DNA of 64,000 nt from Arthrobacter alkaliphilus (GTDB lineage: Bacteria > Actinomycetota > Actinomycetes > Actinomycetales > Micrococcaceae). The stretch covers positions 428,501-492,500 of the forward strand of contig NZ_JAKEEC010000001.1 of assembly GCF_021483235.1 (NCBI RefSeq). The letters run 5' to 3'. This document shows positions 1 through 64,000 of this stretch, piece by piece; positions within the stretch are counted from its first letter, which is position 1, and each line of letters opens with the position of its first letter. The translations under genes and the position numbers were made by a program. The notes below the pieces were generated by a model. It was not told the origin of the DNA and searched no databases. It worked only from the letters and a program-made list of their open reading frames with translations.

Positions 1-216
1 GCCGCGGAACAGGTCATGGCCCTCCTGCGAGACCTCGCACACGTCGAAAATCTGGCCGTCGCGGCTGTGCTGCACCAGCCTGATCTCGCCCTGCGGCACG
101 CAGACCGCTGCATCGGTTTGCTCCACGGCACCTTGGCCTTCGACCTGCCGTCGTCCGAGGTCGACGCTGCCCGGCTCGATGCCCTCTACGCTCCGGACCG
201 TGTGGCGGCGGCGTGA
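1..216 (+). CDS. phnC: Phosphonate ABC transporter ATP-binding protein, C-terminal end (partial)
   Basis: Only the last 71 codons lie in the window; the gene starts upstream. The visible part has the ABC-ATPase H-loop region (LHQPDLALRHADRC; the residues 'HQPDLA' are what PhnC proteins carry after the switch strand) followed by the short C-terminal helix. PhnC energises uptake of phosphonates through PhnE. Its TGA stop overlaps the GTG start of the permease by 4 bases (GTGA), a translational-coupling arrangement typical of phn operons. The Walker motifs are outside the window, so the call leans on the neighbour and on these residues. Confidence 0.75.
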   Translation, partial: AAEQVMALLRDLAHVENLAVAAVLHQPDLALRHADRCIGLLHGTLAFDLPSSEVDAARLDALYAPDRVAAA

Positions 217-1025
217 GCGTTCAAACCCGTACATTTCCCATCCGCCCGAAGCAGCCCCTGCGGTGGATCGCGACGGCGGTGGCCGTCGCCGCCGTCGTCG
301 TCCTCCACGCGCTGGCCATCCAAGGGACCGGGTTCCAGCCCGGACTTTTGGTGGACGGCTGGAAAGGCATGGCCGCATTCGTGGCCGACGCGTTTCCACC
401 CGACCTCAGCTGGGACAAGACCGTCCGGCCCGGGCTTGAGGCAACCCTCGTGACGCTCTGGATCGGGCTCCTCGGAACGACGTTCTCTGTTCCGTCCGCC
501 CTTCTTCTCGCGGTACTGGCGTCGAGGAGCACGGCTCCGCACCGGCTCGTCTACCAAGGGGCCCGCGCGGTTCTGTCCTTCTTCCGTGCCGTGCCGGACA
601 TTGTCTTCGCGCTGATCTTCGTCACCGCGGTGGGCCTCGGCCCGTTTGCCGGCGTGCTGGCCTTGATCTGCCACAACACGGGCGTGATGGGCAAGCTATG
701 GGCCGAGTCCATGGAAGAGAGCGACGCCGGTCCGCAGGAGGCGCTGCGCACTGCCGGCGCCAATCGGATCCAGCAGGTTGCCAACGCCACGCTGCCCATG
801 GTGGTGCCCCAGTTCATCGGCCTGCTGCTCTACCGCTTCGACGTGAACGTGCGTTCATCACTGGTCCTGGGACTGGTGGGAGCTGGCGGCATCGGGCTGC
901 TGATCAACCAGTCCATCAAGTCGTTCCGCTTCGACGCAATGCTGACCCACATCATCATTGTGCTGATCCTGATCATCGTGGTGGACCAGTTCTCCGCCTG
1001 GGTCCGCCGTAAGCTGGCAGCCTAG
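213..1025 (+). CDS. phnE: Phosphonate ABC transporter permease
   Basis: A 270-aa inner-membrane permease with about six hydrophobic segments. The N-terminus (residues 20-40) is the first membrane helix; the binding-protein-dependent transport signature lies around residues 165-185, where EALRTAGANRIQQ corresponds to the EAA loop that docks onto the ATPase. It ends with a hydrophobic helix near residues 245-260. The GTG start overlaps the phnC stop, which fixes the start. PhnE imports phosphonates or phosphite together with PhnC and a periplasmic-type PhnD that must lie upstream. The following flavoenzyme may act on the imported compound, which is inference. Confidence 0.85.
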   Translation: MSVQTRTFPIRPKQPLRWIATAVAVAAVVVLHALAIQGTGFQPGLLVDGWKGMAAFVADAFPPDLSWDKTVRPGLEATLVTLWIGLLGTTFSVPSALLLAVLASRSTAPHRLVYQGARAVLSFFRAVPDIVFALIFVTAVGLGPFAGVLALICHNTGVMGKLWAESMEESDAGPQEALRTAGANRIQQVANATLPMVVPQFIGLLLYRFDVNVRSSLVLGLVGAGGIGLLINQSIKSFRFDAMLTHIIIVLILIIVVDQFSAWVRRKLAA

Positions 1026-1053
1026 CCATTCAGGGTTGGTGCGGAAGGACAGG

Positions 1054-2169
1054 ATGGGTGAATCCAGGATGGATGTTGACGTCGTCGTAGTCGGCGGAGG
1101 CGCAATGGGATCGGCTGCCGCGTGGCAACTCGCACTCCGAGGACGATCGGTGGTCCTCCTGGAACAGTTCGAGGAAGGGCACCACATGGGCGCGTCCCAT
1201 GGCGCGACGCGCAACTTCAACACGGCCTACGCGGAAGACGACTACCTGGCCCTGGTCAGCGAAGCCAGGAAACTCTGGGACGGGCTCGCAGAGGAGACCG
1301 AAACGCGATTGTTGGATCTTGTGGGGCTGGCCAACCACGGAAATGTTGGCCGCCTTCGGGAAGTTCGCGCAGCGCATGCGGAGCGGGGCATCGAAAGCTA
1401 CTTCATCTCCGCCAAGGAGGCGTCAGGGCGTTGGGCGGGCATGGTGTTCCGCAGCGATGTTCTCTTCGTGCCGGAAGCGGGCCGGGTCCGGGCGGCCGAC
1501 GCCCTGAGGGCGCTGCGCGCATCGGCCGAGGCGCATGGTGCACGATTCACCTATTCCACCCCTGTCCGGGACATCCGCGTCCTCGGCGACGATCGCGCCG
1601 TCGTCGTGACCGATTCTGTGGACATCACGGCGCGCCGGGTAGTCGTCACGGTGGGCGCTTGGACCAGCAAGCTCCTCGGTGCGCACGTGCCACTCCCCCG
1701 GTTAGTGGTCACCCAGGAGCAGCCAGCCCACTTCACACCCACCGACGGTTCGCAGCTCTGGCCGAGCTTCAACCATGCCCCGGACCCCGGCGATCCCCGC
1801 GACGACTATTGGTACAGCCCCGTCTATGGGATGCTCACGCCGGGCGAAGGGGTCAAGGCGGGGTGGCATGGCGCAGGTCCGGTCACCGATCCTGATGCCC
1901 GCACGTTTGAACCCGAGCCGGTTCAACTGGAGGCCCTTCGCCGCTACGCCCGCGAATGGCTGCCCGGAGTCGACGCCGAATCGGCGGTTCCCATCAGCTG
2001 CACCTACACCAGCACGGCCAACGAAGACTTCGTGCTCGACCGTTTTGGACCCCTTGTGGTCGGAGCCGGGTTCTCCGGGCACGGATTCAAGTTCACCCCG
2101 GCTATCGGCCGCGTACTTGCCGATCTGGTCGATGGGATCGACGCGCCGCGCCGCTTTCGCCCCGCTTAA
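1054..2169 (+). CDS. FAD-dependent amine oxidase, monomeric sarcosine oxidase/N-methyltryptophan oxidase family
   Basis: A 371-aa flavoprotein. The N-terminal Rossmann dinucleotide-binding motif VVVGGGAMGSAAAW is at residues 10-25, followed by the family motif GASHGATRNF (compare SHHGDTR in monomeric sarcosine oxidase). Near residue 316 the segment SCTYTSTANEDFVLD aligns with the family motif whose Cys carries covalent 8alpha-S-cysteinyl FAD, and GAGFSGHGFKF follows. Expected chemistry is oxidative removal of an amine or N-methyl group with O2, releasing H2O2. The ATG at 1054 is preferred because GGAAGGA lies just upstream; ATG 1069 is an alternative. Closeness to phnCE suggests an amino- or N-methyl-phosphonate as substrate, but that is inference. 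Confidence 0.8.
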   Translation: MGESRMDVDVVVVGGGAMGSAAAWQLALRGRSVVLLEQFEEGHHMGASHGATRNFNTAYAEDDYLALVSEARKLWDGLAEETETRLLDLVGLANHGNVGRLREVRAAHAERGIESYFISAKEASGRWAGMVFRSDVLFVPEAGRVRAADALRALRASAEAHGARFTYSTPVRDIRVLGDDRAVVVTDSVDITARRVVVTVGAWTSKLLGAHVPLPRLVVTQEQPAHFTPTDGSQLWPSFNHAPDPGDPRDDYWYSPVYGMLTPGEGVKAGWHGAGPVTDPDARTFEPEPVQLEALRRYAREWLPGVDAESAVPISCTYTSTANEDFVLDRFGPLVVGAGFSGHGFKFTPAIGRVLADLVDGIDAPRRFRPA

Positions 2170-2173
2170 ATGC

Positions 2174-2233
2174 AGCTGGCTCGCAGTTGTTGTCGTTATG
2201 ACCTCTCAAAACGACAACAACTACGAGCCAGTT
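2174..2233. repeat. Long inverted repeat between convergent genes (23-24 bp arms)
   Basis: Bases 2174-2197 pair with 2210-2233 with a single C/A mismatch (2184/2223) and one G-T pair, leaving a 12-base loop. The arm reads GCTGGCTCG-C-AGTTGTTGTCGTT. It fills the gap between the flavoenzyme gene and icd, which converge here. Such a stem would work as a bidirectional terminator, though there is no strong U-run on either side, so a REP-like repeat unit is equally possible. Confidence 0.7.
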
Positions 2234-2247
2234 AGCTGGGTGCGAAG

Positions 2248-4512
<2,265 letters not shown>

Positions 4513-4676
4513 TTACCTGAGGGGGCAGGATTGGCGCGTACCGGGAAGGCCTCAAGCGGGCTTTGCACCGTCATACGGGGCCGAACCTTATGTACCTCCG
4601 CGCCAAATCGGAGTAGGTTCATTGCGTCAAACTGTGGCCGACGACACGTGGCCGCCAAACGATTGGCAGGACAATC

Positions 4677-5666
4677 ATGACAAAGAAACCACTCCCCATC
4701 ACTGGTCTCCTGAGCCTCATTACCTCCGCCGTTTTGACCGTCTGTGCCGCTGGAGGGGCGGCAGCCGCAACACCTACTGCGGTTTCGAGCTTCGCAGCGC
4801 CTGGGACGCAGCAGCTCGTCAGCCTGGCGACAACCACCACCGACCCCACGGGGTTCTGGACTCCCGAAAGAATGCAAGCGGCCATCCCCGGCGATGTCCT
4901 TGCCGGCAAAGCCCTCGCACGAGGGGGCACCTCCGGCACTGCCAGCGGTACGGTCGAAACCGGCCCGCCGGTGAAGATCGCCAGCGCCAAGAGCAACAGC
5001 ACGAGCCTGCACCAGGACGAAGACCCGATTGACCACGTCGGCAAGGTCTTCTTCACCATGGGCGCCTTCGCCTACGTCTGCTCCGGCAACGTCGTCGTAT
5101 CGGACAACGACAGCACCGTGGCCACCGCGGGCCACTGCGTCAACGAGGGGCCAGGAGCCTTTGTCAAGAACTTCGTGTTCGTTCCGGCCTATCTCAACGG
5201 CAAGGCTCCTTACGGCATCTGGCCTGCCAAAGCCCTCTACACCACGCCCCAGTGGCGCACCGCGGGCGACATCCGCTACGACACGGGCTTCGCGGTTACT
5301 GCCACAGTGAACGGCAAGCACTTGGCCGACGTCGTTGGCGCGTCCGGCGTGGAATTCAACCAGGACCGGGGGCTCAGCTACAAGGCCTTCGGCTACCCTG
5401 CCGCGCCGCCGTTCGACGGGCAATCGCTTAAGAGCTGCTCCGGTGATGCCACCGATGACCCCATCAATCCACAGTTCAAGGCGCAGGGCATTCCCTGCGA
5501 TATGACCGGTGGATCATCGGGCGGACCCTGGATGGAGGATTCCGGCTGGGATTCGTACCAAAACTCCATCACCAGCTACGGCTACCCCGGCGGCCCGGCT
5601 GTGATCTACGGGCCTTATTGGGGCTCCGTCATCCGGGATGCGTACGAGCTGGCGTCCACGTCCTAG
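4677..5666 (+). CDS. Secreted trypsin-like/V8-like serine protease
   Basis: A 329-aa exported protein. Residues 1-31 form a Sec signal peptide (basic MTKK, hydrophobic core, AAA cleavage region). A propeptide-like Ser/Thr-rich stretch follows to about residue 115. The chymotrypsin-fold triad can be read as His153 (VATAGHC), Asp202 (RYDTGFAV) and Ser281 (GGSSGGPW). Two cysteine pairs (Cys135/Cys154 and Cys254/Cys274) are placed to form the usual disulfides near the His and Ser. It probably degrades extracellular protein for nutrition. It is monocistronic, ends in a strong hairpin terminator, and shares an upstream region of about 210 bp with the divergent icd gene. Confidence 0.88.
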   Translation: MTKKPLPITGLLSLITSAVLTVCAAGGAAAATPTAVSSFAAPGTQQLVSLATTTTDPTGFWTPERMQAAIPGDVLAGKALARGGTSGTASGTVETGPPVKIASAKSNSTSLHQDEDPIDHVGKVFFTMGAFAYVCSGNVVVSDNDSTVATAGHCVNEGPGAFVKNFVFVPAYLNGKAPYGIWPAKALYTTPQWRTAGDIRYDTGFAVTATVNGKHLADVVGASGVEFNQDRGLSYKAFGYPAAPPFDGQSLKSCSGDATDDPINPQFKAQGIPCDMTGGSSGGPWMEDSGWDSYQNSITSYGYPGGPAVIYGPYWGSVIRDAYELASTS

Positions 5667-5683
5667 GTCTTCCGGCACCCCCC

Positions 5684-5798
5684 AGGGACATGCCCCCTGT
5701 TCGTGCCGAGGACTGGACATATTGCGAAGATGCCCAGTCCTGACCATCAAAAATGGACATGTCCTCCCGGGCAGGGAGGACATGTCCATTTTTTGCTG
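5684..5798. repeat. GGACATGTCC-type palindromic repeat, copy 1, including a 20-bp hairpin terminator
   Basis: The gap between the protease (+) and purH (-) holds several GGACAT units. Bases 5749-5768 pair perfectly with 5774-5793 (20-bp stem, 5-base loop); the stem has an A5 run at its left foot and a T run at its right foot, so it can terminate transcription from both sides. A second related element lies at 10873-11010 between the MFS gene and purN; the two share CATGCCCCCTG, GGACATAT and TGGACATGTCC. This looks like an interspersed repeat family used at convergent gene ends. Confidence 0.8.
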
Positions 5799-5810
5799 GA
5801 GCGGGTGGAC

Positions 5811-7481
5811 CTAGTGGAAGAAGTGCCTTGCCCCGGTGAAGTACATCGTGATGCCGGCGGCGTTGGCTGCGGCAATGACTTCCTCATCGCGCACTGAACC
5901 ACCAGGCTGGACAACCGCGCGGACACCGGCGTCGATCAGAATCTGGAGGCCATCGGCGAACGGGAAGAACGCGTCGGAAGCGGCCACGGCACCACGGGCA
6001 CGCTCGGGCGCGCTGGTGGCGGAGGTGTTTGACGCGCCGCCGGCACCTTCGACGTCGGACTCCACCTGAACGCCCAAGGTGTTGGCGCGCTCAACCGCCA
6101 GTTTGCACGAGTCCAGGCGGTTGACCTGCCCCATGCCGATGCCAACTGCGGCACCGTTGTTGGCGAGCAGGATCGCGTTGGACTTGGCGGCGCGGCAAGC
6201 GGTCCACGCGAAGGCGAGGTCGGCCAGCGTGGCATCATCTGCAGCTTCGCCCGCGGCGAGGGTCCAGTTGGCCGGGTTGTCGCCGTCGGCGTCCACCTTG
6301 TCGGCTTCCTGGACCAGGACGCCGCCGGAGACCTGGCGGATCTCGGTCGGGTAGCGGCCGTAGCCGTCCGGGAGTGCCAGCAGGCGGATGTTCTTCTTCT
6401 TGGACAGGATTTCAACGGCTTCCGGCTCGAAGCCCGGGGCAATGACAACCTCGGTGAAGATCCCGGCCACGGTTTGTGCCATACCCGCGGTGACAATGCT
6501 GTTGGCCGCGATGACGCCGCCGAAAGCGGACACCGGATCGCAAGCGTGGGCCTTCGCGTGGGCGTCGGCGATGGGGTCGGCGGCATCGGCCGAACCGACG
6601 GCCACACCGCATGGGTTCGCGTGTTTGATGATGGCGACGGCCGGCTCGGAGAAATCGAACGCGGCACGGAGCGCGGCATCGGCGTCGACGAAGTTGTTAT
6701 AGCTCATGGCCTTGCCGTGCAGCTGGTCGGCCTGGGCGATGCCCGCCGGCGCGGCCTTGTCCACATAAAGTGCGGCCTGCTGGTGCGGGTTCTCGCCGTA
6801 GCGAAGCACCTCGGAGCGTTCCAGGGCCAGGCCGGCATAGGCGGGCCAGTCGATGACGCCGTCGCCGTCTTCATCGAGGAACTGGCTGGCAGTCCAGATA
6901 GCAACCGCGGTGTCGTAGCTTGCTGTGTGCGCGAAAGCCTTGGCCGCGAGGCGACGGCGGGTCTTCAGGTCAAAACCACCGGCAGCGGCCGCTTCGACCA
7001 CCTGACCATAGAACGAAGGGTCGACCACGATCGCGACGGCGGCATGGTTCTTCGCGGCCGAGCGCACCATCGCGGGGCCTCCGATGTCGATCTGCTCGAC
7101 GACGTCGTCCTGCGCGGCGCCGGAGCGGACGGTCTCCACGAAGGGGTAGAGATTGACCACCACGAGGTCGAAGGGCTCGATCTCCATCTTGGCCAGCGTC
7201 TCCATGTGGGCAGGAACGCGGCGGTCCGCGAGGATGCCGCCGTGCACCCGCGGGTGCAGGGTCTTGACCCGGCCATCGAGCATCTCCGGGGAACCGGTGA
7301 CTTCTTCGACTTCCTTGACCGGAATGCCGGCTGCGGCGATCTTCTTCGCGGTGGAACCGGTGGAGACAATGGCGACTCCTGCTGCATGCAGGCCCCTCGC
7401 GAGCTCCTCCAGCCCCGTCTTGTCGTAAACCGAGATCAGTGCACGGCGGATGGGAACACGGTCAAGCTGCGTCAAGCTCAC
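5811..7481 (-). CDS. purH: Bifunctional AICAR transformylase/IMP cyclohydrolase
   Basis: A 556-aa enzyme for the last two steps of de novo IMP synthesis: formyl transfer from 10-formyl-THF to AICAR, then ring closure. The N-terminal MGS-like cyclohydrolase domain begins [20 protein letters not shown] and includes [20 protein letters not shown]. The transformylase domain holds the catalytic Lys-His pair in [14 protein letters not shown] and ends in GARHFFH. The reading frame is open upstream to 8687, but the family N-terminus and the RBS GGAGAC place the start at GTG 7481. In other actinobacteria purH directly follows purN; here a plus-strand cassette separates them. Confidence 0.95.
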
Positions 7482-7601
7482 AAAAGTCTCCGTCTTATAT
7501 CGCGGGATTGCGCGGTTGCTGGGGATACGCACGAGTTTATCGCGTTGTGGCTCCCCTTCGTTTTTTGAGACGTGGGGTCGCCCACGGCATATGGTTGGGC
7601 C

Positions 7602-8540
7602 ATGGATTCCGAGGATGTGATTCTGGTCGCCGACATCGGCAAGAGCCGGTGCCGGGTTGAACTCCGGCGGGGCGATGACGTGTTGGGCTCGGCGGACCAG
7701 CATGGCTTCCCCGGCCTGGGCATGGACAACGGCGCAGGGCACGCCTTCGAGTTGCTCGCTGACACCGCCGCCATGCTGCCGCGGGGGCTTCCGGCAGCAT
7801 TCCCGGAAGGTCCGTTGCGGGGAATCGGCGCCGCCGTCGCCGGGGTCGAGGCCTCCGCGGCCAACTCGCACGAACTCGCCGTCCTGCTTTCGGAGCGCTT
7901 CAAGGTTCCGGCCGCCGTTCTTTCGGACGCTACCGCCGCCCAACTCGGCGCCCTGGGCGGCGCAACCGGGACGGTGCTTATTGTCGGCACAGGCGCGGTC
8001 GCCTTCCGCTTCGACGACGCCGGAACCCTCCATCGTGCCGACGGGTGGGGACCACTTTTGGGCGATCGCGGAAGCGGCCGCTGGATCGGCCAGCAGGGCC
8101 TTGTGGCCGCACTGCAAGCGCACGACGGTGGGACGGCCACGTCGTTGCTTGGCGCGGCGGCCGCACTGGCCGGCTCGCCCGCGCAGCTCCCGGCGTGGCT
8201 CGCCGCCTCCGACAACCCGGCCCGGACTATGGCCCGTTTCGCCCCCGTGGTCCTGACTGAAGCGGCGGCGGGAGACGCCGTCGCCCGCGGGATTGTGGAC
8301 GAAGCGTGCAGGCTTCTCGTGAACACGGTGGCCCTCGCCGCCGGCGACACGAAGCAGGTGGCGTTGCTCGGCGGCGTCGTGACATCGGAGTTCTTCAGCG
8401 GGCTCTTGCACAACGCCCTCGCTTCGGCTGGGATTGAGGTGGTTGCGGCACTCGGCGACGGCATGGACGGGGCCGCCCTCGCAGCGCACCGCCGCGGGCT
8501 CCTCCAGGAAAGGTACATTCACCGTGACGGAACAGCCTGA
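7602..8540 (+). CDS. BadF/BadG/BcrA/BcrD-type ATPase, probable GlcNAc/MurNAc kinase
   Basis: A 312-aa protein of the ASKHA kinase fold. Phosphate-1 loop: [13 protein letters not shown] near residues 8-20; phosphate-2: [12 protein letters not shown] around residues 128-139; the segment [18 protein letters not shown] is typical of bacterial N-acetylglucosamine kinases of the BadF/BadG group, which includes MurK. It overlaps the murQ start by 17 bases, so the two are co-translated. A kinase making MurNAc-6-phosphate from free MurNAc immediately before MurQ is the natural reading, though GlcNAc kinase activity is also expected of this family. The ATG at 7602 begins [13 protein letters not shown]; an upstream in-frame GTG at 7572 adds only ten unconvincing residues. 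Confidence 0.75.
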
Positions 8541-9498
8541 CGCCTCTTCCCCTGCTTCATCCGGTTCCATAGGGGGCGACCCGCTGGAGAAACTCCGTTC
8601 CGAGCTCGAGGGCCTGCAAACCGAAGCGGCGTCGCCCGCCCTCAAGGACTTGGACACCATGGGCACGGCCGAGCTGGTCGCTGCCATGAACGAGCAGAAC
8701 CGAGGCGTTCCGGCCGCCGTCGAGCAAGCCAGCGAAGAGATCGCCGCAGTGGTGGACGCCGTTACGGAGCGCCTTTCCCGCGGCGGCAGGCTGCTCTACG
8801 TCGGCGCCGGAACGGCAGGGCGGCTCGGAATCTTGGACGCGAGCGAATGCCCGCCCACCTTCGGCACTCCCCCGGGTCTCGTCGTCGGGATCATCGCGGG
8901 CGGCACCCAGGCCATCCAGAAACCGGTGGAATACGCCGAGGACAACGCCACCGCCGGGGCCCGGGACCTGCACGACATCAGCGTGACCGAGGCCGACGCC
9001 GTCGTCGGAATCTCTGCCTCAGGCCGCACCCCTTACGTGATCGGCGCCCTTGAGGAGGCCCGCAGCCGCGGGGCGTTCACAGCGTCGCTCGCCTGCAACC
9101 ACGACTCACCGATCAGCAAACTGGCGGATGTCGCAATCGACGTCGTGGTCGGTCCGGAATTCGTTGCCGGTTCCACGCGACTGAAGGCCGGCACTGCTCA
9201 AAAACTTGTCCTCAACATGATCAGCACGCTCACCATGGTCAAGCTCGGGAAGACCTACGGAAACCTGATGGTCGATCTGCGGGCAACCAACAACAAACTT
9301 CTCGCACGGTCCCAACGGACTATCCAACACGCCACGGGCGTGGACGCGGAGACGGCGATCCGTGCTCTGGATTCCGTCGGCGGATCGGTCAAGGCGGCCA
9401 TCCTTGTCATCCTGACGGGGATCGATCCGGGGCAGGCAAAGAGCGCTTTGGATGAGGCCGGTGGGTTCCTGCGAAAGGCGATCGAGAAGCACGGATAG
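8524..9498 (+). CDS. murQ: N-acetylmuramic acid 6-phosphate etherase
   Basis: A 324-aa cytoplasmic lyase of the SIS-domain family that cleaves the lactyl ether of MurNAc-6-P to give GlcNAc-6-P and D-lactate. The signature [20 protein letters not shown] is at residues 92-111; Glu108 and the Glu in VEYAEDN (about 139) correspond to the two acid/base glutamates of the E. coli enzyme. SASGRTPYV is the sugar-phosphate-binding loop. The GTG at 8524 is preceded by AGGAAAGG and lies inside the kinase 3' end. The downstream MFS carrier starts 21 bases later. No RpiR-type regulator is next to it, unlike the enterobacterial mur locus. Confidence 0.93.
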
Positions 9499-9518
9499 AG
9501 TTTCCCCAGGAGGGGAAA

Positions 9519-10871
9519 ATGAATACTTACACAACCGTGCCCAGCGGCGAACAGGTTGTCCAGGAACTGCCGTGGAGGTGGAAGGTCCAGGGCAGGATCT
9601 TCCTGATCGGCGGCCTCGGCTTCATGTTCGATGCCTGGGATGTGACCCTCAACGGCATCCTCATACCGTTGCTTTCAAAGCACTGGTCCCTCCAGCCCGC
9701 CGACGCCGGATGGATAGGCACCGCCAATCTGGTCGGTATGGCCTTGGGTGCTTTCGTCTGGGGCACCATCGCGGACACGATCGGCCGGAAGCGGGCATTC
9801 ACCGCTACTCTGCTGGTCTTCTCCCTCTTCACGGTGCTCGGTGCGTTTGCCCCGGACATCGTTTGGTTCTGCGTATTCCGGTTCGTGGCCGGTTTCGGGC
9901 TGGGCGGCTGCATTCCGGTGGACTACGCGCTGGTCGGTGAATTCACTCCACGGAAGCAGCGCGGCAAGGTGCTTACGGCCATGGACGGTTGGTGGCCCGT
10001 AGGTGCTGCCTTGTGTGGATTCCTTTCGGCCGGACTGGTCGCTGCCTTCGCAGACTGGCGGCTGACGATGCTCGTCATGGTGTTGCCTGCCTTGCTGGTG
10101 TTCTGGGTCAGGCGGAGCGTGCCCGAATCCCCGCTCTTCCTCATCCGCAAGGGCCGCCGCCAGGAGGCCGCCGACGTGATCGACAGTCTTGTCCTGGCCA
10201 CAGGGGCTGAGCCGCGCGCCTACAGCCTGCCCGCCCCGGAAGGCGCGCCCCGCCTCTCCGCCGGCAGCGCCTGGCAGCAGTTGCGACGCATCTGGCAGTT
10301 CAACTGGAAGATCACGACGGCGGCCTGGGCCCTGTTTTTCAGCATCCTTCTGGTCTACTACTTGAGCTTGACGTGGATGCCGCGGATCCTGATCGGCGCC
10401 GGGTTCGAGGAGTACAAGGCCTTCGTGACGACAGCCGGGATGGCCGGCGTCGGGCTCCTGGGCGTCGTGGTCGCGGCGGTGCTGGTGGAGCAGGTGGGCC
10501 GCAAATGGATCCTGGCCATCACCGGACCGCTGTCCGCGTTGACACTTGTGATCGTGTCATTAGTAGTGGACATCCCTGACGCGGCCGTGTTCTGGCTCCT
10601 CGCGTACGGCTTCCTTATCCAGGTGGCCATTCCGGTGCTCTACACCTATGTTTCCGAGCTCTACCCCACCGAGCTCCGGGGCTCCGGCTTCGGGTGGGCC
10701 TCCACGTTCTCCCGGGTGGGTGCGGGGATCGGTCCGCTCGTCTTCGCCTCGTACTTCTGGCCCGAGCTTGGCCTGGCCACGTCGTTCGCCTTGGCTGGCG
10801 GGCTGATCGTGGTGGCTGTGCTGTGGATGGCGTTGTTTGCCCCGGAGACCAAGCAGCTCGACCTCGACTGA
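9519..10871 (+). CDS. MFS transporter, sugar/acid symporter type (candidate MurNAc importer)
   Basis: A 450-aa carrier with about 12 membrane segments. Between TM2 and TM3 it has GTIADTIGRKRAF (the MFS A motif), after TM4 PVDYALVGEFTPRKQRGK, and between TM8 and TM9 EQVGRKW, all as in the SV2/AAHS/sugar symporter branch. A strong RBS (CAGGAGGGG) precedes ATG 9519 and the gene follows murQ closely. The genetic context predicts transport of MurNAc or a muropeptide sugar, taking the role that PTS MurP has in E. coli; the family itself does not prove the substrate. Confidence 0.75.
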   Translation: MNTYTTVPSGEQVVQELPWRWKVQGRIFLIGGLGFMFDAWDVTLNGILIPLLSKHWSLQPADAGWIGTANLVGMALGAFVWGTIADTIGRKRAFTATLLVFSLFTVLGAFAPDIVWFCVFRFVAGFGLGGCIPVDYALVGEFTPRKQRGKVLTAMDGWWPVGAALCGFLSAGLVAAFADWRLTMLVMVLPALLVFWVRRSVPESPLFLIRKGRRQEAADVIDSLVLATGAEPRAYSLPAPEGAPRLSAGSAWQQLRRIWQFNWKITTAAWALFFSILLVYYLSLTWMPRILIGAGFEEYKAFVTTAGMAGVGLLGVVVAAVLVEQVGRKWILAITGPLSALTLVIVSLVVDIPDAAVFWLLAYGFLIQVAIPVLYTYVSELYPTELRGSGFGWASTFSRVGAGIGPLVFASYFWPELGLATSFALAGGLIVVAVLWMALFAPETKQLDLD

Positions 10872-10872
10872 G

Positions 10873-11010
10873 CATGCCCCCTGCCCACGACCAAGAGTGG
10901 ACATATCAGCAATATGTCCATCCTTCGCGGCCAACGGCGCGCATGTCCCGCGGAGGGCTCTGGACATGTCCATCAATGGCGGTCAAGAGTGGGCATGTCC
11001 CTAGGGGTGC
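10873..11010. repeat. GGACATGTCC-type palindromic repeat, copy 2
   Basis: Intergenic element between the MFS gene (+) and purN (-), convergent. It contains a hairpin TGGACATAT/ATATGTCCA (10898-10906 with 10912-10920, 5-base loop), a GGACATGTCC palindrome near 10963-10972 and a further GGGCATGTCC unit. It shares CATGCCCCCTG and GGACAT words with the element at 5684-5798. The likely job is bidirectional termination. The two copies bracket purH plus the MurNAc cassette. Confidence 0.7.
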
Positions 11011-11017
11011 GTGGGAT

Positions 11018-11590
11018 TCAGGCGTGCTTCCCCGCCGCGAGCTCGGCGAGTGTCCGGACGAGGAGCCTGCGCTCCACGACCTTGATGCGTTCGTGCAGGG
11101 TGTCCTCGGTGTCGTCCGGGGCGATGTCGACGGCTTCCTGCGCGATGATAGGCCCGGTGTCCACGCCGGCGTCGGCCCAGTGAACGGTGCAGCCAGTCAC
11201 TTTCACGCCGTACGCCATGGCATCGCGGACCCCGTGGGCGCCGGGGAACGCGGGCAACAGTGCCGGGTGCGTGTTGAGGTACTTGCCGTTGAAGGCATCG
11301 ATGAACTCCGGGCTGACGATCCTCATGAACCCGGAGGAGACCACCACGTCAGGATCGTACGATGCAACGGCCTTGGTGAGCGCGGCGTTCCAATCCGCCC
11401 GGTCCGCGTAGTCCTTGAAGTCCACCACGAAGGTGTCCAGTCCGGCTTGGGCGGAGCGTTCCACGCCGTAGGTGCCGGGCCGGTCCGCGCCCACGGCTGC
11501 GATCTCAACGTCCAGCTCGCCCGCCTTCACGGCGTCGATTACTGCTTGAAGGTTGGAACCGGTGCCGGAGACGAGGACAACAATGCGCAT
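11018..11590 (-). CDS. purN: Phosphoribosylglycinamide formyltransferase (GAR transformylase)
   Basis: A 190-aa enzyme transferring formyl from 10-formyl-THF to GAR in purine synthesis. It starts MRIVVLVSGTGSNLQAVIDA, with the phosphate-binding GTGSNL loop. The catalytic set Asn106, His108 (NTHPALLPAFPGAHG) and Asp144 (DAGVDTGPII) falls at the same numbers as in E. coli PurN. In mycobacteria the order is perM-purN-purH; here perM is on the same strand upstream, with a small plus-strand gene between them, and purH is about 3.5 kb further on. Confidence 0.95.
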   Translation of the reverse strand: MRIVVLVSGTGSNLQAVIDAVKAGELDVEIAAVGADRPGTYGVERSAQAGLDTFVVDFKDYADRADWNAALTKAVASYDPDVVVSSGFMRIVSPEFIDAFNGKYLNTHPALLPAFPGAHGVRDAMAYGVKVTGCTVHWADAGVDTGPIIAQEAVDIAPDDTEDTLHERIKVVERRLLVRTLAELAAGKHA

Positions 11591-11628
11591 TGCTCTAGCT
11601 TATGGTGGGCTCGCGTAGGCTGGAAAAC

Positions 11629-12045
11629 ATGAATTCCGGCGTCAGACCCACCCCGCAGCCACAGAGTCAGGCTGCTAAATCAGCGCTTGCCCTCACCCAC
11701 ACGCTGTTCAGGACATTCCTGCTGACCGTTCTTGGCGCCATCTTCGTCTACATCCTGAACGTTAGTTACGTCTGGCTCAGTGGCATCCTCACGGCCATCG
11801 CGGGAGTTCTTGGGGTAGTGGTCCTCGTGCGAACCCTCCGGTTCAAGCAGCCGCGCATCATTCTGTTCGGCACGATTTCCGGCCTATTGGTCACGGCCAT
11901 CATGTGCCTGCTGGTGCTCACCGCCGTCGTGTTCTTCCAACAGATCACCACCCTGGAGAACTGCGTACGAGGCGCGCTGACGGTCCACGCCAGAGACTTA
12001 TGCCAGGTCGATTTCCAGAACTCGATTCCCTCCGGATTGCGCTAG
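11629..12045 (+). CDS. Small membrane protein of unknown function
   Basis: A 138-aa protein, divergent from purN. After a polar N-terminus (about 20 residues rich in Gln, Pro and Ser) it has hydrophobic segments around residues 30-52, 55-67 and 80-103, then a short hydrophilic tail with two Cys (ENCVRGALTVHARDLC), possibly an extracytoplasmic disulfide loop. Gene-like codon use and a sensible ATG at 11629. I recognise no family. It lies between perM and purN and points the opposite way, so it is not part of their transcript. Confidence 0.7.
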   Translation: MNSGVRPTPQPQSQAAKSALALTHTLFRTFLLTVLGAIFVYILNVSYVWLSGILTAIAGVLGVVVLVRTLRFKQPRIILFGTISGLLVTAIMCLLVLTAVVFFQQITTLENCVRGALTVHARDLCQVDFQNSIPSGLR

Positions 12046-12075
12046 CCGGGACGCGATCAAGGTGAGGCGGGCACC

Positions 12076-13407
12076 TTAGCGGCGGTCGCCGTCGTACACG
12101 GAATCGTCGAGATCCGCTTCGCGGAGCTTCTGCCGCCTCTCGAGCCAGGGCCCCACCCAATAACCGATCACGACGCCGATCCCCACCTCCGCGGCGATCC
12201 ACGTTGCCGTCCGCAGCGGGTCGGGGCCGATCTCGGTCAGGCGCCCGATCCCAGCGGAACCACGCGCCAGCCAGGCGAGACCCCCGGCCAGGGCCCCGGC
12301 GACGGTCCCGATGAGCGCGGCGAGGACCAGCGTGGACACCGGAGCCGTGAACCACCGCGCCTTGATCTTGATGGAGAGCCATTCGTCGAAGTGGTTCTCC
12401 CCCGCACGCAGGAACCACCAGCCGGCCAGCACCCCGGCGCTCACCGGCAGGACGAGAGCCGCGGCACCGAAGTCGAGTTGCCCGGTGGGCAGTGCTCCGA
12501 AGACAGGAATCGCGGGCAGCGGCCCGACGGCGGTGCCCAGCGGCCCGACATGTGAGCCGACCCCGAGGGAGAACCCTGCGCCAGAGGACCAAGCCAAAGC
12601 GAAAACCGCCAGATTGGGGAGGTAGCCGAGCTGGGCGATGGTCAGGACGCCCCCGCCGAGGGCGCCGGCTTTGAGGCCTTCGTAGACGGCGATGATGTCC
12701 GTCCAGTGCATGACAATGTCGACGGCGAGCAGCGTGGCTGCGAGTGTCACTGCCGCCATGATTGCCACGAATCCGGCCTTGATAGCGGAGCCGAAGTAGG
12801 AACCGGCCCAACGGGAATGTTGGCTTGTGCGCGCGAGCCAATCGACGGCGTCGACGCCAATGAGCCTGCTCCAAGAGCCGGACTCACGACGGGCGCCCAC
12901 CACCATGCCGAGACCGAACGGGACAAGCGGAAGCAGTGCCGCGAACCAGATGTTGATGGAAATGTCCTGCGTCCTGCAGACGAAGCCGGTGGCCGCACCG
13001 AACGCCCCATAGACAAGCAACGCTCCGAAGAAGGCCTGCCACAGCTGGTCGGTGTAGGAGGCCCTAGCCAGCCGGCGGCCCGCACGCCAAGCCAAGAGGA
13101 AGGGGACCAGAGTCAGTCCGAGCGGAATAAGGGACAACATCCCGGAACCCGGTAAACCGGCGGTACCCATGTTCACAGTGGCAAGCTGCAGCGGCACGCC
13201 ATGGACCAGGAGCCAGGTTTGGCCAGCCAAGCGCGCCAGGAAATCGATGGAGTGGTTCTGGAAGCCGTCTGTTGCCCAGACACCGATCAGCGGCAGGACC
13301 ACCACGAGCGCCGAGATGATGGCCGCCTGGGCCGACTCGAGGGCGCCCTGCAGCCACAAAGGCATAGGCAGGCCACGGTTACCGGTCTGATCAGCGCGCA
13401 GTTTCAT
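12076..13407 (-). CDS. perM: DUF6350 family membrane protein (PerM-like cell division protein)
   Basis: A 443-aa polytopic membrane protein with roughly ten hydrophobic segments, a Gly/Ala-rich middle (GLKAGALGGGVLTIAQLGYLPNLAVFALAW) and a charged cytoplasmic tail (ERRQKLREADLDDSVYDGDRR). The conserved text LPNLAVFALAWSSGAGFSLG with GSHVGPLG is typical of DUF6350. The mycobacterial relative Rv0955 (PerM) stabilises the divisome, and it sits directly before purN and purH there, the same neighbourhood as here. The function in this organism is inferred from that synteny and family. Confidence 0.75.
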   Translation of the reverse strand: MKLRADQTGNRGLPMPLWLQGALESAQAAIISALVVVLPLIGVWATDGFQNHSIDFLARLAGQTWLLVHGVPLQLATVNMGTAGLPGSGMLSLIPLGLTLVPFLLAWRAGRRLARASYTDQLWQAFFGALLVYGAFGAATGFVCRTQDISINIWFAALLPLVPFGLGMVVGARRESGSWSRLIGVDAVDWLARTSQHSRWAGSYFGSAIKAGFVAIMAAVTLAATLLAVDIVMHWTDIIAVYEGLKAGALGGGVLTIAQLGYLPNLAVFALAWSSGAGFSLGVGSHVGPLGTAVGPLPAIPVFGALPTGQLDFGAAALVLPVSAGVLAGWWFLRAGENHFDEWLSIKIKARWFTAPVSTLVLAALIGTVAGALAGGLAWLARGSAGIGRLTEIGPDPLRTATWIAAEVGIGVVIGYWVGPWLERRQKLREADLDDSVYDGDRR

Positions 13408-13546
13408 CGTGTTCTATCGTGCCACGGCGTGCCTCGCTCCCCCGGCAGGCGCCCGGAACGCCCGCCAATCCCCCAACGCCCACTCACGTATCACCCCCAA
13501 AACCCAAACGTCCGCGCGCATCTGCCGCGACGCCGTCGTCGTTCAT

Positions 13547-13675
13547 GTGAGCAGGCGTCGGGAGGAAACCCGTCATAAGTGACCGGGCGTCGGGGAAAAA
13601 CCCGGAGATGTGACCGGGCGTCGGGGAAAAACCCGGGAGATGTGACCGGGCGTCGGGAGCCGGGTCGGGAGCCGG
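13547..13675. repeat. Contiguous 31-32 bp tandem repeat, about four copies
   Basis: Units begin at GTGA at 13547, 13579, 13610 and 13642 (periods 32, 31, 32). The two central units are nearly identical: GTGACCGGGCGTCGGGGAAA followed by AACCCGGGAGAT. The first and last are diverged. Units adjoin without spacers, so this is not a CRISPR. Each unit has a GGG...CCC arm pair that could form a small stem. The surrounding 13408-13756 gap shows no convincing gene; the array lies upstream of the DUF4383 gene. Confidence 0.8.
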
Positions 13676-13756
13676 GGCAGGCCGCTGCTCCGGGCGCTTT
13701 TTGCACGGGGCAGACGTAAAATTGGATTGTTCGCAATAAGTGGATGGAGGTCATCG

Positions 13757-14221
13757 ATGACTACCGCAAGCCCACATGCACATGGTGTTCACTTTGGACG
13801 GACGGATCTCCAGAACATCGGCATGGGTGTAGGTATTCTGATCGCGCTGGTGGGCCTCCTCGGATTCATTCCGGGCATCACCACGCGGTACGGGGAACTG
13901 CAGTTCTTCGGGCCAAATTCGCACGCAATGCTCTTGGGCGTGTTCCAAGTGTCGCTGGTGCTCAACATTGTGCAGCTCCTCGTCGGCGGCACCGGCTGGG
14001 CGATGTCCCGCTCGGGCGGCCACGGCGCACGCAACAGCCTGATGGGCTTCGGCGCGTTGTACATCCTGTTCAGTGTGTACGGACTGAGCGTCGGCGTTGA
14101 TTCGGCGGCCAACTTCCTATCGCTGAACACGCTCGACAACTGGACGTTCATGGTCTTGGGCATCCTGATGATCGCCGCCGGCTGGATGTTTTCACGGCAC
14201 CTGGCTGACGACGCGGGGTAG
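13757..14221 (+). CDS. DUF4383 domain membrane protein
   Basis: A 154-aa protein with four membrane segments (about residues 22-40, 62-82, 93-111, 125-145). The text QNIGMGVGILIALVGLLGFIPG and NIVQLLVGGTGWAMSR fits DUF4383, a small actinobacterial membrane family of unknown role. GGAGG sits 6 bases upstream of ATG 13757, which decides the start. It appears monocistronic. Confidence 0.8.
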   Translation: MTTASPHAHGVHFGRTDLQNIGMGVGILIALVGLLGFIPGITTRYGELQFFGPNSHAMLLGVFQVSLVLNIVQLLVGGTGWAMSRSGGHGARNSLMGFGALYILFSVYGLSVGVDSAANFLSLNTLDNWTFMVLGILMIAAGWMFSRHLADDAG

Positions 14222-14509
14222 CCCATTCACTGACCCGGATTGAGCTATACCTGGATTAAAGGAGCCGCCGATGGGTACGATCTACAGCTAATTCTGAATA
14301 GCCATACAAGCGGTTGGTGCAGTTCCTGCGGTGAAGAAGCCGGGAGCTGTGCCAACCTTCTTTGTGCCCGACGCCGTCATCTCCACTTGGGTGCCACCGG
14401 CACCGGCCGCGTCGCGTCACCCAGTTAAACAAATTGCTGGACTCTTGGAGCGGACCGCATCAGACTGACTACACGAGCCGCTTGGGTGCTTGCCGTTGAA
14501 AGGACAGTC

Positions 14510-15946
14510 ATGTTCGACCTCGTTGCTTATCTCCCTATTTTTATCACCGTATTGGGAGTAGTTGTCGCATTCGCCGTCATTAGGCTCCTCATCAAATTGA
14601 TGTGGAAGGTGGCTGAGCCAAACGAGGCATTGATCATTTCCGGCCTGACCCGGGGAAGCCTGGACACCAAGGACGGAATGGATTTCAAAATCGTCACTGG
14701 AAAGGGCGCCCTGGTGGTTCCGGGGCTTCAAACCGTGAGGGCTTTGTCCCTCACGCTCAATGAAACAGAACTCCAGGTCAACTGCGTGACCTCACAAGGT
14801 ATCCAGGTGATTGTGGAGGGCGTGGTTATCTACAAAATCGGTGACGCGCCTCCTTTCATTGCCAACGCCGCGAGGCGCTTTCTGGGCCAGCAGCCCAAAA
14901 TGGAAAGCCAGGTCTACAACGTTTTTGAGGGGCATTTGCGCTCGATCATTGGCAGCATGACCATGGAAGAAATCATCCGCGAGCGCGACAAACTCGCTTC
15001 GTTGGTTCGCAGCGCGAGCGGCATCGAAATGGAAAAGCTTGGCTTGGTGGTCGATTCCCTCCAAATCAAGGACCTGCAGGACCCCACGGGCTACATTCAA
15101 AACCTGGCCAAGCCGCACATTGCGCAGGTCAAAATGGAGGCCCGGATCGCCGAAGCCACCAGGAACCGCGAGGCCGCCGAGAAGGAGGCCGAGGCAGCCG
15201 CCCAGATCGCGGACGCCCAGAGCATTTCGGCGATCAGGCAATCGGCGGCCCAGGCCAATGCCGAAACCGCGAGGGCCAACGCCGCCCAGGCAGGTCCGTT
15301 GGCCGACGCCACGGCGCGGCAGCAAGTGGTGGTCCAGGAAACCGAGGTGGCCAAGCTCGAGGCGGACCGTGAAGAGCAAAAGCTCCAGACGTCCATCCGG
15401 AAGCCCGCCGATGCAAAGGCGTATGCCCAGCGCACCGAGGCGGAAGCCCAGAAGGCCGCCGATATCAGTGCGTCCGAGGCGCGGGCACGGCGGACGGAAC
15501 TCGAAGCCCAGGCCAACGCCCGCAAGGTGGAAGTCGAAGCCCAGGCCAACGCCACGGCGGCCGCCGCCATTGCCGGAGCCACAAAGATCACCGGTGAAGC
15601 CGAAGCGGCCGCCACCCGGGCCCGCGGCGACGCTGCGGCCTCGGCCATCAAGGCGAAGTCCTTGGCGGAAGCGGACGGCATCAAGGCCCGCGCTGAGGCA
15701 CTCGGAACCAACCAGGAGGCAGTCATCTCCCAGCAGCTTGCCGAGAACATGCCTGCGATTGTGGCCGCCGCGGCCGAGCCCTTTGGCCACGTGGGGCAAA
15801 TGACGGTCCTCAACGGTGGCGACGGCCTCAACAGCATGGTGGGCGGGATCCTGTCCCAAGTGGGCAACTACCTGCCATCGATCACGGCGGCGCTCAAGAA
15901 CGGCAAGGAACCGCCCAAGCGGCCCACCAAAGCCCCGGATGCCTAA
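14510..15946 (+). CDS. Flotillin/SPFH (band 7) family protein
   Basis: A 478-aa membrane-associated scaffold protein. One N-terminal membrane anchor (residues 5-28) is followed by an SPFH domain (about 40-190: GAGALVVP-type strands, then LGQQPKMESQVYNVFEGHLRSI and GSMTMEEIIRERDKL), then a long Ala/Glu/Lys-rich coiled coil (about 200-400) with EAQAN repeats, and a short C-terminal tail ending in Pro/Lys. The layout matches bacterial flotillins (YuaG/FloT) that organise functional membrane microdomains. GAAAGGA precedes ATG 14510. The downstream small gene is the usual NfeD-type partner. Confidence 0.9.
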   Translation: MFDLVAYLPIFITVLGVVVAFAVIRLLIKLMWKVAEPNEALIISGLTRGSLDTKDGMDFKIVTGKGALVVPGLQTVRALSLTLNETELQVNCVTSQGIQVIVEGVVIYKIGDAPPFIANAARRFLGQQPKMESQVYNVFEGHLRSIIGSMTMEEIIRERDKLASLVRSASGIEMEKLGLVVDSLQIKDLQDPTGYIQNLAKPHIAQVKMEARIAEATRNREAAEKEAEAAAQIADAQSISAIRQSAAQANAETARANAAQAGPLADATARQQVVVQETEVAKLEADREEQKLQTSIRKPADAKAYAQRTEAEAQKAADISASEARARRTELEAQANARKVEVEAQANATAAAAIAGATKITGEAEAAATRARGDAAASAIKAKSLAEADGIKARAEALGTNQEAVISQQLAENMPAIVAAAAEPFGHVGQMTVLNGGDGLNSMVGGILSQVGNYLPSITAALKNGKEPPKRPTKAPDA

Positions 15947-15954
15947 GGCTACCG

Positions 15955-16197
15955 ATGCACAAAGAGGTTGATCGGAGCCTGACGGGCAAGATCGGCAGGG
16001 TCACGGGCCGTATCGGGCCAGACACTGTCGGGGAAGTGATGCTGCCGTTCCTCGGAGGGACAAGCGCCTTCCACGCACATCCCTTCGACAAGAGGAGTGT
16101 TTTCAATGTGGGTGACCAAGTGCTGGTGATCTACTACGAGCCGCCGGGAACGGTGTTTGTCGACGAGTTGCCGGACGTCCTGAAGCCGGCGGGATAA
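15955..16197 (+). CDS. Short NfeD-like/OB-fold partner of the flotillin
   Basis: An 80-aa soluble protein starting 8 bases after the flotillin stop. The sequence has the features of a small OB-fold: GKIGRVTGRIGPDTVGEVML, then a strand pattern VGDQVLVIYYEPPGTVFV. NfeD-like proteins are commonly encoded with SPFH proteins and bind near them at the membrane; this one lacks membrane segments and a protease domain. The family call is by resemblance and context. Confidence 0.65.
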   Translation: MHKEVDRSLTGKIGRVTGRIGPDTVGEVMLPFLGGTSAFHAHPFDKRSVFNVGDQVLVIYYEPPGTVFVDELPDVLKPAG

Positions 16198-16222
16198 AGG
16201 CGCGGTAAAGAAGCAGACAGAG

Positions 16223-16250
16223 CTGAGGGCGGCCGGTCAGCCGCCCTCAG
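16223..16250. terminator. Hairpin terminator after the flotillin operon
   Basis: CTGAGGGCGGC (16223-16233) pairs perfectly with GCCGCCCTCAG (16240-16250), loop of six bases. It lies between the NfeD-like gene (+) and the deacetylase locus (-), which converge. No strong T-run follows, so it is a GC-rich candidate terminator. Confidence 0.6.
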
Positions 16251-16289
16251 CCGGGTTGTCTCAGATAGATTGCTCAGCCCGTGGATCCA

Positions 16290-18170
16290 TCAGCCCAGCG
16301 GCGGAGCCCCAACACTGTCGTACATCGCGTAGTCGTCAGTGGTGAGTGTTCCGTTGCTGAACAAGTTCAACCCGAAACTGAGCGCGGTGGCCCCGGCCGG
16401 GACTGCCGCCGTCGTAAAGCTTGCCTGCGTGTAGGTGCTTGCGGCCGGCAACCACGGCCCGGAGGTCCAGTACACCCAGTTTCCAGAGGCATCGCGGTAG
16501 TAGACCACGAACTGCGTGACTGCCGTGGAGGTGTACCAAGCCCTTAGCGAGTATGTGTGTCCTGCGACAGCCGCAGGGGGACACGTGCTGTTATCCAGTG
16601 TCGGAAGCAGCTTCGCGTCACCACTGACGTAGCCAGTGACCGTGAGCTTCTCCGCCTTGGTACCGGTGTGCGCGGTTGATACCGTGCTGAACGTGGCGGT
16701 GTTGGTGCCGTAACCGCCGGCTTGCCAACACTGCGGGAAAGAGCCCGTACCGGCCGTTTCAAGGCTGGGATTCTGTACCAGGTTGCCGCCGGCCGGTGGT
16801 GGCGGCGGAGGCGGTGGCGGGGTGCCGACGTCGAACATCTCATAGTCGTCCGTGGTGAGTGTGCCGTTGCTGAACAGGTTCAGCCCGAAGCTGATGCCGC
16901 TCGCGCCGCTGGGCAGTGGAGGCGTTGTCCACGTTGCCTTTTGGAAGGTCGAGGCCGCGGAGAACCAAGGACTTGATGTCCAGTACTTCCAGGAACCTAT
17001 GCCGATGCGGTAGTAGAGCTCGAACTGGGTGCTGGTGGTCGATTTGTACCAAGCACCGATGGAGTAGGAGTTCCCAGGCGTCGCCGTGGGTGAGCACCCG
17101 CCCAGGTCAAGGGTGGGCAACAGCTTCGCATCGCCGTCGACGTAGTTGGTGACCACGAGCTGTTCGGCGACCTTTCCTGTGTGTCCCGGCCTGACCGTGG
17201 AGAAGGCTGCCGTGTTGGTGCCGTAGCCTGCTGCGGCCCAACACTGCGGAGCCCCGTTGACCAAGGTTTCAAGACTCGGGTTCTTGATCAGGTTGCCGGT
17301 ACCCTCCGGTGGTGCCGGCGGTCCCTGGACGAGGGGCTTGACCGTTCCGCCGATCACTTGTGCCACGGTCTTGACCGTGGTGGTTGCGGGCCTGGACTTG
17401 AGCCACGTGGCGAACTGGTTGAACAGGGTCGGGGTGATGTTCAACGGGTCCGTGCTCGTAGCTGAAATGTGGTGGAACGTGAGCTGGACCCATCCGCCTG
17501 CGGGCTCGGCCTGGGTAACCGCCTATTGGAGGTCCGCCAGCGTCCAGGTGCTATCCACTTCATCCAGGGCCGCTGTGTTGTACGGGTTGGCGGGAGGGAT
17601 GGTCTCCGCCAGCGGGCAGCCGGCGCAGCCGAACCGCGACTGGATGTCACCAAGGTTGCGGGCACTGTTGAAGCCGCAGTTCTTGACGATGGTTTCGAGG
17701 GATGCGTTCTCGGCAGCGAAGGGATAAGCGAAGTCGGTGATCGTGAATCCAAGGTTTGTGAGGTTCACCCTGTCGTTGCAAATCTGGCGGGTTGCCTCAT
17801 CCGACGTCACGGTGGTCAGGTCAGGGTGGGTGACGGTGTGGCCGGCAATCTCGTTGCCGTTCGCAACGAGGCCCTGCATGTCGCTTGTCGTCAGGTAATT
17901 GGGGTTGTTGATGAATCCGGAGGGTGTGAAGAACGTACCTACCAGGCCAAGGCTCTGCATGGTCTGCGCGGCGTTGAGCTGATCGGCATTCGCATCGTCA
18001 AAGGTCAGGGTCACAACGGTGGGATTGGCAGCTTGGGCTGCAGGTGCGGTGAAGCCGGCGAAAGCAAGCATCACCACGACGGCGGAAAACCAGGTAAACC
18101 ACTTACCGGGGATCGTCCCGGTGAACGTCCGGTACGGGTCAACCGGATTGGTACGACTGAAGACTCTCAT
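16290..18170 (-). pseudogene. Secreted polysaccharide deacetylase with two C-terminal carbohydrate-binding-like repeats, interrupted by an in-frame TAG
   Basis: One reading frame of 626 codons is split only by a TAG at 17523-17525 (codon 216). Upstream part: signal/membrane anchor near residues 26-47, then a NodB deacetylase domain with TLTFDDANAD (metal and catalytic Asp pair) and HTVTHPDL (metal His pair). Downstream of the stop the frame continues AVTQAEPAGGWVQLTFHHI, the normal end of the NodB domain, then two tandem modules of about 150 residues (NPSLET...QCW...YGTNTA...FSNGTLTTDDY) joined by a Pro9 linker; these look like CBM4/9-type beta-sandwich modules. The stop removes the last NodB strands and both modules. 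A single C-to-T change from CAG would make it. Readthrough or sequencing error cannot be excluded. Confidence 0.85.
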
Positions 18171-18437
18171 AGCGTCTGGCTCGATTCTAGGAGGCGGCCT
18201 GGCCGGACATGCGGCATCGCGGGGGATCTGCCGTGGTCACGATAGATCGGGCCGCCGACGGCGGATAAGAGTGACTTCTACCCGTCTTTTTCAGCTTCGT
18301 CGTTAACTGAAGCGGCACATTTGCCCTCGCACCAGATCGGACACCCGGTCAAGCAACGTCGATTTGTTAACCAAACCTTCCCCTTGCGGTCACGCCCATT
18401 CCCCCGCTTCGCCAACCGCCGCGCACACCGTGGAGGG

Positions 18438-19634
18438 GTGAGGATCGCTATCGTTGCCGAATCATTCCTGCCGCTCATGAACGGGGTTACGCACTCCATA
18501 CTGCGGGTGCTCGAGCATCTGCAGGAGCGCGGCGACGAAGTGATGGTGATTGCGCCGTCGACGTCGGACACTGCTGTCTCGGACGTCGTGAACGGCGCAT
18601 TTATCCACCGCCTCCCCTCCGTGCCCCTGGCCGGATACACGAATGTGCGGGTGGCCCTGGGTGGCGTGAGCCGGGTCAAGAGAATCCTTGCCGACTACGC
18701 ACCGGACGTCGTCCACCTCGCATCGCCTTTCGTCCTGGGCTGGCGGGCCGTGCAAGCCGCGCACCAACTGGGCATCCCGACCGTTGCCATCTACCAAACC
18801 GAAGTCCCCAGCTACGCCGGCCGCTACGGCTTGCCGATGCTGGAGAACTGGGCGTGGAGCCGGGTGGACAACATCCATCTTCGTGCAGACCGGACACTGG
18901 TCCCGTCCACGTTCGCGCTCAACCAGCTGCGCGGCCGCGGGATCCTCAGGGTGGGCATGTGGCGCCGCGGTGTGGATACCGCGCGGTTCTCCCCCACCAA
19001 GCGCTCGACGGCGTGGCGCACCGCCGTCGCGCCCAACGGCGAGCGCATCATCGGCTATGTCGGCAGGCTCGCGGTGGAGAAGCAGGTGGAGGACCTTGCC
19101 GTGCTCGCGGACCTGCCCGGAACCAGGCTCGTGATTGTGGGCGACGGTCCGCAACGCGCCACCCTCGAAGCAGCCCTGCCGAACGCCCTCTTCACCGGTT
19201 TTCTGGGCGGCGAGGAGTTGGCCCAGGTTGTGGCGGGCTTCGACCTCTTCGTCCATCCCGGGGAATTCGAAACGTTTTGCCAGACCATTCAGGAGGCAAT
19301 GGCCTCGGGCGTCCCCGTCGTGGCCACCGGCCGCGGCGGTCCCCTCGACCTTGTGGAGAACTCCCGCACCGGCTGGCTTTACGAACCCGGCGACCTCGCG
19401 CAATTGCGGGCCTACGTGCAGGACCTGGTGGGCGACGACGCCAAGCGCCGGGCCTTCGGAACGGCGGCACTCGCTTCGGTCCAAGGGCGGACCTGGCCGG
19501 TGCTGAGTGCCCAGCTCGTTGAGCACTACGAGGCAGTGATCGCGGGCGAAGCGCTCGTGGAACCCGCTGTGCTTCAGCAGGCAAAGCCTGCCACCACCAT
19601 TTCCCTGACTTCCAGCAAAGGACTGCCAGCATGA
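18438..19634 (+). CDS. GT-B glycosyltransferase family 1/4, GDP-mannose-dependent alpha-mannosyltransferase type
   Basis: A 398-aa cytoplasmic, membrane-associated GT-B enzyme. The N-terminal domain starts RIAIVAESFLPLMNGVTHSI, typical of MgtA/PimB-like mannosyltransferases; the C-terminal donor domain has GYVGRLAVEKQVEDL and the E-x7-E region EFETFCQTIQEAMASGVPVV. Probable role: mannosylation of a glycolipid (lipomannan or glycolipid precursor) in the envelope. The GTG at 18438 has GGAGG very near (spacing about 2), so an upstream alternative start is possible. Its stop overlaps the ATG of the UDP-glucose dehydrogenase gene by 4 bases (ATGA). Confidence 0.82.
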   Translation: MRIAIVAESFLPLMNGVTHSILRVLEHLQERGDEVMVIAPSTSDTAVSDVVNGAFIHRLPSVPLAGYTNVRVALGGVSRVKRILADYAPDVVHLASPFVLGWRAVQAAHQLGIPTVAIYQTEVPSYAGRYGLPMLENWAWSRVDNIHLRADRTLVPSTFALNQLRGRGILRVGMWRRGVDTARFSPTKRSTAWRTAVAPNGERIIGYVGRLAVEKQVEDLAVLADLPGTRLVIVGDGPQRATLEAALPNALFTGFLGGEELAQVVAGFDLFVHPGEFETFCQTIQEAMASGVPVVATGRGGPLDLVENSRTGWLYEPGDLAQLRAYVQDLVGDDAKRRAFGTAALASVQGRTWPVLSAQLVEHYEAVIAGEALVEPAVLQQAKPATTISLTSSKGLPA

Positions 19635-20995
19635 AAATCTCGGTTGTAGGCTGCGGCTACCTTGGCGCCGTGCATGCCGCTACCCTCGCGTCGATGGGCC
19701 ACACCGTGGTGGGTATCGACGTCGACGTCCAGAAGGTCGCCCAACTGGACAAGGGCCTCTCTCCCTTCCACGAGCCCGGCCTGGACGAACTCCTCCGCGA
19801 CGGCTTGGATACCAAGCGGCTCACGTTTTCCACCGATTTCGCCGACGCGGCCGGCGCCCAGGTGCATTTCATCTGCGTGGGCACTCCGCAGTCGAAGACT
19901 TCGGAGACGGCGGACCTCTCCTATGTGATCGCAGCTACCAAGAGCCTGCTTCCGCACTTGGCAAGGGGCGCCGCAATCGTCGGCAAGTCAACCGTTCCCG
20001 TGGGAACAGTGGACATGCTCCGCGGAGTCCTTGCCCGGCGGCCGGATGTGCTGCTCGGCTGGAACCCCGAATTCCTGCGCCAAGGCACGGCAGTGAAGGA
20101 TTCATTGGTCCCGGACCGTTTGGTGTACGGCGTGCCGGGCGGCAAGGGCTCAGCAACGGGCGCCCCCGTCACGGCTGCGCTTGACGCAGTCTACGAACCG
20201 CTGATTTCCGCCGGGATCCCGCGGCTGGTCTGCAACTTCGCCACCGCCGAGCTCATCAAGTCCGCCGCCAATGCGTACCTCGCCACGAAGCTCAGCTTCA
20301 TCAACGCCATCGCCGAGCTTTGCGACGCCTCAGGGGCCGACGTAACCGAGCTCAGCGAGGCTATGGGCCTGGATCCTCGCATCGGCAGCCGGTACCTCCA
20401 CGCAGGTTTGGGTTTCGGCGGTGGATGCTTGCCGAAGGACATCCGTTCGTTCCGGACGCAGGCACAAGCGTTGTCCGTGCCCTCCCTCGATGAGTGGATG
20501 GGCGTGGTCGACTCCATCAACCTGGCCCAGCGCGCCCGGGCCGTGGATGTTGCGCGGGAAATGTGCAAAGGCTTCCTGTCCGGCCGCACCGTCACCGTCC
20601 TCGGTGCCGCGTTCAAACCGGACACCGACGATATCCGTGACTCCCCGTCACTCGACGTCGCCCTCCAATTGGCCGCTGCCGGCGCCCACGTTACCGTGAC
20701 GGATCCCAAGGCCATCAACAATGCCTGGATGCGCTATCCCCAGCTCCGCTTCGAAGCGTCCACCACCCGCGCGCTCGAAGGCGCCGAGTTGGTGCTTCTG
20801 CTCACCGAATGGGACGAATACCGCGCCCTCTCCCCCGCCGCCGTCGGCTCGCTCGTACGACGCCGGATGGTTCTGGACGCGCGGAACGTCCTGGATGCGC
20901 GGGCATGGCAGGCGGAGGGCTGGACGGTTCGCGGGCTCGGGACCGGCAACCATGCTGAGCAGCAAAGTGGCCGCAAACGGATCTCAGTGTTTTAG
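19631..20995 (+). CDS. ugd: UDP-glucose/UDP-ManNAc 6-dehydrogenase family protein
   Basis: A 454-aa NAD-dependent four-electron oxidase making UDP-glucuronate from UDP-glucose. N-terminal Rossmann motif VVGCGYLGAVHA (residues 5-16), the central domain with NPEFLRQGTAV and KSAANAYLATKLSFIN, catalytic Cys266 in GFGGGCLPKD, and the C-terminal UDP-binding domain with GAAFKPDTDDIRDSPS. Coupled to the upstream glycosyltransferase, so it likely supplies uronic acid for the same envelope glycan. The last codons (RISVF) run into the CTCAGTG-type repeat array that starts at the gene's 3' end. Confidence 0.92.
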   Translation: MKISVVGCGYLGAVHAATLASMGHTVVGIDVDVQKVAQLDKGLSPFHEPGLDELLRDGLDTKRLTFSTDFADAAGAQVHFICVGTPQSKTSETADLSYVIAATKSLLPHLARGAAIVGKSTVPVGTVDMLRGVLARRPDVLLGWNPEFLRQGTAVKDSLVPDRLVYGVPGGKGSATGAPVTAALDAVYEPLISAGIPRLVCNFATAELIKSAANAYLATKLSFINAIAELCDASGADVTELSEAMGLDPRIGSRYLHAGLGFGGGCLPKDIRSFRTQAQALSVPSLDEWMGVVDSINLAQRARAVDVAREMCKGFLSGRTVTVLGAAFKPDTDDIRDSPSLDVALQLAAAGAHVTVTDPKAINNAWMRYPQLRFEASTTRALEGAELVLLLTEWDEYRALSPAAVGSLVRRRMVLDARNVLDARAWQAEGWTVRGLGTGNHAEQQSGRKRISVF

Positions 20996-21112
20996 CCCGA
21001 AACACACGTAGACGGGCCACCGCGCACACGGAGATTCGGCTTTTTCACACTGAGAAACGGCCTTTTGCACACGGATTTTTCCGTTTTTTACACGTAGACG
21101 CCAATTTCACCG
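20977..21112 (-). repeat. CTCCGTGTGC/CTCAGTGTG repeat array, copy 1 (minus-strand sense)
   Basis: Read on the minus strand this gap contains a row of related words about 20-25 bp apart: CTACGTGT, ATCCGTGTGC, CTCAGTGTG, CTCCGTGTGCGC, CTACGTGTG, each followed by A/T- or G/C-rich filler. A second array of the same words lies at 28045-28178 in the opposite orientation. The first word overlaps the end of ugd. Together the two arrays bracket the bacteriocin cluster. Confidence 0.7.
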
Positions 21113-21131
21113 AGAGAATCTGAATCGTGGA

Positions 21132-21154
21132 TGACCTTCCTTCGGGGAGGGTCA
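21132..21154 (+). terminator. Hairpin with UUCG loop between ugd and the bacteriocin operon
   Basis: TGACCTTCC (21132-21140) pairs with GGAGGGTCA (21146-21154) with one G-T pair, loop TTCGG. It is followed by CCGCTTTTC. It may end ugd transcription or sit in the leader of the bacteriocin transcript, 62 bases before the precursor start. Confidence 0.4.
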
Positions 21155-21215
21155 CCGCTTTTCAAGGCCAGCGAATCGAATCCGTTGGCCGTTCTACTCG
21201 GGAAATGGGGTTGTA

Positions 21216-21494
21216 GTGGAATCAACAATGACTAAGAGGACCGGCCTTCAGGCTGCGGCAGCGGCGGCGCTGGCCGTGACCGGCATCTTCGGCGCGAGCT
21301 TGGCTGTTTCATGGATCGCGGGATCCCTGGGCATCTCTGCCGCGGCGGCGTCCCAGATCATGCACGCAATCGAGGTCGGAGGCTGGGCCCTCGTTGTCAT
21401 CGGCACGATCTTCGGGGCAGGAATTACTGGCGCTTTGATCGCAACGGCTCGAAGCATCCTCTTCCGCATCGGCCGGGCACAAGCAGTCGCCTAA
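21216..21494 (+). CDS. Circular bacteriocin precursor, enterocin AS-48/uberolysin-like
   Basis: A 92-aa hydrophobic precursor. Residues 1-33 form a leader with basic N-terminus and hydrophobic core (GLQAAAAAALAVTGIFGASL); the remainder aligns by eye with mature AS-48: IAGSLGIS against MAKEFGIP, then AA-rich helix 1, then IEVGGWALVVIGTIF against VEAGGWVTTIVSILT, Gly/Ala-rich helix 3, and a basic helix ending RAQAVA, close to the C-terminus of uberolysin (KAQAV). The alignment predicts cleavage after Trp33 and head-to-tail ligation of Ile34 to Ala92, a 59-residue ring of four or five helices with a net charge near +2. GGGG lies 5 bases before GTG 21216; ATG 21228 is an alternative. The following membrane and ABC genes support the call. 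Confidence 0.85.
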   Translation: MESTMTKRTGLQAAAAAALAVTGIFGASLAVSWIAGSLGISAAAASQIMHAIEVGGWALVVIGTIFGAGITGALIATARSILFRIGRAQAVA

Positions 21495-21498
21495 ATCG

Positions 21499-22059
21499 AT
21501 GCTTGCTACGACAGCACGCGTGCTTGGGGGCATCCCTGGATGGCTGCTCCCAAGCACGGGCCTCGCCATGGCAGCCATAGCCATCTTCGGTTACTCGGCT
21601 GTGGACGTGTCCTGGATCCGCGATGCCCGCGAGATGGGCGGGAGTCCCCTCTACGGCAAAGACTTCCCCCAGATCCTTGGGCGAAACATCGGCGCGGCCT
21701 TGGTGCTCTATTCGGGGGTAGCGACCCTCGGGCTGACTACGCTGCTCGGTGCCGGAATCCTGGCGCTGTACGTCGGGGCGACCGTGTCCCTCGGAGTGCA
21801 TTCCGTCGGCAGTGCCGGCTTGGTTGCAGACGTGATTTGGTACGTCCCGTTCGAGTTCCTCGGCCTCGTGATGGCGGCGACCGCGGGATTCCAGCCGGTG
21901 GCGGGCCTGGCCCGCAGGCTGGTCATGAAGAAAGAGTCCGTAACCCTGAGGTCGTTCATCGACGACATGGCCCGTTCCCTCGGCACTTTGCTCATCGCCA
22001 TCGTCCTGATTGTCCTCGGCGCCGTTATCGAGGCCATCGTGATCCAGCTAAGGACCTGA
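21499..22059 (+). CDS. SpoIIM/DUF95-family membrane protein of the bacteriocin cluster
   Basis: A 186-aa protein with about five membrane segments, starting 4 bases after the precursor stop. The core VPFEFLGLVMAATAGFQPVAG matches the conserved E-x8-AG turn of SpoIIM (stage II sporulation M, DUF95) proteins. A DUF95 protein is the one gene conserved across circular bacteriocin clusters (As-48C, CclC and relatives), where it is needed for maturation, export or immunity; the precise step is unproven. The absence of sporulation genes nearby argues that it belongs to the bacteriocin. Confidence 0.8.
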   Translation: MLATTARVLGGIPGWLLPSTGLAMAAIAIFGYSAVDVSWIRDAREMGGSPLYGKDFPQILGRNIGAALVLYSGVATLGLTTLLGAGILALYVGATVSLGVHSVGSAGLVADVIWYVPFEFLGLVMAATAGFQPVAGLARRLVMKKESVTLRSFIDDMARSLGTLLIAIVLIVLGAVIEAIVIQLRT

Positions 22060-22069
22060 GGAGGAATTC

Positions 22070-22678
22070 ATGACCAGCACGGAAGACGGCCGGGAGTCCG
22101 AGACCGTCATCAGCGTCGCCAAGGTCGGAAAGTTGCGCCCCGAGCCCTCAGCAACCAGGGAATGGGTCTCCACGTCCCGCAGCTTGTGGATCTCAGCCTA
22201 CGTCCTACTCATGGCTTTGGTGGCACTGCGGCTTCCCCTGACCAGAAAGTATCTCAGCGCGAACGTTCCGGAGGACGTGCGCTCGGAAATCGGGGACGAC
22301 CGTCTGCTCGGTCTCTCCATGACCGTAGGCACTGTTTTGTTCTTCCTTGTCTATGCCGTGATCATCGCTTTGTACTTCTCGCTGGCCGCGCTCTTGGACA
22401 AACGGGTCATCCCGGGAAAGTCGGTAGTAGCCGGCCGCTTCAATATCGGGGCGTTCTTTGTGATCGCCATAATGGCCACCATCCCGGTGAATCTCTTCAG
22501 CGTGGTCTTCGGTGTCATCCAGCCGCGGGAAGTCCCCGGATATTGGGCCTATTTCCCCTCGATGGCCGTTCTGGCCCTGGCGATCTTCTACCGGCATTGG
22601 CGTGAGTTTTCCACAGGCCGGAAGATCCTCGTTGTGCTTTCGGCCGTTGGTCTGTCAACAATAGTCGCCATCGGCTGA
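22070..22678 (+). CDS. Membrane protein of the bacteriocin cluster, unknown family
   Basis: A 202-aa protein with a 40-residue hydrophilic N-terminus followed by about five membrane segments (roughly 40-58, 85-112, 125-148, 158-172, 183-200). A very good RBS (GAGGAATTC) precedes ATG 22070, 10 bases after the DUF95 gene, so it is in the same operon. No motif I can name. By position it could be an accessory maturation protein or part of self-immunity. Confidence 0.75.
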   Translation: MTSTEDGRESETVISVAKVGKLRPEPSATREWVSTSRSLWISAYVLLMALVALRLPLTRKYLSANVPEDVRSEIGDDRLLGLSMTVGTVLFFLVYAVIIALYFSLAALLDKRVIPGKSVVAGRFNIGAFFVIAIMATIPVNLFSVVFGVIQPREVPGYWAYFPSMAVLALAIFYRHWREFSTGRKILVVLSAVGLSTIVAIG

Positions 22679-22714
22679 CCTCCCCCAACCACCACCCACG
22701 GACAGAAAGTCTCA

Positions 22715-23122
22715 ATGACTCCTCAGCTCTTCAGCCTTCTTCTACGAATCGTGGGCCTCATGGTCGCTGTATTCTCCTGCGTTTCAGCCGGCGCGATGTG
22801 GGCCTCCCCGGCCCCGGAAGGCCTCAAGAACCTGGATCCCATGGCCGTGAAGAACACGATGGTCACCGTACTCCTCGTCTTCGGGGTCGCGGCCCCGCTG
22901 ATTGCGGCCTTTGGGCCGGCCGGGAAATGGCTGCCGCTCAAAGCGGCCGTTTTCGCCGTCGCCGGTTTCGCCAACGCGGCGGCCCTCAGCCCGGTACTGG
23001 TTGTCCCGATCCAGGGCGCGACGTCGGCCCTCGCCGCCGTCTGTGCGCTCGGACTCGCCGTACTCACCGTTGTGGCCTTCCTGGACGCAGTCCAGAAGAA
23101 GAGTCCGCGGAGCAAGTTCTAG
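22715..23122 (+). CDS. Small four-helix membrane protein of the bacteriocin cluster (immunity candidate)
   Basis: A 135-aa protein with membrane segments near residues 5-28, 45-65, 72-92 and 100-125 and a basic C-terminus (KKSPRSKF). Known circular-bacteriocin immunity proteins are small, hydrophobic and basic, which fits, but they are usually shorter and there is no sequence motif to rely on. It is co-directional, 36 bases after the previous gene and 6 bases before the next. Confidence 0.7.
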   Translation: MTPQLFSLLLRIVGLMVAVFSCVSAGAMWASPAPEGLKNLDPMAVKNTMVTVLLVFGVAAPLIAAFGPAGKWLPLKAAVFAVAGFANAAALSPVLVVPIQGATSALAAVCALGLAVLTVVAFLDAVQKKSPRSKF

Positions 23123-23128
23123 GCACTG

Positions 23129-24658
23129 ATGAGGACCGCAACGCCGCCCGCCGGATTCGCAGTCCGGGCTTCGAGCGCCGGGGTCGCTAGCTCGGGGCTC
23201 CGGCGGTCCGATTACCGAGTCCTGCGGGATTTCCGGGCCTTCGAAGTGGTCAACGCAATGCGTCTGCCGCTCACGCTGGACGGTTTCAGGGCACTCGCGG
23301 TCTTCGGGTCAATAGCCTTGGTCCTACTCGGAACAGCGGTATTCGCAACCATGATGTCCGTCCTGCGCGACGGCCCGCTCCGTCACGACACGGCCGCCGT
23401 GCTCAACTGGGGATTCCTCGCGATCCTCTACTCCGCCGTCGTCGCGGTCCTCACTGAGGTAGTCTCGAGCCGGCGGCTGGCCGTCTCCGGCTCACCGCAC
23501 CTGGAGCTCTTCCGGGCGATGGAGCTACCTCTTTCGCAGGTTGTGGTGAGATACGGTCTGATCCCGGCGCTCCGCCGCACAGGCATCCTTTGGTATTCGG
23601 CAGCGGTCTTCCTCGTGGTGTTCTTCGAGGAATCATCGGGCTACGCCGGCGTGGTGGCCGCTTCAGCCTCCGTCCTGGTTCTCGCCTCCTGTGCGTGCGC
23701 CTACTGCGTCCTCCATTTCGCTTCAACACCTGCGCAAAGGATCGGCCTCCATTGGCGGTACGTTCTCTTTGCCCTCATCCTTGGACTGCTGCTTGGGGCA
23801 GTTACGGGCTTTCTCCTGCCTCAGTTCTCCCGGCTCGGCAGCCTCGCGGAGGACCCCGCGCGCTTCCTCCCGGTCTTGTATTCGCTGGTAGCTATCGGGT
23901 CAGGGGTGCTGATTTTCCTGAGCATCCGCGCTTGGCGCCGCCTGAGTTACTTCAGGATTTCCTTCGGCCGCGAGCGGGCCGGCAGCCGACCACGGGCGGC
24001 GACGTTCGGACGATTCGTAGTCACTGATCTGTTGAGCAGCAAGCAGGGCTCGGTGATAGCCACCATCGTCCTCGCTTGGATCGCCGTCGTCGGCATCCTC
24101 CTCGGAGCCCGGGGAATCCTTCCCTTGCAGTCGGCTCTCGGCCCCGGGGAACTGGACAAGACTCTGATTGGTGCTGCCGTGCTCCTAAGCCTGGGCGTCA
24201 CGGAACCGATGCTTTATCGGATCGGGCCCACGGCGAAGCTCCACCACTACCGCTTTGCGTGGGAGAACGGTTGCTCGGCCGCTGGAATCGTTGTGCGGCT
24301 CGTCGGAATATATGTCACGGCGGGGGCAGCCATCGGTGGATTCGTTTTCCTGGGGACCCTTCTCGCTCTGGGCATTGCGGTTCCCGGCGCTGTCCTCGCT
24401 GGTGCGATCGTCGCAGCGTCCGGAGTCGTCGCGGAATCGCTCTCGCGTCCGCCAGCCACCACTGACGGCACCAAGTCCAATGATGTGATGGACGGCCTAC
24501 TTACGCTTCTCCTGATTTCTCCTTGCTCGCTCGTCCTTGTTGTCAGCCCCCAGTTCAGCACTGTGCTGCTGTTGGGTTATTCCATCCTCTTGATCCTGGG
24601 AGCCGCCTCATGCCTGAACCAACGCCTTTTGAGGCTTCGATCGAAATCGATGCTGTAA
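23129..24658 (+). CDS. Large polytopic membrane protein (ABC permease-like or As-48B-like maturation protein)
   Basis: A 509-aa protein with about twelve hydrophobic segments spread over residues 55-500 and an Arg-rich cytoplasmic N-terminus. Circular bacteriocin clusters carry a comparable large membrane protein of 500-560 aa (the As-48B/CclB type) believed to act in processing and cyclisation; this gene is the right size and position. Alternatively it is the permease partner of the ATPase that overlaps it by 49 bases. The sequence contains no obvious protease motif. Confidence 0.72.
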   Translation: MRTATPPAGFAVRASSAGVASSGLRRSDYRVLRDFRAFEVVNAMRLPLTLDGFRALAVFGSIALVLLGTAVFATMMSVLRDGPLRHDTAAVLNWGFLAILYSAVVAVLTEVVSSRRLAVSGSPHLELFRAMELPLSQVVVRYGLIPALRRTGILWYSAAVFLVVFFEESSGYAGVVAASASVLVLASCACAYCVLHFASTPAQRIGLHWRYVLFALILGLLLGAVTGFLLPQFSRLGSLAEDPARFLPVLYSLVAIGSGVLIFLSIRAWRRLSYFRISFGRERAGSRPRAATFGRFVVTDLLSSKQGSVIATIVLAWIAVVGILLGARGILPLQSALGPGELDKTLIGAAVLLSLGVTEPMLYRIGPTAKLHHYRFAWENGCSAAGIVVRLVGIYVTAGAAIGGFVFLGTLLALGIAVPGAVLAGAIVAASGVVAESLSRPPATTDGTKSNDVMDGLLTLLLISPCSLVLVVSPQFSTVLLLGYSILLILGAASCLNQRLLRLRSKSML

Positions 24659-25254
24659 CCGCCGGCTACCGGCAAGGCTCGCCCGTCCTGGACGGAATTA
24701 GCCTCAGCATGGGCCAGCCGGGGCTTTACCGGGTGGCTGGCAGCAATGGCAGCGGGAAATCGACCCTCTTGGAGCTCATCAGCGGCTTCCTCCACCCCTG
24801 GGCTGGAAGTGTTCGTCTTTGCGGTATCGACGCGGGCTCCCCCGACGCGCGCCACGTACGGAGCGTCTGCCGGACGACACCGGCACTCTACCCCTCCATG
24901 ACGGTTCACGATCATCTGGCCTTCGCGGCGCGCAGCCGTCAGGTCGGTCCGGAGGCCGGGCTCGCCCGGCTGGCCAAGTATGGACTGCGGGATTGGGTGG
25001 AACAGCCCGTCTCGATGCTGTCGACGGGCAACATCCGAAAGCTCTGGCTGCTCATGTGCACCGTGGCCGATACCCCTGTGGTCGCTATCGATGAGCCCTT
25101 CAATGGCATGGACGTTCGTGGAGTGGAGGCCCTGATCGATGAGCTCGGCGACTGGGCACAGCATAAAGTGGTGGTTCTTATCTCACACACACTTCCGGAG
25201 GAACTAACCATCAGGCATTCGTTTGTCTTCAAGCAGGAAGGAGCCCTCCCGTAG
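24610..25254 (+). CDS. ABC transporter ATP-binding protein of the bacteriocin cluster
   Basis: A 214-aa single-domain ATPase. Walker A GSNGSGKST (residues 44-52), Walker B VVAIDEPFNGMD, H-loop ISHTLPE. The signature is degenerate: MLSTGNIRK in place of LSGGQ. It would power export of, or immunity against, the circular peptide together with the membrane protein whose 3' end it overlaps. GGGAG lies about 7 bases before ATG 24610, which decides the start over the open frame further upstream. It is the last gene of the operon; the LuxR gene converges 20 bases later. Confidence 0.85.
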   Translation: MPEPTPFEASIEIDAVTAGYRQGSPVLDGISLSMGQPGLYRVAGSNGSGKSTLLELISGFLHPWAGSVRLCGIDAGSPDARHVRSVCRTTPALYPSMTVHDHLAFAARSRQVGPEAGLARLAKYGLRDWVEQPVSMLSTGNIRKLWLLMCTVADTPVVAIDEPFNGMDVRGVEALIDELGDWAQHKVVVLISHTLPEELTIRHSFVFKQEGALP

Positions 25255-25274
25255 GACGGAGACGATCCGACGGT

Positions 25275-27857
25275 TCACTCCATCCGCTTCTCGCGGAATG
25301 GCGACGTATCCCGGACAAGGTCAAAGAGGGCGGTCCGGGATGGGCTTCCTGTCTTGCGCAGCGCGTTGGAGATGTGGCTTTCCACGGTCCTGATACTGAT
25401 TCCCAAATGTTCGGCGATCTCGGGGTTGGAGCGATGACCGGCCAGGGCTGCTATTTCGATTTCCCGGACAGTCAGGGGTGAGTAGCTTCCGGAACTAAAC
25501 GCGACGGGTTCATCCGCCGAAGGAAACCGCGTCGCGAACAGGGAGTACGCGCGGTCCATAGCGGCCGCACCGACGGTGTTGTCCACGAATGCGTGCCGTT
25601 TGAAGGCGCCGCGGAGCAACATTCGTACCTGGTAGAAATCGGCGTCGGGCTCGTAATGCTCAAGCAGCACACTGAGCATCTGGTGGTCGTCCTCCACCAC
25701 CGCGGCGGCAATTGCCAAAAGCTGATCATGTGAAGCGGACGGGGCGTGTTCTTTCAACGTCTGCCGAAGGAGTTCAAGCACTTTCCGGCCCGGGAGAAGG
25801 CACGTGAAAAAGAGCGCGGAATAGATCGCCTCGAGGATATAGCCGCGTTCAAGCTGCCGCTCAACGAGTTTCGCGGCCTTCCCCTCAAACACAGCGGGGA
25901 TGAGGGGCCGCGAGGCGACGAGCTCGTACACTCCTTTCGCTGTTCCCGGGAGCGGGCCGATGTCTTCGGTTTCGCGCCGCGCCTGGGTGGCAAGGGTCGC
26001 TGCGGGCAAGATCGCGGACGTTGCCGTCCTGAGCCCGGCGAGCCTCAGCATGGCGTCGTGGAGGGAGGCCACCAGGAAACCTGGCCTCCCCAGCGCAAAG
26101 ACGCTGCCCATGAGGTACTCGGCGTCGTCGAAATAGCCCCGGTAGATCAGGGCCTGGGCCGCCACATAGGTGTTGGCAACCATCCCGAATTGGTCCAGCT
26201 TGCGGCGGGCGTCTGCGCGTTGGTCAAGAGCGAAGACAATCGCTTCATCGATCCGTCCGGAGGTGAACAAAGCCATTCCTCGTATGAACGGTTCGATTCC
26301 CGGAATGCCTCTGGGACCGCCCGAAGTGTCGATGGCTTTGAGCGCGGCGGACGGGTTGAACCGGTAGAGCTCCAGAACGCCCCGGATGCTCGATATGACG
26401 CCGCTTTCGGGGTGACGATCATGCAGGCGCGCGAAGATCTGCTCGAGATTCTCCGGCATCCGGTCGTAGGACGCCACGAGGAAAAGTTCTACCGCTTCGG
26501 CCTCGGCAGACCATTTGGGACGTTCCTCCCCAAAGCTCCTGAGGGCGCCGACTGCCGAGGCCAGTCCTTTGCCCTTATGGATCGACCAAAGCGCTTTCGT
26601 AAATGCCAGGAACAGGAGATCGCACGATGCTCCTTCCGAGGTCAAGGTCCGTGCAAGGACACGCTCAATCCGCGACGCGTCGATGGGCGAACCCCAGTAG
26701 ATCTTTAGAAGTGCCGCAGCATTTGATACCGAGCTGACGGCGTTCCACCGTTCGTACCGCTGGCGCTCCACAACGGAGATTTGCTCATGAAAGTGGCGTG
26801 CCGTGGCTGCGTCATCCGAGTTTCGTTCAAGGCGCAGCGCCGCCAGGACCCTCATCAGCGAATCAGGCGAGTTGAGTTCAACATGGGACTCTTGCGGCAA
26901 GCCGCTGAGGGCGCGTGTGATTCGGCTTTTCAGGACACGCCTGCTTGTGAGCACTCTTTGGCCACGGAAGTAGTCGGCCAGGACTGGTGGCGTGATCGAG
27001 GCCGAGACGGTGTTGTGGAGATCCTCCACGACGGAGATGAGACCGCGCTGTTCGAGCCTGTCGAGAATGTCGGAATGGACAACCTGTTGAAGTACGTCAA
27101 GGGGTGTAGTCCCGGCGATCGCCATGGCCTGAAGGCCCGTGAGTTCGTCGGGTCCGAGTCCTTCGAGGAGAGATTCCGCCGTGCCGTGGAGGTGCTCGTT
27201 CCACAGGGTCTCCCCTGTCATGCGCCATTGACCGTGGCGGAGGACAATCAAGCCACTGAGGGAAGCAGTTTCCGCGATGCGGACCACAAGCCGCGGGTTC
27301 CCGGCCGATTGTGTCAGGATCCGGGCAGTGGTGTCGGTGTCCGCCGGAGCGCCCAGAATTTCTGTGAGGAGCTCGTTCACTTGCTTGTAGCGCAGCGGAT
27401 TCAACAGAACCCTGGCTTCCGGCCCGGAGCCGAGCGCAGGCGGCTGTGCCATCGAGTAGATGGAAGTCTCGCCCATGGTGACGATCATGGGCCGTCCGGT
27501 CCGACGCCGGACAGCGTCCAGTACCGCGACACTCTCAGCGTCGACGAACTCAAGGTCATCAACTACAAGCACGCGCTGCCCAGGCCTGGAGAGCCTGCTT
27601 GCCAGAGTGTCAGCCACACCCAAAACTCCCAATTGGCCTATTCGAATATCCAGGCTCAGGCTATGTATTCCACCAAACGGTATTTCGCGGTGCGAACGGA
27701 GTCCCGAAACGAAATAAACGGTAGCGCCCGTATTTTCCAGGTCGGCGATAGCTTTTTTCACTACGCTCGTCCGCCCGCTTCCGGGCGCGCCGACAACTCG
27801 AACCATCATTCCGCGAGCAACGTAGTCCAGCGTTCGCCGAACTTCCTGATCGAACAC
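25275..27857 (-). CDS. Large LuxR-family regulator with N-terminal AAA+/STAND ATPase
   Basis: About 860 aa. N-terminal NTPase with P-loop GAPGSGRTS and Walker B VLVVDDLEFVD, a long helical middle of tetratricopeptide character, and a C-terminal LuxR HTH (LTVREIEIAALAGHRSNPEIAEHLGI then RTVESHISNALRKTG). This is the LAL-type layout used for pathway-specific activators in actinobacteria. It converges on the bacteriocin operon and is bracketed with it by the two repeat arrays, so control of the bacteriocin genes is a fair inference. Start uncertain: the frame is open to TTG 28007, but the first persuasive residues are MFDQEVRRTL from GTG 27857. Confidence 0.82.
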   Translation of the reverse strand: MFDQEVRRTLDYVARGMMVRVVGAPGSGRTSVVKKAIADLENTGATVYFVSGLRSHREIPFGGIHSLSLDIRIGQLGVLGVADTLASRLSRPGQRVLVVDDLEFVDAESVAVLDAVRRRTGRPMIVTMGETSIYSMAQPPALGSGPEARVLLNPLRYKQVNELLTEILGAPADTDTTARILTQSAGNPRLVVRIAETASLSGLIVLRHGQWRMTGETLWNEHLHGTAESLLEGLGPDELTGLQAMAIAGTTPLDVLQQVVHSDILDRLEQRGLISVVEDLHNTVSASITPPVLADYFRGQRVLTSRRVLKSRITRALSGLPQESHVELNSPDSLMRVLAALRLERNSDDAATARHFHEQISVVERQRYERWNAVSSVSNAAALLKIYWGSPIDASRIERVLARTLTSEGASCDLLFLAFTKALWSIHKGKGLASAVGALRSFGEERPKWSAEAEAVELFLVASYDRMPENLEQIFARLHDRHPESGVISSIRGVLELYRFNPSAALKAIDTSGGPRGIPGIEPFIRGMALFTSGRIDEAIVFALDQRADARRKLDQFGMVANTYVAAQALIYRGYFDDAEYLMGSVFALGRPGFLVASLHDAMLRLAGLRTATSAILPAATLATQARRETEDIGPLPGTAKGVYELVASRPLIPAVFEGKAAKLVERQLERGYILEAIYSALFFTCLLPGRKVLELLRQTLKEHAPSASHDQLLAIAAAVVEDDHQMLSVLLEHYEPDADFYQVRMLLRGAFKRHAFVDNTVGAAAMDRAYSLFATRFPSADEPVAFSSGSYSPLTVREIEIAALAGHRSNPEIAEHLGISIRTVESHISNALRKTGSPSRTALFDLVRDTSPFREKRME

Positions 27858-28044
27858 TCGCGATCCAACTTTCTCTGACGCGCTGATCCAGCACTCCCCG
27901 GGCCTTAGGTGGAGCGAGGTCCAGACGATCGAACTGTCTCCGGCCCAAAGCAGGGCGCTGGCCAGGCCGGCTCCCAAGCTCTCCTGCTGAATCCCCCGGG
28001 TGCGCAAACGAACCTCGTTCCAAGGGAAACCGTAAAGTCCGAAA

Positions 28045-28178
28045 CCGCCATCTCAGTGGTGTTTTGGCGAAACTCAGTGTGCGCGGGGAGGCGTCTCCGT
28101 GTGCTGACGTGGGGTTTTGTTCCGCATCTCCGTGTGCGCCGATCAAAACTCAGTGTTCCGCCGGCGTCCACGGAGATG
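28045..28178 (+). repeat. CTCCGTGTGC/CTCAGTGTG repeat array, copy 2 (plus-strand sense)
   Basis: Contains CTCAGTG, ACTCAGTGTGCG, TCTCCGTGTGC, ATCTCCGTGTGCGC and ACTCAGTGT, spaced 20-35 bp, and ends in an inverted copy (CACGGAGATGAGG). The words match the array at 20977-21112 but run in the opposite direction. The 27858-28463 gap holds this array, an AT-rich stretch with a LexA-like site, and the promoter region of the lipoprotein; no other gene was seen. Confidence 0.7.
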
Positions 28179-28309
28179 AGGTTTCGCGGTGGTTTCTCCA
28201 TGGCCCTCCTAGTGGCGGTCTCTTGCTTACGACGCTACGGGGGTTTCGCGGCCACCCCTAGATCCAACCTCACGTATGTGGATATTTATTCGAATCTTAT
28301 TTTGCTTGA

Positions 28310-28325
28310 TCGAACATAGATTCGA
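28310..28325. promoter_or_regulatory. LexA (SOS) box-like site
   Basis: TCGAACATAGATTCGA fits the actinobacterial SOS box TCGAAC-N4-GTTCGA with one mismatch. It lies 139 bases before the Excalibur lipoprotein start and about 450 bases upstream of the LuxR start, inside an AT-rich stretch that also has two ATTCGAATCTT words 32 bp apart. The site is read from sequence only; LexA control is inference. Confidence 0.4.
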
Positions 28326-28463
28326 ATCTTGGAGCCAAGCCGCGCCATCGAGACTTGCGTCAAGAGGCCTTCTAGCCTATGTGGACAACGTTTTCTATTC
28401 TCGCATTTGAGATGCTAGGATCTGCTGACATTCGCGTTAAAAACTGAATCATGGGGGCAATAA

Positions 28464-29135
28464 ATGAATACTCGCGCGCTCGGAAACACCGGGGAGATAA
28501 AGCATGCGTCGCATGACTTCCTGAAATCTCGCAAAGCAATCTTCAAGATCGTAGCCATCGTCACATTCGGAGCCGCTGCACTCTCACTTTCCGCGTGCGG
28601 CGGTGCCAGCCCAGGGACATCCCAAGCGGGTGCAACCCAATCGACCTCGGCGTCGGCGTCGCCAACTCGGACACCCACTCCCACACCAACGGCTACCGCA
28701 CCGAGATCCACGTCCTGCGTGACGGAGAACGCAACTGAGAGCTATCCACCGAAGGTGTATATCTGTACAAAATCGGACGCAGGAGCCTTGCTCTGGATGG
28801 AAAGCTCCGAGTCCAAGAGAGTGACGGATGCACGTGCGGCAGCGGCCGCAGCGGCTGCGAAGGCGGCAGCAGATAAGGCTGCAGCCGACAAGGCGGCCGC
28901 AGATGCCGCGGCAGCTCACGCCGCGGCCCAGGCCAAGGCAGACGCCGATGCGACCGCAGCGAAGGCCCAACAAGACCAAGCCCAGGCCAGGCAGGTCCAG
29001 CAACAGGCGCCTTCGTCCGTTTATTACAAGAACTGCACCGCAGCCCGCGCCGCCGGCGCCGCACCGATCTATCGCGGGCAACCCGGCTACCGGCCCGAGC
29101 TGGACAGGGATGGGGACGGCATAGCCTGCGAATAG
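28464..29135 (+). CDS. Lipoprotein with C-terminal Excalibur calcium-binding domain
   Basis: A 223-aa protein. A long N-region is followed by a hydrophobic core and lipobox LSAC (Cys about 46), then a Ser/Thr/Pro-rich linker, a 55-residue Ala/Lys/Asp-rich helix (residues 125-180) of coiled-coil type, and an Excalibur domain at the end (YYKNCTAARAAGAAPI then DRDGDGIACE, with the DxDxDG calcium loop and two Cys). Excalibur proteins sit outside the membrane and are often fused to nucleases or cell-wall proteins. GGGGG precedes ATG 28464. No function is clear. Confidence 0.85.
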   Translation: MNTRALGNTGEIKHASHDFLKSRKAIFKIVAIVTFGAAALSLSACGGASPGTSQAGATQSTSASASPTRTPTPTPTATAPRSTSCVTENATESYPPKVYICTKSDAGALLWMESSESKRVTDARAAAAAAAAKAAADKAAADKAAADAAAAHAAAQAKADADATAAKAQQDQAQARQVQQQAPSSVYYKNCTAARAAGAAPIYRGQPGYRPELDRDGDGIACE

Positions 29136-29171
29136 GTGCAAATCGCCAAAGCAGGGTTGAGCGACACGGAA

Positions 29172-29690
29172 AATTCCTGACGCTACGCGAATTCCGGTAG
29201 CGTCAGGAATTTCGCGCGTCGCCAGGAAATTTGCGCGTCGAAAGACAGCCGCTCGGCCTGCGGCATCCAGACATCCCCTGACGAAGGCGCCCTGGCCGGG
29301 CAGGGCGCAGCGACTCCGTAAATTCCTGGCGCTACGCGAATTCCGGTAGCGTCAGGAATTTCGCGCGTCGCCAGGAAATTTGCGCGTCGAAAGACAGCCG
29401 CTCGGCCTGCGGCATCCAGACATCCCCTGACGAAGGCGCCCTGGCCGGGCAGGGCGCAGCGACTCCGTAAATTCCTGGCGCTACGCGAATTCCGGTAGCG
29501 TCAGGAATTTCGCGCGTCGCCAGGAAATTTGCGCGTCGAAAGACAGCCGCTCGGCCTGCGGCATCCAGACATCCCCTGACGAAGGCGCCCTGGCCGGGCA
29601 GGGCGCAGCGACTCCGTAAATTCCTGGCGCTACGCGAATTCCGGTAGCGTCAGGAATTTAGCGCGTCGCTAGGTAATTTGCGCGTCGAAA
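29172..29690. repeat. Tandem array of a 149-bp unit, about 3.5 copies, each with two hairpins
   Basis: AATTCCTG words start at 29172, 29321, 29470 and 29619, an exact 149-bp period. Each unit has a hairpin AATTCCTG(A/G)CGCTAC / GTAGCGTCAGGAATT with an 11-base loop containing GAATTC, then GCGCGTCG direct repeats, then a second hairpin GCGCCCTG/CAGGGCGC. Copies 2-4 share a G in the left arm where copy 1 has A (keeping a G-T pair), and the last partial copy is diverged after the hairpin. The array fills the 619-bp gap between the lipoprotein and cspA; no gene is visible in it. Confidence 0.9.
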
Positions 29691-29702
29691 GCGTACAAAC
29701 AC

Positions 29703-29738
29703 AAAAAAGCAGGGCCGGTCAAAATTGACCGGCCCTGC
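29703..29738 (-). terminator. Rho-independent terminator of cspA
   Basis: On the minus strand a 14-bp perfect stem (GCAGGGCCGGTCAA and its complement, 29709-29738) with a tiny AT loop is followed by TTTTTT (29703-29708). It starts 17 bases after the cspA stop. Strong textbook terminator. Confidence 0.92.
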
Positions 29739-29754
29739 TTTTGAAATCCGAAGC

Positions 29755-29958
29755 TTAGAGAGCCTGGATGTTTACTGCCTGCGGACCCTTGGGGCCCTGC
29801 TCGACGTCGAAGGAAACCTTCTGGTTCTCTTCGAGGGAGCGGTAGCCGCCGGCGTTAATTGCGGAGTAGTGAGCGAAAACGTCCTGGCTGCCATCTTCCG
29901 GGGAGATGAAGCCGAAGCCCTTTTCGGAGTTGAACCACTTGACGATACCTGTAGCCAT
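29755..29958 (-). CDS. cspA: Cold shock protein
   Basis: A 67-aa single cold-shock domain that binds single-stranded RNA/DNA. RNP-1 KGFGFI (residues 14-19) and RNP-2 VFAHYSAI (27-34) are intact, with the usual start [17 protein letters not shown]. Full family length. It acts as an RNA chaperone in the cytoplasm and, in this genus, is often abundant at all temperatures. It has a long leader and its own terminator. Confidence 0.97.
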
Positions 29959-30110
29959 TTTTCCAGTTTCCTTACTGAAGGTGGAGGTTGTCCCGACTGT
30001 CGGGCCTCCGGTGTGGGGTGTTCTCCACCGTTACTTCAGAAGGTCGCGGTTGATGGACCGCGGGAACTGCCTGAACTACCAAATGCCAAACACAACAACA
30101 GGAACCAGCA
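29959..30110 (-). promoter_or_regulatory. Long cspA leader region
   Basis: About 150 bases before cspA without an ORF. GGAAAC lies 7 bases before the ATG, and GTGGAG / CTCCAC (near 29982 and 30024) plus smaller complementary stretches could fold into a leader structure, as in cold-shock mRNAs whose leaders sense temperature. The regulatory role is inferred from the family. Confidence 0.4.
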
Positions 30111-30199
30111 TACAGGGGTTTGCCGATATGGCTAGTCTTTAGCAAAATTCGTCACACTCTGCCGGACGGCCTGCACGCGACACGGACCGGTGCGCATGA

Positions 30200-30559
30200 T
30201 CAGTCCAGGCAGAGGCAGAATGGATGACCCGCGGGATCAAGGAAAACCCGGAATGTCGTACCCGGCTGGTTCTCATGCTTGGTGGCGCCGAGCTCAAGCA
30301 CAGCCGCCTCCGCGGTGTCGAGGTCGTCCACAACGACGTCGAGGTGCATCTGCTGCGGGACGTCCTGGCCGGGCCATTGGGGCGCCCTGTAGGAGTCGAC
30401 TTTCTGGAACGAGAGGGAATCTCCGTAATCGGCGCGGATGGACCACCAGTCATCGTCGTTCCGTTCGATTTTCCACTCAAGCAGGGCGCTGTAGAACTCG
30501 GCCAAGGTCTTGGGGTCGGGACAATCGAGGACGACGACGGGAAAGCGTGCGATAGCCAT
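30200..30559 (-). CDS. VOC (glyoxalase/bleomycin-resistance-like) family protein
   Basis: A 119-aa single VOC domain. The N-terminal strand MAIARFPVVVLDCPDPKTLAEFYSALL and the paired His/Glu positions (QMHLDVVVDDLDTAE and VFLDPAGHPFCLC) are typical of the large actinobacterial 'VOC family protein' group with unknown substrates. The reading frame extends upstream, but ATG 30559 gives the family N-terminus. No operon partner. Confidence 0.8.
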   Translation of the reverse strand: MAIARFPVVVLDCPDPKTLAEFYSALLEWKIERNDDDWWSIRADYGDSLSFQKVDSYRAPQWPGQDVPQQMHLDVVVDDLDTAEAAVLELGATKHENQPGTTFRVFLDPAGHPFCLCLD

Positions 30560-30599
30560 GGCCCCCACTCTAGGACCGTTGCCGGAGGATCGCACCAGC

Positions 30600-31778
30600 T
30601 CAGGGCGTCGGATTAGGCGCGGGGATCGTCGTCGGAAACGTGCCGAGGTTCCTATAGAGGTCCGAGTTGAACGTGGTGTGCCCGTGGTCGTCAGAGACAT
30701 AGACCTCGAACGTGAAGATGCTGTCGCCGTGGTCAAGCGTGAACTCGATCGTGGGGTTCACAGCGGATATTGTCCCCTGCGAGACAATCCGGCCGTACCT
30801 CTGCTCCGGAACGCTGAGATCCGCGCCGTGCTGCGCGGGGTCACGGATGAAGTATCGGACCGTGTACGGCGCTGACGGCAGCGGCCGCAGGGTCGGGTAG
30901 AAGGTGAAATTCCTCGTGCCGGTCGCTGGATACACCATCGCACGCCACTGGAAGGTGGTGACGGCGGGAGTGAGAGCGTCGTTGAGGTCACGGATGCCGG
31001 CGCGGTTCGTTTCGGCGTCGAAGCTGCGGTTGGCGGAGCTGCTGCGGCTATGGCTGACGGCTTTGGAGAAAGGCCCGAGTCCCAGGCCGAGGCTTACACC
31101 GAGCCCGATAGTGACGACCGGAAGGAGGATCGCCCACATGAGCGAACGGCGTCGCAAGCCGGCGCGCACGGCCTCCCGATGCACCGAGAGCGTGTGCGGT
31201 ACGACGCCTGTGGCTGCGGCTCTTGAGTATGGGCTGTAGCCCGCGCGGGCCCAGGCCTCAATGTATGCGGCGCGCGGTGGCAGTGGAGCTTGCGCGCCTC
31301 CTTCCGGGTTCCAGTAGGACAGGAATGGCAGCGGCAGGTCCCGGAGCCGGTCGTAAGGGTCCCTCGTGGTGAAGGTCGGCACCATGCGGTACTGAACTCC
31401 CCCGCGGCTGGTGTACCGGTGAAGGTAGGGGTAAAAGTCTTCAAGATGGGTGCGGTCGATCCTGGCCCGGACAACGAATGCCCTCGTCACCGTTGCCTCG
31501 AAGCGCGTAAGCGTAACCCACTCCCCGGCATACCAAAGTAGGACGGCACCCGCGATAGCCGAGACTATTGAACCCGCAATGATGAGCCCCTCAGCCGAAG
31601 ACGGGATGATTGTGCTGTCGCGGTCGTTGACAAGGATCGAGCCGGCTACTGCTATCGCAGCGATGAGCACGAGACCCGCACCGAGGGCCGCACCAGCCCA
31701 GCGCGGCATCCGCAAGGCGCGGATCTGGACTGGTAGATCATCCTCGCGGAAATGATCCCCGGAATTCGGAACGAACAT
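30600..31778 (-). CDS. Membrane protein of unknown function, two N-terminal and one central membrane segments
   Basis: About 392 aa. Hydrophobic segments near residues 32-50, 68-88 and 218-240; the region between (about 95-215) is hydrophilic and Arg/Tyr-rich, with PFLSYWNPEGG; the last 150 residues form a beta-rich domain ending in a Pro-rich tail. GGGGG 5 bases upstream favours ATG 31778 over ATG 31793. I recognise no family. Confidence 0.7.
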   Translation of the reverse strand: MFVPNSGDHFREDDLPVQIRALRMPRWAGAALGAGLVLIAAIAVAGSILVNDRDSTIIPSSAEGLIIAGSIVSAIAGAVLLWYAGEWVTLTRFEATVTRAFVVRARIDRTHLEDFYPYLHRYTSRGGVQYRMVPTFTTRDPYDRLRDLPLPFLSYWNPEGGAQAPLPPRAAYIEAWARAGYSPYSRAAATGVVPHTLSVHREAVRAGLRRRSLMWAILLPVVTIGLGVSLGLGLGPFSKAVSHSRSSSANRSFDAETNRAGIRDLNDALTPAVTTFQWRAMVYPATGTRNFTFYPTLRPLPSAPYTVRYFIRDPAQHGADLSVPEQRYGRIVSQGTISAVNPTIEFTLDHGDSIFTFEVYVSDDHGHTTFNSDLYRNLGTFPTTIPAPNPTP

Positions 31779-31971
31779 CACTACCCCCAACATTCATCGG
31801 GAAAGGCCCCGAGCCCGATGCTCCCATAAGCCGCTCCCCTTTGGCGGTCGATGGGCGAATTCTCGGCAATTCTTAGGCAAAAACTTGCACTGCCGTGCCC
31901 ACAGTGCTGTCCACCTCCCGCACCCGAATTCCTCGGCGTAAAGTTCTGCCAAGGGACCGGAAGGACCGCCC

Positions 31972-33261
31972 ATGGAGACCGACCCGCCAACAACAGCACA
32001 ACAGAAACAGCCCCAGGAGATCGACACCCTCATCATCGGCGGGGGCCAAGCGGGACTGGCCACGAGCTACTTTCTCAGCAGGGCCGGCGTCGAGCACGTG
32101 GTTCTGGAACGACGGCCCGCGCTGGGTGGGGCGTGGCAGGATCGCTGGGACGGGTTCGTGCTGAACACGCCGAATTTCTCGCTCGACTTGCCCGGGATGC
32201 CGTATTCGGGCCCGGAGCCGGAGGCATTCATGGCGCGCGACGACGTGGTGGACTACTTCCGCGAGTATGCCCGGCGGATTGAGGCGCCGGTCCTGACGGG
32301 CACGAATGTCACACGGATCTCGACGTCGGATGGCGGCTTCACCGTTGAAACCTCCGACGGCGGTTGGCGGGCACACAAAGTGGTGCTGGCGACAGGCGCT
32401 TACCAAGTACCGAAAGTCCCGGCATTGGCGGCCAAACTTCCGGACAGTGTTGTGCAACTTCACACGCACGGCTATCGCAATCCGGAGCAGTTGCCGGACG
32501 GCGCCGTGCTGATTGTCGGGACGGGGCAGTCGGGTGGCCAGATCGCGGAGGAACTTCTCGCCGTCGGACGTGAGGTGCATCTGGCGGTGTCGACGTGTCC
32601 GGAGGCGCCCCGCCGGTACCGCGGGCACGACATCCTCTACTGGCTCCTGCAGGCCGGCATCCACGGGCCCAAGTACGGGATCACCGCACTGACGGTCGGG
32701 CAGCTGCCCTCCCCGGCGGCGCGCTTCGCCTGCAACCCCCTGCTGTCAGGCACAGGCGGCGGCCACGATGTCCACCTCCGCGATCTCGGCCGTCAGGGCG
32801 TTCGGCTGCACGGCCACCTGGAAGCAGCCGACGACGGCGAACTCACCTTCACGGACGACCTCCCCGAACGCCTGGCAACAGTCGAGGCCGGATTCGCCCA
32901 GCGCATGGGCCGGGTCCTCGACGCCTACATCGCCGCCGCCGGAATCGAGGCACCCGCTGCACTGCCGCGACCGGTGGACGACTGGTTGCCCGCGCCGTCG
33001 CCTGCAGTGCTGAACCTGGCGGCCGAGAACATCACCTCGGTCCTGTGGGCCACGGGGTATCGACTGGACCTTGGCTTCGTGGACATCCCGGTTCTGGATG
33101 CGTGGAGCTACCCGCGTCACGTCCGGGGCGTCACCGAGCAACCGGGGCTTTTTGTTGTTGGTTTGCCGTGGCTGACGGGGCATTACTCCTCGGTCGTCGG
33201 CGGGGTGGGCGTGGATGCGGAGTATGTCGCGGGGCGCGTGGGTGAACCACGGGCCGCCTAG
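31972..33261 (+). CDS. Flavin-dependent monooxygenase, FMO/YUCCA-like (CzcO family)
   Basis: A 429-aa FAD- and NADPH-binding enzyme. FAD Rossmann motif IIGGGQAGLATSYFL (residues 21-35), FMO-type segment LGGAWQDRWDGFVLNTPNF, a second Rossmann motif for NADPH LIVGTGQSGGQIAEEL (about 180-195), and the ATGYR motif (LWATGYRLDLGF). It oxygenates an unknown small molecule. GGAAGGA precedes ATG 31972. It converges with the TetR gene, overlapping it by 4 bases, and may be unrelated to that efflux unit. Confidence 0.85.
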   Translation: METDPPTTAQQKQPQEIDTLIIGGGQAGLATSYFLSRAGVEHVVLERRPALGGAWQDRWDGFVLNTPNFSLDLPGMPYSGPEPEAFMARDDVVDYFREYARRIEAPVLTGTNVTRISTSDGGFTVETSDGGWRAHKVVLATGAYQVPKVPALAAKLPDSVVQLHTHGYRNPEQLPDGAVLIVGTGQSGGQIAEELLAVGREVHLAVSTCPEAPRRYRGHDILYWLLQAGIHGPKYGITALTVGQLPSPAARFACNPLLSGTGGGHDVHLRDLGRQGVRLHGHLEAADDGELTFTDDLPERLATVEAGFAQRMGRVLDAYIAAAGIEAPAALPRPVDDWLPAPSPAVLNLAAENITSVLWATGYRLDLGFVDIPVLDAWSYPRHVRGVTEQPGLFVVGLPWLTGHYSSVVGGVGVDAEYVAGRVGEPRAA

Positions 33262-33932
33262 CGGGTGGACGGCACGTCGACCCCGGTGGGGAATCCTTTT
33301 TTGAGAAGCTCGAGCCCCACCGTGAGGGCGTCGAGGAAGGTGGCGCGATCCAACGGTGCGTCTTCGGCGGCGAGGTTGAAAAGAGGCGCGACTGCCGCTC
33401 CGGCTGCAGCAACGAGCATTGCGGCGTAGACGCGCGGGCGCGGGTCCCCGGGCGGCGCCTTGAGGCGGCGGGCGATGAAGTCCCTCGCGTCATCCAGGGG
33501 GCGCAGTGCTGACATCAGGCCAACCGTCGTGCGCAGTTCCGGCGTGCTGGCCACCAGTTGGGCCCGGGCCTGTTCCACGGCCCACTCTTCGGGTGTGAGG
33601 TCTTCGAACACGGCGGTGAGCGCGGCTTCGTAGGTGTCGATGATGCTTAGGTCATCGGATGCCTGGGCCAGGTAGGCCGCGACGGTCTCGTCCTGCAGAT
33701 CAGTCAGGAGAACCGCTTCCTTGGTGGGAAAGTATCGAAAGAACGTTCGGGGCGATACTTCCGCGGCATCTGCGATTTCTTCGATGGTGGTGGCTGCGAA
33801 TCCGTTCGCGCTCATCAGCCGGATGGCAGCCGCTTGCAGCGCCTTCTGGGTCTTGCGTTTCTTGCGTTCGCGCAGGCCCTCGCTCGCAGCCATCGTCATG
33901 GAACCAACAATACCAAGAATGACAATTGGCAT
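33258..33932 (-). CDS. TetR-family transcriptional repressor
   Basis: A 224-aa regulator. The N-terminal HTH region (KTQKALQAAAIRLMSANGFAATTIEEIADAAEVSPRTFFRYFPTK, split by family pattern into helix 1, turn and recognition helix) is classic TetR; the C-terminal ligand domain is unremarkable. It is divergent from an EmrB-type exporter with a dyad operator directly upstream, so it most likely represses that exporter and itself and is released by an exported drug. Start could also be ATG 33899 or 33893, nearer the HTH. Confidence 0.88.
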   Translation of the reverse strand: MPIVILGIVGSMTMAASEGLRERKKRKTQKALQAAAIRLMSANGFAATTIEEIADAAEVSPRTFFRYFPTKEAVLLTDLQDETVAAYLAQASDDLSIIDTYEAALTAVFEDLTPEEWAVEQARAQLVASTPELRTTVGLMSALRPLDDARDFIARRLKAPPGDPRPRVYAAMLVAAAGAAVAPLFNLAAEDAPLDRATFLDALTVGLELLKKGFPTGVDVPSTR

Positions 33933-33938
33933 GAAGCG

Positions 33939-33963
33939 TTATCTGTCATAGACTGACAAATAA
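33939..33963. promoter_or_regulatory. TetR-type dyad operator between the repressor and exporter
   Basis: TTATCTGTCA-tagac-TGACAAATAA: 10-bp arms with one mismatch around a 5-bp spacer, located 7 bases upstream of the repressor start and about 33 bases before the exporter start. Placement and symmetry are those of a TetR operator controlling both divergent genes. Confidence 0.7.
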
Positions 33964-33995
33964 CAGAAGATGACTCTTTGAGGCGGTGTTGTGCG

Positions 33996-35576
33996 ATGCG
34001 TACTTCATCCAAGTGGCTGGCCTTGGTGGCATTCAGCCTGTCCACCCTTGTTATCGGCTTGGACTCGACGATTCTCGCCGTGGCTCTGCCGACACTGGCC
34101 CGGGCCCTCAACGCGACCCAGTCCGAACTGCAGTGGTTCAGCACCGCATTCCTGCTGACTGTGGCCGGAGGAATGCTTCCTGCGAGCGTGATCGCGGACC
34201 GCGCGGGCCGCAAGAAGACACTGTTGGCCGCGCTGCTCATCTTTGGCGGAAGTGCCTTCTGGTCGGCATATGTCACCGGGCCCGGCCAGCTGATTGCGGC
34301 TCGGGCGATCATGGGCTTCGCCGCCGCGCTGATCGCGGTGGTCACCCTCGGGGTGATCCCGGTGATGTTCGACTCCGCCGAACGGGGAAAGGCGGTCGGG
34401 ATCATGATGGCGGCCACCTTCCTCGGGCTGCCGATCGGGCCCATTTTGGGTGGCTGGATCTTGACAAACTTCTGGTGGGGCTGGGTTTTCCTGATGAACG
34501 TGCCGGTGGCCGGGCTGGCATTCGTGCTGGTCCTGACGCTGGTTCCGGAATCCAAGCCCGATACGCGTGATCCGCTTGATCTGGTCGGCCTGATCCTCGG
34601 CGTGGGCGGCCTGGCAGCACTCTGCTACGGGTTTGTGCGTGCGGGCAGCAACGGCTGGGCAGACGCCGAGGCGCTCACTTGGATCGGCGGCGGCCTGATC
34701 TCACTGATCGTCGTCGCGGGGTGGGAACACCACATGGCCGCTACAGGCCAAGCGCCCCTCATTCCGCCGTCGTTGTTCCGGGCCCGAGGTTTCACCGCCG
34801 GTACCATCGTGCCGTGGATCGGCCAGTTCGCGATGGTGGGAATGTTGTTCATCCTGCCCTTGTACTGGCAGGCGGTCCGGAACGAGGATGCGATGGGCTC
34901 GGGCTTGCGGCTGCTCCCGCTTATCGCGGGATTCATCGTTGCGGCGGCCCTGGGCGACCCTGTGGCGAAACTGTTTGGTCCCAAGGCGGTTGCGACAGGC
35001 GGCTACCTGGTCATGGCGGTAGGCGTCTTCCTCGGGGCCAGGATGGCTGCTCCTTCCAGCGATCTCTACATGGCCGTTTGGCTCGCGATCGCAGGACTCG
35101 GCATGGGGCTCGGGTTGGTCACGGCGGCATCCGTCGCACTGCGGAACGTCCCTGCAGACAAGTCCAATCAAGCGTCCGCGGTGTTTCAGGCCCTCCAGAA
35201 GACCGGTGGCCCGCTCGGGGCCGCGGTCCTCGGCAGCGCCCTGAGCCAGGCCTACCAACAGCATCTTGTCCTCCCGGCGAACCTGCCCGGGAGCGTGGCG
35301 GACACGGTCAAGTCGGGAGTCTTCCAAGGCCTGGCTGTGGCTACCAAAATGCCCCAGATCGGCGACACCGTCCGCGACGCGTTCGAGACCGGCATGTCCA
35401 CCACGCTCTGGATCTGCGTCGGCATCGCAATCGCCGCCGCACTGGCTGCGCTCGCGCTATTGCCCGGCCGCGTCGACGCACCGGACGGCCCCGCACCGGA
35501 CGGCACCGAACCTTACGGAACCGGACCGACGTCGGCCCCCGAGCCGCTCCAGTCGCGAAACCTACCGCCCCAGTGA
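33996..35576 (+). CDS. MFS drug exporter, DHA2/EmrB-QacA type (14 TM)
   Basis: A 526-aa proton antiporter with about 14 membrane segments. It has the DHA2 motif LDSTILAVALPTLARAL in TM1, ADRAGRKKTLL (motif A), and GPILGGWILTNFWWGWVFLMNVP at the TM5 end (motif C region). The C-terminal tail is Pro/Gly-rich. It probably exports lipophilic or antimicrobial compounds under control of the adjacent TetR. ATG 33996 is taken as start with GAGG 12 bases upstream; TTG 33978 is a weaker option. Confidence 0.88.
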   Translation: MRTSSKWLALVAFSLSTLVIGLDSTILAVALPTLARALNATQSELQWFSTAFLLTVAGGMLPASVIADRAGRKKTLLAALLIFGGSAFWSAYVTGPGQLIAARAIMGFAAALIAVVTLGVIPVMFDSAERGKAVGIMMAATFLGLPIGPILGGWILTNFWWGWVFLMNVPVAGLAFVLVLTLVPESKPDTRDPLDLVGLILGVGGLAALCYGFVRAGSNGWADAEALTWIGGGLISLIVVAGWEHHMAATGQAPLIPPSLFRARGFTAGTIVPWIGQFAMVGMLFILPLYWQAVRNEDAMGSGLRLLPLIAGFIVAAALGDPVAKLFGPKAVATGGYLVMAVGVFLGARMAAPSSDLYMAVWLAIAGLGMGLGLVTAASVALRNVPADKSNQASAVFQALQKTGGPLGAAVLGSALSQAYQQHLVLPANLPGSVADTVKSGVFQGLAVATKMPQIGDTVRDAFETGMSTTLWICVGIAIAAALAALALLPGRVDAPDGPAPDGTEPYGTGPTSAPEPLQSRNLPPQ

Positions 35577-35644
35577 AACGCCTTGGCGCGCTCCCCCAAC
35601 GAGTCAGCTCCTAGGCGAGCGGGCGTCCTACGCGAGCGGGCGTC

Positions 35645-35923
35645 CTAAGCGAGGTGGACGGCGTTCCACTCGAGAATGTTCGGGTCGGCGAGCCCTTCGG
35701 TGACAAACGGATCGCCGGCGACGAACCGCTCCGCCTCCTCGCGTGAGGTGAAGATCCCCATCGACCCTGCGGGCTGATCCGCGGACAGGAACGGCCCCAA
35801 GGAAATGAGTCCACCACCAGCAGCGTGGAACGCCTCGTAGTAGGCCTTGTGGCGGGGGTACGTTTCGACAACACGCGAGCGGTCGACGCCCTCGCGCAGG
35901 GTGTACAGCACAACGGATTCCAT
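35645..35923 (-). CDS. YciI family protein
   Basis: A 92-aa ferredoxin-like fold protein: a strand MESVVLYTL, HKAYYEAFHAAGGGLISLGPFL (with the family's conserved His and Gly pattern), then FTSREEAERFVAGDPFVTEGL and a C-terminal strand. YciI proteins have poorly known enzymatic roles. It lies between the DHA2 exporter (convergent) and the ArsR gene (same strand, 56 bases upstream), so it may be cotranscribed with ArsR. Confidence 0.82.
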   Translation of the reverse strand: MESVVLYTLREGVDRSRVVETYPRHKAYYEAFHAAGGGLISLGPFLSADQPAGSMGIFTSREEAERFVAGDPFVTEGLADPNILEWNAVHLA

Positions 35924-35979
35924 TCGCCAAACTTTACAGTGCGAACTCTGCTACGGAGTGCCACTCTGGTACACGCAGC

Positions 35980-36345
35980 TCAAGCCTCACCCACGATATC
36001 GCCGTGGTGGTGGCGGGGCGTTCCCTCGAGGGAGTGTTCGGCTTGGAAGATGGCGTCGGTGACGAGTTGGCGGACGTGCTCATTCGCGAGGCGGTAGTAG
36101 ACCCGGGTTCCGGCTTGCCTTGTGGTGACAACCCGACCTAGGCGCAATTTGGCCAGGTGCTGGGAGACCGATGCCTGGGTCTTGTGGACCAGCTCCGCCA
36201 ACTGGTTGACCGGCAATTCGCCGTCGCGCAGTGCAAGGATGATTCGGACCCGGGTGGCGTCGGCGAGCATCGCGAAGACTTCGACGGCGAGCTCGACGTA
36301 TTGGCTGTCCGGTTCCCGGCCGCACACGGCATTATCTGCATCCAT
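35980..36345 (-). CDS. ArsR/SmtB-family metal-sensing repressor
   Basis: A 121-aa winged-helix repressor. HTH: NQLAELVHKTQASVSQHLAKLRLGRVV, wing RQAGTRVYYRL. The alpha-5 helix NEHVRQLVTDAIFQAEHSLE keeps a His and a His/Glu spaced as in alpha-5 metal sites of CzrA/NmtR-type sensors, and the C-terminus adds HHH. A divalent metal ligand (Zn, Co, Ni or Mn) is likely. It is divergent from the M-box/Nramp unit, and the 55-bp space between its start and the riboswitch holds an imperfect AT-rich dyad (ATACC...GGTAT), which may be its operator. Confidence 0.85.
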   Translation of the reverse strand: MDADNAVCGREPDSQYVELAVEVFAMLADATRVRIILALRDGELPVNQLAELVHKTQASVSQHLAKLRLGRVVTTRQAGTRVYYRLANEHVRQLVTDAIFQAEHSLEGTPRHHHGDIVGEA

Positions 36346-36401
36346 GCTTATATTGTTTCATACCGCCCAAATGAGGTATATATATTGAGCAAGGTGCCGT
36401 T

Positions 36402-36550
36402 CGTTAGCTGAGGCTCCTTCGTGGAAACATGCCAGCGACCCCCAACGTCGAGAGACGCCCCGGGTCAGGACAGGCCCCCCCGGCTTTAAGGGGTGGCCCC
36501 GATTGGCTCCCGGAACGCCGGGTTTACGCCGCGAAGTGCCAAAGGTCTTA
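36402..36550 (+). ncRNA. M-box (ykoK-type) Mg2+-sensing riboswitch
   Basis: The stretch starting CGTTAGCTGAGGCTCCT, then GGAAACATGC, CCCCCAACGTCGA, GAGACGCCCCGGGTCA, follows the M-box consensus word for word (GTTAGGTGAGGCTCCT, GGA-ACA-GC, CCC--AA-GTC-A-AGACGCC---GGGTCA). It lies 270-420 bases before the Nramp start, with no gene between. M-box RNAs fold with Mg2+ and shut off Mg2+ transporter genes; here it should be ON at low Mg2+. The 3' limit is approximate. Confidence 0.88.
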
Positions 36551-36551
36551 C

Positions 36552-36590
36552 GAGGAGGGGCAACCGCCGGGTGGGACGCCCGGCCTCCTC
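36552..36590 (+). promoter_or_regulatory. GC-rich hairpin following the M-box, candidate expression platform
   Basis: GAGGAGG (36552-36558) can pair with CCTCCTC (36584-36590) around an inner stem GCCGGG/CCCGGC. There is no U-run after it, so it could act as a Rho-dependent pause or simple hairpin rather than an intrinsic terminator. The 230 bases from here to the Nramp start show no gene. Confidence 0.4.
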
Positions 36591-36819
36591 CCTGGCTGTG
36601 CAGAGCGCCGATTGGAGGTGGTCACCGAATGAGTGGTGATCATAGTCGATCCAGCGGTGCCGCCTCTTCGCGGCACTGAATCCAGTGTTTGACGCCGGCC
36701 TGGCCTGCGTTTGCGTAATTCCCCCCAACTAGTCGCCCGCGACCTCCACCCTGAGCCCAAGCCGGCATGCCTTCAGCATGCCCTGGGTGGATGTCTTCAT
36801 GTCCCGGGAAGGACACCCC

Positions 36820-38481
36820 ATGCCCATGAACATCAACACGGGTCCACAGCCCACCATGCCCGCAGCCCACAAAGCAACAGCAGCCCTCGACAGCGCGCAC
36901 GTCGGCGACATCAAGGGTGCCTTCGGCACCATCAAGGTAGACCAGGAGCAGTCCGGCGGCGGCTGGAAGGCCAAGCTGAAGACCCTCCTGGCCGTCGTCG
37001 GGCCTGGCCTGATCGTGATGGTCGGAGATAACGACGCCGGCGCGTTCGGCACGTACACGCAGGCCGGCCAGAACTACGGCACGTCGCTGTTGTGGACCCT
37101 CCTGCTCCTGGTTCCCGTCCTCTACGTCAACCAGGAGATGGTCCTGCGGCTCGGCATCGTGACCGGTGTGGGGCACGCGCGGCTCATCCTGGAGCGGTTC
37201 GGCAAGTTCTGGGGCGCGTTCAGCGTCATCGACTTGTTCATCTTGAACGCCCTCACCATCGTCACGGAGTTCATCGGCATCAGCCTCGGCCTTGATTACC
37301 TGGGCATCCCGAAGGTCATCGGCGTCCTTGTGGCGGCAGCCATCATCATCGCTGCCGCCTCCACCGGATCGTTCAAGCGTTTCGAACGGGTCTGCATGAC
37401 ACTCGTGGCCGGCTCCCTGTTGCTCATTCCGATCATCGTGATGGTCCACCCGGACCTGGGCCAGATGGCCCACGACTTCGTGGTCCCTGGTGTTCCGGAG
37501 GGTTCAGAGCTGTCCACAGTGACGCTGCTGATCATCGCGATCGTCGGCACCACCATTGCGCCCTGGCAGCTGTTCTTCCAGCAGTCCTACCTGATCGACA
37601 AGCGCATCACCCCGCGCTTCATCAACTACGAAAAGGCAGACCTCTGGATCGGCATCGCCATCGTAGTTGTCGGGGCTGCGGCGATCATGGGATTCACTGC
37701 GGCAACGTTTGCAGGGCAGCCTGAGTTCGGGAACTTCACTGACGCCGGAGGAGTCGCCGTCGGCCTCGAAAAATACGTCAGCAAGACCGCCGGTGTGCTC
37801 TTCGCTGTCGCCCTGATCGACGCCTCGATCATCGGCGCCGCGGCGGTGGGCCTCTCGACGTCGTACGCCCTTGGTGACGTTCTGGGCCTCAAGCACTCCC
37901 TGCACCGCAAGTTCACCGACGCGAAGGGCTTCTACGCCGTCTTCGCCGGGATCCTGCTGATCTCGGCAATCATCGTCCTCATCCCGGGTGCGCCGCTGGG
38001 CCTGTTGACGGTCGGCGTCCAGGTTCTTGCCGGTGTGCTGCTCCCCTCCGCGACCGTGTTCCTGTTGCTGCTGTGCAACGACAGGCAGGTCCTCGGCCCA
38101 TGGGTGAACGGCAAATTCCTGAACATTTTCACCTCGTTCATCATCGGCATCCTGGTGATCCTGTCACTCGTCCTGACCTCGAGCGTCCTGTTCCCTGACA
38201 TGACCGGGGAGACGATCGTCGCGATCATCTTCATCGGCGGCGGCGTGTGCCTGCTTGGTTGCATCGCCTACTTGGTCTACCGGGCCTTCCGGCCCGGCCC
38301 CGCCCGGGAAGCGGTCAGCCACGCGGTGCGCCGCGAATGGCGGATGCCGCCACTGGCGCTCTTGAAGGCGCCGAAACTCTCCACCGCCCGCAGGGCCGGC
38401 CTAACCGTGCTGCGCGCCTACCTGCTGATCGCGATGATCCTGGTCATCGTACGGGTGGTCCAGCTCGCTCTTGGCGGCTGA
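36820..38481 (+). CDS. Nramp-superfamily divalent metal carrier, probable Mg2+ transporter (NRMT-like)
   Basis: A 553-aa carrier with about 11-12 membrane segments. The Nramp fold is recognisable, but both metal-site motifs differ from Mn/Fe Nramps: TM1 reads GDNDAGAFG where MntH has DPGN, and TM6 reads TTIAPWQLFF where MntH has MPH, so the soft-metal-selecting Met is Ala. These are the changes reported for Nramp-related magnesium transporters. The M-box upstream and the MgtE-N/CBS gene downstream support Mg2+. GGGAAGG 7 bases upstream selects ATG 36820. Confidence 0.85.
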   Translation: MPMNINTGPQPTMPAAHKATAALDSAHVGDIKGAFGTIKVDQEQSGGGWKAKLKTLLAVVGPGLIVMVGDNDAGAFGTYTQAGQNYGTSLLWTLLLLVPVLYVNQEMVLRLGIVTGVGHARLILERFGKFWGAFSVIDLFILNALTIVTEFIGISLGLDYLGIPKVIGVLVAAAIIIAAASTGSFKRFERVCMTLVAGSLLLIPIIVMVHPDLGQMAHDFVVPGVPEGSELSTVTLLIIAIVGTTIAPWQLFFQQSYLIDKRITPRFINYEKADLWIGIAIVVVGAAAIMGFTAATFAGQPEFGNFTDAGGVAVGLEKYVSKTAGVLFAVALIDASIIGAAAVGLSTSYALGDVLGLKHSLHRKFTDAKGFYAVFAGILLISAIIVLIPGAPLGLLTVGVQVLAGVLLPSATVFLLLLCNDRQVLGPWVNGKFLNIFTSFIIGILVILSLVLTSSVLFPDMTGETIVAIIFIGGGVCLLGCIAYLVYRAFRPGPAREAVSHAVRREWRMPPLALLKAPKLSTARRAGLTVLRAYLLIAMILVIVRVVQLALGG

Positions 38482-38545
38482 ATCCCCACAGCGTAAATTC
38501 CACCACAGGACCATCAAAACCTCATGACCTGAAAGGCTCCCAGCG

Positions 38546-39847
38546 ATGAGCACCACCAACGACACCGCACGCGCACAGCGCTTCATGCTTTCAACCCTCC
38601 TTCGCCAGCCCGTCCTGGATTCCAAGGACAACCAGATCGGCGTCCTGGCCGACGTCATCGTCCGGCTGCGCGACGCCGCGTACCCGACGCTCAGCGGCCT
38701 GGTCATCGACGTGGGCGGCAACAAGATTTTCGTGACCCTTGAAGACGTTGTCGGCATCGAGGCCGAGCGTATCCGGCTGCGCACCACCAAGCTGGACCTC
38801 CGCCCGTTCAGCCGGCGCGAAGGAGAAGTCCTGCTCAAGGAAGACGTCCTCGGACACCGGCTCATCGATACCGAACGCACCATCATGGTCAAGGCCTACG
38901 ACGTCGAACTCAGCCAGAACGGCGGCTCTTGGGAAGCCACCGGACTCGACGTGCACAAACCGCGGTGGTTCCGCACCGAACGCACGCACAAACCCCACGC
39001 TGCGCGCGACTGGAACCAATTCCTGCCTCTCATCGGCCACAAGGACTCCAGCAAAGTGCGCTCGGCCTCGGCGCGTTTCCGCAAAATGAAGCCAGCCCAG
39101 ATCGCCGACCTCATCGAGGAATCCTCGGGCAAAGAGCAGCACGAACTGCTCGCCCAGGTGCATACCGACCCGGAGCTTGAGGCGGATGTCTTCGAAGAGC
39201 TCGACGACGACAGCCAGTCACGCATCCTGAAGGACCGCAGCGACGCGGAGGTCGCGGACGTGCTCGCCCACATGCGGGCAGACGACGCCGCCGATGCTGT
39301 CATGGACCTCCCGCAGGACCGTCGGATGGCGGTGCTCGAGCTCCTGCCCGCGGTCCAGCACGCCAAGGTCATGGCGCTCCTTGGCTACCATGACGCAACG
39401 GCTGGCGGACTGATGGGCACCGACTACACGGCGCTGCCCGCCACTGCCACCGTGGCAGAGGCAATCGACAGCATCCGGACGGCCACCACCCAGCAGCCTG
39501 AGGCACTGACCACCATCTATTCCCTCCACCCGGACGGAACGCTCGCCGGTGCCATCGGGCTTGTCCAAGCACTCCAGTCGGACCCGACGAAGATGCTTGG
39601 CGAGGTGGCCGACCCCGAGCCCGTCAGCGCGCAGCCCGGCGACGACATCATTGAAGTAACAACCACAATGGCTGACTTCAATTTGCTCACCCTCCCTGTG
39701 GTGGATGCCGACCGTCGTGTTCTGGGCGTCGTCACGGTTGACGACGCCCTGGAAGCCGCGATCCCCGACGACTGGGCACGGCGCGAACACAACCGCGCGG
39801 CACCAGGCAACAGCCACACCGAGCCGCAGGGTCAGACCAGCCGCTAG
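38546..39847 (+). CDS. PRC-barrel/MgtE-N/CBS protein, soluble (magnesium regulator)
   Basis: A 433-aa protein without membrane segments. An N-terminal PRC-barrel-like beta region (about residues 12-100), the MgtE_N superhelix (about 165-290; LIEESSGKEQHELLAQV and DDDSQSRILKDRSDAEVADVLAHM repeats), and a CBS pair (about 290-410; VVDADRRVLGVVTVDDALE). In MgtE these two domains form the cytosolic Mg2+ sensor; here the pore domain is missing, so the protein probably gates or senses Mg2+ for the Nramp carrier encoded 64 bases upstream. GAAAGG precedes ATG 38546. Confidence 0.85.
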   Translation: MSTTNDTARAQRFMLSTLLRQPVLDSKDNQIGVLADVIVRLRDAAYPTLSGLVIDVGGNKIFVTLEDVVGIEAERIRLRTTKLDLRPFSRREGEVLLKEDVLGHRLIDTERTIMVKAYDVELSQNGGSWEATGLDVHKPRWFRTERTHKPHAARDWNQFLPLIGHKDSSKVRSASARFRKMKPAQIADLIEESSGKEQHELLAQVHTDPELEADVFEELDDDSQSRILKDRSDAEVADVLAHMRADDAADAVMDLPQDRRMAVLELLPAVQHAKVMALLGYHDATAGGLMGTDYTALPATATVAEAIDSIRTATTQQPEALTTIYSLHPDGTLAGAIGLVQALQSDPTKMLGEVADPEPVSAQPGDDIIEVTTTMADFNLLTLPVVDADRRVLGVVTVDDALEAAIPDDWARREHNRAAPGNSHTEPQGQTSR

Positions 39848-39862
39848 ACAAGCTGGCCTTCG

Positions 39863-40297
39863 TCAGGTGCCGGGCATTGCGCCCGGCACCTGTACTGGCT
39901 TAAACCGCACGGGCCCGCCGCATCCGGGTCCATCAGGGTGCTCCCCGGTCGGCTCCGTTTCGATCGGCAGGACGTGCGCCATACGGACACCTGAAGAGTC
40001 CACCGCAGCCACGGAGACAGAAGTGACACTGACGGGCGGCACGAGGTAGGGCGAAGATTGCGGCACCAGCCACCTGTTATCCCGGGTCTTAGTCAACGGG
40101 GCCGGGGTGCAGCCTTCCCCGAAGCATGCCGAAACCGACGTTGGCTCGTGCGCAAAAACCAACTCCGCGTCACCGGTGTAGGCGTGCCCGACCGCGGGGC
40201 AGACAGAGCCGGCACCCCCACGGATGAACACAGCCAAGGCCACGACGACGGCGGCCAGCACCCCGAGCACGATCCGCAGCAGCCGCGGGAGCTTCAT
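39863..40297 (-). CDS. Membrane-anchored extracytoplasmic protein of unknown function
   Basis: A 144-aa protein with an N-terminal membrane anchor or uncleaved signal (residues 8-28), then an extracytoplasmic part with four Cys (CPAVGHAYTGD, SACFGEGC, GPGCGGP) likely in disulfides. GGAGGAGG 7 bases upstream fixes ATG 40297. Convergent with the MgtE-N/CBS gene; the upstream lipoprotein is on the same strand 43 bases away, so the two may form an operon. Confidence 0.7.
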   Translation of the reverse strand: MKLPRLLRIVLGVLAAVVVALAVFIRGGAGSVCPAVGHAYTGDAELVFAHEPTSVSACFGEGCTPAPLTKTRDNRWLVPQSSPYLVPPVSVTSVSVAAVDSSGVRMAHVLPIETEPTGEHPDGPGCGGPVRFKPVQVPGAMPGT

Positions 40298-40340
40298 TCC
40301 GCGCGCCTCCTCCGTGACCAATGGATTCCCTTCGTGCGAC

Positions 40341-40886
40341 TCATTCAGCCGTGATTCTCACTCCCGCGACCGCTCCCGTCCACGGACCATTCGGGTCGCG
40401 TCGCATCAGGGCTGCCGTAACGTAGCCCTCCGGCAGCTCGACAACCTTCGTCGAAACGCCAGAGCAATCAACATCAAGCCGCAACATCTCCTTCAGCGCT
40501 GAAGAAGAGATGAATATCTGTGCGTTCGGGATACCAACGCAAGCCGCCGAGACCGTGTAGCGGCCTGCGGTGGTCACCTTGCCCGTTTTGCTGAAACCAA
40601 CACCGGGCCCGTCGGCCGGTCCGGAATCGCGAAGGAGCGCGGAATTTTGGGCCGCCGCAAGGCGCTTTTCCAATTCGGCGTAGTTGCGCTTCTCGGCGTC
40701 GAGCACCTCCGGGCTCTTCGTCGGCACGGAAGGCGCGGGGCGGCTGCTTTTCTGGGCGGCGGCTGTCCGCACCGGATCGTCGGGACCCTCGTAGGTGCAC
40801 GCTGCCAGGTCACCGGACAACAGCAAACCCAGCACGGCGGCTACAGCACCATTAAGGACTGGCCTCGCTCCCCCACGACTCGACAT
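40341..40886 (-). CDS. Lipoprotein of unknown function
   Basis: A 181-aa protein with a signal peptide and lipobox LAAC (Cys about 30), then a Pro/Ser/Lys-rich linker, a short helix (residues 62-80) and a beta-rich domain with a Cys pair (SAACVGIPN and VDCSGVSTK). Gene-like codon use; no family recognised. It resembles many small actinobacterial lipoproteins that carry one disulfide. Confidence 0.72.
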   Translation of the reverse strand: MSSRGGARPVLNGAVAAVLGLLLSGDLAACTYEGPDDPVRTAAAQKSSRPAPSVPTKSPEVLDAEKRNYAELEKRLAAAQNSALLRDSGPADGPGVGFSKTGKVTTAGRYTVSAACVGIPNAQIFISSSALKEMLRLDVDCSGVSTKVVELPEGYVTAALMRRDPNGPWTGAVAGVRITAE

Positions 40887-40904
40887 GGACAGAGTCTACG
40901 GCGG

Positions 40905-41660
40905 CTACCCCTCGAAGTGCGTTTCCACGCTGTCGCCGGAGACCTGTCCGATCAGTTCGGCAGCCACGTCCCGTAGTTTGCGGTTGCGGTTGCTGGAGAC
41001 CCTGGTGAGGATTTCCATCGCTTCGGCCTGTGAGCATCTGTTTTGCGCCATGATGACGCCGCAGGCCACGTCGATCGCTGTCCTGCTTTGCATGGCTGAT
41101 TCCAGGTTTTCTGCCCGGTAGTGGGCGGAATCGATGCGCACGGACAGGTGGAGTATGTCGCGGGCAGCAGCGGCAAAGCCGACGGCCTTGTCGAAGACAT
41201 CCGGGGTGAACGCGCCTGGCTTCGATGCGAAAAAGTTCAGCGCGGCACTTGCTTCCTCGCTGATTTCCATGGGAATCCCCAAGGAGCTATGAACGCCTAT
41301 CTCGGTGAATTTCTTGGTGAGCGCCGGCCAGCGCGGGTCGGTCGCCCCGTCGTCGATGATCACCGGGGACATCTCCCGCAGTGCGGCGATGCAGGGGCCG
41401 TCACCGATAGCCTGCTCAAGCCGGTCAATCTCGACGGCGCGTGCGCTGCTGCCCGCGGCAGTGAGGGGACGGCGTTTCACTTTGACGGTGACTGCACATT
41501 CGACCTCGTCGCCCACAGCATCGGAAATCGAGGCCGCCGCGAGCCGGGACAGCCCGGTAAGGAACTCGGATCCATTCTCCGCGCCTACCAGCACAGACTG
41601 AAGGTCCAAAATGCCCTGAAGCTGCTGCTCCGCAGGCTCGGATTCGGGTGAACTCGACAT
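40905..41660 (-). CDS. GAF and ANTAR domain RNA-binding regulator
   Basis: A 251-aa protein. N-terminal GAF domain (about 20-165, with GDGPCIAALREMSPVIIDD and SSLGIPMEISEEASAALNFFA) and a C-terminal ANTAR domain (about 185-240; LESAMQSRTAIDVACGVIMA then CSQAEAMEILTRVSS and RKLRDVAAELI), the helical bundle that binds two-hexaloop antiterminator RNAs. It should sense a small molecule and prevent termination of unknown target transcripts. Such genes are numerous in actinobacteria; there is no target hairpin pair near it that I can point to. Confidence 0.9.
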   Translation of the reverse strand: MSSSPESEPAEQQLQGILDLQSVLVGAENGSEFLTGLSRLAAASISDAVGDEVECAVTVKVKRRPLTAAGSSARAVEIDRLEQAIGDGPCIAALREMSPVIIDDGATDPRWPALTKKFTEIGVHSSLGIPMEISEEASAALNFFASKPGAFTPDVFDKAVGFAAAARDILHLSVRIDSAHYRAENLESAMQSRTAIDVACGVIMAQNRCSQAEAMEILTRVSSNRNRKLRDVAAELIGQVSGDSVETHFEG

Positions 41661-41777
41661 TCTTCGATTCTACTGTTCCAGTTCGCATGGAACAGTGCCG
41701 GCGCTGGCAGCCGGCATCCCGCCGTCGTATGCTGCATGCAGTCCCAGGCTTTCGATCCCCGACCCCGGAGCAGACAC

Positions 41778-42143
41778 ATGCAGATTCCCAAACCGTCCGA
41801 CGCCGACAAGGACCACTTCCGCGCGGTGGTCCCCGACAACCCGGATGTGGTGGTCAAGCCGATGTTCGGCAACCTGGGCGCCTTCGTCAACGGGAACATG
41901 TTCGCCGGACTGTTCGGTCCGATGATCGGCGTCAGGCTTTCCGACGCCGACCGGGAGGCCCTCGAAACCGCGCACCAAACGCGCCCATTCGGCCCGGAAG
42001 GCCGACCGATGGGTGGCTACGTCGGCTTGCCGGAAGCTTTGAGCGCAGACGAAGAGCAGACGGCGGAATGGCTCGAAAAGGCCTTCGCCTACGTTGCGAC
42101 TCTTCCGCCGAAGGCCGCTAAAGCGCGTTCGTCGAAGAAGTGA
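41778..42143 (+). CDS. TfoX N-terminal domain protein
   Basis: A 121-aa single-domain protein. VVVKPMFGNLGAFVNGNMFAGLFG and GYVGLPEALSADEEQTAEWLEKAFAYVATLP are typical of the TfoX/Sxy N-terminal domain family that stands alone in actinobacteria. CGGAG 8 bases before ATG 41778 sets the start. In proteobacteria TfoX/Sxy controls competence; the role of the stand-alone form is unknown. Confidence 0.82.
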   Translation: MQIPKPSDADKDHFRAVVPDNPDVVVKPMFGNLGAFVNGNMFAGLFGPMIGVRLSDADREALETAHQTRPFGPEGRPMGGYVGLPEALSADEEQTAEWLEKAFAYVATLPPKAAKARSSKK

Positions 42144-42180
42144 GCGCCGCTGCGCCCGGCCGCCGCTAAGCTCAAGATTC

Positions 42181-42363
42181 TTAAGTGTGGTCTTCTACCA
42201 GCCCGCTCGCCGCAATCTCACGGACGGCATATATCGCCCGGGCTGCGGCGTCCGTGTCGCGAAAGGGAATCGAGACTGCAAGTTCATCGCCGAACTCGTC
42301 AACGAGCCGCACCCTGCAACCGCCGCAGGTTTCGTCCGTAAACACTTCAAAGTGTCCTGCCAT
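42181..42363 (-). CDS. DUF1508 (YegP-like) small protein
   Basis: A 60-aa protein, MAGHFEVFTDETCGGCRVRL then a short helix and strand, resembling a single YegP-type repeat but with Cys pair CGGC. GGGAGGG lies 8 bases before ATG 42363, and this ATG shares one base with the stop of the upstream gene (TAATG), so it is translationally coupled. A longer open frame on the same strand upstream is only an extension. Function unknown. Confidence 0.65.
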   Translation of the reverse strand: MAGHFEVFTDETCGGCRVRLVDEFGDELAVSIPFRDTDAAARAIYAVREIAASGLVEDHT

Positions 42364-42776
42364 TAGACAAGACCCTCCCGACGGCGACCGGAAGAACGCT
42401 TGGGAAGTCCGGGCTGCCCTGTAGCCGGGCTGGCTGCGGGCGGCTGCTGCTGTCCCGATTCGCGTCGCCGCTCCAGTTCGCCCGCCACAAGATCCAATAG
42501 CGCCTGGCCTGGTTCGGAGAGCCGGTGGGTTGCGGCCGGAGGGGCTATCTCGTCGCAGTGAAGAAGCACCTGCCGGATACGTTCCAGTTCGCGCGTTGGC
42601 ACAAATGGCCATCGCCGGAAAAGCTTTTGGATCGCGGTTTGCCTGGGTAGGAAGCCGCGCAAGGGGTCGCTGGGGGCTTCCTGCGCCCAAGACGGCCCGC
42701 GCTGTACGGCGCGAACGTCGAAATGGCCAGCCCTTCGACCATGCACATTGGGGCGACTGGGTTTAATCGGTGCCAT
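42363..42776 (-). CDS. Hypothetical protein coupled to the DUF1508 gene
   Basis: A 137-aa basic protein with a Pro/Arg-rich N-terminus, a helical middle (PTRELERIRQVLLHCDEIAPPAATHRL then GQALLDLVAGELERRRESG) and a Lys/Arg-rich tail. Strong GAGGAGG 6 bases before ATG 42776 and a near-consensus promoter further up make it a real gene. No family recognised. Confidence 0.65.
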   Translation of the reverse strand: MAPIKPSRPNVHGRRAGHFDVRAVQRGPSWAQEAPSDPLRGFLPRQTAIQKLFRRWPFVPTRELERIRQVLLHCDEIAPPAATHRLSEPGQALLDLVAGELERRRESGQQQPPAASPATGQPGLPKRSSGRRREGLV

Positions 42777-42828
42777 GACTGACCTCCTCGCAATTACGTC
42801 GAGAAGCCAGCTGCTTGACCAATTCCAG

Positions 42829-42857
42829 CATATAAAAAGTGACTTACGTCATGTCAA
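42829..42857 (-). promoter_or_regulatory. Sigma70-type promoter for the 42776/42363 gene pair
   Basis: On the minus strand TTGACA (42852-42857), a 17-bp spacer and TATATG (42829-42834). The spacer contains TGACGTAAGTCA, a near palindrome, and the -35 box overlaps GTCAA-N5-TTGAC, so a repressor or activator site is likely. The start of transcription would fall about 45 bases before the ATG. Confidence 0.65.
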
Positions 42858-43516
42858 CCGATTTGACTTTATTTCGGCGAGCGACGGCGGGTGCGCAGCG
42901 CTCGCCAGCCGGGATGGGTTACGGGGCGCAGCAGGCCGTCGCGCCGGGCACTCCAAACTGCAAATACAGCCTCTGGCAAAATGGAGCCCAGCGCCCATTA
43001 AAGTGAGAGTGCGCTAACGGTTAAGGGAAACCGGGCGAACAGCCAAAATCTGTCGTCACCTGCCCCGGCAGTATCATCATTCGCCCTTGCCGCGACAGCA
43101 ACCCCGCCTCGTTTCTCGGTTGGATCGGGTGTGGCGTATCGGTCGAGATGGCTTGGAGGCATACATGAACGTAGGTGGGATGACCGATCTTCGCGGCGGC
43201 GAGTTGTTTCCGTAGCCGCCCTGAATGCATGAACGTGAGATTACAGGGATTACCTATACCGGTTGCTCCGTGCTCGCAGGCTCTCCATCAAGACCCTAGC
43301 CTCTACTAATCGGGTGCAATGAACACTGTATTGGGTGAACGGCCCGCGGCTGATTCCCTTCCCGATGCACCGCAAATACGCAAATATTACGCCTGTGGAT
43401 CACTCGGCCTTTTTTGAAAGCAGCAACATAGCGTAATATGGATCCAAATGATGGTCGACGCCGCGTGCCACACAATATAGACCATTACCAAGAATTTCAT
43501 CAGCTAATGGAGACTC
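42858..43516. other. Gap without a recognisable gene
   Basis: About 660 bases. The first 200 are GC-rich, the rest becomes AT-richer towards the start of the defence island (for example CAAATACGCAAATATTACG near 43373). Short open frames exist but none has family resemblance or an RBS worth reporting. This marks the left edge of the island. Confidence 0.5.
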
Positions 43517-44470
43517 GTGCCCGGTCCGGTAGATATTTTTCGCATGAAAATGATGTCAAGGCTTTTCACAATTCGTTCTTTTAGAGAGACTTGGCCACAC
43601 CTTCGACACGAAATGGCGAAATACATAGTGGACGACCCTTCCGGCGAAGATATATATCTGTTAGGTAACCGCCTGAGCGAAATTTTCCTCGCCGTGCCGG
43701 CGGCCATAAGGGCGGAGCAGCTATCGGAAGCCACGACGATGTCCAGCGCTGACCATCCCCAAAGAACACAGCAGGACGTATCAGTCGGCGGCGTCGTCTG
43801 GGAGTGCTTCATCACCTGGTACCTGAATTTTGTATGCCATGGCACGGACCTGCTGGCAGCCAAGCGAACCAAAGCAAACACACCGACTATTATCACGGAT
43901 GCAATTTCCGTCACGCTTCACGGATATTCGACGACCACGGAGTCCGATGTGGTTGTCTACTCGGTACCCGGCGTTGACCCTCAGTCAACCGACGTATTGA
44001 CCATTGGAAAAATAGATCATCGAATCAAAGAAGATACGCTTGCCTGTTCGGTCGCGATTGTTCAATGCAAAACGAATTGGAATGATAACGCGCAGATTCC
44101 CATGCTCTGGGATCTCATCTATCGAAGCATGCCATTTGTAAACGTGAGTTCGATTCAGCTGGGTCGCAATGGCGTAACCCCAAAAAGTTTTCATGACAGT
44201 TCTATCAAGTATGCATTCATGACGGTTCCGACAAATAGGGGTTCTAAGTTTGAGGTAGGTAAAGTTCCTGTTACACGAGTACTTGGCCTTTCCGGCGGAA
44301 ACTATTGGGGGAAGCCCACAAAACCGGGGGTTGCAACTGGCTTTTCAGACTTTCTGACGAATAACTTCAGCGAAAAGTTTGCGGGAAGCATACAGAACCA
44401 TGTTGACCGTGAGATTTCGGCCGATCCAGAACTTACTCGGAAATTTCTTGACATAGATTTCCACGTTTGA
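43517..44470 (+). CDS. Putative PD-(D/E)XK nuclease-like protein (orphan restriction enzyme candidate)
   Basis: A 317-aa protein of clearly lower GC than its neighbours. The centre has TTTESDVVVYSVPG followed about 35 residues later by VAIVQCKTNWNDNAQIPMLW. An acidic residue followed by a beta strand with Q-x-K is the variant active-site pattern of Mrr-like and some type II restriction enzymes. No methyltransferase is next to it; the nearest is 1.2 kb downstream. GGAG 4 bases before GTG 43517 is the best start; ATG 43544 is possible. The nuclease call is inference from this motif and the island context. Confidence 0.5.
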   Translation: MPGPVDIFRMKMMSRLFTIRSFRETWPHLRHEMAKYIVDDPSGEDIYLLGNRLSEIFLAVPAAIRAEQLSEATTMSSADHPQRTQQDVSVGGVVWECFITWYLNFVCHGTDLLAAKRTKANTPTIITDAISVTLHGYSTTTESDVVVYSVPGVDPQSTDVLTIGKIDHRIKEDTLACSVAIVQCKTNWNDNAQIPMLWDLIYRSMPFVNVSSIQLGRNGVTPKSFHDSSIKYAFMTVPTNRGSKFEVGKVPVTRVLGLSGGNYWGKPTKPGVATGFSDFLTNNFSEKFAGSIQNHVDREISADPELTRKFLDIDFHV

Positions 44471-44755
44471 GTTCCTTGTCACCGCCTGTCGATTGTCCGC
44501 CTTCGAACCACGGACGCGCACATAATAGATGTTGCAGACCCTACCAAGAGTCCGATTACCCTGGCATGCATCCAAGATTCGGACCCTAGCTGCCGACAGG
44601 CCGGACTACCGGCAATGAAGAAACGAGCCCGAACCTCGTCAGCTTGTGCCTTCGCAGGATTTTCTCCGCCGGATTGCTCCTTCGGGTTGCGAGCCTGCGG
44701 GCCACCCGCATGAGAGCGTTGTGCGCGGCGACGCAGGCCACTACATGTCTTGTGC

Positions 44756-44795
44756 CGATACTCGTTTAGACGCTGCAGCCGTTAAACGAGTATCG
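44756..44795. repeat. 40-bp dyad with perfect 13-bp arms centred on CTGCAG
   Basis: CGATACTCGTTTA (44756-44768) and TAAACGAGTATCG (44783-44795) are exact inverse complements; the 14-base centre GACGCTGCAGCCGT has CTGCAG exactly at the axis. It is too symmetric for chance at this length. It could be an operator, a recombination site or a terminator without a U-run. Confidence 0.75.
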
Positions 44796-44947
44796 AACTA
44801 GGCTCCAGATGCTCCTTTGCCCTCCTGACGCGCGGCCACTCAGTAAACCTCCTCTGCAAGGAAGAAAGCCGCTACCCTTTGGATCCGTGTCTTCACGCGC
44901 AGGGGCAAATAGGGTTCACCGGGCATTGAACGAGGAAGACAGGAACT

Positions 44948-45112
44948 TTGACATCCATCGGAGACGTGGTTGCACTCTGGGTGTTGACCGGTAGCCTGGC
45001 TTGGACTGGGATGGCCTTGGCCGCCCTAACCGTGGCACATCTGGCTGCGGCCAGATGGGAATCAAATCGCCTTGGAAGTCCACGGCCTTGGAGGAGATTC
45101 CTGGCTTCCTGA
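44948..45112 (+). CDS. Possible small single-span membrane protein
   Basis: A 54-codon frame from TTG 44948 with AGGA close upstream. It would encode one long hydrophobic helix (residues 7-34, ALWVLTGSLAWTGMALAALT) followed by a basic tail ending PRPWRRFLAS. The hydrophobic/basic layout is protein-like, but the start codon is weak and no homologue is known to me. Confidence 0.3.
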   Translation: MTSIGDVVALWVLTGSLAWTGMALAALTVAHLAAARWESNRLGSPRPWRRFLAS

Positions 45113-45626
45113 GGGTCAATCGCAAGGCGGCGCAGATCCGTAGGTTTGAGTGTGCGCAGCGTCGCTCCGCCATACGGCTTGCGGCGGCGCACTCAGCCGC
45201 GTACCTCGCCCAAGGTCTATCGCTGAGGAGACTCGGAGAAGATATCGGCAAGTCCTTCAGCCAGCATCGACACTGTGGTTCTTGTCTACAAGGAGCCCGG
45301 CCGTTGGGACAGGCTATGACGCGAGGAACCTCGACGAAGTGAACTGTATGCACCACACTCAACCGACGAAGGTTACGAACACTCGCTCACGCCCGCTTAC
45401 TCGAATCCCTAGCTACCAAGGACGTTTGCGGAAACAACTTGGTCAGGCGGCCCACGAACGGGCCTTTAAAGGCCCTTCGCTCCTGAGCGTCGCTAGCTTT
45501 GACGGCAATGACGGGCTCCGACGCCCCTCTTTCGACCAACTCGCGTCTGGTGAAGGTACCCTGAGGCCATGCGACCAGGCAGTCGCCTGGACTTTTGTCG
45601 GACCGGTACGTCAGAATGGATGGGTG

Positions 45627-47024
45627 ATGAAATACGTTGACCTTTTCGCCGGCTGTGGTGGCCTCTCCCTTGGTATCGAACGCGCGGGAGGTGAACTTGT
45701 CGTCGCAGTGGAGAAATCCGACATGGCGGCAAGGACGTTCTTCCATAATCTGGTGGATGACGCGTCGGATCCGATTGCATGGAACCGCTACCTTGCTTCA
45801 CCTGTCGCAGATCAAGTAGGTCGGGGGGTCCTGGTCCGCGAACTGAACGTGCTGTTAGGCGAAAACGCACTGATGGACGGCCTCGAAGCGGAGGGAATCG
45901 ACCTCGTGGTTGGCGGGCCGCCCTGCCAAGGGTTTTCGCTGGCAGGCCGACGCAACCCTGAAGACGTTAGAAATAAGCTCCCCTGGGAGTATCTGGAGTT
46001 CGTGGCGCGCACGAAGCCGAAGGCCGTCGTCATCGAAAACGTCGTCGGCATGAACCAGAAGTTCAGCTCCCAAGACGAATCTTCCTTCGTGCAGTTGCAG
46101 ATCGCGTTGGCCGAAACGGAACCCGGATATGTTGTCCAAGGCGTCCAAGCCAACGCCATGCATTACGGCGCCCCCCAGCACCGGCCCCGCCTGATGATCA
46201 TCGCCCTCCGTTCCGACATCGCCAAAGCAAAGAAGGTCACATCGACCGGGAAACTTTGGAAGTCGGATTTCATTGATAACCTGTCCTACCCACTTCCTGA
46301 CCTCGCGCCCGTACCGACGGTGTCTCGGGAGAACGTCAGGACAGTTGCACAGGCGATCTCGGACCTTTCGCCACATGCGCCCAAGGGGAGGAATACTGGC
46401 AACCGGGACTACCAGCGCGAAATGCGGAGCCCTGCTTGGAAGCTGCGCCGGAAACCGGCCGCGCAAGAACGCAACCACGTCCCTCGAAATCATGCTGCGC
46501 GGACGACCGAGCGGTTCCGGCTCTACCAGTATCTGGCAAACAGCGGGCTGGACCAGCGGATCATTAGCCGCGCCGCAGCGCTTCCGGAATCGGACGCGGC
46601 CCTTTACGCCAAGACGCAACTCGTGGACGCCCCGCTGCCAGCGATTGCTCCTGACGGGACCGAGCTGGCGCAGACGTTGGACGAGTTATGCCACCTTGTA
46701 CAGAAGCTTGCCACGAAGAAGCACTCCCAAAAGGTGCTGGGCTGGCACCAGCCGGCACGGACCGTGGTGACGCTGCCCGACGATTACGTCCACCCGGTAG
46801 AACCGCGGATCTTTACCGTCCGTGAACTGGCACGGTTCCAGGGATTCCCCGCCGGGTTTGAATTCCTCGGCAAGGAAACGACTGGAGCGCACCGTCGTCG
46901 CGTGGAAGTACCCCAATATTCGCAAGTAGGAAACGCCGTCTCCCCCTGGCTATCCTTGGCGGTAGGAAACCGCATAGCCGCACTTTTGGGGGAAACACGC
47001 AGTGAGGGAACTGACCGACCTTGA
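45627..47024 (+). CDS. DNA (cytosine-5)-methyltransferase of a type II R-M system
   Basis: A 465-aa C5 methyltransferase. Motif I DLFAGCGGLSLG (residues 4-15), motif IV GGPPCQGFSLAGRR with the catalytic Cys, motif VI ENVVGM, motif VIII GAPQHRPRL, and C-terminal motifs IX/X (RELARFQGFPAGFEF, QVGNAVSPWLSLAV). The region between VIII and IX (about 230-380) is the target-recognition domain. It protects host DNA from the endonuclease that overlaps its 3' end by 23 bases. The nearby Vsr fits a C5 enzyme. GTG 45624 is an alternative start. Confidence 0.93.
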   Translation: MKYVDLFAGCGGLSLGIERAGGELVVAVEKSDMAARTFFHNLVDDASDPIAWNRYLASPVADQVGRGVLVRELNVLLGENALMDGLEAEGIDLVVGGPPCQGFSLAGRRNPEDVRNKLPWEYLEFVARTKPKAVVIENVVGMNQKFSSQDESSFVQLQIALAETEPGYVVQGVQANAMHYGAPQHRPRLMIIALRSDIAKAKKVTSTGKLWKSDFIDNLSYPLPDLAPVPTVSRENVRTVAQAISDLSPHAPKGRNTGNRDYQREMRSPAWKLRRKPAAQERNHVPRNHAARTTERFRLYQYLANSGLDQRIISRAAALPESDAALYAKTQLVDAPLPAIAPDGTELAQTLDELCHLVQKLATKKHSQKVLGWHQPARTVVTLPDDYVHPVEPRIFTVRELARFQGFPAGFEFLGKETTGAHRRRVEVPQYSQVGNAVSPWLSLAVGNRIAALLGETRSEGTDRP

Positions 47025-48258
47025 GGTAGAAAACCTCGGCTTCCTCACCCGCTACAGCCTGGAATTTGGACTACTTGAACCCACCTCAACAGGTTTGGGC
47101 AAAAGCATCATGGATGCCACCGCCGAGTACAGGGCATTCCTCAAGGGACAGGGCATCCACGACTACGATGCCCAGCCTCAAGGAACCGATGCGAAGCGGA
47201 TGGTCCCCGCCAGCATTATTACGCTCGCCGGCGACGTTATTGACGCGCCGGCGAGCCTGTACCGCCCCATCACAAAGAACGGCGACCCCCGGGTCTGGTT
47301 CTCAAGGCTAAAGCAATACTGCCAGCCCGGGGATATCCTCGTCAGCGTCTGGGCAACGGACCGCATCTGGGTCCTTAATGCCACGCACGTCCGGTTCAGC
47401 AGCGCTGCCCACCAACTGGGCGGCTATCGGCAACTGCTCCAACCTCTGGTCGGCGGACGAGAAAGCGTCTTCGAAGAACTCCTCGAAATGCTTCAAGGCA
47501 TCTCCGCCCGGGGATTCATCCCCACAATCCGCGCCGGCGACACCGGCGTGGGCCACCTTCTTGAAAGCGAGTTGGGGGTCAAGGCGAACTCCCGCAAAGC
47601 TCCGGACTACAAGGGCGTGGAAATCAAATCCACCCGAGCGGGGGCATCAAGTCGCAGCCAAACCCTCTTCGCAAAAGTCCCCGACTGGGACATCAGCCAG
47701 CTCAAGAGTTCGCGGGACATGCTCGACGAGTTCGGCTACGCACGTGAAGAAGATTTCAAGCTGTACTGCACCGTCAGTTCCAAAGTGGTGAACTCACAAG
47801 GGCTCGGCCTCCACGTGGACGAAAAGGCGGGGCTCCTCCACGAAACCTCGACCCATCCCGCGGTTCCTCATCCCGTCACCTGGCGGCTTGACGGACTCCG
47901 GGAGGCGCTGGCAGAAAAGCACGCCGACACCTTTTGGGTTCAGGCCGAATCCCGCAAGGAAGGCGGAATCGAATCCATCCACTTCAAATCCGTCATGCAA
48001 ACAACCAAACCGATCCTCCAGCAGGTCGCCCCGATGCTGGCTGCCGGGACCATCACCGTTGATCACCTGATCTTTCGTAAACATGGAAGGGTCAGTGAAC
48101 GCGGCCCACTGTTTAAGATCAACAAGAAACACTTCGACGAGCTTTTCCCGCGCCCGATTTACCACGACCTTCGCCCGGTCAGATTGACATCTCCAGTAGC
48201 CAGCAGTCCGGTCGATCCGCTGCTAACGGTTCAGGAACCCTTTGACCTTTTCGATTAG
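47002..48258 (+). CDS. MvaI/BcnI-family type II restriction endonuclease
   Basis: A 418-aa nuclease. The segment GDTGVGHLLESELGVKANSR followed by KAPDYKGVEIKSTR is the MvaI/BcnI hallmark: catalytic Asp and E-x-K in PDYKGVEIKS. Characterised members cut pseudopalindromic CC(W/S)GG sites as monomers that nick one strand at a time. It is longer than MvaI itself; the N-terminal 170 residues are extra. GGGGGAAAC precedes GTG 47002, inside the methyltransferase end. The 3' end overlaps the convergent vsr gene by 36 bases. Confidence 0.88.
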   Translation: MRELTDLEVENLGFLTRYSLEFGLLEPTSTGLGKSIMDATAEYRAFLKGQGIHDYDAQPQGTDAKRMVPASIITLAGDVIDAPASLYRPITKNGDPRVWFSRLKQYCQPGDILVSVWATDRIWVLNATHVRFSSAAHQLGGYRQLLQPLVGGRESVFEELLEMLQGISARGFIPTIRAGDTGVGHLLESELGVKANSRKAPDYKGVEIKSTRAGASSRSQTLFAKVPDWDISQLKSSRDMLDEFGYAREEDFKLYCTVSSKVVNSQGLGLHVDEKAGLLHETSTHPAVPHPVTWRLDGLREALAEKHADTFWVQAESRKEGGIESIHFKSVMQTTKPILQQVAPMLAAGTITVDHLIFRKHGRVSERGPLFKINKKHFDELFPRPIYHDLRPVRLTSPVASSPVDPLLTVQEPFDLFD

Positions 48259-48642
48259 CTCCGGGTCCGTTTTCACCTCGCATTCCCACACGACAAGGAC
48301 CTCCCACCCAAGATCCGCCAGCAAAGGGAGCTGAAGTGCGTCACGCTCCTGATTCCGGGCTCTTTTCGCCGACCAGAACTCGGTATTGGATTTTGGCAGA
48401 CGGGATCCGACGGGGCAGCTATGGCCATGCCAAAAGCACCCGTGAACGAAGATCACTTTCCCCCGGCCGGCGAAAACTAGGTCCGGTCGTCCGGGCAGCC
48501 GACGATCATGGAGACGATAACGGTATCCCAAGGCATGCAGCTTCTGACGCAGCAAGAGTTCCGGCTTGGTGTCCTTGGACCGGATCTTGGACATATGGAC
48601 GCTTCGCTGCTCCGGGCTCATAAAGTCCGCCATAACCTCCAT
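48223..48642 (-). CDS. vsr: Very short patch repair endonuclease
   Basis: A 139-aa nuclease nicking 5' of the T in T:G mismatches that arise when 5-methylcytosine deaminates. MSPEQRSVHMSKIRSKDTKPE at the N-terminus, then LHALGYRYRLHDRRLPGRPDLVF with the catalytic Asp, and zinc/metal residues in VHGCFWHGHSCP. Convergent with the restriction gene. It completes the cassette by repairing damage at the methylated site. Starts at 48633 or 48621 are also possible. Confidence 0.93.
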   Translation of the reverse strand: MEVMADFMSPEQRSVHMSKIRSKDTKPELLLRQKLHALGYRYRLHDRRLPGRPDLVFAGRGKVIFVHGCFWHGHSCPVGSRLPKSNTEFWSAKRARNQERDALQLPLLADLGWEVLVVWECEVKTDPELIEKVKGFLNR

Positions 48643-49060
48643 CCTGCCCTGCACAGACCTCTTCCGCGACACACGATAGTGCCCGGAAGACGACGAGGAC
48701 ACCGACTACGGCGAAATGATGAGATGAGTTGTTGAGATGATCACGGGGACAATTGAAGCGGGCACGCATCATGAGCAGCAAGCCCGTCATAGGCATGAAC
48801 TTTCAACGGCTCAGACTAACGACGTCCGTCGCCACATGACTGGCCGGGAAGCCGACTGCAAGTCCCGCAACGGCCGCCGCGCGCCCCGTGCGTCTGGCCC
48901 CCCCGCCACCGACATCCGCGCCTGCTCCAAGAAGCGCTCCAGCGCCGAACCCTGACCTCGGGCCGGCCTCGAGCCCCAAAAATCGGACGGCCTCGAAAGG
49001 TCGTGGTGCTCCTAGCCCCCTATAGAGCGGAGCACCTCCCCGGCCTTACGAGCCCGAAGG
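48643..49060. other. Gap between vsr and the DUF262-HNH gene
   Basis: About 420 bases with no convincing gene. Near 48780-48950 there is a Pro/Ala-rich open stretch without family resemblance. The right part is very GC-rich. Confidence 0.4.
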
Positions 49061-50470
49061 TCACACGCCGGTGGCACCAGCAGACACGTTGCACACGGCG
49101 TGTTCGACTTGGCCGTTCTCGACCACGGTCCGCCCACCCAGCGACCAGGCCAGTCTATGCCCGGCGTGGAATCCGTCCCATTCGACAACCTCGCCGCACC
49201 TAGCACAAATCTTGTCGGCCGAATGCGCCCAGATTAGGCGCCGTTGTGTCTCGGTGAAGGCGGACTTGTCGTCGAGTGTCGATACCATGCCGTTGATGAC
49301 TTCGACCCAGACATCTATGCGCTCCTGACGGCGGGCCTTCGAGTTGGTCTGCCCGCCCAGGAACCCACGGCCGTACTGCTCCACGAGGGGTTCGAATTCC
49401 CCCGGCGAAGGAGTCTCGCCTTTGCGGACCTTATCCACGTACTTCTCGGTCTCGGAGCGAAATGCCGACACCACGTCAATCAACTCCTTGCCCAACCTGT
49501 CCATCTGTGGCTTACTCAAGGGCCCACGCATGTGCAGTGCGCCCACCAACCCGTAGAGGTCGTGCTCGCAGGACGAAGGGAAGTGGTATGCCTGCAGACT
49601 GGTCTCTTGGGCCAGTTGCCAGATCTGCAGGAGGATTGCACGGAGCCGCTTGGTGGCGTCGGCCAGCTTCTTCGCAGCGTCACCCTTCGGATCGCGGTAT
49701 AGGCCGTAGAATTCGTCGAGCGAGTCGCGTCGGTGCTGCACGTCGTGGAGCACAAGGACCAGCAGTTCAGAGATCAGCTGCAGGTCCTGCATGCGGTCCC
49801 ATGATCCAGCCGAGATCCCGCCCATCTTGACGAGAAGCGAAGAAGCCGACGTGCCACTCTCGCCGAACGCAGCTACATCAAGGTCGTTGATGCAGTCGAT
49901 GACCGTTTGGAGGAAAGCGGTGCCCGTAAAGAAGGCATTCCGGATCTCTTGGGGCTTCAAAGAGTAAGTGCTTCGGTTCATGCGGGCAAAAGATCTAATA
50001 GCGGCCGATCGATCGCCCCGCACAAGGAAGATCGGGATCTGGTACTGCCCCAGCCTCATTTTGTACTGGATCTCCAAGTCGGAGTACAGCCGATCGTGGT
50101 AGTTGACCGTAACCTCATCGTTCGCAACGTCGAATTCGTCATCATCGAGACCAGCCTTCTCGATATATGAGGTCTTGATCGTGAGCTTGTCACCGACGAA
50201 GTTCAGGAGCGAAGTCAGCCTCTGCTTTCCATCAATGACTTCGTAGACGTCATATCCCTGTGAGGAGTCGGCGTACAGCGTGATCGCGCCGATGGGGACA
50301 CCCCGAGCGATCGAGTCGATTAGCAGCATCTGGTCTTTGGATGCCCATACTGGGCGCCGCTGGTACTCAGGTGAGACGATTAAAGTCCCCGATGACCGCG
50401 CCTGCTCAAATGCGGAAACCTGCCACGCGTCAACCCTGATTTCACTCGCCCCCATCGTCACTGCTGCCAC
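49061..50470 (-). CDS. DUF262 protein with C-terminal HNH nuclease domain (GmrSD-like)
   Basis: A 469-aa protein. N-terminal DUF262: PEYQRRPVWASKDQMLLIDS then EVIDGKQRLTSLLNF, where D-G-x-Q-R is the NTPase/ParB-like motif of GmrS and related defence proteins (usual form DGQQR; here DGKQR). C-terminal HNH: CARCGEVVEWDGFHAGHRLAWSLGG and VEHAVCN, with Cys pairs holding the motif. Both halves of a GmrSD-type modification-dependent nuclease are thus in one chain. Start GTG 50470 or ATG 50455. It is divergent from the EVE-HNH gene. Confidence 0.82.
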   Translation of the reverse strand: MAAVTMGASEIRVDAWQVSAFEQARSSGTLIVSPEYQRRPVWASKDQMLLIDSIARGVPIGAITLYADSSQGYDVYEVIDGKQRLTSLLNFVGDKLTIKTSYIEKAGLDDDEFDVANDEVTVNYHDRLYSDLEIQYKMRLGQYQIPIFLVRGDRSAAIRSFARMNRSTYSLKPQEIRNAFFTGTAFLQTVIDCINDLDVAAFGESGTSASSLLVKMGGISAGSWDRMQDLQLISELLVLVLHDVQHRRDSLDEFYGLYRDPKGDAAKKLADATKRLRAILLQIWQLAQETSLQAYHFPSSCEHDLYGLVGALHMRGPLSKPQMDRLGKELIDVVSAFRSETEKYVDKVRKGETPSPGEFEPLVEQYGRGFLGGQTNSKARRQERIDVWVEVINGMVSTLDDKSAFTETQRRLIWAHSADKICARCGEVVEWDGFHAGHRLAWSLGGRTVVENGQVEHAVCNVSAGATGV

Positions 50471-50967
50471 CCTTCACATCGTCGACATCTCGCTGCACCA
50501 ACAGTAACGGATAGCCGATGCACAGGCTGGACTGACCCGGAACGCCTTTCCCTGTCCGCGGCGACGAGACGGAGCCCGGTGCTGGTGCAGGTGCGCTCTG
50601 TGGCGGCCACCCTCACGCCGCGTAGGCGTCGTCGACAAAGGCCTTCGGCCGACGGCATCGCCGTGAACACTCGCTCATCGGCCCTGAATCACCCGAGGTC
50701 CCGATCCACGAGCATCCGCGGGACGAACCCCGGAGCGGCAAATTCACACACCACCATTTCGATTTGCCTTCACGGGCAATCAAATACTGGCAGTCAGCGC
50801 GTCGCTGATGTTCTCTCTCAGCCTCGCCATTTCGGACCTCATCGAGCCACGTTCCCTGCCCGCGAAACTGCCCGGCGGAAAGTGCGCGAACCGCATCACT
50901 CTTGAGCGTCGTGAAGCCCCCTCGAATCTTACGGCGTCGTCAGCTAATGGACGGGCCGCTATGCAGT
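50471..50967. other. Divergent promoter gap between the DUF262-HNH and EVE-HNH genes
   Basis: About 500 bases with no gene I can support. It must contain both promoters, but I see no clear -35/-10 pair or dyad. Confidence 0.4.
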
Positions 50968-51972
50968 ATGAATGAGTACATGACCAGCAGCTCCCATCCT
51001 GTTCCGATGAAGATATCCGTCACTCGTGAAGCGAATTTCTGGTGGGCTAGCCAATCGGAGAACTTCCGGGACGTCTTTCCCGACGGGACGCTGTGGGCAC
51101 CCCTGCGAGGCAGCATAGGACAACGAAATGCTTTCTGGGACACCTTGCTCGACGTCCGACCAGGTGACATCGTCCTGCACTATGTCCGTCCCGCGATCCG
51201 CGGCATCAGCCGGGCAGCAACGCTGCCAGTGCTGGCATATCCACCAGCACGTGGGTACAAAGAGCCCGCCGACACGGAGGGGAGGCTCGTGCTAACGGAC
51301 CCTGTCCGTGAAGTCCACATCCCATGGGACGACATTCGCGACATTTTGCCTCCCGGAAAGCGCCCCCTAACCATAAAAGGCACGCCGATGAGGGGCTACT
51401 TCTTTGACGTGTCCAGAGAAGGTGCCCTGCAGCTGTTGCAGAAAGCTGGGCTGGAGATCACTGACGGCCCTTGTGAAGGGCCGCCCGAGGCTGCGTCGGC
51501 CGACCAACACCTCGGTGGTCCGAGCGATAAATGGACATTAGGGGCAATTCGCACAGAGCAGCGCTTCCTACGGAACCAACAACTGCTGCTCAGGGGCAGC
51601 TCCTGTTCGATCTGTGGTCATTCCTTCCCGGAACAACTACTGGTCGCCGCTCACATCAAGCCCCGTAAGGACTGCTCGGAGAAGGAACGCATGGACACTC
51701 GAAACGTGTCCATGCTCGCCTGCCTCTTCGGCTGCGACGCGCTGTTCGAGCTCGGCTACATCGTCGTCGACGAGTCAGGCCTCATCCAAGCGTGCAAGCC
51801 GGCGTCCAAGCAGGTCAGTGCCCGGATAGAGGGCCTCGCCGGTCGTAAATGTCGGGCTCACGACGAGCGATCACGCGGCTACTTTGCATGGCACCGCCAA
51901 GCCCATTCCGGCAAGGTTGATCAGGCGGGCGCAAATACTCCCGACCTCCGGTGGCATCCACGATCGCCCTGA
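50968..51972 (+). CDS. EVE (PUA-like) domain fused to HNH nuclease, type IV restriction enzyme candidate
   Basis: About 334 aa. N-terminal EVE-like domain: NFWWASQSENFRDVFPDGTL then WDTLLDVRPGDIVLHYVR and AIRGISRAA, the pattern of EVE domains that flip and read modified cytosines. After a linker of about 40 residues comes an HNH domain: CSICGHSFPEQLLVAAHIKP then RNVSMLACLFGCDALFELGY. EVE-HNH fusions are known modified-DNA-specific restriction enzymes. No RBS separates the possible starts (50947, 50968, 50980, 51007), so the N-terminus is uncertain. Confidence 0.78.
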   Translation: MNEYMTSSSHPVPMKISVTREANFWWASQSENFRDVFPDGTLWAPLRGSIGQRNAFWDTLLDVRPGDIVLHYVRPAIRGISRAATLPVLAYPPARGYKEPADTEGRLVLTDPVREVHIPWDDIRDILPPGKRPLTIKGTPMRGYFFDVSREGALQLLQKAGLEITDGPCEGPPEAASADQHLGGPSDKWTLGAIRTEQRFLRNQQLLLRGSSCSICGHSFPEQLLVAAHIKPRKDCSEKERMDTRNVSMLACLFGCDALFELGYIVVDESGLIQACKPASKQVSARIEGLAGRKCRAHDERSRGYFAWHRQAHSGKVDQAGANTPDLRWHPRSP

Positions 51973-52147
51973 GGCGCCCAACAGTGGAACTTGGGCACCA
52001 CCTCTGGAGCAGTACACGAACATAACCGCCCTCCTGCAGCTGGAATACGCGGCTAACCGCGGATGGAACTCGGTCACCAAAAGCAGGGAAACGACCGCTG
52101 TCAATTTGCGGTATCACCGCCAGCCAAATCCGAAGCGCTCCCGATCG

Positions 52148-52483
52148 CTAGCTCATCCCGCGGTGTCCTTCCCGACGATCATCGGGTCGGTGGCGGCTGT
52201 AACCAGATGCCTGTCCGGTGCGCAGATCCAGATACCCGCCGGTCGGCAGCCCGACGGAGCGCCATGCGAACACCGCTTCACCCGCGGCATCGCGCAGCCC
52301 GGTGATGATCTGTTGGCGGACGGCCGTGCTGCCTACGCCCACCGGCATTTCATCTGCCGTGACGGCCAGATTCAGGGCGAGCCGCTCGCAAGGCGTTGGG
52401 CAACCCGGCTCCCCCAACCTAGCCCTCACAGACCCTCCCTCACGCAAAACAAAACGGGTAGCTTGGACGAAGGACTCTGGCAT
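52148..52483 (-). CDS. Hypothetical protein, possibly a remnant
   Basis: A 111-aa frame with GGAGG 9 bases before ATG 52483 and strong coding bias in the middle (ERLALNLAVTADEMPVG, RQQIITGLRDAAGEAVFAWR, SVGLPTGGYLDLRTG). The last 22 residues look non-coding, as if the natural C-terminus were lost. Divergent from the MFS gene. I do not recognise it. Confidence 0.45.
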   Translation of the reverse strand: MPESFVQATRFVLREGGSVRARLGEPGCPTPCERLALNLAVTADEMPVGVGSTAVRQQIITGLRDAAGEAVFAWRSVGLPTGGYLDLRTGQASGYSRHRPDDRREGHRGMS

Positions 52484-52528
52484 AGGCGCCGTCCTCCTTC
52501 CCACCCTTTTGAATGGATCTACTCCCCC

Positions 52529-53764
52529 ATGTCTTCCGCCCTGCCCTTGCCTGCGCCCAAACGCTTCCCGATCGCCGCGATGCTGGTCCTTGCCACCATC
52601 GCCTTCACCGCGATCACCACCGAGCTTTTGACGTCGGGCCTGCTCCCCCAGATCAGCGTCGGCTTGGAGGTGTCGGAGCCCGTGGCGGGGTACCTCGCTG
52701 CGGCCTATGCCGCCGTCATCGTAGTTACGGTGATCCCGGCCGCGCGGCTGTTGGCCAGGGTCCCGCGGAAGACCCTGCTCGTCTCGCTCGTCCTCACCTT
52801 CGCGTTGAGCAACGTGCTCGTCGGCCTCGCACCGAACTTCGCCGCGGCCATGGGCGGCCGACTCGTTGGGGGCTTGGCGCACGGCCTGCTCTGGACCACC
52901 ATGGCACCGTTCGTCTCACGCGTGGTCCCGTCCGACAAAGTAGGCAAGGCCCTCGCCATCGTCTTCAGCGGCAACAGCTTGGGCATGGCCATCGGAGCTC
53001 CCGTCGGCACAGCCCTCGGTTCAGTCCTCGGCTGGCGCGCAGCCTTCCTCTTCCTGGCCGGTTTCGGCCTGTTGCTGACCGGCCTTGCGCTTTGGCTGCT
53101 TCCCCAGGTCCGCCGGACCTCCGACGCCGCTCGACCCTCCATGCGCACTGCCATCGCCCAGCCCGGCGTGAAAGCAGTGGCCATCGCTTGGCCATTATTG
53201 GTGCTCGCCCACTTCGCGCTGTTCACCTACATCGCGCCGTTCATCCGCGAAGCCGGGCTGCCCGACTACGCCATCAGCCTCTCCCTCACCGTCCTCGGCG
53301 CGTCCGGCCTGGTCGGCATCTGGGTTGCGGGCATCACCGTGGATTCGCGACCCCGCCGTTCACTGCTGATTACGACGGCGGCAATCGCCATCGCTATGCT
53401 CCTCCTCCCGCTCGGGGGCGGAACCATGCCCACTGCCATTGCACTTATGGCAGTCTGGGGCGCGGGCCTTGGCGCGATCGGCATCTACAACCAGGCCGCC
53501 ATCCTGCGCGCCGGCGGCGAATACCGGGATGCCGCCAACGGCCTCACCGTGCTCACCATCCAACTCGGCATCACCATCGGCGCGCTCTACGGCTCCGCCG
53601 CCCTGGTGCTGGCCGGCCCGCTCATGGTGCCCGTCGCCGCAGCGCTGCCGGTCGTCGTCGCACTCGTCATCACGCTGACGGGCAAGCGGCACGCTTACCC
53701 GCCCGGGCGGAAAGAAGCCGGCTGGTCGGAGCCGAAGGTCAAGGAAATGGCGGACCAGCACTAA
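52529..53764 (+). CDS. MFS transporter, DHA1 type (12 TM, AraJ/Cml-like)
   Basis: A 411-aa exporter with about 12 membrane segments: ELLTSGLLPQISVGLEVSEPVAGYL in TM1/loop, ARVPRKTLL (motif A), GHRLVG-type helix 4 (GGRLVGGLAHGLLWTTMAPFVSRVVP) and GAPVGTALGSVLGWRAAFLF (motif C). Similar proteins export arabinose, chloramphenicol or other drugs. The frame is open far upstream, but ATG 52529 gives the family N-terminus. No regulator is obvious next to it. Confidence 0.85.
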   Translation: MSSALPLPAPKRFPIAAMLVLATIAFTAITTELLTSGLLPQISVGLEVSEPVAGYLAAAYAAVIVVTVIPAARLLARVPRKTLLVSLVLTFALSNVLVGLAPNFAAAMGGRLVGGLAHGLLWTTMAPFVSRVVPSDKVGKALAIVFSGNSLGMAIGAPVGTALGSVLGWRAAFLFLAGFGLLLTGLALWLLPQVRRTSDAARPSMRTAIAQPGVKAVAIAWPLLVLAHFALFTYIAPFIREAGLPDYAISLSLTVLGASGLVGIWVAGITVDSRPRRSLLITTAAIAIAMLLLPLGGGTMPTAIALMAVWGAGLGAIGIYNQAAILRAGGEYRDAANGLTVLTIQLGITIGALYGSAALVLAGPLMVPVAAALPVVVALVITLTGKRHAYPPGRKEAGWSEPKVKEMADQH

Positions 53765-53767
53765 CCG

Positions 53768-54745
53768 CTATTTGCCCACCGATTCCTTGCCCAGCACCAC
53801 GTTCACGGGCGGCTCCCCTGCCCGCAGCAACGAAATCTGCTTCTTGATCAGCCGGACCATCCTGGGGAACATTGCCGAGCTTGCTCCGCCCACATGCGGC
53901 GTGATGAGCACACCGGGCACCGTCCAGAGCGGGTGGTCGGCAGGCAGCGGCTCGGGGTCGGTCACGTCCAATGCGGCACGAAGCCGGCCCGACGACGTCT
54001 CCCGCAGTAACGCTTCCGTGTCCGCCACCGGGCCCCTCGCCACGTTGACCAACAACGCACCGTCCTGCATCGACGCGAGGAACCGGGCGTCCACCAGCTT
54101 GCGGGTGTGCTCGGACAACGGCACGCTGACCACCACGATCTCGTGGAGGGGCAACTGCTCGTACAGCGCATCGATGCCAAAGACATGGCCGTTTTCGTCG
54201 TCCCGCTCCCGGCTGGCCAGCCGCGTCACCTGCGTTTCGAACGGCAACAGCCTGGCTTCAATGGCCTTGCCCACTCCCCCGTAGCCGACCAAGAGCACAC
54301 GGCGGTCCGCCAGGCTGGGGCGCTGGCCGTTGGCCCAGGTTCCGGTTGCCTGGTTTCGCACGAAGTCCGGAATCCCACGCTGGCTGGCGATCATCATGCC
54401 CACGGCGAGTTCCGCCGTCGACGTCTCATGGACTCCAGCCGCGTTGGCGAAAACGCAACCCGACGGCAGAACGTCCGCGACGCCGTCGTACCCTATCGAC
54501 TGGCTCTGGACCAGCCGGACCGGCACGCCGTCCAGCGCCGCGAGCGCATCCGGCCGGCCCATGTAGGGCGGCACCAGCAGGTCGAAATTGTCCGCCGGGG
54601 CAGGACCCGTCAGGTCCCACACCACGAACTCGACGTCGGCGGAAGGCTCCATGGCTTCGAGGAGTTGCTGGTCGGGCAGGCACACCCGAAGGCGGGCGGT
54701 CACCGTGCCGACACCCTCCGCGGCGGACAGCGCCGTATCGCTCAT
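53768..54745 (-). CDS. D-isomer-specific 2-hydroxyacid dehydrogenase
   Basis: A 325-aa NAD(P)-dependent reductase. Rossmann motif LLVGYGGVGKAIEAR (about 150-165), substrate-binding Arg in VNVARGPVADTEAL, catalytic Glu in DVTDPEPLPADHPLW and catalytic His in ITPHVGGASS. Probably a glyoxylate/hydroxypyruvate-type reductase. The frame extends upstream; ATG 54745 with AGGGA is chosen. Convergent with the MFS gene (3 bases apart) and divergent from the aldo/keto reductase. Confidence 0.87.
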   Translation of the reverse strand: MSDTALSAAEGVGTVTARLRVCLPDQQLLEAMEPSADVEFVVWDLTGPAPADNFDLLVPPYMGRPDALAALDGVPVRLVQSQSIGYDGVADVLPSGCVFANAAGVHETSTAELAVGMMIASQRGIPDFVRNQATGTWANGQRPSLADRRVLLVGYGGVGKAIEARLLPFETQVTRLASRERDDENGHVFGIDALYEQLPLHEIVVVSVPLSEHTRKLVDARFLASMQDGALLVNVARGPVADTEALLRETSSGRLRAALDVTDPEPLPADHPLWTVPGVLITPHVGGASSAMFPRMVRLIKKQISLLRAGEPPVNVVLGKESVGK

Positions 54746-54928
54746 TTCCATTCCCTGCTTCCCGATTTTCCGGTCGATTAGCCGGACGGCTAGTTCGCAT
54801 TCCAACACCAATTTACTGAGTGCATTGCCCCGACCCCCACCGACCTGCCTATAGTGGCCATACCCGCACCCTTCTCTGAGCATCGTCGTGCTATCCAGCA
54901 CGTTCTGCCACCTAGAGGAGAGAACCCC

Positions 54929-55902
<974 letters not shown>

Positions 55903-56025
55903 GCCCATACCTCTTCTCGAACCTCGGCAAGCGAGGGCGGCCACCATGGTATCCATGGTGGCCGCCCTTGCTTATGCGGATGATTGCCCAGCGTCTGATT
56001 GCCCAGTGTCGTTATGCATCTGCCC

Positions 56026-56484
56026 CTAGAGGGCCCTAACGAAAGATCGAACAAGGAGGTCATCCGGGCTGTAGTTTTCTGCCCAAGCTGCGAAACTCTG
56101 GTTGATCGCCATGATATTTATGTTGACGCAGAAGGTGCCGCTATCGGTACCGCTAAGTCCTGACGAGATACGCGGACAAAAGTCTTTACTTTCATCGATC
56201 ATGGCAAAGATTCCCTCCAGGAACTCCTGACGGTCCGGGCTAAGAAACCACTCGGTTGGCCTATGTCGGTCCGACTCTGAGTAGCTAGAGGCCCCTCCCG
56301 CCCAGGAGTCGAGCCAGTGCTCGGGAGGATCGAGCACAGCGTTCGCTTCGATGCTCATGCCTCTGAGAATGCCACGAATTGTGTGCCACGAGCCCTCGGC
56401 TCCGCCGAACTGCCGTTCTTGCGTTCCCAAGCCCGTGACTTTGATTCTGTTTGGCGTCGAGTCCCATTCGGCTTGTTCCCTCAA
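56026..56484 (-). CDS. Hypothetical protein (contact-system accessory type, uncertain)
   Basis: A frame of 152 aa from TTG 56484; ATG 56358 would give 110 aa. The clear part reads MSIEANAVLDPPEHWLDSWAGG, then EWFLSPDRQEFLEGIFAMIDES and CVNINIMAINQSFAAWAENY. Acidic, no membrane segment, lower GC. It looks like a small orphan protein; I do not recognise the family. Confidence 0.5.
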   Translation of the reverse strand: MREQAEWDSTPNRIKVTGLGTQERQFGGAEGSWHTIRGILRGMSIEANAVLDPPEHWLDSWAGGASSYSESDRHRPTEWFLSPDRQEFLEGIFAMIDESKDFCPRISSGLSGTDSGTFCVNINIMAINQSFAAWAENYSPDDLLVRSFVRAL

Positions 56485-56516
56485 ACTGGTGTGCGGTTCA
56501 TCGGGGTGTCGACCTC

Positions 56517-56768
56517 ATGGTCATACTGCAAGTTTCCGGGTGCGAGCACATAGCCGAGCGAGTGATCAGCGGTGACCCGGTATCAACTGAGGAAAAGTCG
56601 GTTCTCGAAATAGCGAATGATTTAGCCAAGCAAAAGGGCTACCTTCCCCTGTTTGATTTGACCGATGGCAACGCACGCATCTCCGAGAATGCAGGACCGG
56701 AGCTAGCAAAGTTCTTCGAATCCGAGGAATGGCTAACGAGGAATCGAAGCAGTACGCGGCGCCTCTAA
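56517..56768 (+). CDS. Hypothetical short protein
   Basis: An 83-aa acidic frame (MVILQVSGCEHIAERVISGD, EEKSVLEIANDLAKQKGYLP, ELAKFFESEEW) without a clear RBS. Protein-like but unsupported by any family. It overlaps the next gene by 40 bases. Confidence 0.35.
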   Translation: MVILQVSGCEHIAERVISGDPVSTEEKSVLEIANDLAKQKGYLPLFDLTDGNARISENAGPELAKFFESEEWLTRNRSSTRRL

Positions 56769-57040
56769 CTCCGCGGGTCCGCAAAGTACAGAAACAAAAC
56801 GATCGGCCTGCGTGGAGACCCGATCGGATCGTCAGGGAGGTCTGCCAGATGACTGGTCGTGCTTTTGTCGTTGCCGCGTCAGCGACGGCGGTGCTCGTGT
56901 TTGTCATTCCATACCTTGTCTACTTGCTGTTCGGCGTTGCTCCGAACGGGACCGAGACGTTGATCGTCGTTGTTCTGCTCTGGATCACTACCTGGACGTT
57001 CCGCCGTACAAGGTTCAAGCCCGATACCCAATTGCGGTGA
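56729..57040 (+). CDS. Small two-helix membrane protein
   Basis: A 103-aa protein with a basic N-terminal third and two membrane segments (about 44-68 and 76-92), ending in a basic tail. GAGG overlaps the approach to ATG 56729. Within the coding sequence, around 56790-56815, about 25 bases repeat the left arm of the terminator at 57065. Unknown function. Confidence 0.55.
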   Translation: MANEESKQYAAPLTPRVRKVQKQNDRPAWRPDRIVREVCQMTGRAFVVAASATAVLVFVIPYLVYLLFGVAPNGTETLIVVVLLWITTWTFRRTRFKPDTQLR

Positions 57041-57064
57041 TCATCGCCTTTGACAAGAAACAAA

Positions 57065-57104
57065 AACAATCGGCCTGCGTGGACTACCACGCAGGCCGAT
57101 TGTT
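57065..57104. terminator. Bidirectional terminator, 18-bp stem
   Basis: AACAATCGGCCTGCGTGG pairs perfectly with its complement around loop ACTA; a T run follows on the right and an A-rich run precedes on the left. It separates the small membrane protein gene (+) from the ABC substrate-binding gene (-). Confidence 0.9.
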
Positions 57105-57134
57105 TTTTGGGGGGCTATCTATTGAAGGAAGAGC

Positions 57135-58247
57135 TTAGCCGTCGTCGCCGGCAGGCTTCGTTGTGGCGGTGTAGCCCTCGAGCTTGAGCGCGGCCTGGGC
57201 GTACTTGTTGGTGAAGGTGCCACCGACCGGGATCTTCGAGGTGTCCATTCCGAGGGTCTGCTCCATGGCGGCGATGGTCTTCGGGCCGCCCGCAGGCATG
57301 ATGCCATCCGGGAGGAACTGGCCCTTGTCCTGGTCAAGCGCCTTGACGTAGTCCTCCTTCTTCACGTTCTTGTTCTGGACGTAGTCGGCGGGGAGCTTGT
57401 CCGCGATGTCCTGGGCAGAGTGCGTGCTGATCCAGTGCATCGTGTCCACGAGGGCGTTGACGACGCGCTGGACGGCGTCCTCGTGGGACTTGACCCAGTC
57501 GGCGTTGGCGATGACGCCAGCGGCCGGCCAGTTGCCCCCGACAGCCTTCGTGGCGCCGTCGGTTGTCGCGAGGTCGATGGCGGACTGCGCAACTCCCTGG
57601 CTCTCCATCGCTGCGACGGTGGGCTGGGTGGTCATGACGCAGTCGGCGGCGCCCGTCTTGATGGCTGCGATCGCCGTGGCGCCGGCGCCGGCCTTGTACG
57701 TGGTGTAGTCCTTCTTAGTGAGTCCGGCCTTGGAGGCGATGAATTGCGTCAGGGAGTCGGTTCCGGATCCAAGGTCGGTGACGCCCATCTTCTTGCCCTT
57801 GATGTCCGCGGGAGAGTGGACGTTGGCGTTCGGGCTGCACATGATCCGCTCGCCCGGAGCTCCGGAGAGCTGGACGATGTTGATGATGTTCTTGCCCTTG
57901 GACTGGAAGTCGAACGTGTGGATGTACCAGGCACCGGACATGTCCACCTGGCCGGAGGCCATTGCTTCTTCGGCGCCGACGCCGCCATCAGTCTCGGTGG
58001 AGAGCTCCATGTTGACGCCGTACTTCTTGTAGTAGCCAAGCTGGTCGGCGAGTTTGTACGGCAGGTAGATCTGCTTGTCGATGCCGCCGATCATCATTTT
58101 CACGGTGGGCATGGGGCCGGAGTTCGTAGCGTCAGCGCTGCCGCTAGCCGAACCTCCGCTCGACGCAGGGGCTCCGCCGCCACAAGCCGAAAGGCTGAGC
58201 GCGACTGCTCCGGCAGCGGCAACCGCAAAGATACTGCGCTTCATCAT
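57135..58247 (-). CDS. ABC transporter substrate-binding lipoprotein, NitT/TauT (NMT1-like) type
   Basis: A 370-aa lipoprotein: signal peptide with lipobox LSAC, Ser/Gly linker, then a type II binding fold (GGIDKQIYLPYKLADQLGYYKKYGVNMEL; EAMASGQVDMSGAWYI; VTDLGSGTDSLTQFIASKAG). Relatives bind taurine, sulfonates, nitrate or thiamine precursors; the ligand cannot be told from the sequence. It is the last gene of a three-gene operon (ATPase, permease, binding protein). GAAGGAAAAC precedes the start. Confidence 0.87.
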   Translation of the reverse strand: MMKRSIFAVAAAGAVALSLSACGGGAPASSGGSASGSADATNSGPMPTVKMMIGGIDKQIYLPYKLADQLGYYKKYGVNMELSTETDGGVGAEEAMASGQVDMSGAWYIHTFDFQSKGKNIINIVQLSGAPGERIMCSPNANVHSPADIKGKKMGVTDLGSGTDSLTQFIASKAGLTKKDYTTYKAGAGATAIAAIKTGAADCVMTTQPTVAAMESQGVAQSAIDLATTDGATKAVGGNWPAAGVIANADWVKSHEDAVQRVVNALVDTMHWISTHSAQDIADKLPADYVQNKNVKKEDYVKALDQDKGQFLPDGIMPAGGPKTIAAMEQTLGMDTSKIPVGGTFTNKYAQAALKLEGYTATTKPAGDDG

Positions 58248-58316
58248 TGGTGTTTTCCTTCTGTCAGCCCAGGGGATCCTGGAGCTTTTGGGGTTGGGTG
58301 GGAACGTTGGTGAAAA

Positions 58317-59201
58317 CTAGATGGTCTGGGCTTCAGAGCGGTTTGGCGGCCGCCACTTGAGGAGCCTATGCTCAAGGAGCCCGATGAGGTATTCGGCCGC
58401 GAGCGTGACGACGGCGATGATCACCATGCAGGCGAAGACGGTGTCCGGATCGAAGGTGCCCTGGGCTTGGCTGATGATCAGGCCGATCCCCTTCTGGGCG
58501 CCGAGCACCTCGGCGACCAGCGCGCCGATGATAGCGAAGCCGAATGCCGTATGAAGGCTCGCGATGATCCACGTCATGGCGGAAGGTATGGTCACGTTCA
58601 TCGCCACCTGGAACGGTGAAGCGCCGAGCACCCGCACATTCGCGACGAGGTTCTGGTCCACTTCGCGGACGCCCTGGAAAGCGTTGAAGAAGACCACGAA
58701 GAACACGAGGACGGCCGCGAGGAGGATCTTCGGGAACGTCCCGAGGCCGAATGCGACGATGAAGATCGAGCCGAGCACAATACGGGGAATCGAGTTGACG
58801 ATCCGGATGTACGGGCCCACAACTTCGGACAGGTATCTGTTCGAGCCGAGGAGAATCCCGAGGACCACTCCGACGAACGTGCCGAGGAAGAACCCGAGGA
58901 ATGCCTCCTGGGCCGTGACCCAGAGGTTTTCCCAGATGCTGCCGAAAGCCGTACCTTCCGTGAAGAGCTTGATCAGGGCGTCCCAGATCTGCGAAGGTTG
59001 GCCGAAGAAGAACTTATCCACCCAGCCCACCGTGGTAAACCACTGCCAACCGCCCACCACCACGACGGCGAGCACCGCGCGGCCGATCCAGATCGATGCG
59101 TTGCGTCGCCGGGCCTTGGTCCGGCCTAGGTTCTTGATTGCTGTCTCGGTTTCCACTGGCTGCTCGCTCTTGCGTGTTTCACTATGCGTGAGGGTTGTCA
59201 T
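58317..59201 (-). CDS. ABC transporter permease, SsuC/TauC type
   Basis: A 294-aa inner-membrane permease with six predicted helices. EAA loop region: REVDQNLVANVRVLGASPFQV then NVTIPSAMTWIIASLHTAFGFAIIGAL. The N-terminus is long and hydrophilic. Its ATG overlaps the ATPase stop by 4 bases (ATGA). Works with the adjacent ATPase and binding lipoprotein in uptake of an unknown organic ion. Confidence 0.88.
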   Translation of the reverse strand: MTTLTHSETRKSEQPVETETAIKNLGRTKARRRNASIWIGRAVLAVVVVGGWQWFTTVGWVDKFFFGQPSQIWDALIKLFTEGTAFGSIWENLWVTAQEAFLGFFLGTFVGVVLGILLGSNRYLSEVVGPYIRIVNSIPRIVLGSIFIVAFGLGTFPKILLAAVLVFFVVFFNAFQGVREVDQNLVANVRVLGASPFQVAMNVTIPSAMTWIIASLHTAFGFAIIGALVAEVLGAQKGIGLIISQAQGTFDPDTVFACMVIIAVVTLAAEYLIGLLEHRLLKWRPPNRSEAQTI

Positions 59202-60055
59202 GCTGCTGCTCCTGATGTGCGCGCATACGCGCGGGTGACCTCGTCCTTCAGGGACTCCCAGATCTGGCCCTGCAGCTCCAGGAACCGCTCCTCGTGCCGG
59301 ATCTTCTGGACATCTCCACGCGGCCGGGGCAGATCGATCTCGAAAACATCCTTGATGGTGCCGGGGCTGCTGGTCATGATGACCACCTTGTCTGCGAGCG
59401 CCACGGCTTCGTCGAGGTCGTGCGTGATGAACAGGACCGAGGGGCGAAGTTCTTCCCAGAGCGCCAGCAGTTCGTTCTGCATGATGGCCTTGGTCTGCAC
59501 GTCCAGAGCACCGAACGGCTCATCCATCAACAGGATCCGCGGGTTGTTGATCAGCGCCGCCGCCATGGCGACGCGCTTGCGCATGCCACCGGACAACTGG
59601 TGCGGGTAACGGTCCTCGAAGCCGGCCAAGCCCACGCGGCGCAGCCAGTCCCTTGCGAGCAACGTGGCTTCCTTCTTGGGCGTCCCGCGCAGGACCGGGC
59701 CGATCAAGACGTTTCCGAGAACGGTCTTCCACGGGAAGAGCGCGTCCGCCTGGAACATGTAGCTGACGCCGTCGGTGATGCCGTCCACCAGCTGATCGTG
59801 GACCCGCACCGAGCCAGTGCTTGGCCGCTCCAGTCCGGATACCTGGGCCAGGGTGGTCGACTTGCCGCAGCCCGTTGGTCCGACGATCGCGCAGAACTCG
59901 CCGGGTTCGACCCTAAGCGTCACATCGCGGATCGCAGTGAAGGTCTCGCCCTTGGGAGTCAGGTAACGCTTGGTCAACCCGACGATATCGATGCCCGCGG
60001 CGACCTCCGCCCCCTTTAGGGCCACGGGTGGCCGGTTGGGATAGTTGGAATTCAT
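59198..60055 (-). CDS. ABC transporter ATP-binding protein, SsuB/TauB type
   Basis: A 285-aa ATPase. Walker A GPTGCGKST, signature LSGGMRKRVAMAAALI, Walker B ILLMDEPFGALD, H-loop ITHDLDEAV. The N-terminal 35 residues are an extension. First gene of the operon, divergent from the response regulator gene, with about 220 bases of shared upstream region. Confidence 0.9.
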   Translation of the reverse strand: MNSNYPNRPPVALKGAEVAAGIDIVGLTKRYLTPKGETFTAIRDVTLRVEPGEFCAIVGPTGCGKSTTLAQVSGLERPSTGSVRVHDQLVDGITDGVSYMFQADALFPWKTVLGNVLIGPVLRGTPKKEATLLARDWLRRVGLAGFEDRYPHQLSGGMRKRVAMAAALINNPRILLMDEPFGALDVQTKAIMQNELLALWEELRPSVLFITHDLDEAVALADKVVIMTSSPGTIKDVFEIDLPRPRGDVQKIRHEERFLELQGQIWESLKDEVTRAYARTSGAAA

Positions 60056-60279
60056 TTGCTAAGACCTCTCTGTCTTTGGAATCCCTCCATTGGGAGTCCC
60101 TCGAATTCGTGATGTAGATCACGGCAACTGTGACAAGCTTAGGAAGGCAGCATTCGGGCCAGAAGTCTTCAGTAAGTTGTGCGCCTTAGCCGCAAATGTG
60201 CACGTTTTGTGCATTTTCTGCCGTCGCATCAACTGCAGGGGAAGCCCGCACCGTCGCGGGCAAGAATGGAGCGCAGACG

Positions 60280-60948
60280 TTGATTAAGGCATTGGTAGTC
60301 GACGACGATTTCCGGGTCGCCGGAATCCACGCTGCCCGCGTGGCCAGGGTTGAGGGTTTCGAATGCGTCGGTGAGGTTTACAGCGCCGCAGCCGCGCGGG
60401 AGGCGATCGAGCGCCTCAACCCGGACTTGCTCTTGCTGGATGTACATCTTCCGGACGAGGACGGGATCTCAATGCTGCGATCCCTGCAGGCGGCCGGAAC
60501 CGACGTCGATTGCATCGTCATTACCGCGGCCCAGGACCTGGACACCGTCAAATCAGCGATGACCAGCGGCGCGGTCTACTACTTGGTCAAGCCCTTCAGC
60601 TTTGACCGGCTCCGCACACAGTTGGAGGCTTACCGGAACTGGCGGCAGGAGCTGGAATCCGCTTCAACTGCCGACCAGTCAACTATTGACAGCCTCTACA
60701 ACGCGCGCTCGGCGGGGGTCAGGCCCGCTGCCCCGGCACCGCGCCTGCAGCCCACCATGCAGAAAGCGCTCGACGCCGTCCGGGCCGCCCGGGGCCCCGT
60801 CACCGCCGCCGAGATCGCCGGGCAGCTCGGCGTCAGCCGTCCGACGGCCCAGCGTTACCTCAGCGTCCTGGAGCAAAAGGGCCTGCTGGTGCTGGACCTC
60901 ACGTATGGCGGCACCGGCCGCCCGCTCAACTCCTACACCCTTAGTTGA
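60280..60948 (+). CDS. Response regulator, CitB/DcuR family
   Basis: A 222-aa regulator. Receiver: acidic pocket ALVVDDD, phosphoacceptor Asp in LLLLDVHLPDEDGI (about 56), Thr in IVITAAQ and Lys in YLVKPFS. C-terminal HTH: GPVTAAEIAGQLGVSRPTAQRYLSVLEQKG. The family responds to carboxylates and related solutes through CitA/DcuS-type kinases. No kinase is next to it in the window. TTG 60280 is chosen because GGAG lies 8 bases upstream and the receiver starts directly. Divergent from the ABC importer, which it probably controls. Confidence 0.87.
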   Translation: MIKALVVDDDFRVAGIHAARVARVEGFECVGEVYSAAAAREAIERLNPDLLLLDVHLPDEDGISMLRSLQAAGTDVDCIVITAAQDLDTVKSAMTSGAVYYLVKPFSFDRLRTQLEAYRNWRQELESASTADQSTIDSLYNARSAGVRPAAPAPRLQPTMQKALDAVRAARGPVTAAEIAGQLGVSRPTAQRYLSVLEQKGLLVLDLTYGGTGRPLNSYTLS

Positions 60949-60971
60949 GCCGACGGCCGGTTCGCTTTTGA

Positions 60972-61535
60972 CTACTCGGCTGCGACCGGTTCGGTCTGCT
61001 TTACAAGGGCAGCCTCGAGGTTGATCTTCACCTTGTCGCTCACCAGGAAACCGCCGGTCTCCAACGCGGCGTTCCACGTCAGCCCGAAGTCCTTCCGGCT
61101 GATCTCGGACTCGGCGGAGAACCCGGCGCGGGTCGCGCCGAACGGATCAACCGCGACGCCGGTGAACTCGACTTCCAGCTCCACCGGCTTGGTGATCCCC
61201 TTGATGGTGAGGTCACCCGTGAGGGTGTAGTCCTCGCCGTCGCCCTCTACGCTCGTGGCGCGGAAGGTCATTTCCGGGTACTTCTCGACGTCGAAAAAGT
61301 CGGCACCGCGGACGTGGGCGTCACGGTTCGCATCGCCCGAGTCGAAGCTCGCGGTCTTGACGGTGGCGTGGAGTGACGCGTCGGCCAGGGATTCGCGCAC
61401 GCGGGCCTCGGCAGTTGCATCCGTGAAACGGCCGCGCACCTTGCTGATGCCGGCGTGCCGGACGCTGAACCCGATCTCGCTGTGGGCCATGTCCAACAAC
61501 CAGGTGCCTGAAGAGAAACCTTGGGGAAGAGTCAT
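60972..61535 (-). CDS. YceI family lipid-binding protein
   Basis: A 187-aa lipocalin-like protein: WLLDMAHSEIGFSVRHAGISKVRGRF, then SFDSGDANRDAHVRGADFFDVEKYPEMTF and LTGDLTIKGITKPVELEVEF, all family hallmarks. It has no signal peptide, as usual for the cytoplasmic actinobacterial form; binds isoprenoid-like ligands. AGGAGA precedes ATG 61535. Convergent with the response regulator. Confidence 0.92.
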   Translation of the reverse strand: MTLPQGFSSGTWLLDMAHSEIGFSVRHAGISKVRGRFTDATAEARVRESLADASLHATVKTASFDSGDANRDAHVRGADFFDVEKYPEMTFRATSVEGDGEDYTLTGDLTIKGITKPVELEVEFTGVAVDPFGATRAGFSAESEISRKDFGLTWNAALETGGFLVSDKVKINLEAALVKQTEPVAAE

Positions 61536-61663
61536 TGTGGATCTCCTGATTCGAAAGAGTCTCGCGTGGATGGGTCCCTTCCACCCTTGTTGAGCCCGAA
61601 GTTGAAGTCAAGGACTCGAAGGCGGCTTACAGGGAACTCCCATGGTTGCCAGCTCCGGAGCAG

Positions 61664-62212
61664 TCACTTCCCCGTAGCCGGGACCACGTCCCCCTTCTCC
61701 AGGCGGACCGGGCAGCCGAGGCGCGCTTCGTAGGCGGCAGCCAGGGCACTGCTGTCTGCGCTGTCTGAGACCGTGACCACCACATGGGATCCGTCATTGG
61801 CCATAGCAACCACCCGGACCCGTGCATCTTCCGTCAAAAGGGTTCCCGCGCGGTCCATGACAGTTCCGGGAACGCATGCTGCCGAACGGATCGAGATGTC
61901 AATACCAGGGAGCTGGTTGCGCAAGCGTGAGATGCTGTCGTTCTCCGGGCCGTGCCACACGATGACGAGCTTCCCTTGCTCCAGAGCGACTGACCCGAAG
62001 TTGGGGTCGCCGCGTAACTCCTTGGTGATGAGGTCGGCCGCCGACGACAGCTTCCCATTCTGCGGCGCCGCTTCGGTAATCTGGACCGGATCGGTAGCTT
62101 GTATTGAGCCGGCATGACGTTGGACGCCTCCGTCGCAGGCCGTCAACGCGGCGCCGGAGAGCAGCATCGCGGAGACCACGCCTGAGCGCCCAACGAAGGT
62201 CATGCGGTTCAC
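61664..62212 (-). CDS. Lipoprotein of unknown function
   Basis: About 182 aa: signal peptide and lipobox LTAC, then a mixed alpha/beta domain. Two internal stretches have the layout of BON-like repeats (AADLITKELRGDPNFGSVALEQGKLVIVWHG and DISIRSAACVPGTVMDRAG...VTVSDSADSSALAAAYEARLG), each helix plus strands. GAGGG favours GTG 62212 as start over ATG 62203 or 62221. Family not certain. Confidence 0.65.
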   Translation of the reverse strand: MNRMTFVGRSGVVSAMLLSGAALTACDGGVQRHAGSIQATDPVQITEAAPQNGKLSSAADLITKELRGDPNFGSVALEQGKLVIVWHGPENDSISRLRNQLPGIDISIRSAACVPGTVMDRAGTLLTEDARVRVVAMANDGSHVVVTVSDSADSSALAAAYEARLGCPVRLEKGDVVPATGK

Positions 62213-62297
62213 GGAGATCATCCCTCGACGAAACTGATAGAGGGGTATCGAATATTCTACGACCCCGCCTGGCCGGTCCGCCCAGCGCAATGTCCGG

Positions 62298-63665
62298 CTA
62301 AGCCACCGCCCCCGGTTTCCGCCAAGCCAGGGCCAACACGAACACCACCGCGCTCAGCGCCAGCATCACCAACACCATGAGGCCCCAGTTCGCCTGGTTG
62401 ACCCCGGGCCCGTACAGAACACCGATAAGTACCGTCGCCGTGATGGCCCCGAGGTATCGGCACGTCTGGAAGATTCCGGCGGCTACTCCCCTGTCTTCCG
62501 GCCGTGCGGACACATACAAACCTTGATTGGACGACGTGCTGACCACGCCGTACGGCACGCCCATTAGTGCCGTGAGCACGAGCACCAACGGGGGCCAGAA
62601 GGACAACGTCAGCGCTCCGAGCGCACCGGAAGCCAGCGTCAAAAGCACGACGCCGGCGATCATTACGGACCGCACGCCGAACCGCTCAATGAACCGCACG
62701 GTCACCGGGGTCATGAAAACCGACATGGCAGCAAGGGGCAGCATCAGCAGGCCGACCACGCCGGCGTCGTACTTTCCAGCCTGCTGCAGCAACTGCGGAA
62801 GGCCGAAGAAAGCAAAATAGTAGACCGCGCTGAACACCGCGAAACCCAAGTACAACACCAGCAGCGGCCGGTTCCGGCCGAGCAGCCGCAGGTCCAGGAA
62901 GGGCGGACTGAACCGCAACTCGCGCAATGCGAACAGCCCCGCCAGGACCACGGCGACGCCGATGAACCACCAGCGGTACGCCGGCATCACGTTGAGCAGC
63001 GCCATCATCGCGAGCGTCAACGAGGCAATGAACGCCAGGATGCCCGGAATGTCGGAATCGCGGAGGAGGGTTGAGAGCTTGCCGCTTTCGCGTCCGACGT
63101 CGGGCGGCGCCACCCGCTGCACCACAACCAGGGCCAGAAGCGAGATCGGCACGTTGATCGCGAACAGCGCCTGCCAGCCGACCAGGCTCACCAAAAGGCC
63201 GCCGACGACGGGCCCCACCGCAGCGGCCGAAGTGTTCGCCATCTGGATGCGGCCCAGGGGTCGGGTGGTGCTGATGTTCGCCTGCCGGCTGAGCGTCGAG
63301 ACCATGACGACGGCGCACGGGTACGCCGTGGCGGTCCCCACCGCCATGAGCGCGCGGGCTACGCAGACCAGCGCGAAGTTCGGTGAGAACGGTGCCAGAA
63401 GGCACGAGATGGCGACCACCGCCATGCCGAAAGTAAACAACCTCCGCGGACCAAAGCGGTCTGCCAGGCGGCCCATGAGCGGCTGGCCTGCCGCCGAGGC
63501 GAGGTAGAAGGACGTAATAACCCACGTGACCGTGGCGACGTCGAGCGCAAAGTCCCGGCGCAGAACCACCAGCGCGACCGCGATCATCGATGAGTTCAAC
63601 GGGTTCAGCGCCGTCCCGAGACTCAGTGCAGCGATCGCTAGGCCGGGGCGGGATTGGTTGGTCAC
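62298..63665 (-). CDS. MFS drug exporter, DHA2 type
   Basis: A 455-aa exporter with about 13-14 membrane segments: LNPLNSSMIAVALVVLRRDF in TM1, ADRFGPRRLF (motif A), GPVVGGLLVSLVGWQALFAINVP (motif C region). It probably exports small toxic compounds. GTG 63665 with TAGGG upstream. No regulator gene adjoins it in the window. Confidence 0.87.
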   Translation of the reverse strand: MTNQSRPGLAIAALSLGTALNPLNSSMIAVALVVLRRDFALDVATVTWVITSFYLASAAGQPLMGRLADRFGPRRLFTFGMAVVAISCLLAPFSPNFALVCVARALMAVGTATAYPCAVVMVSTLSRQANISTTRPLGRIQMANTSAAAVGPVVGGLLVSLVGWQALFAINVPISLLALVVVQRVAPPDVGRESGKLSTLLRDSDIPGILAFIASLTLAMMALLNVMPAYRWWFIGVAVVLAGLFALRELRFSPPFLDLRLLGRNRPLLVLYLGFAVFSAVYYFAFFGLPQLLQQAGKYDAGVVGLLMLPLAAMSVFMTPVTVRFIERFGVRSVMIAGVVLLTLASGALGALTLSFWPPLVLVLTALMGVPYGVVSTSSNQGLYVSARPEDRGVAAGIFQTCRYLGAITATVLIGVLYGPGVNQANWGLMVLVMLALSAVVFVLALAWRKPGAVA

Positions 63666-63734
63666 GTCCCTAAGTCTGGTACATCGTTGCCTGAGGTCAC
63701 GAAACGGCGCGTCACGAACCTCGCTTGGGGACCG

Positions 63735-63998
63735 TCAGCTCTGCGCTTCGGTCTGTAGCGGCTTCTTCTTACCGTTGGCGTCCTGGGTGAGCGTCGGAGC
63801 CGCGGGCTTCGGCGGGACCACAACGGGAGCTGCCGGAGCGGGTGCCGGAGCTGGTGCCGGAGCGGGAGCTGGTGCCGGAGCGGGAGCTGGTGCCGGAGCG
63901 GGAGCTGGTGCCGGAGCTGGCGCCGGGGCCGGCGGGATGCACGAGTAGTTGTAGTCGAAGTCCGTGGTGAATTGGGTGAGTGCAACCACACCGCCGGC
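63735..63998 (-). CDS. C-terminal end of a protein with a long Ala-Pro repeat (partial)
   Basis: The gene starts beyond the right edge. The visible 87 residues have VALTQFTTDFDYNYSCIPP, then about 17 Ala-Pro pairs (encoded by GGAGCTGGTGCC-like units at about 63828-63930 on the plus strand) and a Val/Pro/Lys-rich end (PVVVPPKPAAPTLTQDANGK). A rigid Ala-Pro stalk near the C-terminus is typical of secreted or wall-spanning proteins. Function unknown. Confidence 0.75.
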   Translation of the reverse strand, partial: AGGVVALTQFTTDFDYNYSCIPPAPAPAPAPAPAPAPAPAPAPAPAPAPAPAPAPAAPVVVPPKPAAPTLTQDANGKKKPLQTEAQS

Positions 63999-64000
63999 TG

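Follow-up and report, generated by a model that had tools for sequence, protein, structure and literature searches.

A conserved Arthrobacter operon predicted to make a circular bacteriocin, with a likely immunity gene that also occurs alone

Background

Circular bacteriocins are known mainly from Firmicutes. Within a 64,000-nucleotide stretch of the Arthrobacter alkaliphilus genome (contig NZ_JAKEEC010000001.1, positions 428,501 to 492,500), hereafter the window, a short hydrophobic reading frame is followed by genes for several membrane proteins and an ABC ATPase, an arrangement that a first-pass annotation read as an AS-48-like circular bacteriocin cluster. The locus raises two questions: whether an actinobacterial lineage maintains a circular bacteriocin system, and which of its genes would protect the producer.

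The annotation was right in placing the cluster in an actinobacterium, the host being of the Arthrobacter type. Its remark that such loci are described mainly in Firmicutes stands as a matter of numbers, with two actinobacterial precursors among 6,928 according to the available text of one survey (PMC8534725), but not as a boundary, as clusters in actinobacteria and in an Arthrobacter have already been published (PMC8534725, PMC10456417). Here we describe genes A to F at positions 21216-25254 as a conserved operon whose probable product is a circular bacteriocin of about 59 residues, closed head to tail, and in which D is the likely immunity protein.

Results and discussion

A compact six-gene operon

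Re-examination of the window confirms a compact operon of six genes, A to F, on the forward strand (Table 1). All six were found, together with the large regulator converging on them, on the strands first reported. Stop-to-start gaps of 4, 10, 36 and 6 nt separate A/B, B/C, C/D and D/E, respectively, and F, which starts at ATG 24610, shares its first 49 nt with the end of E. The SpoIIM/DUF95 neighbour named in the first-pass annotation is present and conserved, although the window copy of B scores under Pfam's own cut-off; all 11 aligned members of the B family match PF01944 at E ≤0.1, the best at 2.9e-6. A Yip1 match occurs in one of 11 members of the C family, and E reached no Pfam family above cut-off in a search of the window proteins. 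No leader protease or cyclase was identified. The LuxR-type gene, R, is likewise present and converging, with a reading frame that extends to 28007 and a start that is unsure.

Table 1. Features of the operon and its site in the window
Feature	Description	Position	Strand	Basis
A	Precursor, 92 aa	21216..21494	+	PF09221, 26 bits against cut-off 23.6
A, leader	Predicted leader, residues 1-33	21216-21314	+	Core boundary by alignment with NKR-5-3B and AS-48
A, core	Predicted core, residues 34-92 (59 residues)	21315-21491	+	Alignment with NKR-5-3B and AS-48
B	SpoIIM/DUF95-like membrane protein, 186 aa	21499..22059	+	PF01944, 21.5 bits, under cut-off 26.9
C	Membrane protein, 202 aa, Yip1-like at best	22070..22678	+	PF04893, 20.4 bits, cut-off 28.6
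D	Membrane protein with four predicted helices, 135 aa; likely confers immunity	22715..23122	+	Distribution without precursor; four predicted helices
E	Large membrane protein, 509 aa, likely ATPase partner	23129..24658	+	Position and conservation
F	ABC transporter ATPase, 214 aa	24610..25254	+	PF00005, 8.8e-18
R	LuxR-type regulator with N-terminal ATPase region, start unsure	25275..28007	-	GerE, 2.6e-9
ugd	UDP-glucose/GDP-mannose dehydrogenase family, site landmark	19631..20995	+	PF03721, 3.8e-52

The precursor and its core

The reading frame of A gives 92 aa from GTG 21216, with an alternative start at ATG 21228. The GTG is favoured by locus L009, where codon 1 reads ATG and codon 5 reads ATC, and by the sequence TGGAATC, counted from codon 1, which is invariant in 10 aligned upstream regions. 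In keeping with the family assignment first proposed, A passes the curated cut-off of the circular bacteriocin family PF09221 (residues 35-92, E 1.1e-5); on TIGR03651, which models the circularin A/uberolysin subfamily, it scores 23.1 bits, under the curated cut-off of 30.7. A protein search returned 38 homologues at E ≤0.001. Six of the homologues carry NCBI names: three are labelled 'hypothetical protein' and three 'uberolysin/carnocyclin family circular bacteriocin', the latter from bacterium RCC_150, Arthrobacter sp. CJ23 and Paenarthrobacter nicotinovorans.

When a 22-row profile of the A family was searched against the PDB, NKR-5-3B was returned at E 2.7e-5 and AS-48 at E 0.01 and 0.054. 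The label 'AS-48-like' is accordingly loose, since AS-48 is matched but NKR-5-3B is matched better. In this profile the first mature residue of both peptides aligns opposite I34 of A, which agrees with the earlier placing of the core in the last 59 residues, and the core aligns with positions 4-63 of the 64 in NKR-5-3B. The predicted leader of 33 residues falls inside the range of 2-48 given for known circular bacteriocins in the available text of the survey (PMC8534725). Across the 22 rows the core is free of gaps, and the mean share of the commonest residue is 0.78 in the core versus 0.53 in the leader.

A saposin-like fold of four to five helices, which the first-pass annotation had put forward as a check, was not reproduced in a model of the uncleaved precursor (pLDDT 80.6, pTM 0.40). 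The model consists of two long helices, residues 7-37 and 42-91, and a Foldseek search with it against the PDB gave no match up to E 10.

Relation to known systems

A precursor, a SpoIIM/DUF95 protein and an ATP-binding protein, three kinds of gene expected in a circular bacteriocin cluster, are all present and conserved here. The closest known relatives belong to the uberolysin/carnocyclin (circularin A/uberolysin) family, PF09221, for which NKR-5-3B (2mp8) is the best solved match. With this family the window cluster shares a precursor over the Pfam cut-off, the core boundaries, and SpoIIM-like and ABC ATPase neighbours; it differs in its TIGR03651 score below cut-off, in its actinobacterial host and in a core with three Arg and no Lys. 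The AS-48 core, by comparison, has eight Lys and two Arg.

The AS-48 cluster of pPD1 (L077) comprises the same kinds of gene (precursor, large membrane protein, SpoIIM protein, ATPase and small membrane proteins), but in a different order, and the AS-48 core has 70 residues against 59. When the B-F families were compared by hhalign with single pPD1 proteins, F matched the two ATPases at 99.5% and 99.2%, and every other pair stayed at or below 1.6%; the B profile used there included one row (L071) in the wrong frame, with stops as X, and L071 was left out of the later B alignment. Given that NKR-5-3B scores better and that only the ATPase of the machinery matches, assignment to the AS-48 subfamily or machinery was rejected. 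The pPD1 SpoIIM protein scores 42.1 bits on PF01944, on which the window B also scores, and hhalign returned no match between them, so B is tied to the SpoIIM family through the Pfam model rather than directly.

Two published clusters were compared by description. The cerecyclin (cyc) cluster of Bacillus cereus, as set out in the available text of PMC8534725, likewise has a precursor, a DUF95 protein, an ATP-binding protein and a YIP1 family protein, but it comprises ten genes, among them one for a regulator of its own and one for a proposed immunity protein of 58 residues. The ten-gene AS-48-like cluster of Arthrobacter sp. APC 3897, which its authors claimed in 2023 as the first such in Arthrobacter (PMC10456417, available text), has in common with ours a predicted circular bacteriocin in this genus and DUF95 and ATPase genes. 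Its peptide is described as 71.3% identical to AS-48 and is therefore a different peptide from A. Thus the cluster is of a known kind, as the NCBI labels of the homologues and the APC 3897 precedent indicate, with a peptide that differs from that of APC 3897. Our literature search, which covered neither bioRxiv nor most subscription journals, found no paper on the A peptide or on D; the word Arthrobacter is absent from the main text of PMC7132975, PMC8659200 and PMC8534725, and PMC11679952 mentions 'circular bacteriocin' nowhere but among its references.

Conservation and spread of the cluster

Among 198 genomes of the genus, PF09221 marks 20 places in 19 genomes, and the A family profile 21 places in 20 genomes; none of 14 control genomes has a PF09221 match. 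Beyond the genus the precursor is scarce. It was found in one of 394 genomes of the class, which is the organism's own, and in four of 396 of the order, a count that includes the own genome and a probable chance match (G636, E 9.7e-4, in a 481-aa frame). The order search also yielded L123, with matches to A, B, C, a weak E, and F in order, and L122, with matches to the precursor and F and an open frame of the size of B. A plasmid origin was rejected, as the precursor found no match at E ≤1 in the plasmid collection.

All six genes are matched in their order in eight of nine named loci, the remaining one, L005, being cut off by the end of its contig; L002-L009 come from eight of the 198 genus genomes, so that the two sets overlap. 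Another 11 precursor loci were read with long flanks (L066-L076), and each of them has a match to F. The first-pass annotation had expected the precursor to keep SpoIIM and ABC neighbours, and this is very largely so: a SpoIIM-like B neighbours PF09221 at 19 of the 20 places, and the last place (L021) is at a contig end. The one exception is L121, in the additional genome found by the profile (G173), where 4900-5387, at the ugd site, contains a precursor and after it no more of D than the second half, and B, C, E and F are not matched; it looks like a decayed locus. In L007 (strain Hiyo8), B and E are split into pieces in different frames over 8313-11435, through decay or sequencing errors, and in L010 (Sinomonas susongensis, 9911-11428) the ORF coordinates, read by eye, place an internal stop in the E frame.

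A more distant type accounts for seven of the 20 places (L066-L072), of which six genomes contribute one each and G065 one as its second place. The open frames of this type have a similar order by eye, with a gene of the size of D clear only in L070 and L072. The gene close to three of these clusters (L067, L068 and L071) we take by eye to be purL. G065 carries both types, the close (L004/L030) and the distant (L069). After the distant-type clusters of L066, L069, L070 and L072 there is a second ATPase gene with a membrane protein gene, perhaps an additional immunity transporter. Shared immunity by ABC transporters is described in PMC10598978 (available text).

The precursor is under strong purifying selection. 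In close-type loci the dN/dS ratio of sums is 0.042 for the leader, 0.058 for the core, 0.134 for B, 0.159 for C and 0.241 for D. These four genes were covered, A and D with 10 close-type loci, B with nine (the broken L007 being set aside) and C with nine (L076, of another length, being set aside); L005, L009, L010 and L073 were left out of all sets. As the most constrained gene of those measured, the precursor is unlikely to be an idle relic.

D as a likely immunity gene

D is matched in 34 of the 198 genus genomes, of which 15 have a precursor and 19 do not by the profile search; the five precursor genomes with no D match are all of the distant type. We read 13 of the 19 loci that have D without a precursor, those of G048, G155, G161, G162, G174 and G196 being left out. 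In 12 of the 13, D sits between ugd and R; L110 has it at another place. Genes A, B, C and E went unmatched in all 13 loci, and the F-like matches there, at 23-29% identity, look like ordinary ABC proteins. G148 combines a ugd-D-R arrangement (L108) with a distant-type cluster on a separate contig, and L009 has the whole operon plus a second D upstream of A. The D tree joins this second D to a set of 10 orphan D genes with support of 100/100, and it places the L061 and L108 copies within the operon D genes, on a branch that is weakly supported (85/83) and drawn open. Since 6 of the 29 inner branches are starred, independent losses are left uncounted.

This distribution fits immunity better than biosynthesis, because a part of the biosynthetic machinery would be useless alone. 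D is likely to be the immunity protein of the operon and, further, to represent a new immunity family kept by relatives that lack the peptide. According to the available text of PMC7132975, the known immunity proteins of circular bacteriocins are small, with two to three membrane helices, whereas D has four predicted helices. Its structure model (pLDDT 80.5, pTM 0.71) consists of four helices and has no PDB match at E ≤0.001, nor did hhalign match D with the AS-48 cluster's small D1-like protein.

An alternative that we regard as unlikely is that D resides at the ugd-R site as a membrane protein with some other role, was taken into the operon from there, and confers no immunity. The company of ugd and R in 12 of the 13 orphan loci read would suit such a resident, as would the good preservation of the orphan D group, whose 55 pairs give a dN/dS ratio of sums of 0.082 at a median dS of 1.35, where synonymous change is nearly saturated. 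Against it, two operons at a distance from ugd and R (L010 and L073) have D as well, it lies away from the ugd-R site in L106, L109 and L110, and in L009 a second D stands beside a complete operon. Returning to immunity, we advance tentatively, at somewhat less than even confidence, the broader proposal that D founds a new four-helix family of circular-bacteriocin immunity proteins selected on its own, and that about one in 10 of the sampled Arthrobacter-group genomes (19/198) keep D without the peptide, mostly at one chromosomal site, as the footprint of resistant non-producers living beside makers of a circular bacteriocin that is highly conserved in these actinobacteria. The D genes without a precursor offer a natural test set, in which D-positive versus D-negative species should predict resistance to the peptide, and resistance without production becomes directly testable within one genus.

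The regulator and the chromosomal site

The landmark of the site, ugd, is matched in 120 of 121 genus genomes. R keeps its place at this site in 14 fetched loci that lack the operon (L061, L065, L098-L105, L107, L108, L111 and L112), so it probably belongs to the chromosomal site rather than to the operon, and the earlier inclusion of the LuxR-type gene in the cluster is not sustained. It is likely that R is a neighbour rather than an operon member and need not control the operon. That R is instead a dedicated regulator, as the first reading implied, seems improbable to us: it adjoins or lies near the operon in 10 of the 13 close-type loci with enough flank (the window, L002, L003, L004, L006, L007, L009, L074, L075 and L076), but it persists where the operon is absent and is unmatched in the fetched flanks of 10 operon loci, namely L008, L010, L073 and the distant-type L066-L072.

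Short repeats around CTC(A/C)GTGTGC occur at window positions 21024-21098 and 28073-28181, on both sides of the ugd-distal block. A genomic-island reading of these flanking motifs was rejected, as the organism's genome has the paired pattern a single time and no insertion boundary was demonstrated. The motif has five matches in the window against 0.86 expected, and one of 100 shuffles had as many.

Proposed pathway and product

Cyclisation, export, activity and immunity are inferred for this system as follows. A would be made as a 92-residue precursor, and its leader would be removed, probably by a protease encoded elsewhere, after which I34 would be joined to A92 to close the ring. By family and position, B and E with the ATPase F are the likely agents of maturation and export, and C may serve some step of the pathway. 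Once mature, the hydrophobic and weakly cationic ring would make the membranes of competing Gram-positive bacteria permeable, as is expected of the family, while D in the producer's membrane would block its action; relatives keeping D with no detectable precursor would then be resistant non-producers. A peptide that is membrane-active and is cleaved and exported by the same proteins, yet stays linear, we consider very improbable. In its favour, no enzyme for cyclisation is known or was seen, the last residue is Ala as against Trp at the end of AS-48, and the fold was not reproduced in the precursor model. Against it, A belongs to PF09221, and the two ends of its core line up with those of NKR-5-3B, whose peptide is known to be circular. 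The clade would offer a conserved actinobacterial circular-bacteriocin system with an exact predicted mass, the monoisotopic value for the core being 5740.21 in cyclic form and 5758.22 in linear form.
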